Positions 1-39,203 of a stretch of DNA of 39,203 bases are shown one piece after another. How positions within the stretch are numbered: the first letter of the stretch is position 1; every line of letters begins with the position of its first letter. The position numbers were made by a program, and so were the translations under genes. This DNA comes from Candidatus Saccharimonadota bacterium (GTDB lineage: Bacteria > Patescibacteriota > Saccharimonadia > Saccharimonadales > Saccharimonadaceae): contig JAFTBP010000009.1 of assembly GCA_017455145.1 (NCBI GenBank), positions 1 through 39,203 of the forward strand. The letters are read 5' to 3'. Below the pieces are notes generated by a model. It did no database searches. It had not been told where the DNA came from and saw only the letters and a list, made by a program, of their open reading frames with translations.

Positions 1-996
1 ATCGCTACTTCCCACCAGGAGTATGAGTCTGAGAAGCGCCACTACGCACACGTAGATATGCCAGGCCACGCAGACTACATTAAGAACATGATTACCGGTG
101 CTGCACAGGTTGATGGTGCTATCCTCGTAGTTGCTGCGAACGATGGTCCATTGCCACAGACTCGTGAGCACGTACTTCTTGCTCACCAGGTTAACGTTCC
201 AAAGTTTATCGTCTTCTTGAACAAGATGGACCTTGCTGACCCAGAACTCGTTGAGCTCGTCGAGATGGATGTCCGCGAACTTCTTAACAAATATGGCTTT
301 GATGGCGACAACGCTCCTATCATCAAGGGTTCCGCTACTAAGGCTCTTGAAGGTGATCCAGAAAACGAACAGGCTATTATGGATCTCGTCAAGGCTATGG
401 ATGAATACTTTGATATTCCAGAGCACGATCTTGACAAGCCATTCCTAATGCCTATTGAGGATGTCTTCTCCATCAAAGGCCGTGGTACTGTTGCTACTGG
501 TCGTATTGAGCAGGGTGTCGTTAAACTTAACGACGAAGTTGAAATCGTAGGTCTTCGTGACACTCAGAAATCTGTTGTTACTGGTATTGAAGCCTTCCAC
601 AAGACTCTTGATCAGGGTCAAGCAGGCGACAACGCTGGTCTACTTCTCCGCGGTATTGAGCGTGAGCAGATTGAGCGTGGTCAGGTAATTGCCAAACCTG
701 GCACTATTACCCCACACACCGAGTTTGAAGGCGAAGTTTACATCCTTAAGAAAGAGGAAGGCGGACGCCACACTCCATTCTCCAAGGGTTACAAGCCACA
801 GTTCTACTTCCGTACTACTGACGTTACCGGTGAAGTTGAGCTTCCAGCTGACAAAGAAATCGTCATGCCTGGCGATACCGTAACCTTCAAGGTTAAACTC
901 TTAGCTCCAATTGCTATGAACAACAACGACCGCTTTGCTATCCGCGAAGGTGGTAAGACTGTCGGTTCTGGTGTCATTACGAAAATTATTAAATAG
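1..996 (+). CDS. tuf: Elongation factor Tu, 5'-truncated by window edge
   Basis: GTPase that delivers aminoacyl-tRNA to the ribosomal A site in the cytoplasm. The frame is open from base 1, so the coding region starts upstream of the window and the P-loop is not seen. Visible parts are the G3 motif (DMPGH, around base 55), the G4 motif NKMD (bases 220-231), a G5-like GSATKAL segment, and the complete beta-barrel domains 2 and 3 ending [10 protein letters not shown]. The residue after the G3 Asp is Met, where E. coli has Cys81 (DCPGH). The gene ends in TAG and is followed by terminator-like hairpins. In most bacteria rpsJ follows tuf directly; here three unrelated features intervene. Family assignment is certain. 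Confidence 0.98.
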
Positions 997-1017
997 TAGT
1001 AATCTATCGTAAACCAA

Positions 1018-1051
1018 AACAAAGTCAGGACACGTGCCTGACTTTGTTTTT
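1018..1051 (+). terminator. Rho-independent terminator of tuf
   Basis: Twelve-base arms AACAAAGTCAGG (1018-1029) and CCTGACTTTGTT (1037-1048) with a 7-base loop, followed by a short T run. Confidence 0.85.
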
Positions 1052-1069
1052 ATGCTAGGCTTCTTTCGT

Positions 1070-1098
1070 TGGGACTTTCTTTCCGAAAGAAAGTCCCA
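1070..1098. repeat. Perfect 13-bp hairpin without a T tract
   Basis: Inverted repeat TGGGACTTTCTTT (1070-1082) and AAAGAAAGTCCCA (1086-1098) with loop CCG. It lies between two terminator-like hairpins. With no U tract it is not a standard terminator; it could be a transcript-end stabiliser or a small palindromic element. Confidence 0.6.
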
Positions 1099-1104
1099 CT
1101 TAAG

Positions 1105-1130
1105 AAAAACTCCCCGAAAGGGGAGTTTTT
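1105..1130. terminator. Bidirectional terminator
   Basis: AAAAACTCCCC, loop GAAA, GGGGAGTTTTT. T tracts are present on both strands, so it can end the tuf transcript and the convergent minus-strand gene at 1153-1518. Confidence 0.85.
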
Positions 1131-1152
1131 TGTTGTTTGTTGGGCAAAGCCC

Positions 1153-1518
1153 TTAGACGGCAGATTGTTCCGAGCCGGCGCTCTCAAAAACACTAGTCCT
1201 TAGCATTTCTAGAAGCTCTGTGCAGGTTTTGTTTAACTCGTCATAAGAAAGCCGTTCGCCAGGTTTGTTCGCTAAGCCCGGATAATAATATTCCATTGCT
1301 GACAGCATATACGGAGCCTCGTCGCCTAGCCCTAGATAATCCCGTAGGATGTCGTAGGCCTTATATCCGGCATAGTCGCACCTCTGTAATGTTTTTAGTG
1401 CATATTGCAACCTTAGTGCGGCCAGTGGCCCTGGCACATCATCTTTCCTAGCAAGTTCGTCAATCAACACCCCCATTCTGTTTGCTTTTTCTGCCTGTCT
1501 AATTCTAGTAATGTTCAT
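1153..1518 (-). CDS. Hypothetical protein, 121 aa
   Basis: Not recognised. The product is mostly predicted helical, with no signal peptide or transmembrane segment. The central segment YDILRDYLGLGDEAPYML and a Tyr-rich stretch (EYYYPGL) look like a folded domain, but match no family I can name. The ATG at 1518 is preceded on the minus strand by AAAGGGGGTG, a good ribosome binding site, and by an extended -10 element (TGTTATAAT, bases 1562-1570). It converges on tuf and diverges from the secreted protein gene at 1660. It belongs to a group of single-gene transcription units lying between tuf and rpsJ. Confidence 0.75.
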   Translation of the reverse strand: MNITRIRQAEKANRMGVLIDELARKDDVPGPLAALRLQYALKTLQRCDYAGYKAYDILRDYLGLGDEAPYMLSAMEYYYPGLANKPGERLSYDELNKTCTELLEMLRTSVFESAGSEQSAV

Positions 1519-1538
1519 GCATCCACACCCCCTTTGTG

Positions 1539-1562
1539 TAGTAATTTACTGCAACCTTACTA
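1539..1562. promoter_or_regulatory. Operator-like inverted repeat at the promoter of the 1153-1518 gene
   Basis: TAGTAA (1539-1544) and TTACTA (1557-1562), spaced 12 bases, in the 5' leader and touching the minus-strand -10 TATAAT (bases 1562-1567). It could be a repressor site or an mRNA hairpin near the start. Six-base arms alone are weak evidence. Confidence 0.35.
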
Positions 1563-1588
1563 TTATAACACACTTTCTTAAGTCCATC

Positions 1589-1617
1589 TTGAATTTTTAG
1601 CTATTTTGTGCTATAAT
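1589..1617 (+). promoter_or_regulatory. Promoter of the secreted-protein gene
   Basis: -35 TTGAAT (1589-1594), 17-base spacer, -10 TATAAT (1612-1617) with TGC just before it. The ribosome binding site AGAAAGGGG follows at about 1642-1650. Confidence 0.8.
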
Positions 1618-1659
1618 ATAAAGATAGCGTTGTTTTTCATAAGAAAGGGGTGTTGAAAA

Positions 1660-2703
1660 ATGAAGAACTTTAAATTTTTAGGTATTTTATTGATTATTTG
1701 CTTGACCGTCGGGCTATTTCCGACGAATAGGGCAAAAGCTATGTCAGAGGTTGAAGCCATGGAATTATCAGAAGATGAGCAATGCATAAAACTTAGCTCT
1801 ATCCCCAAAAAAGAGGGGGTTTTCATAAAAGACGTTGCGCTCTCTGATAATATGACAATCACTTTTTCTGTACCAAAAATCTCGGATTCGCTCAAAAAGG
1901 ACTTGACCACTAATAAGCTTGGCTACTTTATGGGCATTCTTAAGATTAAGGGCTCAGAGGCTAGTGATGATAGTGTCCACGTTAATCTTTTTATTTATGA
2001 CCCAAATAGACTAGACGGGGATGTTGTTATCTATGCTAGAAATGGCTACATTAGGCTAGATAGCGCTCGCGTGGCCGTAGTTAATGCTTATGCTAATGCT
2101 CGTCCGAATGGCGGCGTCTATACTATGTCATTCGGTAGTATCTCTGATTATTTTTATACATCAGGTGGTGCAGAGGTTTCCGGTAGCTTTACAGAAACGG
2201 AATTTACGATGGATGGTACCGGTACGGAAGACCTTTTGTGCGAAGTAGAAGAGTATAACGCATACAATTCTGACAAGAAAAAGGTCCTAGAGGGCGCCGA
2301 AGATTATTGCAACGCCGAAGGTGTCGCGCTAGACTTCGAGGCTTACGCCAAGCATTGTGGAGTTAAGTCTATACAGACTACGTTTGAGCGCGACCTTAGC
2401 GGTGGATATGCCGTTAAACGCTACTTTGTTTGCAAAGACATCGTAGTTGTGCTTGCAAGCACCGACGAGCGTTGCATCTGTTATACTTATAGTCTGGGCG
2501 ACAATATGGACGACCCAGAGCAGTTTAGCGCTGTTCAGGCATTAGACGCAGAAAAAGATCGCGTCATTCTCTATAGTGACTATCTCAGTAGCCTCAGTAC
2601 AAGCATGGCTTATTCCAACTATTTTGAGACAATCTTAGACTCTAGCTCTAGATTGACTATTAACTGGGATTGTTTCAAAGAATTCAAAAAGCTCATCAAA
2701 TAA
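1660..2703 (+). CDS. Secreted hypothetical protein with N-terminal signal peptide, 347 aa
   Basis: Function not recognised. Residues 1-27 look like a Sec signal peptide: basic start MKNFK, hydrophobic core LLIICLTVGLF, small residues before AKAM. There is no lipobox. The remaining roughly 320 residues are soluble, rich in Asp and Tyr, and contain eight Cys, all in the mature part and mostly in its C-terminal half, so disulfide bonds outside the cell are plausible. The gene has its own promoter, ribosome binding site and terminator, so it is a single transcription unit between tuf and rpsJ. In an episymbiotic lineage a secreted or surface-exposed role is a reasonable guess only. Confidence 0.85.
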   Translation: MKNFKFLGILLIICLTVGLFPTNRAKAMSEVEAMELSEDEQCIKLSSIPKKEGVFIKDVALSDNMTITFSVPKISDSLKKDLTTNKLGYFMGILKIKGSEASDDSVHVNLFIYDPNRLDGDVVIYARNGYIRLDSARVAVVNAYANARPNGGVYTMSFGSISDYFYTSGGAEVSGSFTETEFTMDGTGTEDLLCEVEEYNAYNSDKKKVLEGAEDYCNAEGVALDFEAYAKHCGVKSIQTTFERDLSGGYAVKRYFVCKDIVVVLASTDERCICYTYSLGDNMDDPEQFSAVQALDAEKDRVILYSDYLSSLSTSMAYSNYFETILDSSSRLTINWDCFKEFKKLIK

Positions 2704-2710
2704 AATACCT

Positions 2711-2739
2711 GGACCGGCCACTCGCCGGTCCTTTTCTTT
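2711..2739 (+). terminator. Terminator of the secreted-protein gene
   Basis: GGACCGGC (2711-2718), loop CACTC, GCCGGTCC (2724-2731), then a T-rich run. Its downstream edge touches the rpsJ -35 element. Confidence 0.85.
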
Positions 2740-2766
2740 GACAAAATTGCAATTTTGGTGTATACT
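2738..2766 (+). promoter_or_regulatory. Promoter of rpsJ
   Basis: -35 TTGACA (2738-2743), 17-base spacer, -10 TATACT (2761-2766). Close to sigma-70 consensus, as expected for a ribosomal protein gene. Confidence 0.88.
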
Positions 2767-2790
2767 GACAGAATAAATTAATAATAATTG

Positions 2791-2842
2791 TCTCCAGACA
2801 CTCATAGACTGCACGTCTAGTCGCAATCTGAGATTGTGGAGA
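2791..2842 (+). promoter_or_regulatory. Three-way-junction leader upstream of rpsJ
   Basis: Closing stem TCTCCA (2791-2796) with TGGAGA (2837-2842) encloses two hairpins: TAGAC/GTCTA (2805-2809 and 2815-2819) and CAATC/GATTG (2824-2828 and 2832-2836). It ends just before the ribosome binding site AAAAGGAAA. This is the layout of an autoregulatory ribosomal protein leader, but the ligand is unknown. Confidence 0.5.
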
Positions 2843-2855
2843 AGAAAAGGAAATT

Positions 2856-3206
2856 ATGGCAGAAGCTAAAACTGCTAAAACCACTAAGACCACCAAGGAT
2901 GAAGGTCTCAAAATTCGCATCCGTTTGAAGGCTTATGATCACCGCGTGATTGATCAGAGTGCTAAACAAATCGTTGACACCGCTATTCGTACCGGCGCTC
3001 GCGTTTCTGGCCCAGTGCCTCTACCTACCAAGCGTAGCACTTTCACCGTAGTCAAATCCCCACACGTCTACAAGACTGGTGGCGAAGCTTTTGAAATGAA
3101 AGTCCACAAGCGTCTCATTGACATTCTCGGCGCCACCCCAAAGACGATTGATTCTCTCCAGAATCTCTCTCTTCCTGCTGGTGTTGATGCAGAAATCAAG
3201 ATGTAA
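2856..3206 (+). CDS. rpsJ: 30S ribosomal protein S10
   Basis: Component of the 30S head; in other bacteria also the NusE partner of NusB in antitermination. After a 17-residue Lys/Thr-rich N-terminal extension, the S10 core begins [21 protein letters not shown] and contains [20 protein letters not shown] and a C-terminal [14 protein letters not shown] segment. It is slightly longer (116 aa) than the usual ~102. It is normally the first gene of the S10 operon directly before rplC. Here it is a single transcription unit with its own promoter, structured leader and terminator, and rplC lies 30 kb downstream. nusB is also in this window. Confidence 0.97.
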
Positions 3207-3217
3207 TCAAAACATCC

Positions 3218-3247
3218 AAAATAGAGCCTTTTCTAGGCTCTATTTTT
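3218..3247 (+). terminator. Terminator of rpsJ
   Basis: AAAATAGAGCC (3218-3228), 7-base loop, GGCTCTATTTTT (3236-3247). It ends rpsJ transcription and so separates it from any downstream ribosomal gene. Confidence 0.88.
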
Positions 3248-3248
3248 A

Positions 3249-3257
3249 TGTTATAAT
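3249..3257 (+). promoter_or_regulatory. Extended -10 promoter of the ankyrin-like gene
   Basis: TGTTATAAT (TGn plus TATAAT at 3252-3257). No good -35 is seen; that position falls in the rpsJ terminator. Confidence 0.6.
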
Positions 3258-3315
3258 ATACAAGTTACCCTAGGCCAGAAACCTGGTCTAATGTTGTTCT
3301 TTGAAAGGAGGAAGT

Positions 3316-4146
3316 ATGAAAGAGGAAAAGCTCTGTGAGAGCCTAAAAACAATCCTGGAAAGGACCGATTCTAGCACTAGATTCGGACTAATGGAATCCG
3401 CACTGATGGCAAAACAGTTTGACTTTGTAAAAACATTCTGTAACCCAGACCAGTCTTGGAACTTGAGCCAGGTTCACCCAGAATACACAAATGAATTTGT
3501 GCCGGCGCTATTATTCTCTCTAATTTGCAACCATGAGTGCGACCTTCAGACGGTGCAATTTCTCTGCGAAAATTATCAGTTTGACATCAATATCCTTACC
3601 GGGCGTAAACAAATGTCTCTGCTCCAGGCATCTCTACAATACGGCGATTTAGACATGGCTACATATCTAATAAGTCGTGGCGCAGATCCTAAAGCCGGCA
3701 TGCAAAATCACTGCTATTTTGACGTTTTAGCGCATGCGCCCAAGACGACGTCACTAATTGAGCGTTTTGAGTTTATGTATAATCTAGATATTCCAATCGA
3801 TCGCGGTGCTTTAGCGTACGCAATCTACCACATAGAAAAAGACTCCGCAGAGGTCATAAAATGGCTGGTGACGCACGGTGGTTTTGCGGGTTCTTCTGAT
3901 AAAGAGGGCGACATTCTAGAAGACATTGTTCAGGCAATCATGAGAGAAGAAATCTTCTCTACAGATATTTGGCTTGAAAAGATTAAAGCCTTGCTTGACA
4001 GCGGTTTTAACCCCAATCCGATCATCGGTCGGGACTATGATCATAGCGAGATAAGCCTGCTTAATCATGTTGCGCTGTACAAAAGAAACGGTTGTAAGCG
4101 CGCCGAAAAAGTTGAGAATCTCTTAAAAGAGTACTCAGAAAAATAA
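3316..4146 (+). CDS. Ankyrin-repeat-like protein, 276 aa
   Basis: A cytosolic protein with at least one clear ankyrin-type repeat: a segment LLQASLQYGDLDMATYLISR followed by GADP, with flanking degenerate repeats (DLQTVQFLCENYQFDIN before it; EVIKWLVTHGG and ALLDSGFNPNP after). Ankyrin repeats mediate protein-protein contacts; the partner is unknown. The ATG at 3316 is chosen because AAAGGAGG lies just upstream; a TTG at 3301 would put that ribosome binding site inside the protein. It has its own promoter and terminator and sits in the hypothetical island between rpsJ and the envelope operon. No signal peptide is visible. Confidence 0.8.
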   Translation: MKEEKLCESLKTILERTDSSTRFGLMESALMAKQFDFVKTFCNPDQSWNLSQVHPEYTNEFVPALLFSLICNHECDLQTVQFLCENYQFDINILTGRKQMSLLQASLQYGDLDMATYLISRGADPKAGMQNHCYFDVLAHAPKTTSLIERFEFMYNLDIPIDRGALAYAIYHIEKDSAEVIKWLVTHGGFAGSSDKEGDILEDIVQAIMREEIFSTDIWLEKIKALLDSGFNPNPIIGRDYDHSEISLLNHVALYKRNGCKRAEKVENLLKEYSEK

Positions 4147-4155
4147 CTTCCTTCA

Positions 4156-4182
4156 AAAATCCCCCGAACATCGGGGGATTTT
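4156..4182. terminator. Bidirectional terminator
   Basis: AAAATCCCCCGA (4156-4167), loop ACA, TCGGGGGATTTT (4171-4182). It serves the ankyrin-like gene and the convergent minus-strand gene. Confidence 0.88.
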
Positions 4183-4196
4183 GGATTTGGTATGAT

Positions 4197-4466
4197 CTAG
4201 TTATTGATAAATTCAGCGAGCGCGTTTGACTCGTCAGGGCCGTCGGATTCGTCATCCTCCATATGCTCAACAATCCAAACGGCTTCGTCGGATTCTTCAC
4301 CCATCACATAGCAAACGTCGTTATCATCATCTAGGTTTGGATAGATATTGTGATTATATAGAATCTCAAAAATGTCTATCATCTGGTCCCTATGCGGATT
4401 ACGCATCGCGTTCCAATATGGAGACGTGTCGTCGCCACACTCTAGGGCGATTTTTTGTTCCGCCAC
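4197..4466 (-). CDS. Small acidic hypothetical protein, 89 aa
   Basis: Not recognised. Acidic protein (many Asp and Glu, including DDDND and EDDESDGPDES runs) with a short helical segment IDIFEILYNHN. The listed start is GTG at 4466, which lacks a convincing ribosome binding site. The ATG at residue 20 is an alternative and would give about 70 residues. The gene ends in TAG before a bidirectional terminator. The opposite strand is also open across here but encodes an Arg/His/Ser-rich, unfolded-looking sequence, so the minus strand is the better candidate. The start is uncertain and so is the gene. Confidence 0.5.
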   Translation of the reverse strand: MAEQKIALECGDDTSPYWNAMRNPHRDQMIDIFEILYNHNIYPNLDDDNDVCYVMGEESDEAVWIVEHMEDDESDGPDESNALAEFINN

Positions 4467-4507
4467 AAACTTATGACTTTACAAAACTCCCACAAATCCA
4501 GGCTTTT

Positions 4508-4516
4508 TGGTATAAT
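4508..4516 (+). promoter_or_regulatory. Extended -10 promoter of the envelope operon, leaderless
   Basis: TGGTATAAT, with -10 TATAAT at 4511-4516. The ATG at 4523 is only 6 bases downstream, where transcription should begin, so the mRNA is predicted leaderless. No ribosome binding site and no good -35 are seen. Confidence 0.7.
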
Positions 4517-4522
4517 AAATAT

Positions 4523-5815
4523 ATGAGTTTTACAGCGCGTTTTAAGAAACGTTTTTACTTTGTGGTGGCTGGTTATTTTCGATTTTTTGCAAATCACGCT
4601 TTCAAAAAATGGCGCCCTCGCGTAATCGCGATTACTGGCTCCGTTGGCAAGACTACAATGCTTCATATTTTGGAATGTCAGTTAGGCGACCGGGCCCACT
4701 ATTCTCATAACGCCAACTCCGCTTTCGGTATTGCTTTTGACCTTGTTGGCATCCGCAAAGGCGTAGTCGGCACTAAGCTCCGCTGGCTTTATCTCTTTGT
4801 CGCCGTGCCTATTCGCTCGCTTTTCTTCCACTATACTGATGAGTTTTATGTTGTAGAAATTGACGGCGAGCGCCCACACGAGACAGAATTCCTCGCTAAA
4901 TGGCTCCGCCCAGAAGTTACGCTTTGGATTGCGCTAGGTCGCTCTCACGCCATCCAATTTGAGCATCAAGTGGACAGCGGAGAATTTGAAGATCTAGATC
5001 GCGCCATTACGCACGAATTTGCTATGCTCCCACAATACACCCAGAAAAAGATTTATATTGATGGCGACATCTACTTAATGAAGAAGGCTCTTCAAAAAAT
5101 TAAGGAGCACCACCACATTAAGGCGGACGTCGTAGAATGTTACAAGTCTAATCTAAAAGGCTACGTTATTTCGCCAAAATCTACGGATTTTGTATTTGAG
5201 GATAATGTCTTTCATTTTTCTGCTCCACAGCCTAGAGACCTCGCCATTCAGCTTGATATGCTACAAAAATTATGTAAATACCTAAGATTAAAGCCAAAGA
5301 CTGACTTCTCTAATATGGTACTTCCTCCGGGCCGGAGCTCCTATTTCCCAGGCAAAAACGGTCTCACATTGATTGACAGTAGCTATAATGCTCACCTTAT
5401 TAGTATTAATTCTGTCCTAGAAATGGTCGCCAACATGAAGGAGCGCCACCTCTGGATTGTCCTTGGTGACATGATAGAGCAGGGCAAGATTGAGGGCGAA
5501 GAGCACAGAAAACTGGCCGACGCTATCGAGAATGCCCACCCAGAACAAGTTATCCTAGTCGGCCGTCGCCTCAAAAAATATGCCTATCCAGAGCTAGAAA
5601 AGCGCAAAATCAAAACTGAAGTTTTTGCCGACGTAAAAGGCGCTCGGAAATTTATTGAAGAAAACACTACCGGAAAAGAGGTCCTTGTATTTAAAGGTAG
5701 CCAATATCTAGAGTGGCTCGTAGAAAAACTACTAAAAAACCCAGAAGACGCCGATAAATTACCGCGTCGTGACCCGATTTACATTAAACGTCGTGAAAAG
5801 AGAGGATTATATTAA
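4523..5815 (+). CDS. Mur-ligase-family ATP-dependent ligase (MurF-like), lacking the usual N-terminal domain
   Basis: Predicted cytoplasmic ligase of the Mur family, which joins amino acids or peptides to UDP-MurNAc precursors using ATP. The P-loop ITGSVGKTT is at residues 37-45. The C-terminal half has the MurF-like pattern DSSYNAHLISINSVLEM followed by LGDMIEQG and an EEHRKL helix. Length is 430 aa, but canonical MurF has its P-loop near residue 105 after a uridine-binding domain; here only about 37 residues precede it, with an aromatic, amphipathic first helix. It could therefore be a MurF variant or a MurT/CapB-like ligase with another acceptor. The start at 4523 is supported by the -10 placed 6 bases before it; upstream in-frame codons are unlike protein. 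First gene of the operon, with a TAATG overlap to the next. Confidence 0.8.
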   Translation: MSFTARFKKRFYFVVAGYFRFFANHAFKKWRPRVIAITGSVGKTTMLHILECQLGDRAHYSHNANSAFGIAFDLVGIRKGVVGTKLRWLYLFVAVPIRSLFFHYTDEFYVVEIDGERPHETEFLAKWLRPEVTLWIALGRSHAIQFEHQVDSGEFEDLDRAITHEFAMLPQYTQKKIYIDGDIYLMKKALQKIKEHHHIKADVVECYKSNLKGYVISPKSTDFVFEDNVFHFSAPQPRDLAIQLDMLQKLCKYLRLKPKTDFSNMVLPPGRSSYFPGKNGLTLIDSSYNAHLISINSVLEMVANMKERHLWIVLGDMIEQGKIEGEEHRKLADAIENAHPEQVILVGRRLKKYAYPELEKRKIKTEVFADVKGARKFIEENTTGKEVLVFKGSQYLEWLVEKLLKNPEDADKLPRRDPIYIKRREKRGLY

Positions 5816-6492
5816 TGAAAACCCTATATGTAATTCACGGGTGGACATATACGGTCGAACCCTGGACAAAAACCATAGAAATACTAAAAAACCACGGCAT
5901 TGAAATTAAAATGCTAAACGTGCCAGGTTTGACGTCCCCGTCAGGCAAGGTTTGGAAGATTTCCGACTATGTTAAATGGGCTGACGAAAACATCCCAGAT
6001 GGCGCAGTCGCCCTAGGCCATAGTAACGGTGGACGCATCCTCCTAAATCTACTTTCTAAAAAACCAGAAAAATTAAAACACGTCATTCTTTTAGATTCCG
6101 CCGGAGTTTATGAAGAAAGCAAGAAACGCGATATTGCGCGCAAAGTTTCTAAACTAATGGCCCCACTCAAAAGAATCAAACCTCTGCGCAAAGTTTATCA
6201 CAAAGTTTTAGGCGCCTCAGATTATGACCGTGCTCCAGAAAATATGAAAAGAACATTAGTCAATATGCTAGAGAGTGACAAAAAACTTGATATGACGTCA
6301 GTTTCTACTCCTGCCACAATTTTGTGGGGCAAGATGGATAATGTCACCCCTCCACGCCAAGCCGCCACTATGCATCGTCGCCTCAAAAATAGCGAAATTA
6401 AGTATTTTGACAATTGGACACACGCACCATACATCTGCGACCCAGAAGGTCTAGCCAAAGCAATTTACGTTACGATGGAGAAATACGCATGA
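5815..6492 (+). CDS. Alpha/beta hydrolase, 225 aa
   Basis: Serine hydrolase fold with a plausible full triad: nucleophile Ser70 in GHSNGG, an Asp in the segment WGKMDNVTP, and a His in NWTHAPY near the C-terminus. The oxyanion-side HG motif is at residues 8-9 (VIHGWTY). The substrate is unknown; family members include esterases, thioesterases and amidases. No signal peptide, so it acts inside the cell. The start overlaps the upstream stop (TAATG), and the stop TGA overlaps the next ATG (ATGA), showing translational coupling inside the envelope operon. An editing or deacylation role alongside the ligase and FemX enzymes is inference. This is the only TGA stop I checked in the window. Confidence 0.88.
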   Translation: MKTLYVIHGWTYTVEPWTKTIEILKNHGIEIKMLNVPGLTSPSGKVWKISDYVKWADENIPDGAVALGHSNGGRILLNLLSKKPEKLKHVILLDSAGVYEESKKRDIARKVSKLMAPLKRIKPLRKVYHKVLGASDYDRAPENMKRTLVNMLESDKKLDMTSVSTPATILWGKMDNVTPPRQAATMHRRLKNSEIKYFDNWTHAPYICDPEGLAKAIYVTMEKYA

Positions 6493-8231
6493 AATATTTC
6501 TTAGGTTTATCCTCTCAGTACTCACTGGGTGATATCTTGCGTCATACTTTTGCTTTTGGTGACGAATATCAGCTTCCAGAGCTTAGAGCCTTTCTCGCCG
6601 CTCACTATGGCGCCACTTTTGACCACGTAGCTATTTATTCTAACGGGCGCACCGCGCTTAATGTTGCTATTCGTGGCGTCGCTCCGCGCGGTAGTAAAAT
6701 TATCGTGACATCCCTTACTTGTTATGCCGTTATTCAGGCTGTTAAAGCTGCAGGTTGTGTCCCTATTTTTGCTGATGTTAACAAAGAAACCTTGCATTAT
6801 GGCGCCAAAGAGCTAAAGAAAGCTCTAGAGGGCGAGACTAATGTTAAAGCCATCATTATCCAAAACAACTTAGGTATTCCAGTTAATATTGAAGAGATTG
6901 AAACCGTTGCAAAACGAAACAAGCTCGCAATCATTGAGGACCTTGCTCACTGTGCCGGCGTCAAATATCCGGACGGTAGAGAAGTGGGTACCGTTGGACG
7001 TGTGTCTGCACTTTCTTTTGGGAAAGGCAAGTCTATTGATGCAGTTACTGGTGGTGCGGTAATCTTTACCAATCCGCTAGACCCCCCAGTCAAACAACCA
7101 ACCGTCGCCCCAAAACGTTCTGATAATTTTCGCGCTAGATTCTACCCGTTATTTTCTCTTATCATTCGTCGGCTTTATTACTTACATCCAAAAGTCGGCA
7201 AGGCTTTTACGGCATTTCTGCTTAAGACTAAGCAAATTAAACGTTCTGCCGACGGTGCCGTAGACCCTAAAACCCGCCTTAGCTTTTGGCAATGTAAAAT
7301 GGCGCTTAGACAGCTTCGTTCTATGCCCCATCGTGGGCGGAAGCCTCTACGCGATTTCTATTTGGTTAGCGATCGCGACGAAGTGCTCGCCGGCCTGGAG
7401 AAAAAAGGCTATTATTTTAGTGACATTTGGTATGATACTCCAGTCGCTCCAAGACGCTATTTTAGGAAGGCGGATTTTCATCCAGACCAGTGTCCAGTCG
7501 CAACTGAAGTTGCCGAACAAATTATTAATCTCCCTACCTGGTATGACCCAGCCGAGCTCCGTTCCGCTAAACGCCTGATTATGGCGCATTTAGCAGAAAA
7601 TCCAGACAAAGATGCCGAAAACGCCGAAGTCCCAGAAGATGAAATGACCGAGGACGAAAAACGTGCCAAGATTAAAGCCGAGAAAGCCGAACGTACCAAA
7701 AAACTAAAAGCTGACAAAAAAGCCAAAAAGGATAAGGCCAAAAAACTAAAGGCTGATGGTGCACCAGATGAAGAAATTGAGACCGAAGAAAAAGAAAAGG
7801 CTTCCGAAAAAGCTAAGAAGAAGCTAGCCGCTTTGTTGGAAAACGCCTCAAAGAAAGTAGTAGAGACCGCCGACGAGAAGAAAAAGCGCATTGAAAAAGA
7901 GAAGAAGGAAAAGCTAAAAAAGAAAAGAGAAAAGGCCAACCTTTCATCCCTAGAGGATACGTCTGACATTTTGAGCGCTACGGACGACCGCGAACAGGAA
8001 GAAACCGAAATTGACGAAGACGCTGACATTTTTGTCGCCGAAGAGCCGGAAGAAGAAGTAGAAAAGGAGCTAAAAGAAAAACCAGTAGAAAAAGCTCCGG
8101 AGCCAGCCGCTACAGTTATCAACCGTCCAAGTCCTTCTGGTATGCGTGTCGCCCCTCGTAAATTGTCTGACCGTGAAAAGTTAAAACAAGAATTAGCATC
8201 TGGCAAGAAGGAGAAGCCAAGTGTCCTCTAG
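6489..8231 (+). CDS. DegT/DnrJ/EryC1-type PLP enzyme with 215-residue charged C-terminal tail
   Basis: Residues 1 to about 364 form a DegT-type aminotransferase domain: SNGRTALNVAIRG near the N-terminus, TCYAVIQAVKAAGC, the cofactor Asp in IIEDLAHCAG, and the PLP lysine region SFGKGKSIDAVTGGA (K179 or K181). The family usually transaminates keto-sugars to amino-sugars on nucleotide-sugar substrates. Residues 366-580 are a Lys/Glu/Ala-rich, probably helical or coiled and disordered tail, ending in a Pro-containing basic segment. The neighbouring paralogue lacks this tail. The ATG at 6489 overlaps the hydrolase stop; earlier in-frame Met codons lie inside the hydrolase. It ends in TAG, overlapping the next gene by 11 bases. 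Confidence 0.87.
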   Translation: MKYFLGLSSQYSLGDILRHTFAFGDEYQLPELRAFLAAHYGATFDHVAIYSNGRTALNVAIRGVAPRGSKIIVTSLTCYAVIQAVKAAGCVPIFADVNKETLHYGAKELKKALEGETNVKAIIIQNNLGIPVNIEEIETVAKRNKLAIIEDLAHCAGVKYPDGREVGTVGRVSALSFGKGKSIDAVTGGAVIFTNPLDPPVKQPTVAPKRSDNFRARFYPLFSLIIRRLYYLHPKVGKAFTAFLLKTKQIKRSADGAVDPKTRLSFWQCKMALRQLRSMPHRGRKPLRDFYLVSDRDEVLAGLEKKGYYFSDIWYDTPVAPRRYFRKADFHPDQCPVATEVAEQIINLPTWYDPAELRSAKRLIMAHLAENPDKDAENAEVPEDEMTEDEKRAKIKAEKAERTKKLKADKKAKKDKAKKLKADGAPDEEIETEEKEKASEKAKKKLAALLENASKKVVETADEKKKRIEKEKKEKLKKKREKANLSSLEDTSDILSATDDREQEETEIDEDADIFVAEEPEEEVEKELKEKPVEKAPEPAATVINRPSPSGMRVAPRKLSDREKLKQELASGKKEKPSVL

Positions 8232-9339
8232 ATTATTCCTCGGCCAAGCCTCAAACTACAAAGCCAAAGACATAATACGCCACACATTTGCCTTCGGGTC
8301 AAAGAAATGGTCTAATATGTTAAGGCAATATCTGGCGGACGATTTAAATACTAAGCCAGAAAATGTCTATCTAATGAATAACGGCCGCTCTGCCTTAGCC
8401 GGAGCCTTGAAATGCTTTGTTCCATCTGGCGCAGAGGTAATCATTAACGGCTTTACCTGCTACGCCGTACTTCAGGCCGTAGAAAAAGCTGGCATGAAAC
8501 CAGTCTACGCAGACATTAACAAGCGCACGCTTAATTTCGACGAAAAGACTCTAAAAAAGGCCCTAGAAAAACATCCTAAGGCCAAGGCTCTAATTATTCA
8601 AAATACCCTAGGCATCTGTGTAGATATTGAATCTATTGAAAGATTCGCTAAAAAACACGACCTCGTTATTATTGAAGACCTCGCCCATTGCGCCGGGTTT
8701 ACCTATCCAGACGGTCGCAGAGTTGGCTCTGTTGGCTCTGCTTCTGCACTTTCTTTTGGCAAGGGCAAATCACTAGATGCGATTACTGGTGGCGCGCTTG
8801 TATTAAACGATACTCCAGTAACCCCCTTCCGCTTTCCAGCAAAACATCCAAAGCTATCCGACACGCTTCGCGCAAGATTTTATCCGCTTCTAGCTTCTAT
8901 TGGTCGGGGCTTTTCTAGAATCCACTTACAAAAATATTGGTATGGTCCGCTTATCCGGATGCACTTTATTGAACGTGCCGTTGACGCCAAGCTAAGTCTT
9001 ACGCGTCGCCCTGCGCATTGGCAGTCTAAACTAATTTTGCGCCAACTAAAAAATATTGAGCGCTCAGGCGCCTTGCCTATCCGTACCCACCGTTTTGTAA
9101 ATGACCGCGCCAAAGTACTAAGCGAGCTAGAGCGCGCTGGCTATAATTTCCGCGAGGTCTGGTATGATGTCCCTATCTCTCCAGTCCGCTATTACAATAA
9201 AGTAAATTTTGACGAATCTGCCTGTCCAGTCGCCACCGAAGTTTCAAAACACATTATTAATCTTCCGACTTACTATCCACCAGAAAAATTAAGGCGCGCT
9301 ATCAAGATTATTGAGGAGCACGAATATGCTAAAGACTAA
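8221..9339 (+). CDS. DegT/DnrJ/EryC1-type PLP enzyme, second paralogue
   Basis: A 372-aa aminotransferase-fold protein closely related to the preceding gene: shared segments are NNGRSALAGALK, TCYAVLQAVEKAG, IIEDLAHCAGF and the PLP lysine region SFGKGKSLDAITGGA (K181 or K183). It has the usual family length and no charged tail. The start is GTG at 8221, with AAGGAG seven bases upstream, inside the end of the previous gene. Tandem duplication then divergence is the simplest history; both copies keep the cofactor residues, so both may be active, or they may form a heteromer. The following FemX pair is likewise duplicated. Confidence 0.87.
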   Translation: MSSRLFLGQASNYKAKDIIRHTFAFGSKKWSNMLRQYLADDLNTKPENVYLMNNGRSALAGALKCFVPSGAEVIINGFTCYAVLQAVEKAGMKPVYADINKRTLNFDEKTLKKALEKHPKAKALIIQNTLGICVDIESIERFAKKHDLVIIEDLAHCAGFTYPDGRRVGSVGSASALSFGKGKSLDAITGGALVLNDTPVTPFRFPAKHPKLSDTLRARFYPLLASIGRGFSRIHLQKYWYGPLIRMHFIERAVDAKLSLTRRPAHWQSKLILRQLKNIERSGALPIRTHRFVNDRAKVLSELERAGYNFREVWYDVPISPVRYYNKVNFDESACPVATEVSKHIINLPTYYPPEKLRRAIKIIEEHEYAKD

Positions 9340-10273
9340 CTTTCTCCAATCTCCCGCTTGGCAAAAAACCAATGAGCTTATCGGTCATACTGTTGTTGTT
9401 GAAAAATTGAATCAAAAATCGCCGACCTATATGATTGTTAAGAATGCAAAACGTGGTCGCTATCTAGAAGTTCCTGGCGGTCCAGTATTAAACTGGGATA
9501 AACCAGAGGAACTTCCGAACAGTATTAAAGAAATGCTACAAATTGCCAAAAAACACCGCTGTGCTTTTGTACGTGTTCGCCCACAACTTCTTGATACGGT
9601 AGAGAATCGCGCTCTCTTAAAATCGCTTGGCGGAAAAATTGCGCCAATGCACCTAGCCGCCGAGCATACCGTTATTTTGGACCTCAATAAATCCGAGGAT
9701 GAGCTCCTTGCTAATATGCGTCGCCAGACCCGCTATGAGGTGCGTCGAGCCAATAAATTAGGTATTACGGTTGAATCAGATAATACCGAAGAAATTTTTA
9801 AGCAATTTCATAAAGTCCAAAGCGAAACTGCTACGCGTCAACATTTCGTACCACCAAATCTTAAGACTTTACTTGCTGAGCGCGAAGCTTTTGGTGACAA
9901 TGCCAAAATTTATATTGCAAAAACCGCTGAATGTGAGCCAATCGCTTATGGTCTAATCCTCACCTATGGGGACGAGGCCGAATATTATGAAGCTGCTAGC
10001 ACCGATTTAAACCGCAAGCTACCTGGAGCCTACGCCTTGCAATGGCAGATTATTCGCGACCTCAAAAAGGCTGGTGTCAAATATTACAATCTCTGGGGTA
10101 TTGCCCCGCCAAACCAGCCACGTCATCGCTACGCTGGTGTTACCACCTTCAAAACTGGCTTTGGTGGAGAAACGGTAGCGTACGTCCCAGCGCACGACTT
10201 TGTTGTAAGCCACCTCAAATACGCCCCTGATTACCTCATTGAAACATTGCGAAAGAAAAGGAGACATTTATAA
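9326..10273 (+). CDS. FemX/FemAB-type aminoacyltransferase, first copy
   Basis: Predicted peptidyltransferase of the FemABX family (GNAT-like fold), which uses aminoacyl-tRNA to add residues to the stem peptide of lipid II or its UDP precursor. Family features seen: CAFVRVRPQL, LDLNKSEDELLANMRRQTRY followed by EVRRANKLG, AYGLILTYGDEAEYYEAAST, and the C-terminal WGIAPPNQPRHRYAGVTTFKTGFGG. The length, 315 aa, is close to the compact FemX form without the coiled-coil arm of FemA. The ATG at 9326 is preceded by GAGGAG; it overlaps the upstream gene by 14 bases. A TAATG overlap couples it to the second copy. Confidence 0.92.
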   Translation: MLKTNFLQSPAWQKTNELIGHTVVVEKLNQKSPTYMIVKNAKRGRYLEVPGGPVLNWDKPEELPNSIKEMLQIAKKHRCAFVRVRPQLLDTVENRALLKSLGGKIAPMHLAAEHTVILDLNKSEDELLANMRRQTRYEVRRANKLGITVESDNTEEIFKQFHKVQSETATRQHFVPPNLKTLLAEREAFGDNAKIYIAKTAECEPIAYGLILTYGDEAEYYEAASTDLNRKLPGAYALQWQIIRDLKKAGVKYYNLWGIAPPNQPRHRYAGVTTFKTGFGGETVAYVPAHDFVVSHLKYAPDYLIETLRKKRRHL

Positions 10274-11292
10274 TGATAGAATTAAAAGACGCAACCTCAA
10301 GGTCTAAATGGGATAAATTTGTCACGTCGCACAAAGAAGCTAATTTTCTTCAATCTTGGGATTTTTATGAGTTTCACGCTTCTCGTGGCAACGAAATTGT
10401 TCGCCGCATTGCAGTAGAAGGCGACAAAATTATCGGCGCTTATGCCGGTGTTGTAGAAAATGCTAAAAGAGGCCGACATCTAGCAATTGCTGGTGGCCCA
10501 ATTCTAGACTGGAAAAACAAGAAGTTAGTTAGTAGAATTTTTGAAGATATTAAAGAACAGGGGAAATCTCACGCCTGTGTTTTTGTGCGCGTCCGCCCGC
10601 AGCTAGAAAGAACCAGAGAAGCCTATCAGATTTTTAAGGCTCAAGGATTAAAGCCTGCGCCAACTTATCTTTCTGTTGAATACGCTGCCATTCTGGATCT
10701 TCACAAATCCGAAGAGGAAATCATTAAGGGTATGCATCGCCGTATCCGCTATGCCGTAAATAATGCTAGAAACAAAGGCTTTACTATTGAGAAGTCTCAA
10801 GATCCAAAAGATATCCACGAATTCTATCAGATTCAACTTTCTACTGCGCGTCGCCAGAACTTCGTGAGCTTCAGCGAGGATTATCTTACTAAGCAATTTG
10901 CCGCTTTTGCCAAAAATAATGAGGCGGTGCTCTATACCGCCAAATACAACGGCGAGATTTTGGCCCAGAATTTTATGATTTTTTATGGCAACGAGGCTTC
11001 TTATCACTATGCTGTCTCTACAGAACTTGGCACCAAACTTTCTGGCTCTCCGATTCTTCACGTTGAAGCAATGAGGGATGCTAGGGCGCGCAAAATTTAT
11101 CGCTATAATCTCTGGGGAATTGTTGGCGAAGATGAAAAAAATCACCGCTTCTATGGCGTGTCGTTCTTTAAACGGGGATTTGGCGGTGACGAGCTTAAAT
11201 ATCTCCCTGCGCACGATTTAATTATTAATCCTATAAAATACCAAAAGACCAAAATTATTGAAAAAATCCGCAAAAAAATCCGCCACGTTTAA
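10273..11292 (+). CDS. FemX/FemAB-type aminoacyltransferase, second copy
   Basis: A 339-aa paralogue of the preceding protein, with the same landmarks: CVFVRVRPQL, LDLHKSEEEIIKGMHRRIRY, YGNEASYHYAVSTELG, YNLWGIVGEDEKNHRFYGVS and FKRGFGGDELKYLPAHDL. Tandem Fem genes in Gram-positives (FemA/FemB) add successive bridge residues, so two copies here suggest a bridge of more than one residue or two acceptors. It is the last gene of the operon. No terminator hairpin is visible after the stop; the next promoter begins within about 10 bases. Confidence 0.92.
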   Translation: MIELKDATSRSKWDKFVTSHKEANFLQSWDFYEFHASRGNEIVRRIAVEGDKIIGAYAGVVENAKRGRHLAIAGGPILDWKNKKLVSRIFEDIKEQGKSHACVFVRVRPQLERTREAYQIFKAQGLKPAPTYLSVEYAAILDLHKSEEEIIKGMHRRIRYAVNNARNKGFTIEKSQDPKDIHEFYQIQLSTARRQNFVSFSEDYLTKQFAAFAKNNEAVLYTAKYNGEILAQNFMIFYGNEASYHYAVSTELGTKLSGSPILHVEAMRDARARKIYRYNLWGIVGEDEKNHRFYGVSFFKRGFGGDELKYLPAHDLIINPIKYQKTKIIEKIRKKIRHV

Positions 11293-11300
11293 TATGCTTA

Positions 11301-11309
11301 TGTTATAAT
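11301..11309 (+). promoter_or_regulatory. Extended -10 promoter of the HdeD-like gene
   Basis: TGTTATAAT, with -10 at 11304-11309. A roughly 25-base leader follows with GTTAGAGG as a modest ribosome binding site. Confidence 0.65.
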
Positions 11310-11340
11310 AGATATAAGCTAAGTTAGAGGTATATTTTAT

Positions 11341-11991
11341 ATGGCAAGAGCCCGGAGATTTATTGAAACGCATTGGTTATTTTTTGCTTTTCAAGGTATC
11401 ATCAGTATCCTTTTTGGAGCATTTATTCTATTTACCAATATTACCGTCGTTCAATCGCTAGTTGCCATTATTGGCGTATCGTTGCTCTGTCTTGGTGTCA
11501 TAGAAATCTTTAGTATGCTTTACCGCAAGCACTATGGTAACTCGCTTGCTCTATCCCTGATTCTCGCCGCCTCAGAAGTAATAATCGCAATGATGCTCCT
11601 CTTTACCCAAGATTACAATATGGCTTGGGCGCTAACCTTGCTTGCGATTTATACTATTGGTCGTGGCGTTCTAGAACTAATCTTGGCATTTACAGCTGTT
11701 ACCGATAAAACAGACCGCTTTATGTGGGCTACTTGCGGCGTTTGTGGCGCAATAATTGGTATTGTTATTCTGAATTCGGGTGGGTTTTTGGATCAGACCG
11801 CCTTCACTAAGTTCTTCAGTGCGTATATGATGATCTATGGCGTGACGAATCTCTTCTACGGAATTCATAATCGCAATGAGCTAGCCGAGCAGAAAGAAGC
11901 CCGCAAAATTGCCCGCGCGGCCAGGCTAGCCAACAAGAATCAGCGAAAACAAAAACGCCAAGAGAAAAGAAAGTCAAGAAACCGCAAATAA
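11341..11991 (+). CDS. HdeD/DUF308-like membrane protein, 216 aa
   Basis: Integral membrane protein. About six hydrophobic segments in three pairs are visible, for example FFAFQGIISILFGAFILF, SLVAIIGVSLLCLGVIEIF, ALSLILAASEVIIAMMLLF, ALTLLAIYTIGRGVLELIL, TCGVCGAIIGIVIL and FFSAYMMIYGVTNLFYGI. Repeated pairs with short turns and the N-terminal WLFFAFQGI...FG pattern fit the HdeD family, which is linked to acid stress in enterobacteria, but the biochemical role is unknown in most. The last 45 residues are strongly basic (RKSRNRK end) and probably cytoplasmic. It is monocistronic, between its own promoter and a terminator. Confidence 0.8.
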   Translation: MARARRFIETHWLFFAFQGIISILFGAFILFTNITVVQSLVAIIGVSLLCLGVIEIFSMLYRKHYGNSLALSLILAASEVIIAMMLLFTQDYNMAWALTLLAIYTIGRGVLELILAFTAVTDKTDRFMWATCGVCGAIIGIVILNSGGFLDQTAFTKFFSAYMMIYGVTNLFYGIHNRNELAEQKEARKIARAARLANKNQRKQKRQEKRKSRNRK

Positions 11992-11993
11992 AC

Positions 11994-12019
11994 AAAAAAG
12001 CGCCGAAAGGCGCTTTTTT
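11994..12019. terminator. Bidirectional terminator
   Basis: AAAAAAGCGCC, loop GAAA, GGCGCTTTTTT. It separates the HdeD-like gene from the convergent galU-ytxGH-like operon. Confidence 0.9.
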
Positions 12020-12028
12020 GATGATTCA

Positions 12029-12370
12029 TTATTTGCGAAGTTTTTTAGCAGTACGCTCTAGTTTGGTTGCAGTTTTACGCTTAGCAGTCTTTATCGCTTT
12101 GGTGCTTTTGCGTTTTGCGGTACCAGATACCCTCTTTGCTTCGCGCGAGATGTTCTTAGCGGCTTGCTTACCCTGGCGCTCTAATTTCTTACCCTGAGTT
12201 TTGGCCACTTTTAGCGTAGCTTTACCTTTTCTCTCTAAGTTTTTTCTGGTTTCTGCGCCAGATGCTGGTGCAGTCAAAATCCCAGCCACAGCGCCAGCTA
12301 CAGCGCCTAGTGCTGCCCCCAGAAGGAATGCACCGCCACGACGTTTGCCGCTTGTTTTCTTTTTTGCCAT
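12029..12370 (-). CDS. YtxH-like protein with basic tail, 113 aa
   Basis: The N-terminal part has a Gly/Ala-rich membrane-type segment (GGAFLLGAALGAVAGAVAGI) followed by LTAPASGAETR, the pattern of the YtxH family (small general-stress envelope proteins). The rest is Lys/Arg-rich with repeated KKLERQGKQ and TAKRK motifs, somewhat histone H1-like, so contact with nucleic acid or anionic lipid is possible. It is the last gene of a three-gene minus-strand operon after galU and a YtxG/DUF948-like gene, with AAAGGTGG as ribosome binding site. In Firmicutes ytxG and ytxH are also neighbours, which supports the call. Confidence 0.75.
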   Translation of the reverse strand: MAKKKTSGKRRGGAFLLGAALGAVAGAVAGILTAPASGAETRKNLERKGKATLKVAKTQGKKLERQGKQAAKNISREAKRVSGTAKRKSTKAIKTAKRKTATKLERTAKKLRK

Positions 12371-12383
12371 TTTCCCACCTTTC

Positions 12384-12635
12384 TTAGTGTTTTTTAGCGT
12401 TATCTTTATTATATTTATTTACAAAAGTTTTGACAAGACCACCAACCGAGGTCATTCCCTTGACATTCTCTACGACGTCATTGGTTTTGTCAGCAATAGA
12501 CTGACCTGTTTCCATAATTTTCTTGGCCTGATTAGCAATTCCAATCAGTTTGACAAGAAGGATTAGTCCCACGATTAGGAATACAAACAGCGTTCCGGCT
12601 AATATTCCAACAATAATCCACTCTGCAACGTCCAT
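12384..12635 (-). CDS. YtxG/DUF948-like small membrane protein, 83 aa
   Basis: Single N-terminal transmembrane segment (WIIVGILAGTLFVFLIVGLI, continuing into a second hydrophobic stretch) followed by an amphipathic helical region with NQAKKIMETGQSIADKTNDV and a short basic end. This is the DUF948 layout. The start codon lies 1 base after the galU stop, and its ribosome binding site (GGAGG) sits in the last galU codons, so the two are translationally coupled. The YtxH-like gene follows after a 13-base gap. The role is unknown; context suggests an envelope function. Confidence 0.75.
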   Translation of the reverse strand: MDVAEWIIVGILAGTLFVFLIVGLILLVKLIGIANQAKKIMETGQSIADKTNDVVENVKGMTSVGGLVKTFVNKYNKDNAKKH

Positions 12636-12636
12636 T

Positions 12637-13503
12637 TTATGCCTCCATTGCCTTCTTTACATCTTCGTAGTAATCTTCGTGTTCTTTGACGTAATGTGTG
12701 TGGGCTAAGAAATAGTTCTTTGGGTCGCCCGTCGTCATCCAGGTTCCTTTAGCTTCCTTAACGTACACTCTTCCAGTTGGAATTAATTTAGCAATAGCAT
12801 CCGCAGTCCAGAGCTCGCCATCTAGCCCTGTATTCTTTGGGTCTAGGTGCTGGAAAATTTCTGGAGTTAGAAGATAACGTCCATAGGACGCGAGGTCTGA
12901 TGGTGCATCTTCTGGATTTGGTTTTTCTACGAGACCAACGAGTTTTTCTCCGTCCATAGAAATAGATGCATATTTTTTAATTTCTTCGTGCGCCACTGGT
13001 TGTCCAGCAATAATTGCGGCGGCGTCCGGATGAATATTGTGTGCCTCAATCAAATCTTTTACAGCACCCTGCCCAAACACTACGTCGTCAGAATAAGCAA
13101 CAATAAACGCTTCATCATTATCAATAAACTCACGTGCCGAAGCTACCGGGCTTCCGTTTCCGTAAGGCAGACTTTGGTCTTGTTCAATTACGGTAATCTT
13201 AGGAAAATTTAGAACTTTCTTTACTGGCTCAAACCGGTCATCTTTACCCTGTGCGTGTAATTGCGCTTCAATTTTAGGCACAGGATTATGGAAATAATCT
13301 TCGTAAATAGCTTTGCCATCTGGAGTAGCAACAATAATAATCTCTTCTATTCCTGCATCCACACATTCTTCAACCACTAGTTGCATAATTGGTCTATTTC
13401 CCAGTGGAAGCATAGCTTTTGGAATAGTTTTGGTAATTGGCAGATACCTACTAGCAAACCCCGCATCGGTAATGATTGCCTTAGTTGGTGTTTTGTAATT
13501 CAT
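12637..13503 (-). CDS. galU: UTP--glucose-1-phosphate uridylyltransferase family nucleotidyltransferase
   Basis: Predicted to make UDP-glucose from UTP and glucose-1-phosphate, a precursor for surface glycans. Family features: PITKTIPKAMLPLGNRPIMQ near the N-terminus, VEECVDAGIEEIIIV, a central GLVEKPNPEDAPSDLASYGRYLL segment and LDGELWTADAI. The length of 288 aa is typical. The glycine-rich nucleotide loop is unusual: DAGFASRYLP replaces the usual AAGLGTRFLP. The ATG at 13503 is chosen because AAGGAG lies just upstream; the frame is open for 43 codons further upstream, but those cross the promoter. It heads the operon with the YtxG-like and YtxH-like genes and is divergent from dnaE. Confidence 0.9.
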   Translation of the reverse strand: MNYKTPTKAIITDAGFASRYLPITKTIPKAMLPLGNRPIMQLVVEECVDAGIEEIIIVATPDGKAIYEDYFHNPVPKIEAQLHAQGKDDRFEPVKKVLNFPKITVIEQDQSLPYGNGSPVASAREFIDNDEAFIVAYSDDVVFGQGAVKDLIEAHNIHPDAAAIIAGQPVAHEEIKKYASISMDGEKLVGLVEKPNPEDAPSDLASYGRYLLTPEIFQHLDPKNTGLDGELWTADAIAKLIPTGRVYVKEAKGTWMTTGDPKNYFLAHTHYVKEHEDYYEDVKKAMEA

Positions 13504-13522
13504 AAGTTCTCCTTGAAACCTC

Positions 13523-13531
13523 ATTATAGCA
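13523..13531 (-). promoter_or_regulatory. Extended -10 promoter of galU operon
   Basis: On the minus strand this reads TGCTATAAT. A TTGACA is present nearby but only 7 bases upstream of the -10, so it is not a usable -35; the extended -10 probably suffices. Confidence 0.65.
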
Positions 13532-13570
13532 TAAGTGTCAATAAAAAGAAAAATCTTGGGAAGTTTCCTG

Positions 13571-13579
13571 TGATATAAT
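13571..13579 (+). promoter_or_regulatory. Extended -10 promoter of dnaE, leaderless
   Basis: TGATATAAT, with -10 at 13574-13579. The ATG of dnaE starts at 13586, 6 bases later, predicting a leaderless mRNA. No ribosome binding site lies between them. Confidence 0.7.
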
Positions 13580-13585
13580 AATCCT

Positions 13586-16500
13586 ATGACAAAGGAGGAA
13601 CTAACACCAGCTGATTTTGTGCACCTGCACAACCATACCCATTATTCCTTGCTTGATGGCTTAACAAAAGTTCCTGATTTAATTAACTTCTGTACGGAAA
13701 CCGGTATGGAGGCTGTCGCCGTAACAGACCACGGCACAATGTGTGGCCTAGTTGAGTTATACAAAGAGGCTGCTGCCGCCAAGATTAAACCAGTCCTTGG
13801 TTTAGAAGCCTATGTAGCTGCTAGAAAATTGACCGACAAAGACCCGGCTCACGACAAAGAGAGATTTCATATTACTCTTCTAGCGATGAATAACAAGGGT
13901 TATGAAAATCTCTGTCGTATGTTGACAATTGCTGAAATAGACGGCACTTATTATAAACCTCGCATAGACCACGATTTGATGGAAAAATACAACGAAGGAA
14001 TTATCTGTCTTTCTGGTTGTGCCTCGTCCGAAATTTCCGTCCGTCTAAAAGAAGGCGACTATGAGGGCGCCAAAAAGTTAGTAGATTGGTACTCCAATGT
14101 ATTTAAGGACCGATTCTATCTAGAAATGCAGGACCACGGCCACCCAGATTCGCCTACCCATTGGGATGTCCAAAACAAAATCAACCAAGGTCTACAAAAA
14201 ATCGCCAAAGAAACTGGTCTTCCGCTTGTCGTTACTTGTGATGGCCACTACCTAAAACACGAGGACCGCGACGCTCACGAAATTTTGCTCTGTGTCGGTA
14301 CGGCGTCTAATCTGTCCGATCCTAACCGTATGACCCTAAAGGACTTTGAGCTCCACGTCATTCCACCAGCCGACATTATCAAACGCTGGGGTAAGGATTT
14401 TCCGGATGCCATTAGAAATACCAAAAAGATTGCCGAAATGTGTAACGTTGATTTGCAACTTGGTCGCATTCTTATTCCAAAGTTCCCAGGTATCCCAGAC
14501 GGGCTTAACGAGAAGCAATATCTAGATCAACTAGTTTTTCGCGGACTAGCTTTTCGCTATGCCGGCAAGACAGAGGAAGAAGCAGGGAAACTTAGCGTAG
14601 AAGAGTGTAGAAAAGCCATTAAAGACGCGGGGCGTGATGACGTTCTAGAACGTATTGACTACGAGCTTTCCGTAGTAGATAAGATGGGCTACAACGGTTA
14701 TTTCTTGATTGTCCAAGATTTCATTAACTGGGGTAAACGTCAGAGAATCGTCTATGGCCCAGGCCGTGGCTCCGCCGCCGGTTCACTCCTAGCGTACTCT
14801 CTTCGTATCACCGAGCTAGACCCACTTAAATACGATTTGCTCTTTGAGCGTTTCTTGAATCCTGACCGTATCTCTATGCCTGATATTGATACGGATATTC
14901 AGGATACTCGTCGTGATGAGGTCATCCAATATTGTACAGATAAATATGGTCGTGGTCGTGTGTCTAATATTGTTACCTTTGGCAAGATGATGGCAAAAAA
15001 CGCCGTACGCGACGTCGCCCGTGTCCTTGAAGTGCCATATGCCGAATCTGATAGAATTGCCAAATTGGTACCAGATCCAGTGATGGGGCATCACGTACAT
15101 CTACAAGACGCGATTAAAACCGTACCGGACTTAAAGAACGAATATGAAAACAATCCTACCGCCAAAGAGGTGATTGATTTTGCAAGTAAATTAGAGGGAA
15201 CTATCCGCTCTCACGGCGTGCATGCTTGTGGCGTAATTATTGCCCCAGACGATTTAGTTAAATTCCTTCCGCTAGAAGTTGCCAAAAAGACTGGCTCTTC
15301 TGGCGAAATGGTTCTCGCCGCACAGTTCCCGATGTCTCAAGTAGAGGAACTTGGTCTGCTCAAGATGGACTTTCTCGGTCTCTCTAACCTTTCCGTGATT
15401 AATAACGCCCTTAGAATGATTAGGAAGGTCTATGGCGAAGATATTGATATGTACCAACTTCCGTTAGACGATAAGCCTACCTATGAACTTCTTCAGCGTG
15501 CCGAGACTACGGGCGTATTCCAGCTTGAATCTGCCGGTATGAAACGCTATCTAAAAGACCTAAAGGCCGACCACTTTGAAGATATTATCGCTATGGTGGC
15601 GCTCTATCGTCCTGGCCCAATGCAGTTTATTGACAGCTTCATTAAGAGAAAACACGGCGAAGAGCCGATTACCTACCTTCACCCCGGCCTAGAAAACTCT
15701 TTGAAGTCCACTTATGGCATTATGATTTATCAAGAGCAGTTTATGCAGATTTCGCGCGAGTGGTGCGGGTTTACTGGTGGCCAAGCAGATACCTTGCGTA
15801 AGGCTGTCGGTAAGAAAAAAGTAGATTTGATGAAAAAAGTAAAACCAGAATTCATCAAAGGTGCCGTAGAAATTGGTGGCGCCACCGAAGAAATCGCCGA
15901 AACCTTTTGGTCTCAACTTCTTGACTTCGCGAACTATTGTTTTAACAAATCCCACGCTGCGTGTTACGCTTTGATTGCTTATTGGACTGCCTATCTTAAG
16001 GCGCACTATCCAGATGCTTTTATGGCGGCGCTAATGACCTCTGATATGCGCTGGACGGACCGTCTTGCGATTGAGATGAGCGAGTGTAAACATATGGGCC
16101 TGAAGGTTCTTGGCCCCGATATTAACGAATCTTATGGCGACTTTGGTATCGTCAAAGGCAAGAAAACTATCCGTTTTGGTCTCTCTGGTATCAAAAGTAT
16201 GGGTAAAGCCCTAGTAGAAGATGAAGTTATTCCTGAACGCGACCGAAACGGCCCATTTAAATCAGTTTGTGATTTTGCTAAACGCGTTAATTCTACTAAG
16301 TTTAACAAGCGTTCTTGGGAAGCCGCGATTAAAACTGGCGCCTTTGACCGTTTTGCGGACCGCTCAGATTTGTTATTTAATCTAGAAGCAATTCAGGCTT
16401 ACGGCAACAAATGCCAAAAAGATGTTGCCTCCGGCCAAACCGACCTCTTTGGCGCCTTTGGTGCGGCCGGTGCTATTCCAGAGCCAGAAATTAAGCCTGC

Positions 16501-17320
16501 TCCAGTCAAAATTTCCGACAAAGAGCAACTTCTTTGGGAGCGTGATTTGATGGGCCTCTATCTTTCGGCGCACCCACTAGACAAATACGACACTTATTTT
16601 GAAGAACAAACCCACCCATATAGTCTTATTACTGCCGAGAACGACGGTAAAGTTGTTACGATAGGTGGTATTATTACGAGCATCCGCACAATTCTGACCA
16701 AATCAAACGCCAAAATGGCCTTTGTGAAGGTAGAAAACAAGACTTCTGAGCAGGAAATCGTCGTTTTCCCATCTGTTTTTGAGCAGTATGGTGGCAAAAT
16801 CGTCCAAGATAACGTTATTAAATGTACTGGTCGGGTTAACGCCAAAGACAAAAACGGCAATGTCACCCCCGAAATCAAAATTTTAGCTGACTCTATAGAG
16901 GTGATTGCCGACGAAACTCTTGATAATTATGTTTCTACAGGGGCTAGAATGCCTGCTCCGGTGCTTGCGCCTGGAACCCGCCGTGGTGGCAAGGTTTCGG
17001 CTGAATACGTCAAAAAACGCCCCGCAGGAGCCGAAAACACCAAAATCACGCCTCAGGAACCTGTTATTCCAGCCAAACCAGTAGAAGATGAGAGAAGCAA
17101 GCGCCTCTTCTGTCTTATCAAAGATCCAGATAATACGGATGTCCTAACAGAAATCAAACATCTCTGCGATCTTCACCCTGGTTTTCAGGAAATCATCTTG
17201 GTTCTAGACGAAAAATCCGGCAAAAAGCCTCTTCGTATGCCGTTTAGGGTGGATGCTGGGACAGAGTTAACCTCGCCACTATCAGAACTTTTAGGCAAAG
17301 ATTGCGTAAAAGTTGTCTAA
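13586..17320 (+). CDS. dnaE: DNA polymerase III alpha subunit
   Basis: Replicative DNA polymerase catalytic subunit, 1244 aa. Visible in order: N-terminal PHP domain (FVHLHNHTHYSLLDG, residues 11-25, then AVTDHGTM), the palm with GPGRGSAAGSLLAY and catalytic Asp pair in MPDIDTDIQDTRRDEVI, the third palm acid in LLKMDFLGLSNL, the thumb/fingers region (HGVHACGVII, ALYRPGPM, KAVGKKK, FNKSHAACYALI), the helix-hairpin region and an OB-fold near GKVVTIGGIITSIRT. The C-terminal part after about residue 1110 is a shorter variant region. The PHP metal ligands look intact, so proofreading by PHP is possible. Translation is predicted leaderless. A methyltransferase gene follows after 18 bases, with its own promoter. 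Confidence 0.97.
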   Translation: MTKEELTPADFVHLHNHTHYSLLDGLTKVPDLINFCTETGMEAVAVTDHGTMCGLVELYKEAAAAKIKPVLGLEAYVAARKLTDKDPAHDKERFHITLLAMNNKGYENLCRMLTIAEIDGTYYKPRIDHDLMEKYNEGIICLSGCASSEISVRLKEGDYEGAKKLVDWYSNVFKDRFYLEMQDHGHPDSPTHWDVQNKINQGLQKIAKETGLPLVVTCDGHYLKHEDRDAHEILLCVGTASNLSDPNRMTLKDFELHVIPPADIIKRWGKDFPDAIRNTKKIAEMCNVDLQLGRILIPKFPGIPDGLNEKQYLDQLVFRGLAFRYAGKTEEEAGKLSVEECRKAIKDAGRDDVLERIDYELSVVDKMGYNGYFLIVQDFINWGKRQRIVYGPGRGSAAGSLLAYSLRITELDPLKYDLLFERFLNPDRISMPDIDTDIQDTRRDEVIQYCTDKYGRGRVSNIVTFGKMMAKNAVRDVARVLEVPYAESDRIAKLVPDPVMGHHVHLQDAIKTVPDLKNEYENNPTAKEVIDFASKLEGTIRSHGVHACGVIIAPDDLVKFLPLEVAKKTGSSGEMVLAAQFPMSQVEELGLLKMDFLGLSNLSVINNALRMIRKVYGEDIDMYQLPLDDKPTYELLQRAETTGVFQLESAGMKRYLKDLKADHFEDIIAMVALYRPGPMQFIDSFIKRKHGEEPITYLHPGLENSLKSTYGIMIYQEQFMQISREWCGFTGGQADTLRKAVGKKKVDLMKKVKPEFIKGAVEIGGATEEIAETFWSQLLDFANYCFNKSHAACYALIAYWTAYLKAHYPDAFMAALMTSDMRWTDRLAIEMSECKHMGLKVLGPDINESYGDFGIVKGKKTIRFGLSGIKSMGKALVEDEVIPERDRNGPFKSVCDFAKRVNSTKFNKRSWEAAIKTGAFDRFADRSDLLFNLEAIQAYGNKCQKDVASGQTDLFGAFGAAGAIPEPEIKPAPVKISDKEQLLWERDLMGLYLSAHPLDKYDTYFEEQTHPYSLITAENDGKVVTIGGIITSIRTILTKSNAKMAFVKVENKTSEQEIVVFPSVFEQYGGKIVQDNVIKCTGRVNAKDKNGNVTPEIKILADSIEVIADETLDNYVSTGARMPAPVLAPGTRRGGKVSAEYVKKRPAGAENTKITPQEPVIPAKPVEDERSKRLFCLIKDPDNTDVLTEIKHLCDLHPGFQEIILVLDEKSGKKPLRMPFRVDAGTELTSPLSELLGKDCVKVV

Positions 17321-17330
17321 GTGGTATAAT
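17302..17330 (+). promoter_or_regulatory. Promoter of the RNA methyltransferase gene, leaderless
   Basis: -35 TTGCGT (17302-17307), 17-base spacer, -10 TATAAT (17325-17330) with TGG before it. The -35 lies inside the end of dnaE. The ATG is 8 bases after the -10, so the mRNA should have no leader. Confidence 0.75.
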
Positions 17331-17338
17331 AATACCAA

Positions 17339-17848
17339 ATGGAAATCATATTGTTATTACACAATATCCGTTCAACTTATAATGTGGGTGCTATTCTTCG
17401 TACGGCCGAAGGCCTAGGTGTAGAGCAGGTCATCTGTTCTGGTTATACTCCAAGTCCTTTAGACCCTAATTGTATGCCTCATATTGCCGACAAAATTACT
17501 CGCCAAATTGAGAAGACCTCTCTTGGTGCCGAAAAATACATCCCAATTTCTTGGGCGGACGACCCAACTAAACTTTTGAAGCGTTTCAAAGAGGACGGCT
17601 ATCAGATTATCGGCCTAGAAAATCACGTTAACGACGGCCGTAAATTTGACCTTGGCTCCCCTAGTCTCCTTTCTCGCCTCAAAAACAAAGCCGTTCTGAT
17701 TCTTGGCGAAGAAGTCCACGGCATAGACCAAAAACTCTATGACTATATTGACCTCTTTATTGAAATTCCAATGGTCGGAGTAAAAGAATCTTTTAACGTC
17801 TCTGTTGCTGCCGGCATCGCCCTCTTTGCGCTAAAAACCGCTATTTAA
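17339..17848 (+). CDS. SpoU/TrmH-family RNA 2'-O-methyltransferase, 169 aa
   Basis: SAM-dependent SPOUT-fold methyltransferase acting on tRNA or rRNA ribose. The three family motifs are intact: motif 1 HNIRSTYNVGAILRTAEGLG (residues 8-27), motif 2 VLILGEEVHGID, and motif 3 IPMVGVKESFNVSVAAGIAL, which form the knotted SAM site. It is a compact, single-domain form, like TrmL in length, but substrate cannot be read from sequence. Two residues in motif 3 are variant: SFNVS rather than SLNVS. The start follows the -10 by 8 bases with no ribosome binding site. Confidence 0.9.
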   Translation: MEIILLLHNIRSTYNVGAILRTAEGLGVEQVICSGYTPSPLDPNCMPHIADKITRQIEKTSLGAEKYIPISWADDPTKLLKRFKEDGYQIIGLENHVNDGRKFDLGSPSLLSRLKNKAVLILGEEVHGIDQKLYDYIDLFIEIPMVGVKESFNVSVAAGIALFALKTAI

Positions 17849-17874
17849 TCCACACCTGGCCTTATCACGGCATT

Positions 17875-17915
17875 AAAAATCCCCCGTCGCCTCGGTATAA
17901 CCTTGGCAACAGGGG
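17875..17915 (-). terminator. Terminator of the minus-strand two-TM gene
   Basis: On the minus strand CCCCTGTTGCC pairs with GGCGACGGGG (one bulge, one G-U) and is followed by GATTTTT. It lies just downstream of the gene at 17927-18493. Confidence 0.65.
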
Positions 17916-17926
17916 TAGGGGTGATA

Positions 17927-18493
17927 TTAATAGAGCGGAATCTCCAGGTCATAATCGCGCTTCTGGAATTCGCGATAATCAGATTGTTTTAATATTCCTT
18001 CGTTCCATCCGTGATAATAATAGAACAAACATACCCTAGCAAGAAGTCTTAGCGGTTGGACAAAAATAGCAAACGCCATAAACGCACACATCAGTCCTAG
18101 AAATACCTTCGTAAATATATGCGCATGAATGATAAACGCAAAGATAAATAGAATCACCTCAATTAAAAAGATTCTCTTATTAATCACTAGCGATCTAAAA
18201 ATCGTATCTACATCCTTATGTAGCTTCTTTTCATCCTTTTCTAAGGCCTGAGTGGCTTGAATCCTGACATCTTCTAGCTCATTTCTAGATAGTTTACTCA
18301 TGTTTCTATTAGATAGAGCATCATTAAATCCTGCCAGCCGAATAGTCTCGTTGATTTCTCTGCGCCTTCTCACGATAATATCAAACGCCTTGTTTCGTGT
18401 CTGCGCCATGATTAGCGCCTTGAATTCAGAAAAAGCAAGACCAGTATTTATCTGAAAATTCTGGCCATCACAGGATATTTTTGGATTATCCAT
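17927..18493 (-). CDS. Hypothetical protein with two C-terminal TM segments, 188 aa
   Basis: Not recognised. The N-terminal 105 residues are hydrophilic and helical (FSEFKALIMAQTRNKAFDIIV, then an Arg-rich RRRREIN stretch). Two closely spaced hydrophobic segments follow (FLIEVILFIFAFIIHAHIF and VFLGLMCAFMAFAIFVQPL), then a Tyr-rich cytoplasmic end. The ATG at 18493 is chosen because GGGAGGTGATAGT immediately precedes it; a start at 18562 would lie upstream of the -10 element. The 5' leader has the motif GGGTGCACTTT, shared with the gene at 24962-25393. It is divergent from leuS with interleaved promoters. Confidence 0.78.
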   Translation of the reverse strand: MDNPKISCDGQNFQINTGLAFSEFKALIMAQTRNKAFDIIVRRRREINETIRLAGFNDALSNRNMSKLSRNELEDVRIQATQALEKDEKKLHKDVDTIFRSLVINKRIFLIEVILFIFAFIIHAHIFTKVFLGLMCAFMAFAIFVQPLRLLARVCLFYYYHGWNEGILKQSDYREFQKRDYDLEIPLY

Positions 18494-18510
18494 ACTATCA
18501 CCTCCCTTGT

Positions 18511-18521
18511 AAAGTGCACCC
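18511..18521 (-). promoter_or_regulatory. Shared leader motif GGGTGCACTTT (copy 1)
   Basis: Minus-strand GGGTGCACTTT, 12 bases downstream of the -10 and directly before the ribosome binding site. It contains palindromic GTGCAC. An identical 11-mer occurs at the same place before the gene at 24962-25393. Confidence 0.5.
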
Positions 18522-18533
18522 CCGTATCTTTCT

Positions 18534-18562
18534 ATTATATCACAGATTGTCAGAAAAGTCAA
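18534..18562 (-). promoter_or_regulatory. Promoter of the two-TM hypothetical gene
   Basis: On the minus strand: TTGACT, 17-base spacer, TATAAT preceded by TGA. It overlaps the leuS promoter on the other strand. Confidence 0.82.
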
Positions 18563-18575
18563 TTTATGTTAAAAT
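18547..18575 (+). promoter_or_regulatory. Promoter of leuS
   Basis: -35 TTGTCA (18547-18552), 17-base spacer, -10 TAAAAT (18570-18575) preceded by TGT. Its spacer contains the -35 of the divergent minus-strand gene. Confidence 0.8.
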
Positions 18576-18598
18576 TACCAGAGTAAATAGAGGACATT

Positions 18599-21127
18599 AT
18601 GGAAAGATACAACCCGCAAGAAATTGAGAAGAAATGGCAACAAATTTGGGAAAAGGACCAGACTTTTCGCGCCGCCCCAGAAGGCAAAGACCTCCCAAAA
18701 AACAAGAAAACGCCAAAAGTCTTCCTTGCGGAGATGTTTCCATACCCGTCTGGCGCCGGCCTTCATGTTGGCCACGTTAGAAATTTCACCATCGTTGATG
18801 TCCTCACTCGCTTTTATACCCAGCAACAGATGAACGTCCTCCGTCCGTTTGGTTATGATACCTTTGGCCTCCCCGCAGAAAACTACGCCATAAAGACCGG
18901 TATTTCTCCCCAGTCCGCTACAGAGACTAATATCCATAACTTCCGTAAGCAACTAAAACGCCTTGGCTACGCTATTGACTGGAGTCGTGAAATCAACACT
19001 TCTAATCCAGATTACTATCGCTGGACCCAGTGGTGCTTCTTACAGTTATACAAGAAAGGCCTTGCCTATCGTAAGGAATCTTACCAGTGGTGGTGTCCAG
19101 TAGACCAGACCGTCCTCGCCAACGAACAAGTAGAAAACGGTCACTGTTGGCGCTGTGGTACAGAGGTAGAAAAGAAGAAAATGAAACAATGGTTCTTCAA
19201 GATTACCGACTACGCGGACGAGCTTCTGGCCGACATTGACCAGCTAGATTGGCCAGACAAGATTAAAACTATGCAGAGAAACTGGATTGGACGTAGCGAA
19301 GGTGCCGAGATTGACTTTGAAGTAGTCGACTCCAAGGATTTTATTAAGGTCTTTACTACTCGTCCAGATACGATTTTTGGCGCCACTTTCCTCGTTCTCG
19401 CTCCAGAACATCCACTAGTATCTAAGTTAGTCAACGACGACACTAAACAAAAAGTTGATCAGTATCGCACCGAAACTCTCAAGAAATCCGAAATCGAGCG
19501 CCAAGAAAACAAAGAAAAAACCGGCGTCTTTACCGGTTCATATGCAATCAACCCCGGCACCGGAGAAAAAATCCCAATCTGGGTCTCCGACTATGTATTG
19601 ATGGGCTATGGCGAGGGCGCTATTATGGCTGTCCCAGCTCACGACGAGCGTGACTTTGAATTTGCCAACAAATTCAACCTACCAGTCAAACAGGTCATAG
19701 AAAAGCCAGAAGGCTCTACCGACTCCGACGAATGTTATCACGGCGAAGGTGAACTAATTAACTCCGGCCATTTTAACGGCACTCGTACCGAGGACGCTAG
19801 GGAACAGATTGTTGCCTGGCTACACGAACAGGGAATTGGCGAACAAAAGGTAACCTATCGCATGCGCGACTGGCTGATTTCTCGCCAGCGCTATTGGGGT
19901 TGCCCTATCCCTATCGCCTATGACGAGGACGGCAACGAATACCCTATTCCCGAAGACCAGCTCCCAGTCATTATCCCAGAAGTAGAAGATTATAAGCCTG
20001 ACAATACCGGTCGCTCTGCCTTAGCTAAGGCTACGGATTGGCTAACCTTTGAGATGGAAGTAGAAGACAAAAAGACCGGCAAAAAGGTCAAAAAGACCCT
20101 CACTCGCGAGACTGACACCCTAGATGGCTACGCCTGCTCTTCTTGGTATCTCTGGCGCTACGTTTCCCCGCACGATGATAAATCCGCCTGGAATCAGGAA
20201 GCTATTTCCTATTGGGCACCTACGGACATTTATGTTGGCGCCGACCACGCCGTGGCGCACCTTCTTTACATTCGTTTCTGGTGTAAATTCTTTGCCGACC
20301 AGGGCCTCCTCCCATTCCGCGAGCCAGTTAAGACTCTGCTTTATAACGGCTATATTAATGCCCCAGACGGCAAAAAAATGAGCAAGAGTAAGGGTAATGT
20401 GATTGACCCACTTGACGTTATTGACCAGGGCTACGGCGCCGACACGCTTAGAACTTACGAAATGTTCATCGGCCCATACGACATGGACGCTGCTTGGGAT
20501 CCAAAATCCGTCGGCGGTGTCTACCGCTTCTTGAATCGTTGTTGGAACCTTTGCTTCGGCGAAGAGCGAGCTTTAGCTTCCGATTCTGAGGGCAATCTAG
20601 CGACAACGGGAGCGTCTGCGACGAGCTCGCCCGTAACGACGGGCCGAGCTCGGAGCGTTGCCCGAGGAACGGAAGATAAAGATCGCCTATGCATCAGAAA
20701 CAAGACAATCAAGAAAGTTACAGATGATATTCATCGTCACAATTTCAACACCGCCGTCTCCGCGACGATGGAATATGTGAATGAGTTATACAAGACCGGC
20801 GCAGAAAAAGAAGATTTAGTCACGCTCGCCAAGCTTTTGAAACCTTTCGCTCCGCACCTTGCCTGTGAAATGCTAGAGAAGTTGGACTCTGACGATGTCT
20901 GGCCAGTCTGGGACGAAAAATATCTTGTCGCCGACACGGTAGAACTAGTCGTCCAGGTTAACGGCAAGCTCCGCGCCAAGATAACAGTTAGCGTAGACGA
21001 CTTAGAAGATCAAGAAAAGATAGAAAAACTCGCCCTCGCAGAGAAAAACGTCCAAGCCTTCACCAAGGACGGAATCAAAAAAGTCATCTACGTCAAAAAA
21101 GCCAAGCTCCTAAACCTCGTCGCATAG
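18599..21127 (+). CDS. leuS: Leucyl-tRNA synthetase with an in-frame palindromic insertion
   Basis: Charges tRNA-Leu with leucine in the cytoplasm; class Ia synthetase, 842 aa. HIGH-type motif HVGH at residues 56-59 inside PYPSGAGLHVGHVRN; zinc-type cluster CPVDQT and CWRCGTEV; CP1 editing domain with the TTRPDTIFGATF motif; KMSKS at about 593-597. Residues about 656-696 are a Ser/Thr/Ala/Arg-rich stretch encoded by a GC-rich palindrome (20566-20686), lying at the junction between catalytic core and anticodon-binding helices, where E. coli LeuRS has a shorter linker. The rest of the anticodon and C-terminal domains are intact. Ribosome binding site AGAGGA; divergent from a two-TM hypothetical. 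Confidence 0.96.
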   Translation: MERYNPQEIEKKWQQIWEKDQTFRAAPEGKDLPKNKKTPKVFLAEMFPYPSGAGLHVGHVRNFTIVDVLTRFYTQQQMNVLRPFGYDTFGLPAENYAIKTGISPQSATETNIHNFRKQLKRLGYAIDWSREINTSNPDYYRWTQWCFLQLYKKGLAYRKESYQWWCPVDQTVLANEQVENGHCWRCGTEVEKKKMKQWFFKITDYADELLADIDQLDWPDKIKTMQRNWIGRSEGAEIDFEVVDSKDFIKVFTTRPDTIFGATFLVLAPEHPLVSKLVNDDTKQKVDQYRTETLKKSEIERQENKEKTGVFTGSYAINPGTGEKIPIWVSDYVLMGYGEGAIMAVPAHDERDFEFANKFNLPVKQVIEKPEGSTDSDECYHGEGELINSGHFNGTRTEDAREQIVAWLHEQGIGEQKVTYRMRDWLISRQRYWGCPIPIAYDEDGNEYPIPEDQLPVIIPEVEDYKPDNTGRSALAKATDWLTFEMEVEDKKTGKKVKKTLTRETDTLDGYACSSWYLWRYVSPHDDKSAWNQEAISYWAPTDIYVGADHAVAHLLYIRFWCKFFADQGLLPFREPVKTLLYNGYINAPDGKKMSKSKGNVIDPLDVIDQGYGADTLRTYEMFIGPYDMDAAWDPKSVGGVYRFLNRCWNLCFGEERALASDSEGNLATTGASATSSPVTTGRARSVARGTEDKDRLCIRNKTIKKVTDDIHRHNFNTAVSATMEYVNELYKTGAEKEDLVTLAKLLKPFAPHLACEMLEKLDSDDVWPVWDEKYLVADTVELVVQVNGKLRAKITVSVDDLEDQEKIEKLALAEKNVQAFTKDGIKKVIYVKKAKLLNLVA
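20566..20686. repeat. 121-bp GC-rich imperfect palindrome inside leuS
   Basis: Outer arms 20566-20595 and 20658-20686 match inversely at 24 of 30 positions (common blocks CTTCCG and GGGCAA). The inner stem CGAGCTCGCCCGT (20622-20634) pairs with ACGGG-C-CGAGCTCG (20639-20652) around loop AACG with one bulged C. The stretch is much more GC-rich than surrounding leuS, and its encoded residues are low-complexity. It resembles the intragenic palindromic elements known from Rickettsia in form; relationship is not implied. Confidence 0.7.
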
Positions 21128-21140
21128 CGCTATTTCACTG

Positions 21141-21169
21141 TTGCGGATTTTTCTAAACTATGGTAAAAT
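21141..21169 (+). promoter_or_regulatory. Promoter of rpmF-nusB-nudix-rnc
   Basis: -35 TTGCGG (21141-21146), 17-base spacer, -10 TAAAAT (21164-21169) preceded by TGG. Confidence 0.72.
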
Positions 21170-21209
21170 AATCCTAAGTTTATATATTTATCAATTAAAG
21201 GAGCATTTA

Positions 21210-21428
21210 ATGCCTGAACCTAAAAAACAGAGCAGTAATCGCAAGACCGGCCTTCGCCGTAGCCATTTGCGTCTGAAGCTTGCTCGTGCAGTTAACAAGA
21301 AATCCCCGGTCAAAGCTTTTGAGACCAAGAAAAAGACCCCTAATCTTAAGGTCAAGACCGTCAAAAAAGTTGCCACCAAAAAGGCAACTAAGCCAGCAAA
21401 ATCAACTAAAAAAGCGACTAAAAAATAA
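21210..21428 (+). CDS. rpmF: Probable 50S ribosomal protein L32 with Lys-rich tail
   Basis: A 72-aa, highly basic protein. The first ~35 residues follow the bL32 pattern: PKKQSSNRKTGLRRSHLRLK, with Pro-Lys start, RR-S-H motif, then a short basic loop. There is no zinc-binding Cys, as in some L32 variants. The last ~35 residues are a Lys/Thr/Ala repeat tail (KKATKPAKSTKKATKK). The ATG at 21210 has AAAGGAG upstream; an upstream in-frame ATG at 21141 overlaps the promoter. Position before nusB and rnc supports the call, since rpmF neighbours rnc in many bacteria. Alternatively it could be another small basic nucleic-acid-binding protein. Confidence 0.72.
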   Translation: MPEPKKQSSNRKTGLRRSHLRLKLARAVNKKSPVKAFETKKKTPNLKVKTVKKVATKKATKPAKSTKKATKK

Positions 21429-21973
21429 TGGCAAGTAATCGGCACCTAGGTAGAATTATATCTTTACAAAGCTTGTATGAGTACGAGTTTCGTGAAAAGG
21501 CGGGCGACGCCGAGGCCGATCTTGACGCCATTATCGCTAAGAATATTGAGCCTTATGAGAAAGCGTTGGGCGACACCGAGTTTGTTTATAATTTAACTCA
21601 CGGTGTGGCTGAACGTTTTGATGAGCTAGACAAAGATTTGAAACCTCTAGCCCCAGAATGGCCAATTAGCTCTATTGCTGCTATTGACCGCAACGTACTC
21701 CGTATGGGCTTGTATGAGCTAAAGTTTTGTGGCGACAAAGTCCCACCAAAAGTTGCTATTAACGAAGCCGTTGAGCTAGCCAAGGCCTTCGGCTCTGATA
21801 ACTCTTCTAGATTTATTAACGGCGTGCTAGGTACGGCATTCCGCCAGATAGACCCAGAAGGTGCTACTAAGGATAAGAATGAACAATCAACCAAAGCCGG
21901 CGAGAAAACCAAATCTGACTTACCGCACTCCGAGGGGGGAGACTCTGAAAATTCCGGAAGCACTACCGACTAA
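21428..21973 (+). CDS. nusB: Transcription antitermination protein NusB
   Basis: RNA-binding helical protein that pairs with S10 (NusE) to bind boxA RNA during rRNA antitermination. Core features: HLGRIISLQSLYEYEFRE at the start, then VYNLTHGVAERFDELD, the WPISSIAAIDRNVLRMGLYE segment and PPKVAINEAVELAKAFGSDN followed by SSRFINGVLG. The core ends near residue 140; the last 40 residues are a polar tail (KDKNEQSTKAGEK, SEGGDSENSGS). Overlaps rpmF by one base (TAATG). Its tail coding sequence overlaps the next gene by about 95 bases in another frame. Confidence 0.93.
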   Translation: MASNRHLGRIISLQSLYEYEFREKAGDAEADLDAIIAKNIEPYEKALGDTEFVYNLTHGVAERFDELDKDLKPLAPEWPISSIAAIDRNVLRMGLYELKFCGDKVPPKVAINEAVELAKAFGSDNSSRFINGVLGTAFRQIDPEGATKDKNEQSTKAGEKTKSDLPHSEGGDSENSGSTTD

Positions 21974-22463
21974 AAGATACAAAGAATCGCCATTTTCTAA
22001 AATTTTTCACAAAAAACCAGCTATCCAAGAAATCGTCCGCGAGCCGACCTCTGGCGGGATAGTTTTTCGCATGACCAGAGACAACAAAGATATAGAGATT
22101 CTGTTGATTCAGGACTCTAAAAACCGCTGGACTATTCCAAAGGGCCATATAGAGCCGGGCGAGACCGCCAAACAGACCGCTATTCGTGAGATTGGCGAGG
22201 AATCTGGCCTCCACCATGTCCAGGTTCTAACTTGGCTCGGCAAAATCCACTTCAAATACCGCCGTCAAGACAAGCTAGTCCTTATGACGACCCAGATTTA
22301 CCTCGTCCGCTCTCTAGACGACCACGAAAAGCCCCAGAAAGAGAAATGGATGAACGGTATTAAATGGTTTAGGTTTAACGAGGCCTTGGACGCTATTGAA
22401 TATGATGATATAGAGAAACTAATGCTAATCGCAAAAAAGAAAATTCGCTCAGGAGAATTTTAA
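21879..22463 (+). CDS. NUDIX hydrolase, 194 aa
   Basis: Hydrolyses a nucleoside diphosphate linked to another moiety; the exact substrate is not readable. The Nudix box is complete: GHIEPGETAKQTAIREIGEE followed by SGL matches GX5EX7REUXEEXGU. The fold begins at about residue 60 (SGGIVFRMTRDNKDIEILLI) and ends with a KLMLIAKKKIR helix. The start is uncertain. The ATG at 21879 has AAGGA five bases upstream, but puts about 95 bases inside nusB in another frame. A non-ATG start near 21945-21951, behind GGGGGGAG at 21934-21941, would remove the overlap. Overlaps rnc by one base. Confidence 0.88.
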   Translation: MNNQPKPARKPNLTYRTPRGETLKIPEALPTKRYKESPFSKIFHKKPAIQEIVREPTSGGIVFRMTRDNKDIEILLIQDSKNRWTIPKGHIEPGETAKQTAIREIGEESGLHHVQVLTWLGKIHFKYRRQDKLVLMTTQIYLVRSLDDHEKPQKEKWMNGIKWFRFNEALDAIEYDDIEKLMLIAKKKIRSGEF

Positions 22464-23224
22464 TGAACAAAGAAACAAGAGAAAAATACGAGCAGTTTGC
22501 TAAGGAGAAGTTGGGGTTTGAATTCTCTGACCTTGATTTGCTCGTGACTGCGCTTACGCACAGGAGTTATATTAATGAGCACAAGAACGCTAGCCAGGAA
22601 CATAACGAACGTTTAGAGTTCCTAGGCGACGCCGTACTAGAGATGGTGACGTCTGATTTTCTCTATCGTAAATTCGACGAAAATGAGGGAATTATGACTG
22701 CCTGGAGGAGCGCCCTTGTTCGCACTGATTCTATTGGTAGCGCTGCCGAGGAACTAGGATATGCTCCACTGGTCCGCCTTTCTCATGGCGAAAAAATGGG
22801 GTCCGAGCGTGCTCATGCCGTGATTTATGCTGACTGTTTTGAGGCGCTAATCGGCGCAATTTATCTAGATCAGGGCTATGACACTGCCAAAAAATTCATC
22901 ACCAAATATATTTTGAGTAAGACCGACGACATGCTAAAATCCGGCTCCTGGCTAGACCCAAAGTCATTTTTCCAGGAAACCGCCCAGCATTATGACGGCA
23001 TTACTCCGCAATACCGCACTCTAAAAGAAGAAGGCCCGGACCACGACAAAGTCTTTACGGTGGGCGTCTATGTGGGCGACAAACTCCGTGGTACTGGTAC
23101 TGGCCACTCTAAGCAAGAAGCTCAAGGCGACGCCGCTGTCAAGGGGATTGAGTATTATAGAAAGACCTACGCTGATTTTAACCCAGCCAAAATCTCCCCT
23201 GTTAGAATTCGCAAAAACCACTAA
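22463..23224 (+). CDS. rnc: Ribonuclease III
   Basis: Double-strand-specific endoribonuclease for rRNA precursor and mRNA processing. 253 aa. The catalytic signature ERLEFLGDAVLEMV is near residue 49; the second acidic cluster is in IYADCFEALIGAIYLDQGY. The C-terminal dsRNA-binding domain begins near DPKSFFQETAQHYDG and includes VGVYVGDKLRGTGTGHSKQE and AQGDAAVKG. Last gene of the rpmF-nusB-nudix-rnc operon, so rRNA antitermination and rRNA maturation functions are co-transcribed. No terminator hairpin was identified; the next gene has its own strong promoter just downstream. Confidence 0.97.
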   Translation: MNKETREKYEQFAKEKLGFEFSDLDLLVTALTHRSYINEHKNASQEHNERLEFLGDAVLEMVTSDFLYRKFDENEGIMTAWRSALVRTDSIGSAAEELGYAPLVRLSHGEKMGSERAHAVIYADCFEALIGAIYLDQGYDTAKKFITKYILSKTDDMLKSGSWLDPKSFFQETAQHYDGITPQYRTLKEEGPDHDKVFTVGVYVGDKLRGTGTGHSKQEAQGDAAVKGIEYYRKTYADFNPAKISPVRIRKNH

Positions 23225-23228
23225 CAGA

Positions 23229-23257
23229 TTGACTTTAGACCAAAAGTGTGCTATAAT
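23229..23257 (+). promoter_or_regulatory. Promoter of the 150-aa hypothetical gene
   Basis: -35 TTGACT (23229-23234), 17-base spacer, -10 TATAAT (23252-23257) preceded by TGC. A roughly 40-base leader with a T7 run follows. Confidence 0.85.
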
Positions 23258-23305
23258 AGATATATTGTAGCACATTAATTTTTTTGCGGGATTGGGGGTG
23301 ATTTT

Positions 23306-23758
23306 ATGCCAAAAGATGAAGTGACAAAAGTGGAGCAAAACATCCACGATTATCATTCAGCTCTTCGGCGCTTTGTTGACAGAGTAGGGGACTGGGCTTG
23401 GATTTACAAGCTTGAGAAAAACTGTGAAGAAGGCATTTACCCAGCACAAAAAGTGAGATATGACTATTTTGGCACCGAGGCTATCATGCAACAAGAAAAA
23501 GACGCCAGGAGAAGGGACGTCTATGCGTCCGCCAAAAAATATAATCTCACCGCAGAACGCGTTGGCGAAAAGAAAATGAGCGAGCGCGACGTTAAAATCT
23601 TTGCAAACTTCCTGCTTGATGCTAGAAACCGTGACTATTTTAGACAACGTAGCAAAAAAGAGGAAGCAAAGCTCAAAACCGTCTCTCTATTAGACCTGTA
23701 TAACAGGAGAAAAGAACTAAACAAAAAGAGAGAGGAAAAACGAGCAAGAAGGGCCTAA
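23306..23758 (+). CDS. Basic hypothetical protein, 150 aa
   Basis: Not recognised. Hydrophilic and helical throughout, with no signal peptide or membrane segment. The middle contains a Tyr/Ala-rich helix (VYASAKKYNLTAERVGEKK), and the C-terminal 50 residues are strongly basic and coiled-coil-like (FRQRSKKEEAKLK, RRKELNKKREEKRARRA), suggesting RNA or DNA contact. GGGGGTG is the ribosome binding site. It is monocistronic, lying between rnc and rpsP, with its terminator overlapping the stop codon. Confidence 0.75.
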   Translation: MPKDEVTKVEQNIHDYHSALRRFVDRVGDWAWIYKLEKNCEEGIYPAQKVRYDYFGTEAIMQQEKDARRRDVYASAKKYNLTAERVGEKKMSERDVKIFANFLLDARNRDYFRQRSKKEEAKLKTVSLLDLYNRRKELNKKREEKRARRA

Positions 23759-23772
23759 GTTTAGGCCCTTTT
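23749..23772 (+). terminator. Terminator of the 150-aa hypothetical gene
   Basis: AAGGGCCTAA (23749-23758, including the stop codon), loop GT plus flanks, TTAGGCCCTT (23761-23770) and T residues. Confidence 0.8.
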
Positions 23773-23788
23773 CAATTTGTGCAAACTA

Positions 23789-23797
23789 TGATATACT
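23789..23797 (+). promoter_or_regulatory. Extended -10 promoter of rpsP
   Basis: TGATATACT, with -10 TATACT at 23792-23797. AAGGAG ribosome binding site precedes the ATG. Confidence 0.65.
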
Positions 23798-23825
23798 TGT
23801 AACAAGTATTAATTTAAGGAGAAAT

Positions 23826-24209
23826 ATGCTAGCGATTCGTATGCAGCGTAATGGCCGGACACATTTACCAGTGTACCGGATAATCGTCCAAGAAGCGCAG
23901 CGTCACCCTCTTTCGGGGCGCGTTGTAGCCGAGGTCGGTTTTTACAACCCCCACACTAAAGAGACTGTCCTAGACAAAGAAACAGTCGAAAAATATCTAA
24001 AAAATGGTGCTCAGCCTAGCACCCGCGTCGTCCGCATTTTGAAGGCCAACAAAATCGCCTTGCCAAAATGGGTCAAAGATGCTGACGAAAAGCACGCTAA
24101 GGCCAAACACGCCGACAAGCTTCGCAAAAACCAACCAAAGGAAGAAGCTCCAGTAGAAGAAGCCCCAGCCGAGGCTCCCGCAGAAACTGAAGCCCCAGCA
24201 GAAGCTTAA
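23826..24209 (+). CDS. rpsP: 30S ribosomal protein S16 with Pro/Glu/Ala tail
   Basis: Assembly protein of the 30S body. The S16 core is clear: LAIRMQRNGRTHLPVYRIIV at the start, then VVAEVGFYNPHTKET and YLKNGAQPSTRVVRIL. At 127 aa it is longer than the usual 80-90 because of a C-terminal tail with repeated EEAPVEEAPAEAPAE units. The tail resembles that of khpA next door. The rpsP-khpA order is common (followed by rimM and trmD elsewhere; these are absent here). Confidence 0.97.
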   Translation: MLAIRMQRNGRTHLPVYRIIVQEAQRHPLSGRVVAEVGFYNPHTKETVLDKETVEKYLKNGAQPSTRVVRILKANKIALPKWVKDADEKHAKAKHADKLRKNQPKEEAPVEEAPAEAPAETEAPAEA

Positions 24210-24211
24210 CC

Positions 24212-24235
24212 AAAAGCCCCAGCACGGGGCTTTTT
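24212..24235 (+). terminator. Terminator or attenuator between rpsP and khpA
   Basis: AAAAGCCCC (24212-24220), 5-base loop, GGGGCTTTTT (24226-24235). khpA then has its own promoter. Confidence 0.82.
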
Positions 24236-24237
24236 CG

Positions 24238-24246
24238 TGATATAAT
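24238..24246 (+). promoter_or_regulatory. Extended -10 promoter of khpA
   Basis: TGATATAAT with -10 at 24241-24246, right after the rpsP terminator T tract. Ribosome binding site CGGAGAAA. Confidence 0.65.
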
Positions 24247-24277
24247 ATAATCATTAACAATTAATCTCGGAGAAATT

Positions 24278-24745
24278 ATGGCAACCATTGACCAGCAATT
24301 CGTAGAATATATCGTAAAAACTCTAGTGAACAATCCCGACAAAGTCATCGTTGATCGCCAAATTGATGAAAAGGGTGTGCTCCTGAGTCTTACTGTCGAT
24401 CCAGAGGATGTCGGCCGTGTTATCGGTCGTCGTGGCGCTACTGCGCAATCCATTCGCACGCTCCTTCGTGCACTTGGCACCAAGAACGACGCTCGCTACA
24501 ATCTTAAAATCGTAAACGACGAGGCAGCGCCTCGCGCAGAAAAACCAGAAAAAGCTGATAAGCCGGCAGAAGCTACAGAAGGTCCAGAAGCCGTAGAAGG
24601 CCCAGAGGCTCCAGCCGAAGAAGAGCCAGCAGAAGTTGACGAATCCGCCGTAGCCGAAGACACCTTTGGCGACGAAGACGAGGCATCCGATCTCGCCGAA
24701 AAAACTCGTGCCGAGCTCGCCGATATGGACGATTTAGATATTTAA
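24278..24745 (+). CDS. khpA: KH-domain RNA-binding protein KhpA with acidic tail
   Basis: Small KH-domain protein that in other bacteria pairs with KhpB/Jag and binds many RNAs, influencing division and cell wall growth. The N-terminal ~85 residues are the family core, with LSLTVDPEDVGRVIGRRG (GxxG loop IGRRG at 49-53) and TAQSIRTLLRALGTKNDARY. The remaining ~70 residues are an acidic Glu/Ala/Pro tail (EGPEAVEGPEAPAEEEPAEVD) not found in the usual 75-80-aa form. rpsP upstream matches the common gene order. A probable small RNA gene starts 20 bases after its stop. Confidence 0.92.
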   Translation: MATIDQQFVEYIVKTLVNNPDKVIVDRQIDEKGVLLSLTVDPEDVGRVIGRRGATAQSIRTLLRALGTKNDARYNLKIVNDEAAPRAEKPEKADKPAEATEGPEAVEGPEAPAEEEPAEVDESAVAEDTFGDEDEASDLAEKTRAELADMDDLDI

Positions 24746-24764
24746 AAAACGAGTAGAAATAGTC

Positions 24765-24794
24765 TTGACACGCAGATTCTTGTTATGCTAAAAT
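24765..24794 (+). promoter_or_regulatory. Promoter of the small RNA gene
   Basis: -35 TTGACA (24765-24770, full consensus), 18-base spacer, -10 TAAAAT (24789-24794) preceded by TGC. Expected transcription start is near 24801. Confidence 0.82.
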
Positions 24795-24800
24795 TAGAGC

Positions 24801-24900
24801 AGTTCTATTTGAACAAAAGCTAACTGCGAGTCAGCTTACACTATAAGTTGAGAGCTTATCTGTTCAAAAAGCCACTAGAGTTGAGAGCTAGTGGTTTTTT
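24801..24900 (+). ncRNA. Probable free-standing small RNA, about 100 nt
   Basis: A promoter with consensus -35 and a terminator bracket about 100 bases with no ribosome binding site and no open frame. Structure: closing stem TTTGAACA (24808-24815) with TGTTCAAA (24861-24868), 8 bp perfect. It encloses two hairpins: AAGCT-A-ACT/AGT-C-AGCTT (24817-24837, one mismatch) and ATAAG/CTTAT (24843-24859) with loop TTGAGAG. A terminator hairpin, GCCACTAG/CTAGTGG (24871-24894), follows with T6. The 10-mer GTTGAGAGCT occurs twice (24847-24856 and 24880-24889), in the loops of the third and fourth hairpins. I do not recognise it as 6S, SRP, tmRNA or RNase P RNA. The gene downstream is on the other strand, so it is not a leader. 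Confidence 0.72.
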
Positions 24901-24934
24901 GGTACAAAATCCACACCAAAATCCACTCCGGCAA

Positions 24935-24958
24935 AAAGGGCGACCATAGTCGCCCTTT
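24935..24958. terminator. Bidirectional terminator
   Basis: AAAGGGCGAC (24935-24944), loop CATA, GTCGCCCTTT (24949-24958). It closes the minus-strand gene at 24962-25393 and backs up the small RNA terminator. Confidence 0.8.
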
Positions 24959-24961
24959 ATA

Positions 24962-25393
24962 CTATTTCCATTCAAACTGTTCTCCGTCAATCCTAAAGAC
25001 TAACCTGGTGTTCTTATCATAAACATCTTCTAGGCGTCCTTCGCAAATTTCGCGTCTGTGAACTAAGAAATCTTTCATCAGGTTAACTACGTCGGACACC
25101 CACTGTGTCCCTCCGCCCATAGTCTCAGTATCAGTTGCGCCATTTCCTTTGACTGTCCTAGTAAAGATAAATTTGGCTCCCGGAAGCACATAAAGCCCAA
25201 CGCTATTAGTAAACATCGGCATTGCCTCAAAACAGGTCCAATATTCCTCCAGGCCCTGCTCTAACAGATAATCATAAAAATCATATATTATAGTTGTAAG
25301 ATTATCTTCCGAATAGTTTACCTCACAGACTAGGACTTCCACTGTATTTGCGATTATGCGTCTCTTGCCATATTCTAATTTCTCTTTTTCCAT
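24962..25393 (-). CDS. Hypothetical protein, 143 aa
   Basis: Not recognised. Mixed alpha/beta soluble protein: start EKEKLEYGKRRIIANTVEVL, a helix IIYDFYDYLLEQGLEEYWTC, a strand-rich centre with FIFTRTVKGNGATDT, and an end RLVFRIDGEQFEWK. No signal peptide or membrane segment. The ATG at 25393 is preceded by GAAGGAGG, a near-perfect ribosome binding site; a longer reading to 25450 lacks one. The leader carries GGGTGCACTTT, shared with the gene at 17927-18493. It is divergent from rpoBC and its -35 hexamer coincides with that of rpoB. Confidence 0.78.
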   Translation of the reverse strand: MEKEKLEYGKRRIIANTVEVLVCEVNYSEDNLTTIIYDFYDYLLEQGLEEYWTCFEAMPMFTNSVGLYVLPGAKFIFTRTVKGNGATDTETMGGGTQWVSDVVNLMKDFLVHRREICEGRLEDVYDKNTRLVFRIDGEQFEWK

Positions 25394-25441
25394 CGTGATC
25401 CCTCCTTCCGATGTAGAACACAAGAATAGAAATACCTTAAT

Positions 25442-25452
25442 AAAGTGCACCC
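25442..25452 (-). promoter_or_regulatory. Shared leader motif GGGTGCACTTT (copy 2)
   Basis: Minus-strand GGGTGCACTTT, 10 bases downstream of the -10, close to the expected transcription start. Identical to the copy at 18511-18521, also before a hypothetical gene divergent from an essential gene. Confidence 0.5.
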
Positions 25453-25462
25453 ACTTTCCTGG

Positions 25463-25490
25463 ATTATATCATACAAAATACCCCTTGCAA
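25463..25490 (-). promoter_or_regulatory. Promoter of the 143-aa hypothetical gene
   Basis: On the minus strand: TTGCAA, 16-base spacer, TATAAT preceded by TGA. The -35 TTGCAA (25485-25490) is its own reverse complement and also serves rpoB. Confidence 0.75.
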
Positions 25491-25513
25491 ATTTTGACTA
25501 AATGCGCTAAAAT
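25485..25513 (+). promoter_or_regulatory. Promoter of rpoBC
   Basis: -35 TTGCAA (25485-25490), 17-base spacer, -10 TAAAAT (25508-25513). About 115 bases of leader follow. Confidence 0.75.
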
Positions 25514-25547
25514 GTACCACAAGAAGTAGTGTGTCAAGTTTTTCTAT

Positions 25548-25607
25548 GTATCCGAAATTGGCGAATTCGGGATACGGACCTGGCAGTATTCTTCGGCGCT
25601 AAGAATA
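25548..25607 (+). promoter_or_regulatory. Two-hairpin leader of rpoBC
   Basis: First hairpin: GTATCC-GAA (25548-25556) with TTC-G-GGATAC (25566-25575), one bulged G. Second hairpin: TATTCTT (25587-25593) with AAGAATA (25601-25607), loop CGGCGCT. No T tract follows, so it is not a terminator. rplJL, which usually precede rpoB, are absent here. Confidence 0.5.
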
Positions 25608-25635
25608 ATAACACTAATATAACAAGAGGTAACTA

Positions 25636-28600
25636 GTGAAAACTGCGAACGAAAGTGGTTCCCGCGTGTTTTTTACCGAGGGTGACCAAGCACTTCCTAT
25701 TCCTGATTTGATTGCACATCAAAAGGATTCCTGGGAAGATTTTGTCAAATCCGGCCTTCGCGAAGTCTTCAATGAGCTAAACCCTATTGATGACTACACC
25801 GGCCAAAAACTATCATTAAGATTTAAAGACTACGAGTTCAAAGCTCCAAAAGAGAACGAACAGGATGCCAAGTACAATCTTGCCACCTATGAGTCCGCTC
25901 TTCACGTATTAGTAGAGCTAGAGAACAAAGTTACTGGCGAGAAGAAAGAGCAAGATATTTTCTTCGGCGATTATCCTTGGATGACCGACCGCGCCACCTT
26001 TGTTATTAACGGCACTGAGCGTGTTATCGTCTCTCAGCTTATCCGTTCTGCTGGCGTATTCTTTATCGCCGACAATATCGGTGGTCGTAATTACTACGGC
26101 GCTAAGGTTATTCCTGGTCGTGGTGCTTGGCTTGAGTTTGAGACCGCACCTTCTGGTGCTATCTATGTTAAGATTGACCGCCGTAGAAAAATCCCTGTTA
26201 CTACCTTCCTCCGCGCTCTTGGTATCTCCAAGAAGAGCGAAATTAAGGAGGCTTTCAAGGGCCTAGACGAAGGCGAAATCAGCTATATTGACGCTACATT
26301 AGAGAAAGATACTACCGCTGGTCAGAGTGAAGCTCTAATTGAAGTTTATCGTAAACTTCGCCCAGGCGATCTCGCTACCGTAGAAAACGCAAAATCTATG
26401 ATTGAGCGTACTTTCTTTGATTACAAACGCTATGATTATTCTCGTGTTGGTCGTTTCAAGATTAACCAGCGCCTTGGTTTTGATACTCCAAACACTTCCG
26501 AAAATCGTACTCTTCAGATGAAAGATCTTATCGCTATCATCGCTGAGATTATTCGCCTTAACAATACTCAGGATGCTCCAGATGACATTGATTCTCTCTC
26601 TAACCGTCGCATTAAACTCGTTGGCGAACTTGTTCAGCGCCAGTTCCGCCTCGGTATGCTACGTCTCCAGAGAAACATCCTAGACCGTATGTCTATGGCA
26701 AATCCTGAAGATGTTACCCCATCTCAGCTTATTAATGCTCGTCCAGTTACGGCAGCTGTTAAGGAATTCTTTACCTCCTCTCAGCTCTCCCAGCTTATGG
26801 ACGAAACTAACCCATTCTCCGAACTTGCACACAAGCGCCGTCTTTCCTCTATGGGTCCTGGTGGTCTCACCCGCGAGCGCGCCGGCTTTGATGTACGTGA
26901 TACTCACCCTACCCACTACGGTCGTATCTGTACTGTAGAAACTCCAGAAGGTGCCAACGTCGGTCTCGTGCTTAATCTTGCGACCTACGCTCGCATTAAT
27001 GAATATGGTTTCATTGAGGCTCCATATCGCGTTGTTAGAAACGGTAAGGTCACTGATGAAGTTGTCTATGTTGATGCCGCTTCAGAGCAAGATATGGTAA
27101 TTGCGGATACTTCCGCTCGCTTGGACAAAAACGGCAAATTTATCGATGCTCGTGTTTCTGCCCGCGTTAAGGGTGCGCCAACCCAGGTAGAATCCTCCAA
27201 GGTTACTCACATCGACGCCGCTCACAAAGAGATTCTAGGCGTTTCTGCCTCTCTTATTCCATTTGTAGAAAAGAACCGTGTTGACCGCTCCCTCATGGCC
27301 TGCGCTATGCAGAAACAAGCAGTCCCACTTCTTCGCCAAGACAACCCAGTCGTGGGTACCGGTATTGAAGGCGAAGTCGCCAAAAACACCTCTCAGCTCA
27401 TCTTAGCAGAAGGTGCTGGCGAAGTCGTCAAAGCCGATGGCGTATCTGTTATTGTCAACTATAACAAGACTGGCGAAAAAGAATACAAACTCATCCACTT
27501 TGAAAAGACTAATGATGACCGCTGTTATAATCAGCGCGTTAAGGTCAAGCGTGGCCAGAAGGTCAAGAAGGGCGATATTCTCATTGAGGGCGCTTCCGTC
27601 AATAACGGCGAGCTAGCTCTAGGTCGTGATCTTCTTGTCGCATTTATGCCTTGGCGTGGTTACAATATGGATGATGCTATCGTTATTTCTTCCCGCCTCG
27701 TCCAAGACGATACGCTTACCTCTATCAACATTAAAGATTACGATGTAGAAGTTCGTGAAACCAAGCTCGGTCCAGAACAGGTTACTCGTGATATTCCAAA
27801 CGTCTCCGAACATTCTCTCCGCCACCTTGGCGAAGATGGTATCGTAGCCGTAGGTTCTGAAGTACAAAACGGCGACATCCTCGTCGGTAAAATTACCCCT
27901 AAGGGCGAGCAGGAACTATCTTCCGAAGAGCGCCTACTTCGCGCCATCTTCGGCGAAAAGGCTAAAGATGTTCGCGATACCTCTGTTCGTATGAATGGTT
28001 CTTCTACCGGTAAAGTCGTTGGTGTCCGCGTTTACACTCGTGAGCAAGGCCACGATCTAAAAGCTGGCGTACTCAAACAGATTAAGATTTACGTCGCAGA
28101 AATGCGCAAAATCGGTGTTGGCGATAAGCTTTCTGGCCGTCACGGTAACAAGGGTGTAGTATCTCGCGTTCTTCCTGTTGAGGATATGCCATTTATGGAA
28201 GACGGTACCCCAATTGATGTAATTCTATCTCCAATGGGCGTGCCTTCTCGTATGAACCTCGGTCAGCTCTTTGAGATTCACCTAGGTATGGCTGCTCGCG
28301 CTCTTGGCTACAAGGTTGCTACCCCATCCTTCAACGGTGTTTCCGACGAAACTATTAGTGACGAGCTAGAAAAAGCTGGCTTCGCTCGCGATGGTCGCGT
28401 CCAGCTTTATGATGGTCTCACTGGCGAACCATTTGAGGAGCGTACCTCTGTTGGTGTTATGCATATGCTCAAGCTCCACCACATGGTTGACGATAAGATT
28501 CACGCTCGTTCTACTGGTCCATACACTATGGTTACCCAGCAACCTCTTGGTGGTAAAGCTCAGAACGGTGGTCAGCGTTTCGGAGAAATGGAGGTGTGGG

Positions 28601-29037
28601 CACTTGAAGCTTACGGCGCTGCTACCACCTTGCAGGAAATGCTCACCATTAAATCTGATGACGTTTACGGACGTGCCAAAGCTTACGAATCTATCATTAA
28701 ACGTCTCCCAATTGAAGGTCCAAAACTTCCAGAAGGTTTCAACGTTCTAGTTAAGGAACTTCAGGGCCTCGGCCTCAAAGTTGACCTCCTAGATCATGGC
28801 GATTCTACGGACGCTTCCGACGTAATTGAAGAAACTTCCCGCGAAATTGAGAAGGAACAAGACGACAAACTTATCTATGCGCAACACGCAAAAGATACTG
28901 AAACCGACACCGATAATCTCTCCGACGAGGAAACCGAAGAGCTTATTGATGACGAAGGAATACAAATAACTGATGAGGAAGGCGAAGAAATCGTCGCAGA
29001 AGACGATGGTACCGTTGACCTCGGAGAGGAGTTCTAA
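25636..29037 (+). CDS. rpoB: DNA-directed RNA polymerase subunit beta
   Basis: Catalytic beta subunit, 1133 aa. Landmarks: N-terminal PIPDLIAHQKDSWEDF, the fork/rifampicin region SSQLSQLMDETNPFSELAHK and RRLSSMGPGGLTRERAGFDV, HPTHYGRICTVETPEGANVG, the catalytic-side MPWRGYNMDDAIVIS, GDKLSGRHGNKGVVSRVLP and the C-terminal QPLGGKAQNGGQRFGEMEVW. Residues equivalent to E. coli Q513, D516, H526 and S531 are all wild type, consistent with rifampicin sensitivity. E. coli has GYNFED at the active-site loop; here it is GYNMDD. The C-terminal ~90 residues add an acidic tail. Start GTG at 25636, ribosome binding site AAGAGGT. rpoC follows after 1 base. Confidence 0.98.
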   Translation: MKTANESGSRVFFTEGDQALPIPDLIAHQKDSWEDFVKSGLREVFNELNPIDDYTGQKLSLRFKDYEFKAPKENEQDAKYNLATYESALHVLVELENKVTGEKKEQDIFFGDYPWMTDRATFVINGTERVIVSQLIRSAGVFFIADNIGGRNYYGAKVIPGRGAWLEFETAPSGAIYVKIDRRRKIPVTTFLRALGISKKSEIKEAFKGLDEGEISYIDATLEKDTTAGQSEALIEVYRKLRPGDLATVENAKSMIERTFFDYKRYDYSRVGRFKINQRLGFDTPNTSENRTLQMKDLIAIIAEIIRLNNTQDAPDDIDSLSNRRIKLVGELVQRQFRLGMLRLQRNILDRMSMANPEDVTPSQLINARPVTAAVKEFFTSSQLSQLMDETNPFSELAHKRRLSSMGPGGLTRERAGFDVRDTHPTHYGRICTVETPEGANVGLVLNLATYARINEYGFIEAPYRVVRNGKVTDEVVYVDAASEQDMVIADTSARLDKNGKFIDARVSARVKGAPTQVESSKVTHIDAAHKEILGVSASLIPFVEKNRVDRSLMACAMQKQAVPLLRQDNPVVGTGIEGEVAKNTSQLILAEGAGEVVKADGVSVIVNYNKTGEKEYKLIHFEKTNDDRCYNQRVKVKRGQKVKKGDILIEGASVNNGELALGRDLLVAFMPWRGYNMDDAIVISSRLVQDDTLTSINIKDYDVEVRETKLGPEQVTRDIPNVSEHSLRHLGEDGIVAVGSEVQNGDILVGKITPKGEQELSSEERLLRAIFGEKAKDVRDTSVRMNGSSTGKVVGVRVYTREQGHDLKAGVLKQIKIYVAEMRKIGVGDKLSGRHGNKGVVSRVLPVEDMPFMEDGTPIDVILSPMGVPSRMNLGQLFEIHLGMAARALGYKVATPSFNGVSDETISDELEKAGFARDGRVQLYDGLTGEPFEERTSVGVMHMLKLHHMVDDKIHARSTGPYTMVTQQPLGGKAQNGGQRFGEMEVWALEAYGAATTLQEMLTIKSDDVYGRAKAYESIIKRLPIEGPKLPEGFNVLVKELQGLGLKVDLLDHGDSTDASDVIEETSREIEKEQDDKLIYAQHAKDTETDTDNLSDEETEELIDDEGIQITDEEGEEIVAEDDGTVDLGEEF

Positions 29038-29038
29038 T

Positions 29039-32000
29039 ATGGCTTGGATGGATAATTTTATCTCAGCTTCCGACTTTGACTCCATTCGTTTAAGCGTAGC
29101 GTCATCTGACGACATCTTAAACTGGAGCTATGGCGAGGTTCTTAAGCCTGAAACAATTAACTATCGCACTCAGAAGCCAGAACGTGACGGTCTCTTCTGT
29201 GAGCGTATCTTTGGCCCAGTCAAAGATATTAATCCACACGATTCTAAGTTAAAGGGTGTTCGCTCTCGCGAAGCTGCCGTTGATAAAGAGGGAAATCTCG
29301 TCACAAAATCTATTTCTCGTCGTGAGCGTATGGGTCACATTGCCCTCGCCGCACCTGTTGCGCATATTTGGTTTATGCGTGGCACTCCATCTGCTATCTC
29401 TCTACTTCTTAACCTTACCGTTAAGAACATTGAGAAGGTAGTTTACTTTGCATCTTATCTAATTACAGATGCCAAAGATGATGAAATTGCTCAAAAACTA
29501 AACGACCTTGATGCTCAGACTGACGCTGCTCGTCAAGCTATTCGTATTCGCTACGAAGAAGCAGCCAAGGACAAAAACGCTGACGCTAAGGTCCTAGCCG
29601 AGCAAGAGGCTAAAGAACTTGACGATCTTGATAACGATTATCACACCAGGAAAGAAATCTTGACCAGCCTCAAAAAAGGCGCCGTCATTTCCGAGGTTGA
29701 CTATCGTAACCTTGAAATTGAGCACGAAGACTATGCTGACCTTATTGAGGTCCAAATGGGTGCTACTGCCATTAAGAAAATGCTTGACGAAATTGACGTT
29801 GAGCAAATGATTGCAGAGCTTACTGAAGAAGCTGAGAATGCTAAGGGTCAGAAAGAGAAGAAAATCAGCAAACGCCTGAAGCTTATTGAGGGTATGCAAA
29901 CTGCCGGAATTAAGCCATCCGACCTAGTCTTGACTGTTATTCCAGTCATTCCTCCAGACCTTCGCCCAATGATTGCACTTCCTGGCGGCCGCTTTGCTAC
30001 TTCCGATCTTAATGACCTCTATCGCCGCGTTATCAACCGTAACAACCGTTTGAAGAAACTTCTTGACCTTAATGCTCCAGAAGTTATCTGTAGAAACGAA
30101 ATGCGTATGCTTCAGGAAGCCGTTGATGCACTTATTGATAACTCTGCTTCTCACGGCAACCGTACTGCTAACTCTCAGAATGGTAGAAGAAAGCTTAAAT
30201 CCCTCTCTGACCTATTAAAAGGTAAGCAGGGTCGTTTCCGCCAGAACCTTCTTGGTAAACGTGTTGACTATTCTGGTCGTTCCGTAATCGTAGTTGGTCC
30301 AGAACTAAAGCTTAACGAATGTGGCTTGCCAAAACAGATGGCTCTAGAGCTATTTAAGCCATTTGTTATCTCTTGGCTTATGGCTGGCGAACACGCCGCC
30401 AACATCCGTGCCGCTACTCGTATGATTGAAGCCGGCGAAAATATCGTTTGGGATGCTTTGGATGAAGTAATTAAGGGCAAATACGTTCTCTTGAACCGTG
30501 CTCCATCTCTACACCGTCTATCTATTCAGGCCTTCCAGCCAAAGTTGATTGATGGTAAAGCAATCCAGCTTCATCCATTAGTTGCTACTGGTTTCAACGC
30601 CGACTATGATGGTGACCAGATGGCTGTCCACCTACCTTTGTCTAACGAGGCTCAGGCAGAAGCTCGCGAGCTTATGTCTGCTACAAAGAACTTACTCAAG
30701 CCTGCTGACGGCGCTCCTGTTCTTTCTATCTATCAGGACGTCGTGCTTGGTATTTATTACCTCACCTATGACAAGCCTGGTACTGCGACTGACGAAGTCA
30801 AGCCATTTAGCTCTATCTACGAAGCAGAAATGGCTTACGATCAGGGCCTTATTCACTTACAGACCCCAATTCGCGTGTTTGCCAAGAAAGAGATTAGAAA
30901 CACTACCCTAGGTCGCGTTATCTTTAATGAAATCTTGCCAGAAGATTACCCATATGATAACTCTGTCCAGACTTCTAAACAGCTCAAGAAAGTCATGGCT
31001 AACATCTTTGATATGTACGGCGCAGAAACTACGGTTGCTACCGCCGACAAACTAAAGAATCTAGCCTTTGAATACGAGACTATTGCCTCTGTTTCTACCG
31101 CTAAGGACGATTATCCAACTTATCCAGAGATTCAGGACTTCATCGCCGAAGGTGATGCTAAGACTGCTCTTATTCAGGAACAATACGACCAAGGTCTCGT
31201 TACCGAAGAAGAGCGCTACAACCTTACTGTTACTAACTGGCGTGACATTGACAACAAGATCTCTGACTTCTTGAAGAGCAAGCTCTCCGAGATGGATACA
31301 GATATTGCTGTGATGGTTAACTCTGGTGCTCGTGGTAGCATTTCTAACATCAAGCTCGCTTCCGCCGAAATTGGTATTATGGTGGATATTAACAACAACG
31401 AGATTGAGCTTCCAGTTAAATCTTCCTACAAGGAAGGCTTGAACACCCTAGAATCCTTTATTGCTACTCGTGGTGCTCGTCAAGGTCAGGTGTCTACCGC
31501 TCTTCGTACAGCCGACTCCGGTTATCTTACCCGTCGTCTTGTTGACGTTGCTCAGGACGTATTCACTACCGAAGAAGTTGCCGAGGATCCAGGCTTTGAG
31601 GTTAGAAAAGCTGAAGTTAGAGACGCTGGCGTAGAATTCTCCGCTTGGGTTTCTGGACGCTATACCGCTGCCCCTATCCCAGGATATCTTGGCGCAGATG
31701 AGCTCATCACCCCAGAAATTGCTGCTCAGCTAGAAGAGGATGATAAGATTGAGTCTGTTAAGATTCAGTCCATTCTCACTACTACCGCTGTTGATGGTAT
31801 TCCTCAGAAGGCCTATGGTATTGATATGTCTACTCGTGCGCTTGTCGCCCCAAGTCAGCCTGTCGGCGTTATCGCTGCTCAGTCCCTTGGTGAACCTGGT
31901 ACACAGCTTACACTTGATACTAAACACGGTTCTGGTGTGGCAGGTTCCGGTGCTATCGCACGTGGTCTTCCTCGTGTAGAAGAGCTTCTTGAAGCTCGCT

Positions 32001-32866
32001 CTCCAAAGGGTCAAGCTTGGGTTTCTCCAATTGACGGTACTGTAGAAGTTTGGGAAGATAACAACACCTATCTTGTCCAGATTACCCCAGAGGTCGGCGA
32101 GACTACTCGTATTGAACTTGAGGGAAGAAAAGCCAAAGTCAAAGATGGTGCGACCGTTAAAGCTGGCGATGTAATTGCCTCCAAAAAACTTGGCAAAGAA
32201 CCAATCGTCGCTCCATACGACGGCAACGCTCAGCTTGTTGACGACGCAATCATCCTAGTAGGTGGTGCTGGTGCTCCAGCTCGCATTGAAATCCCAGGCG
32301 ACGCAGAACTTATGGTCAAAGGTGGCGACACTGTTAAAGCCGGCGACCGCCTAACTGCTGGTTCTTTGAACCTTCAAGACCTCTTGAAATACAAGGGCAA
32401 AGAAGAAACTGAGCGCTACATTATGAACGACGTTCTAGCTGTGTACGCTGCTCAGGGCCACGAGATTTCAGCAAAACACCTTGAGATTATCGTTCGTCAG
32501 ATGTTCTCTAGAGTGATGATTGATGAATCTGGCGATTCTAATCTCGTCGTAGGCGACATCATCTCTCAGGCTGCTGTAGAAGCCGAGAACAAGCGACTCA
32601 TCGCCGAAGGTAAAGAACCTGCTAAGTACACCCACTTGCTACTTGGCATTACCAAGGTCTCTATCTGGTCCGATTCCTTCCTCTCTGCCGCATCCTTCCA
32701 GGATACGACTCGCGTCCTTATTAACTCCGCCATCTCTGGCCGTGTTGATCACTTACACGGTCTCAAAGAGAACGTGATTATTGGTCGCAAGATTCCTGTA
32801 GGCACCGGTGTTCATCCAATTGATGAGCAAAACGAGCCAACTTCAGACGAAGTTGCCGAGGTCTAA
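29039..32866 (+). CDS. rpoC: DNA-directed RNA polymerase subunit beta', without zinc-binding cysteines
   Basis: Catalytic beta' subunit, 1275 aa. Landmarks: WSYGEVLKPETINYRTQKPE, RRERMGHIALAAPVAHIWF, RQNLLGKRVDYSGRSVIVVG, catalytic loop NADYDGDQMAVH (Tyr where NADFDGD is usual), bridge-helix/trigger-loop region with VNSGARGS and GVIAAQSLGEPGTQLTLDT. Both zinc sites are changed. Residues 63-91, where the CxC..CxxC ribbon should lie, have no Cys. The second site has lost all four (T, P and A at the last three equivalents). Only three Cys remain in the whole protein. The ATG at 29039 has GGAGAGGAG upstream; earlier in-frame Met codons are inside rpoB. Confidence 0.98.
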   Translation: MAWMDNFISASDFDSIRLSVASSDDILNWSYGEVLKPETINYRTQKPERDGLFCERIFGPVKDINPHDSKLKGVRSREAAVDKEGNLVTKSISRRERMGHIALAAPVAHIWFMRGTPSAISLLLNLTVKNIEKVVYFASYLITDAKDDEIAQKLNDLDAQTDAARQAIRIRYEEAAKDKNADAKVLAEQEAKELDDLDNDYHTRKEILTSLKKGAVISEVDYRNLEIEHEDYADLIEVQMGATAIKKMLDEIDVEQMIAELTEEAENAKGQKEKKISKRLKLIEGMQTAGIKPSDLVLTVIPVIPPDLRPMIALPGGRFATSDLNDLYRRVINRNNRLKKLLDLNAPEVICRNEMRMLQEAVDALIDNSASHGNRTANSQNGRRKLKSLSDLLKGKQGRFRQNLLGKRVDYSGRSVIVVGPELKLNECGLPKQMALELFKPFVISWLMAGEHAANIRAATRMIEAGENIVWDALDEVIKGKYVLLNRAPSLHRLSIQAFQPKLIDGKAIQLHPLVATGFNADYDGDQMAVHLPLSNEAQAEARELMSATKNLLKPADGAPVLSIYQDVVLGIYYLTYDKPGTATDEVKPFSSIYEAEMAYDQGLIHLQTPIRVFAKKEIRNTTLGRVIFNEILPEDYPYDNSVQTSKQLKKVMANIFDMYGAETTVATADKLKNLAFEYETIASVSTAKDDYPTYPEIQDFIAEGDAKTALIQEQYDQGLVTEEERYNLTVTNWRDIDNKISDFLKSKLSEMDTDIAVMVNSGARGSISNIKLASAEIGIMVDINNNEIELPVKSSYKEGLNTLESFIATRGARQGQVSTALRTADSGYLTRRLVDVAQDVFTTEEVAEDPGFEVRKAEVRDAGVEFSAWVSGRYTAAPIPGYLGADELITPEIAAQLEEDDKIESVKIQSILTTTAVDGIPQKAYGIDMSTRALVAPSQPVGVIAAQSLGEPGTQLTLDTKHGSGVAGSGAIARGLPRVEELLEARSPKGQAWVSPIDGTVEVWEDNNTYLVQITPEVGETTRIELEGRKAKVKDGATVKAGDVIASKKLGKEPIVAPYDGNAQLVDDAIILVGGAGAPARIEIPGDAELMVKGGDTVKAGDRLTAGSLNLQDLLKYKGKEETERYIMNDVLAVYAAQGHEISAKHLEIIVRQMFSRVMIDESGDSNLVVGDIISQAAVEAENKRLIAEGKEPAKYTHLLLGITKVSIWSDSFLSAASFQDTTRVLINSAISGRVDHLHGLKENVIIGRKIPVGTGVHPIDEQNEPTSDEVAEV

Positions 32867-32880
32867 AGCGAAAACCTAAA

Positions 32881-32909
32881 AAACAAGGGGACTTTCCCCT
32901 TGTTTTTTT
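32881..32909 (+). terminator. Terminator of rpoBC
   Basis: AAACAAGGGGA (32881-32891), loop CTT, TCCCCTTGTTT (32895-32905), then T residues. Confidence 0.9.
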
Positions 32910-32919
32910 GTGCAAAGTA

Positions 32920-32928
32920 TGATAAAAT
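32920..32928 (+). promoter_or_regulatory. Extended -10 promoter of the rplC ribosomal operon
   Basis: TGATAAAAT with -10 TAAAAT at 32923-32928; a weak -35 TTGTTT lies 17 bases upstream, inside the rpoC terminator. Confidence 0.65.
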
Positions 32929-32959
32929 TACCTCGTATATTCTTTTAAGGTGACACTAG

Positions 32960-33060
32960 AAGATAACATACAAGCAACTAGACGATAGGGTAAGCCTAAT
33001 TTAGGAACTGCTCATAAGTCTAGTATCTTGCGTGTTAGGAATACTACCCGGCAAGCCGGG
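32960..33060 (+). promoter_or_regulatory. Long structured leader of the rplC ribosomal operon
   Basis: The leader is about 165 bases. AACATACAAG (about 32965-32974) pairs with CTTGCGTGTT (33027-33036; one mismatch, one G-U), then ACTAGAC (32977-32983) pairs with GTCTAGT (33018-33024), giving a roughly 17-bp arm with a small internal loop. The apical part can form TAGG/CCTA. A second hairpin, CCCGG/CCGGG (33047-33060), follows. The arrangement suits an L4-type autogenous leader as in the S10 operon of E. coli, but the structure is not the same and the ligand is unknown. Confidence 0.55.
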
Positions 33061-33101
33061 AAAGTCCCAGAAAGAATAGAGAAAATAAAGGAAAGGATAA
33101 G

Positions 33102-33713
33102 ATGAAAGTCATCATCGGCACCAAAATTGGTATGACCCAGATCATCGGCGAAGACGGTACAGTTACCCCTGTTACTATCCTTCAAGCCGGCCCAGCTACA
33201 GTGACTCAGGTAAAAACCGTCGAAACCGATGGTTATAACGCTGTACAGCTAGGTTACGGTCAGGGTAAGAACCTGAGCAAGTCGGTATCCGGCCACGTCA
33301 AAAGCGCCGGCATCACTCCAAAAGTTCTCAAAGAGTTCAGAACTGAAGAAACCCCAGAATACAAAACTGGCGACGTTCTTACAGTTGAAAACTTTGAGCT
33401 TGGAGACAAAGTTACAGTAACAGGTACTTCTAAAGGTAAAGGCTTTGCTGGTACTGTTAAGCGCTGGAACTTTAACGAATCAAGAAACACGCACGGTTTT
33501 AAGGGCAATATCCGCCGTGTTGGTTCCATTGGTTCTATGTACCCTCAGAAAGTTTTCAAGGGTAAAAGAATGCCAGGCCGTATGGGCCACGATCAGGTAA
33601 CTGTTAAAAACCTCGTCGTCTCATATATCGACAAAGAACAGAATTTGCTAGGCGTTAAGGGCGCTGTCCCTGGTCCTAACAAAGGTATCGTAACCGTGGA
33701 GGGAAAGGAGTAA
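33102..33713 (+). CDS. rplC: 50S ribosomal protein L3
   Basis: Early assembly protein near the peptidyl transferase centre, 203 aa. Starts MKVIIGTKIGMTQIIGEDG; has the GKGFAGTVKRWNF loop with NESRNTHGFKGN, RVGSIGSMYPQKVFKGK and MPGRMGHDQVTVKNL, the long loop that carries the methylated Gln in E. coli. First gene of the ribosomal run; in most bacteria rpsJ precedes it, but here it is replaced by a promoter and structured leader. Ribosome binding site AAAGGA. Confidence 0.98.
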   Translation: MKVIIGTKIGMTQIIGEDGTVTPVTILQAGPATVTQVKTVETDGYNAVQLGYGQGKNLSKSVSGHVKSAGITPKVLKEFRTEETPEYKTGDVLTVENFELGDKVTVTGTSKGKGFAGTVKRWNFNESRNTHGFKGNIRRVGSIGSMYPQKVFKGKRMPGRMGHDQVTVKNLVVSYIDKEQNLLGVKGAVPGPNKGIVTVEGKE

Positions 33714-33714
33714 T

Positions 33715-34323
33715 ATGGCAGAAACTAAGTTGAACCCAGAAATCTTTGACCTCAAGGTAGAAAATCACGAGCTCATCAAAACAGCTTATGATGCGTACCT
33801 AGCCAACTCTCGCAGCTCTCACGCTAAAACTTTGAAGCGTGGCGAAGTCCGCGGTGGTGGTAAAAAACCTTGGAAACAGAAAGGTACTGGTCGTGCCCGT
33901 TTCGGCTCTACTAGAAACCCTATCTGGCGCCACGGTGGTGTAGCCTTCGGCCGCACCGGTGAAGAAAACTTCACCAAAAATCTTTCTCGCTCTGCAAAGA
34001 AAGTTGCGATTCGTCGCGCTCTCTCTGTTAAGAATGCTGAGAAAGCAGTTATCGTAACAGACAAAGCGCTCAAACAGACCGGCAAGACCAAAGATACCGC
34101 AAAGTATCTTGAGAGTCTAAAACTTAACGGTAAGAATGTTCTCGCTGTTACTCACGAAAAAACTCCTGAGCTGATTCGTATGACCAGCAATATGGCTAAT
34201 CTAAAGCTCGTTCGCGCTACTTATCTTAACGTCTTTGACATTATGAATGCAGACGCTATCGTCTTCACTCCTGAAGCCGTTAAAGATGTAGAGAACTGGC
34301 TTATCGGAAAGGAGGAGGCATAA
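33715..34323 (+). CDS. rplD: 50S ribosomal protein L4
   Basis: Exit-tunnel protein; in E. coli also represses the S10 operon by binding its leader. 202 aa. Shows the tunnel loop KTLKRGEVRGGGKKPWKQKG and TGRARFGSTRNPIWRHGG, then FGRTGEENFTK. One base after the rplC stop. Being next to a structured leader, it is the natural candidate ligand. Confidence 0.98.
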   Translation: MAETKLNPEIFDLKVENHELIKTAYDAYLANSRSSHAKTLKRGEVRGGGKKPWKQKGTGRARFGSTRNPIWRHGGVAFGRTGEENFTKNLSRSAKKVAIRRALSVKNAEKAVIVTDKALKQTGKTKDTAKYLESLKLNGKNVLAVTHEKTPELIRMTSNMANLKLVRATYLNVFDIMNADAIVFTPEAVKDVENWLIGKEEA

Positions 34324-34757
34324 TGGCTAAAGCAGAAACCAAAGCTACTAAGACCAAAGTCAAAAAAGCTGAAGTGAAAAAACCAGTATACATTCCTCGT
34401 GCTACCGAGAAAGCTTACTTTGAGCAGGCTAAGCGTACTTACATCTTTGTTTGTCCGCTAGACGCTTCTAAAGTAGCAATTAAAAAAGCAATTGAAAAAG
34501 AATATATTGTCACTGTTGAAGACGTTCGCGTCTTAACCAGAAAAGGCAAAAAGACTCGTTTCTCTCGCGGTAAGCACGCCTACCCAGGCACCACTTACAG
34601 AAGAGATCACAAGTTCGCCTATGTCACCTTAAAAGAAGGCGATAAAATCGCAGTCTTTGAGGAAGAAAAAGCTTCCTCCGATGCCAAATCTGACAAGAAA
34701 GCCGAGAAAAAGGCTGACAAAAAAGCCGATAAGGCAGAAAAGAAAGGGGATAAGTAA
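34323..34757 (+). CDS. rplW: 50S ribosomal protein L23 with Lys-rich tail
   Basis: Tunnel-exit protein that docks SRP and trigger factor. The core PRATEKAYFEQAKRTYIFVC and ASKVAIKKAIEKEYIVTVED is clear, with the RRDHKFAYVTLKEGDKI strand. At 144 aa it is longer than the usual ~100 because of a Lys/Ala/Asp C-terminal tail (KKAEKKADKKADKAEKKGDK) and an N-terminal Lys-rich extension. Overlaps rplD by one base. Confidence 0.97.
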   Translation: MAKAETKATKTKVKKAEVKKPVYIPRATEKAYFEQAKRTYIFVCPLDASKVAIKKAIEKEYIVTVEDVRVLTRKGKKTRFSRGKHAYPGTTYRRDHKFAYVTLKEGDKIAVFEEEKASSDAKSDKKAEKKADKKADKAEKKGDK

Positions 34758-35593
34758 TGGCTATTAAATCATATCGCCCAACCACCCCTGCACAGCGTGG
34801 TAAAACCACCCAAGATTTTGACCAGATTACTACTTCTAAGCCAATGAAATCTCTTCTTAAGGCTAAGAAACAACAGGCTGGTAAGAACAACCAGGGTCGT
34901 ATTACCGTACGTCACCGTGGTGGCGGCGTCAAGCGTCATTATCGCTTGCTCACCCACAATCTTCCAAAAGATCTTAAACTTACCGTTATGGAAATTGAGT
35001 ACGATCCTAACCGTTCTGCTCGTATTGCTAGAGTTAAAGATCAAAACGGCGTCTACTACTATGTAGTAGCCGACCAGAATATGACAAAAGGCTCTACCTT
35101 TACTACTGGTGACGAAGTTGCCGTAGAGAGTTCTAACCGTTTGCCACTAGAAAACATCCCAGTTGGTACATTTGTCTATGCTATTGAATTGACCCCAGGT
35201 CGTGGTGCCCAGATGGTCCGCGCAGCTGGTACGTCTGCTCAGCTTATGGCAAAAGAAGACGGCTATGCCACTCTTAAAATGCCATCTGGCGAATTTAGAA
35301 AAGTATTAAGTACTTGCCAAGCATCCGTTGGTGTCGTTGGTAACCTCCAACACCAGAACGTTAAAATCGGTGCCGCTGGCCGCACTCGCAGAAAAGGCAT
35401 TCGCCCAACTGTTCGCGGTGTCGTTATGAACGCAACCGACCACCCACACGGTGGTGGTGACGGCGGTCGTCACGGTTCTGGTAAAGCCCCTCGCACTCCT
35501 TGGGGTCAGCTAACTCTTGGCTATCGTACTCGTCATAACAAGAAAACCGATAAGATGATCGTGCGTAGTCGCCACGAAGGAAAGAGGAAATAA
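34757..35593 (+). CDS. rplB: 50S ribosomal protein L2
   Basis: Large protein of the peptidyl transferase region, 278 aa. Start AIKSYRPTTPAQRGKTTQDF; GRITVRHRGGGVKRHYRL; the conserved C-terminal loop VVMNATDHPHGGGDGGRHGS with the functionally important His; end MIVRSRHEGKRK. Overlaps rplW by one base. Confidence 0.98.
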   Translation: MAIKSYRPTTPAQRGKTTQDFDQITTSKPMKSLLKAKKQQAGKNNQGRITVRHRGGGVKRHYRLLTHNLPKDLKLTVMEIEYDPNRSARIARVKDQNGVYYYVVADQNMTKGSTFTTGDEVAVESSNRLPLENIPVGTFVYAIELTPGRGAQMVRAAGTSAQLMAKEDGYATLKMPSGEFRKVLSTCQASVGVVGNLQHQNVKIGAAGRTRRKGIRPTVRGVVMNATDHPHGGGDGGRHGSGKAPRTPWGQLTLGYRTRHNKKTDKMIVRSRHEGKRK

Positions 35594-35596
35594 TCT

Positions 35597-35890
35597 ATGA
35601 GTAGAAGTCTTAAGAAAGGACCTTTTGTAGATTATAAACTACAAAAGAAGATCGAAGCTTTAAGCAGTGACGATCGTACCGTTATCAAGACTTGGGCACG
35701 TCAGTCTACCATCTCTCCAGAAATGGTCGGCAGAACTATTGCTGTTCACAATGGCAAAGTCCACGTCCCAGTCTTTGTTAGCGAAAATATGGTTGGACAC
35801 AAACTCGGTGAGTTTGCTCCAACTCGTAAATTCCGCCGTCACGGTGGTAAGAAAGCGGCTGAAGCTGCCGCTGCGAAAGGAGCCGCATAA
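35597..35890 (+). CDS. rpsS: 30S ribosomal protein S19
   Basis: 30S head protein next to S13. 97 aa. Starts [60 protein letters not shown]; then a short Ala-rich tail. Overlaps rplV by one base. Confidence 0.98.
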
Positions 35891-36285
35891 TGTCTGAGAC
35901 TCATTTCGCACACGCATATATTAAAGGCGTAGACAGTATGCCAAGAAAAGCTGGCGTTGTTGCTAGCCTCGTTCGCGACCGTTACGTTGCTGATGCTCTA
36001 GTTATTCTAGAAAACACTCCACGTCGCGCCGCACGCGCTGTCAAAAAAGCTATTGAATCTGCAAACGCTAACTTGTTAAATACTGGCGTTTCTATTGATC
36101 CAAAAACTATTCGTATCGCAAGAATCTCTGTCACTGCTGGCACTCGCATCAGGAGATACGTTCCAGCCTCTCGTGGCCGCGCTCTTCCATACGAAAAAGT
36201 TTCTTCTAACATTTTTGTAGAAGTAGCTGGAGAAGAAAAAGCTAAAAAACCAGCAGAAAAAGCTGTAAAGAAGGAGGAAAAGTAA
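35890..36285 (+). CDS. rplV: 50S ribosomal protein L22 with Lys-rich tail
   Basis: Tunnel protein, 131 aa. Contains MPRKAGVVASLVRDRYVADA, TPRRAARAVKKAIESANANL and the beta-hairpin loop ending RRYVPASRGRALPYEK; then a Lys/Ala tail (KKPAEKAVKKEEK). Overlaps rpsC by one base. Confidence 0.97.
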   Translation: MSETHFAHAYIKGVDSMPRKAGVVASLVRDRYVADALVILENTPRRAARAVKKAIESANANLLNTGVSIDPKTIRIARISVTAGTRIRRYVPASRGRALPYEKVSSNIFVEVAGEEKAKKPAEKAVKKEEK

Positions 36286-36911
36286 TGGGACAGAAAGTTA
36301 ACCCAGTATCTTACCGTCTTCAAATCAGCAAAGATTGGTCTTCTAAATGGTTTACCAAAAAAGCCGATTTCAAGACCTGGCTGGTTGAAGATACTAAGAT
36401 CCGCGAGACTATTGAAAACCGTTTCAAATCTCGCCCAACTATCGCAAAAATTAACATTGAGAGAAGTTCTAACCTTACCACTATTACCATCTTGACCGCC
36501 AAAGCTGGTGCCGTCATCGGTAAACAGGGCGCAGGTATCAACGAACTAAAGAAAGAGCTTGAGAAATTCGTTTCTCAGCCTATCCGCATCAATGTTGAAG
36601 AAATCAAAAAACCAGAGTTAAACGCTAAACTCGTTGCAGAAAACATCGGTTTTCAGCTCGGCAAGCGTATGAACTTCCGTCGCGCAGTTAAAATGGCTTG
36701 CCAGTCTACTATGGCTGCAGGCGCCAAAGGTGTTCGCATTGAGGTTGCCGGTCGTCTTAACGGTGCAGAAATGTCTCGTCGTGAGAAGTTTATTGAGGGC
36801 TCTGTTCCTCTACATACTCTTCGTGCAGACATTGATTTCTACTGCCACCACGCTCCAACAACCGCTGGTATCGTTGGTGTAAAGGTCTGGATTTATAAGG
36901 GGGAGAAATAA
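36285..36911 (+). CDS. rpsC: 30S ribosomal protein S3
   Basis: 30S head protein with an RNA-binding KH domain at the mRNA entry. 208 aa. Starts GQKVNPVSYRLQISKDWSSK; KH motif AGAVIGKQGAGINELKKEL; C-terminal AGRLNGAEMSRREKFIEGSV and HHAPTTAGIVGVKVWIYKGE. Confidence 0.98.
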   Translation: MGQKVNPVSYRLQISKDWSSKWFTKKADFKTWLVEDTKIRETIENRFKSRPTIAKINIERSSNLTTITILTAKAGAVIGKQGAGINELKKELEKFVSQPIRINVEEIKKPELNAKLVAENIGFQLGKRMNFRRAVKMACQSTMAAGAKGVRIEVAGRLNGAEMSRREKFIEGSVPLHTLRADIDFYCHHAPTTAGIVGVKVWIYKGEK

Positions 36912-36913
36912 TT

Positions 36914-37333
36914 ATGGCAATGTTACTACCAAAGAAAACCGCACACCGCAAGGTTCGTATCGGCAAAAACAATGGTATTGCTACTCGTTGTAATACTGTT
37001 GACTTCGGCGACTACGGTCTAATGTCTCTTGATAATGAGCGTATCAACTCTCGTCAGATTGAGGCAGCCCGTCAAGCCATCAACCGTTACGTTAAACGTG
37101 GTGGTAAAGTCTGGATTCGTATCTTCCCACACACCCCTGTTACCAAGAAACCTCTTGACGTAAAAATGGGTGGTGGTAAAGGCGAACCACAGTTCTTTGC
37201 TGCTAAGGTTAAAGCTGGTACTGTGATGTTTGAAATCGCAGATGTAACCGACGAACAGGCTAAAGAAGCGCTTCGTCTTGCATCTCACAAACTTCCAGTC
37301 CGCTGTAAGATTATTAAGAAAGAGGAGTTCTAA
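36914..37333 (+). CDS. rplP: 50S ribosomal protein L16
   Basis: 50S protein near the A-site tRNA. 139 aa. Starts AMLLPKKTAHRKVRIGKNNG; INRYVKRGGKVWIRIFPHTP; VKMGGGKGEPQFFAAKVKAG; SHKLPVRCKIIKKEE. rpmC (L29) should follow but is absent; rpsQ starts after one base. Confidence 0.98.
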   Translation: MAMLLPKKTAHRKVRIGKNNGIATRCNTVDFGDYGLMSLDNERINSRQIEAARQAINRYVKRGGKVWIRIFPHTPVTKKPLDVKMGGGKGEPQFFAAKVKAGTVMFEIADVTDEQAKEALRLASHKLPVRCKIIKKEEF

Positions 37334-37334
37334 T

Positions 37335-37673
37335 ATGGCCAAATCACTTATCGGTATCGTTTCTTCCGACAAGCGCGATAAGACCATTACGGTCTCCATC
37401 GCAAGTCGCGAAACTCACCCTCTCTATCGTAAGCAGTACACCAAAACTCGTAAATACACTGCCCATGATGAGAAAAATCAAGCAAAAGTCGGCGATAAAG
37501 TCGAAATCGTCGCTTGCCGTCCATTCTCCAAGACTGTTTGCTACAATCTAGTAAAGATTCTTGAGAAGTCTCACGGCACCATCGCTCTAAAAGAAGATGT
37601 AACAGAAGTTGAAATGCCAGAAAAAATTGGCGCAGATGAGATTTCTGCTAATTCTGAAGGAGCAGAGGAGTAA
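37335..37673 (+). CDS. rpsQ: 30S ribosomal protein S17
   Basis: 30S body protein with an OB fold. 112 aa: [40 protein letters not shown], then [20 protein letters not shown], and an acidic C-terminal extension of about 30 residues ([20 protein letters not shown]). The ATG at 37335 has AGGAG upstream; an earlier in-frame ATG is inside rplP. Confidence 0.97.
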
Positions 37674-37675
37674 AT

Positions 37676-38044
37676 ATGATCCAACAGGAAACTAGATTAA
37701 AAGTCGCTGACAACAGTGGCGCCAAAGAGCTTGGCGTAATCCGGGTCCTAGGTGGTACTCGTGCTAGATACGCACGGGTTGGCGATATTGTTACCGCCAG
37801 CGTCAAAGACGCATCTCCTACCGGTGGTGTCAAGAAAAAAGCCGTTGTTCGTGCAGTAATTGTTAGAACCCGTGGCCAGATTCGCCGTCCAGATGGCTCT
37901 ACCATCCGCTTTGACGACAATGCCGCAGTTCTCATTAATGATGACAAAACCCCTAAAGGTACACGTGTTTTCGGGCCAGTCCCTCGCGAGCTACGTGAAC
38001 GTGGTTTTTCCAAGATTATCAGCTTAGCACCGGAGGTACTATAA
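37676..38044 (+). CDS. rplN: 50S ribosomal protein L14
   Basis: Intersubunit-bridge protein and RsfS docking site. 122 aa, usual length. Starts [80 protein letters not shown]. Confidence 0.98.
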
Positions 38045-38045
38045 T

Positions 38046-38273
38046 ATGGCACAGAATCTAAAAACTGGCGATAAAGTAGTTATCATCGCGGGCGACAACA
38101 AAGGTAAATCTGGCAAAATCGTCAAAATGGACAGAGAGAACAACAAAGCTTTCATTGAAGGTATTGAGGTTCGCGAACGCCATCTTAAGAAGACCCAGTT
38201 TAACCCTGCTGGTGGCAAGAAAACCATCCACGTCGGAATCAATTTGTCTAATCTTAAGAAGGAGGGCAAATAA
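38046..38273 (+). CDS. rplX: 50S ribosomal protein L24, short form
   Basis: Assembly initiator near the tunnel exit. 75 aa, shorter than the usual ~100: the KOW domain is complete (KTGDKVVIIAGDNKGKSGKI, EGIEVRERHLKKTQFNPAGG) but the C-terminal extension is missing. Overlaps rplE by one base. Confidence 0.95.
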   Translation: MAQNLKTGDKVVIIAGDNKGKSGKIVKMDRENNKAFIEGIEVRERHLKKTQFNPAGGKKTIHVGINLSNLKKEGK

Positions 38274-38845
38274 TGGCAGACGCTAAATATATCCCAAGAC
38301 TAAAATCTGAGTACGACGAAAAAATCGTCAAAACTTTGATGAAAGATCTTGGTATCAAGAATATCAACGAAGTTCCAAAGCTAGAAAAAGTTGTAGTATC
38401 TTGTGGCGTTGGTAAAAAACGCGACGACAAGCGCTACACTGAGACCGTAGAGCTTACTTTGGCCAAAATTACCGGTCAGGCTACTACTGCTCGTCTAGCC
38501 AAGAAGTCTATTGCTACCTTTAAGATTAGAAAAGGTATGGGCGCCCCAATCGGCTATCTTACTACCCTTCGCGGTGTCAAGATGTACGAATTTGTTGACC
38601 GCCTCATTAACATCGCTCTTCCACACGTACGTGACTTCCACGGCGTTCCTAGAAGCAGCTTTGACAAGCAAGGCAACTACAGCTTAGGCCTCAAAGAGCA
38701 AACCGTCTTCCCAGAAATTACCTTTGAAGACGCTGCCGTTCTCCACGGTCTAGAAGTTACCTTTATTATCAAGAACGGATCAAAAGAAGGGAGCACTAGA
38801 TTGCTAGAGCTATTTGGTATGCCGTTTGAGAAGGAGGAGAAGTAA
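38273..38845 (+). CDS. rplE: 50S ribosomal protein L5
   Basis: 5S rRNA-binding protein of the central protuberance. 190 aa, near usual length. Has [55 protein letters not shown], and [20 protein letters not shown], then FPEITFED. Confidence 0.98.
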
Positions 38846-38846
38846 T

Positions 38847-39116
38847 ATGGCTAAGACTAGTGCAATCCTCCGTGATCAAAAAAGGCAAAAAATGTACGAG
38901 AAATACAAAGACAAGCGTGCCGCACTTAAGGCAGCCGGAGATTTGGAAGGTCTTCAGAAGCTTCCAAGAAACTCTAGCCCAACACGCCTCAAGAACCGTG
39001 ACCTCCTAGACGGACGTCCACGCGGTTATATGCGTCGTTTTGGTCTTTCCCGTATTAATTTCCGTGAAAAAGCCTCTAAGGGTGAAATCCCAGGCGTAAC
39101 AAAGAGTAGCTGGTAA
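38847..39116 (+). CDS. rpsN: 30S ribosomal protein S14, zinc-free long form
   Basis: 30S head protein near S3 and S10. 89 aa with C-terminal [20 protein letters not shown] and [12 protein letters not shown], the S14 signature. No Cys at all, so the zinc-independent C-minus type. The ATG at 38847 has AAGGAGGAG upstream. Confidence 0.96.
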
Positions 39117-39132
39117 GGAGAAAGGAGTATTT

Positions 39133-39203
39133 ATGTCATTACAATCTACTGATCAAATCGCTGACCTGATTACTCGCATCCGCAACGCTATTCAGGTTAA
39201 CAA
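39133..39203 (+). CDS. rpsH: 30S ribosomal protein S8, 3' part beyond window
   Basis: Only the first 23 residues are seen: start MSLQSTDQIADLITRIRNAI, which matches the S8 N-terminus. AAAGGAG precedes the ATG. Position after rpsN fits the spc order. Confidence 0.9.
   Translation, partial: MSLQSTDQIADLITRIRNAIQVN

Follow-up and report, generated by a model that had tools for sequence, protein, structure and literature searches.

A predicted small RNA gene beside khpA, conserved across the Saccharimonadales

The window analysed here is a 39,203-nucleotide stretch of a Candidatus Saccharimonadota genome (contig JAFTBP010000009.1), in which the gene for the KH-domain RNA-binding protein KhpA (24278–24745; PF13083, E 3e-22) is the conserved neighbour of a predicted small RNA. 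Both are encoded on the forward strand, as are all features of the RNA given below. The promoter (24765–24794) comprises the −35 box TTGACA (24765–24770), an 18-nt spacer and the extended −10 element TGCTAAAAT (TGC-TAAAAT, 24786–24794), and has 11 of the 12 consensus letters in addition to the −10 extension. The RNA is about 100 nt long (24801–24900), is described by two covariance models (R1 and R2), and has its start, near 24801, and its end placed from the promoter and from an intrinsic terminator at 24870–24900. The promoter, the terminator and a repeated loop sequence are present as the original prediction described them. The RNA was also said to lack an open frame, and no long frame crosses it in the window sequence; a small-ORF reading of GAGAG...AUG was dropped, with no conserved frame visible by eye. 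The C terminus of KhpA itself is a conserved acidic stretch, L-A-D-x-D-D-L-D-I-stop, encoded at 24700–24745 in the window and found in relatives. On the other side of the RNA, between it and rpoB, lies a 147-aa reverse-strand reading frame (24962–25405) that has no Pfam match, and for which many relatives leave no room, having just 150–280 bases at this site. The forward-strand rpoB leader (25515–25635; ACAAGAAGTAGTGTG ... TCTTCGGCGCTAAGA) seems to be retained ahead of rpoB in several members of the genus (L006, L016), and is possibly a cis-regulatory RNA.

The predicted RNA begins with a GUUC/GAAC hairpin (24802–24814), followed by hairpin H1 (24817–24837; AAGCU-a-ACU-GCG-AGU-c-AGCUU), which contains UGCGAG at 24825–24830. 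In the window, H1 is rivalled by an alternative helix P2 (24831–24851), in which UCAGCUUA pairs with UAAGUUGA. The computed energies of the two folds are nearly equal (−30.4 kcal/mol with H1 and −31.2 kcal/mol with P2), so that a switch between them is possible. The most conserved motif, GUUGAGAGCUUAU (24847–24859), is the first copy of the loop motif, and the terminator loop holds a second GUUGAGAG at 24880–24887; the 10-mer GTTGAGAGCT is found at both 24847–24856 and 24880–24889. The folding of 24765–24900 gives a z-score of −2.0 against shuffled sequences, a modest gain, so that folding alone proves little and the case is carried by conservation.

By blastn, 20 of 151 same-family genomes match, the window's own counted among them; one match (L021) was excluded as it sits inside a protein gene. 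Covariance model R1, built from 14 relatives, finds a match in 198 of 393 genomes of the order, and model R2, derived from copies in other genera, in 304 of 369; these genomes represent 95 of 129 genera, and almost all have a single match. With these models no convincing copy appears beyond the order: six weak matches in other classes of the phylum (L143–L148), with neither a nearby khpA nor the motif, were judged to be chance. A pattern scan of a genome collection returned 111 stretches; among the 80 titles listed, which include Candidatus Nanosyncoccus alces, all are Saccharibacteria but one 'uncultured bacterium'.

The search for compensatory stem changes in related genomes, proposed as a check of the original prediction, did find them. 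The core in other genera reads GCUC-(0 to 6 nt)-UGCGAG-[P2]-(A)-GAGC(C)UUAURUG, followed by the terminator. The motifs UGCGAG and GAGAG(C)UUAU are nearly invariant. P2 is the strongly covarying helix of these genera, in which 93.8% of cells are paired with 24 double changes (alignment A4); its variants include CAACUU/AAGUUG, CAUC/GAUG, UCUAG/CUAGA, CAAACU/AGUUUG, CGACAAAU/AUUUGUUG and CAGUAAAC/GUUUACUG, and positions 4–6 are occupied by several pair types. Over the whole structure, 82.9% of cells pair in the same alignment, compared with 44–59% when it is slid. The window's own genus has a local first hairpin, and its H1 helix length of 5.76 exceeds that of all 200 re-dealings of its arm (mean 5.50, maximum 5.70). 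RNAalifold on MAFFT alignments did not recover these helices, because insertions and deletions break the register. We note that UGCGAG occurs twice in several other genera (L067, L076, L077 and others), one copy following the 5′ hairpin and the other lying in the core.

The 5′ arm behaves differently from what had been proposed. An 8-bp closing stem between TTTGAACA (24808–24815) and TGTTCAAA (24861–24868) had been taken as one of the defining features; this pairing can form in the window, as can two inner hairpins, but it is not kept in relatives. The 5′ arm makes the GUUC/GAAC hairpin instead, and in most relatives the ending is UAUGUCUAAAA at the place of the window's UGUUCAAA. A sister genus has AAUGC/GCAUU instead of the GUUC/GAAC hairpin, and some own-genus copies lack it. 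Long-range pairing within the own genus does not beat all 200 re-dealings, and a long-range helix between the 5′ arm and GAGAGCUU was rejected there for want of covariation; the same pairing is the predicted fold in basal genera.

The duplication of an exposed loop motif, a central feature of the original prediction, is real in the window, and the motif type is common in terminators of the genus, but hardly any copy other than the window's repeats the 10-mer exactly. Among 85 distinct own-genus terminator loops, 54 carry GUUGA, UUGAG, GAGAG or CGUUG, compared with 7 of 202 other terminators in three own-genus genomes (Fisher p 2e-28, indicative only, given the shared ancestry and the choice of words after the loops had been seen). 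The same words are found in one of 39 loops in other genera, and the terminator-loop copy is largely confined to the own genus.

The predicted position directly beside khpA is borne out in 84 of 89 loci, 80 with khpA upstream on the same strand and four with it on the opposite strand (L003, L017, L092 and L095); the other five have no khpA nearby. The four opposite-strand loci argue that the RNA is not a khpA 3′ tail. Promoter-like sites with at least 10 of 12 consensus letters lie upstream of 39 of the 89 copies, where shuffled sequences lead one to expect 3.6. Copies of the own genus have their own TTGAC/TTGC...TATAAT-like promoter. In many other genera the khpA stop codon falls within a TATAAT box, which could serve the RNA; GAYRTATAAT is present in 46 loci.

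These arrangements bear on a cis-acting role, either as a trmD attenuator or as a 3′ tail protecting khpA mRNA. Such a role would fit the 80 loci with khpA upstream, and the 38 of 89 in which a same-strand trmD follows the RNA, in some cases 11–25 nt past the terminator. It is nonetheless improbable: in the own genus trmD is not found downstream and the RNA may lie on the strand opposite khpA, the RNA has upstream promoter-like sites of its own, and a TATAAT-like box often stands just before a closely following trmD (in several basal families), suggesting that trmD has its own promoter. A trmD leader in the strict sense, always upstream of trmD in the same transcript, was rejected on the count of only 38 of 89 loci. 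As a separate observation, trmD in L072, L074, L154 and L056 starts a few bases past a TATAAT-like box just behind the RNA terminator, suggesting that its mRNA may be leaderless.

In sum, anatomy and conservation agree with the prediction of a real, separately transcribed small RNA, and we regard the element, as judged from genome sequences, as almost certainly an independent, conserved and structured RNA gene. It is present in about four of five surveyed genomes of this order of tiny parasitic bacteria, mostly as a single copy and in genomes of about 0.6–1.5 Mb, so that its importance to the cell is probable and a pattern arisen by chance is not.

For its function, the best remaining reading, which we suggest tentatively, is an order-wide RNA that has its own promoter and terminator and would act in trans, probably by binding protein. 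The invariant purine-rich motifs would be binding sites for an RNA-binding protein, the candidates being UGCGAG, which lies in the first hairpin or bulge, GAGAG(C)UUAU, which follows the second helix, and, in the own genus, the GUUGAG-like motif of the terminator loop. The candidate partner is most plausibly KhpA, because of the position of its gene and because a KhpA-type KH domain (PF13083 type) is found in all 20 relatives tested. The RNA would then either form a particle with that protein or serve as its decoy. Protein sequestration and the link to KhpA are no more than possibilities, and the adjacency to khpA may be plain ancestry.

Alternatively, the RNA could base-pair with a single mRNA or a small number of them, using UUGAGAG (in two loops) and UGCGAG as seeds, a possibility that we hold to be rather unlikely. 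Short, invariant, unpaired segments, the doubled loop motif and an intrinsic terminator like that of known trans-acting RNAs are what such a regulator would have. The scans for targets and for sense copies of the motif covered about 0.8 Mb from three own-genus genomes, with start codons called mechanically. Complements of the loop motif, proposed to lie near start codons, show no enrichment in 714 start regions: for the GUUGAGAG part, 7-mer complements are found 0–1 times, at or below the level in shuffles. This speaks against broad antisense regulation at start codons, and the seed is purine-rich, not CU-rich like seeds that cover ribosome-binding sites; a few targets, or targets within genes, are possible. 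Sense copies of the motif are likewise not enriched at start regions of these genomes, which gives no support to a simple CsrB-like decoy that titrates a regulator of start sites; UGCGAG sense copies number 13 against 5.4 in shuffles, but 9 inside genes.

A diverged housekeeping RNA (SRP RNA, 6S RNA or tmRNA) overlooked by public models would be single-copy, order-wide and near-universal, as this RNA is, and none of 20 order relatives has an SRP RNA (RF00169) above cut-off. The SRP M domain (PF02978), detected in 14 of 14 control genomes, is also absent from all 20; the signal recognition particle thus seems absent from these relatives, leaving the RNA no SRP to serve, and the window RNA has no RF00169 match. 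6S RNA is about 180 nt long with a central bubble. The window RNA is too short for it and does not match RF00013, which gives no match over cut-off in the 20 relatives either, and tmRNA is found separately in 20 of 20 (17 over cut-off). With no Rfam match as well, this reading is largely refuted and highly improbable. A Saccharibacteria-specific housekeeping ribonucleoprotein, in which the RNA and KhpA would form a particle setting KhpA activity cell-wide where no SRP is detected, is a speculative extension of the trans-acting, KhpA-partnered reading and unlikely in itself.

Comparison with known systems places the RNA in a new family of a familiar kind. A match to a known family was named beforehand as grounds for abandoning the prediction; in Rfam 15 no family scores above its gathering score for the window RNA. 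RNAI (RF00106), like other weak matches far under cut-off, was rejected: it has a similar three-hairpin layout and matches 24790–24903 by cmscan, but scores 16.7 bits where the cut-off is 47, and the window RNA is chromosomal, conserved and without plasmid context. CsrB and RsmZ are protein-sequestering RNAs whose hairpin loops titrate CsrA through multiple (A)NGGA motifs. The window RNA resembles them as a stand-alone, probably trans-acting RNA that exposes the same short motif in different loops, but has only two motif copies and no GGA motif in 24801–24900. The LhrC-type multi-seed small RNAs of Listeria (PMC4132741) repeat their motif in both an inner and the terminator loop, as does the window RNA (exact copies in the window; motif in 54 of 85 terminator loops in the genus). 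They differ in that the window motif is purine-rich rather than CU-rich; LhrC-like seeds are complementary to ribosome-binding regions of mRNAs, and complements of the window motif show no enrichment in the 714 start regions. Searches of part of the literature on Saccharibacteria or CPR RNAs brought up neither this RNA nor any small RNA described from these epibionts. Among the KhpA/KhpB-bound small RNAs of Gram-positive bacteria the parallel is one of context, with khpA as the neighbouring gene here and KhpA only a candidate binder. With its own promoter, intrinsic terminator, conserved structure and lack of an open frame, the RNA has the general features of a bacterial trans-acting small RNA, and it offers both a new Rfam family and a direct test of KhpA binding in this lineage.
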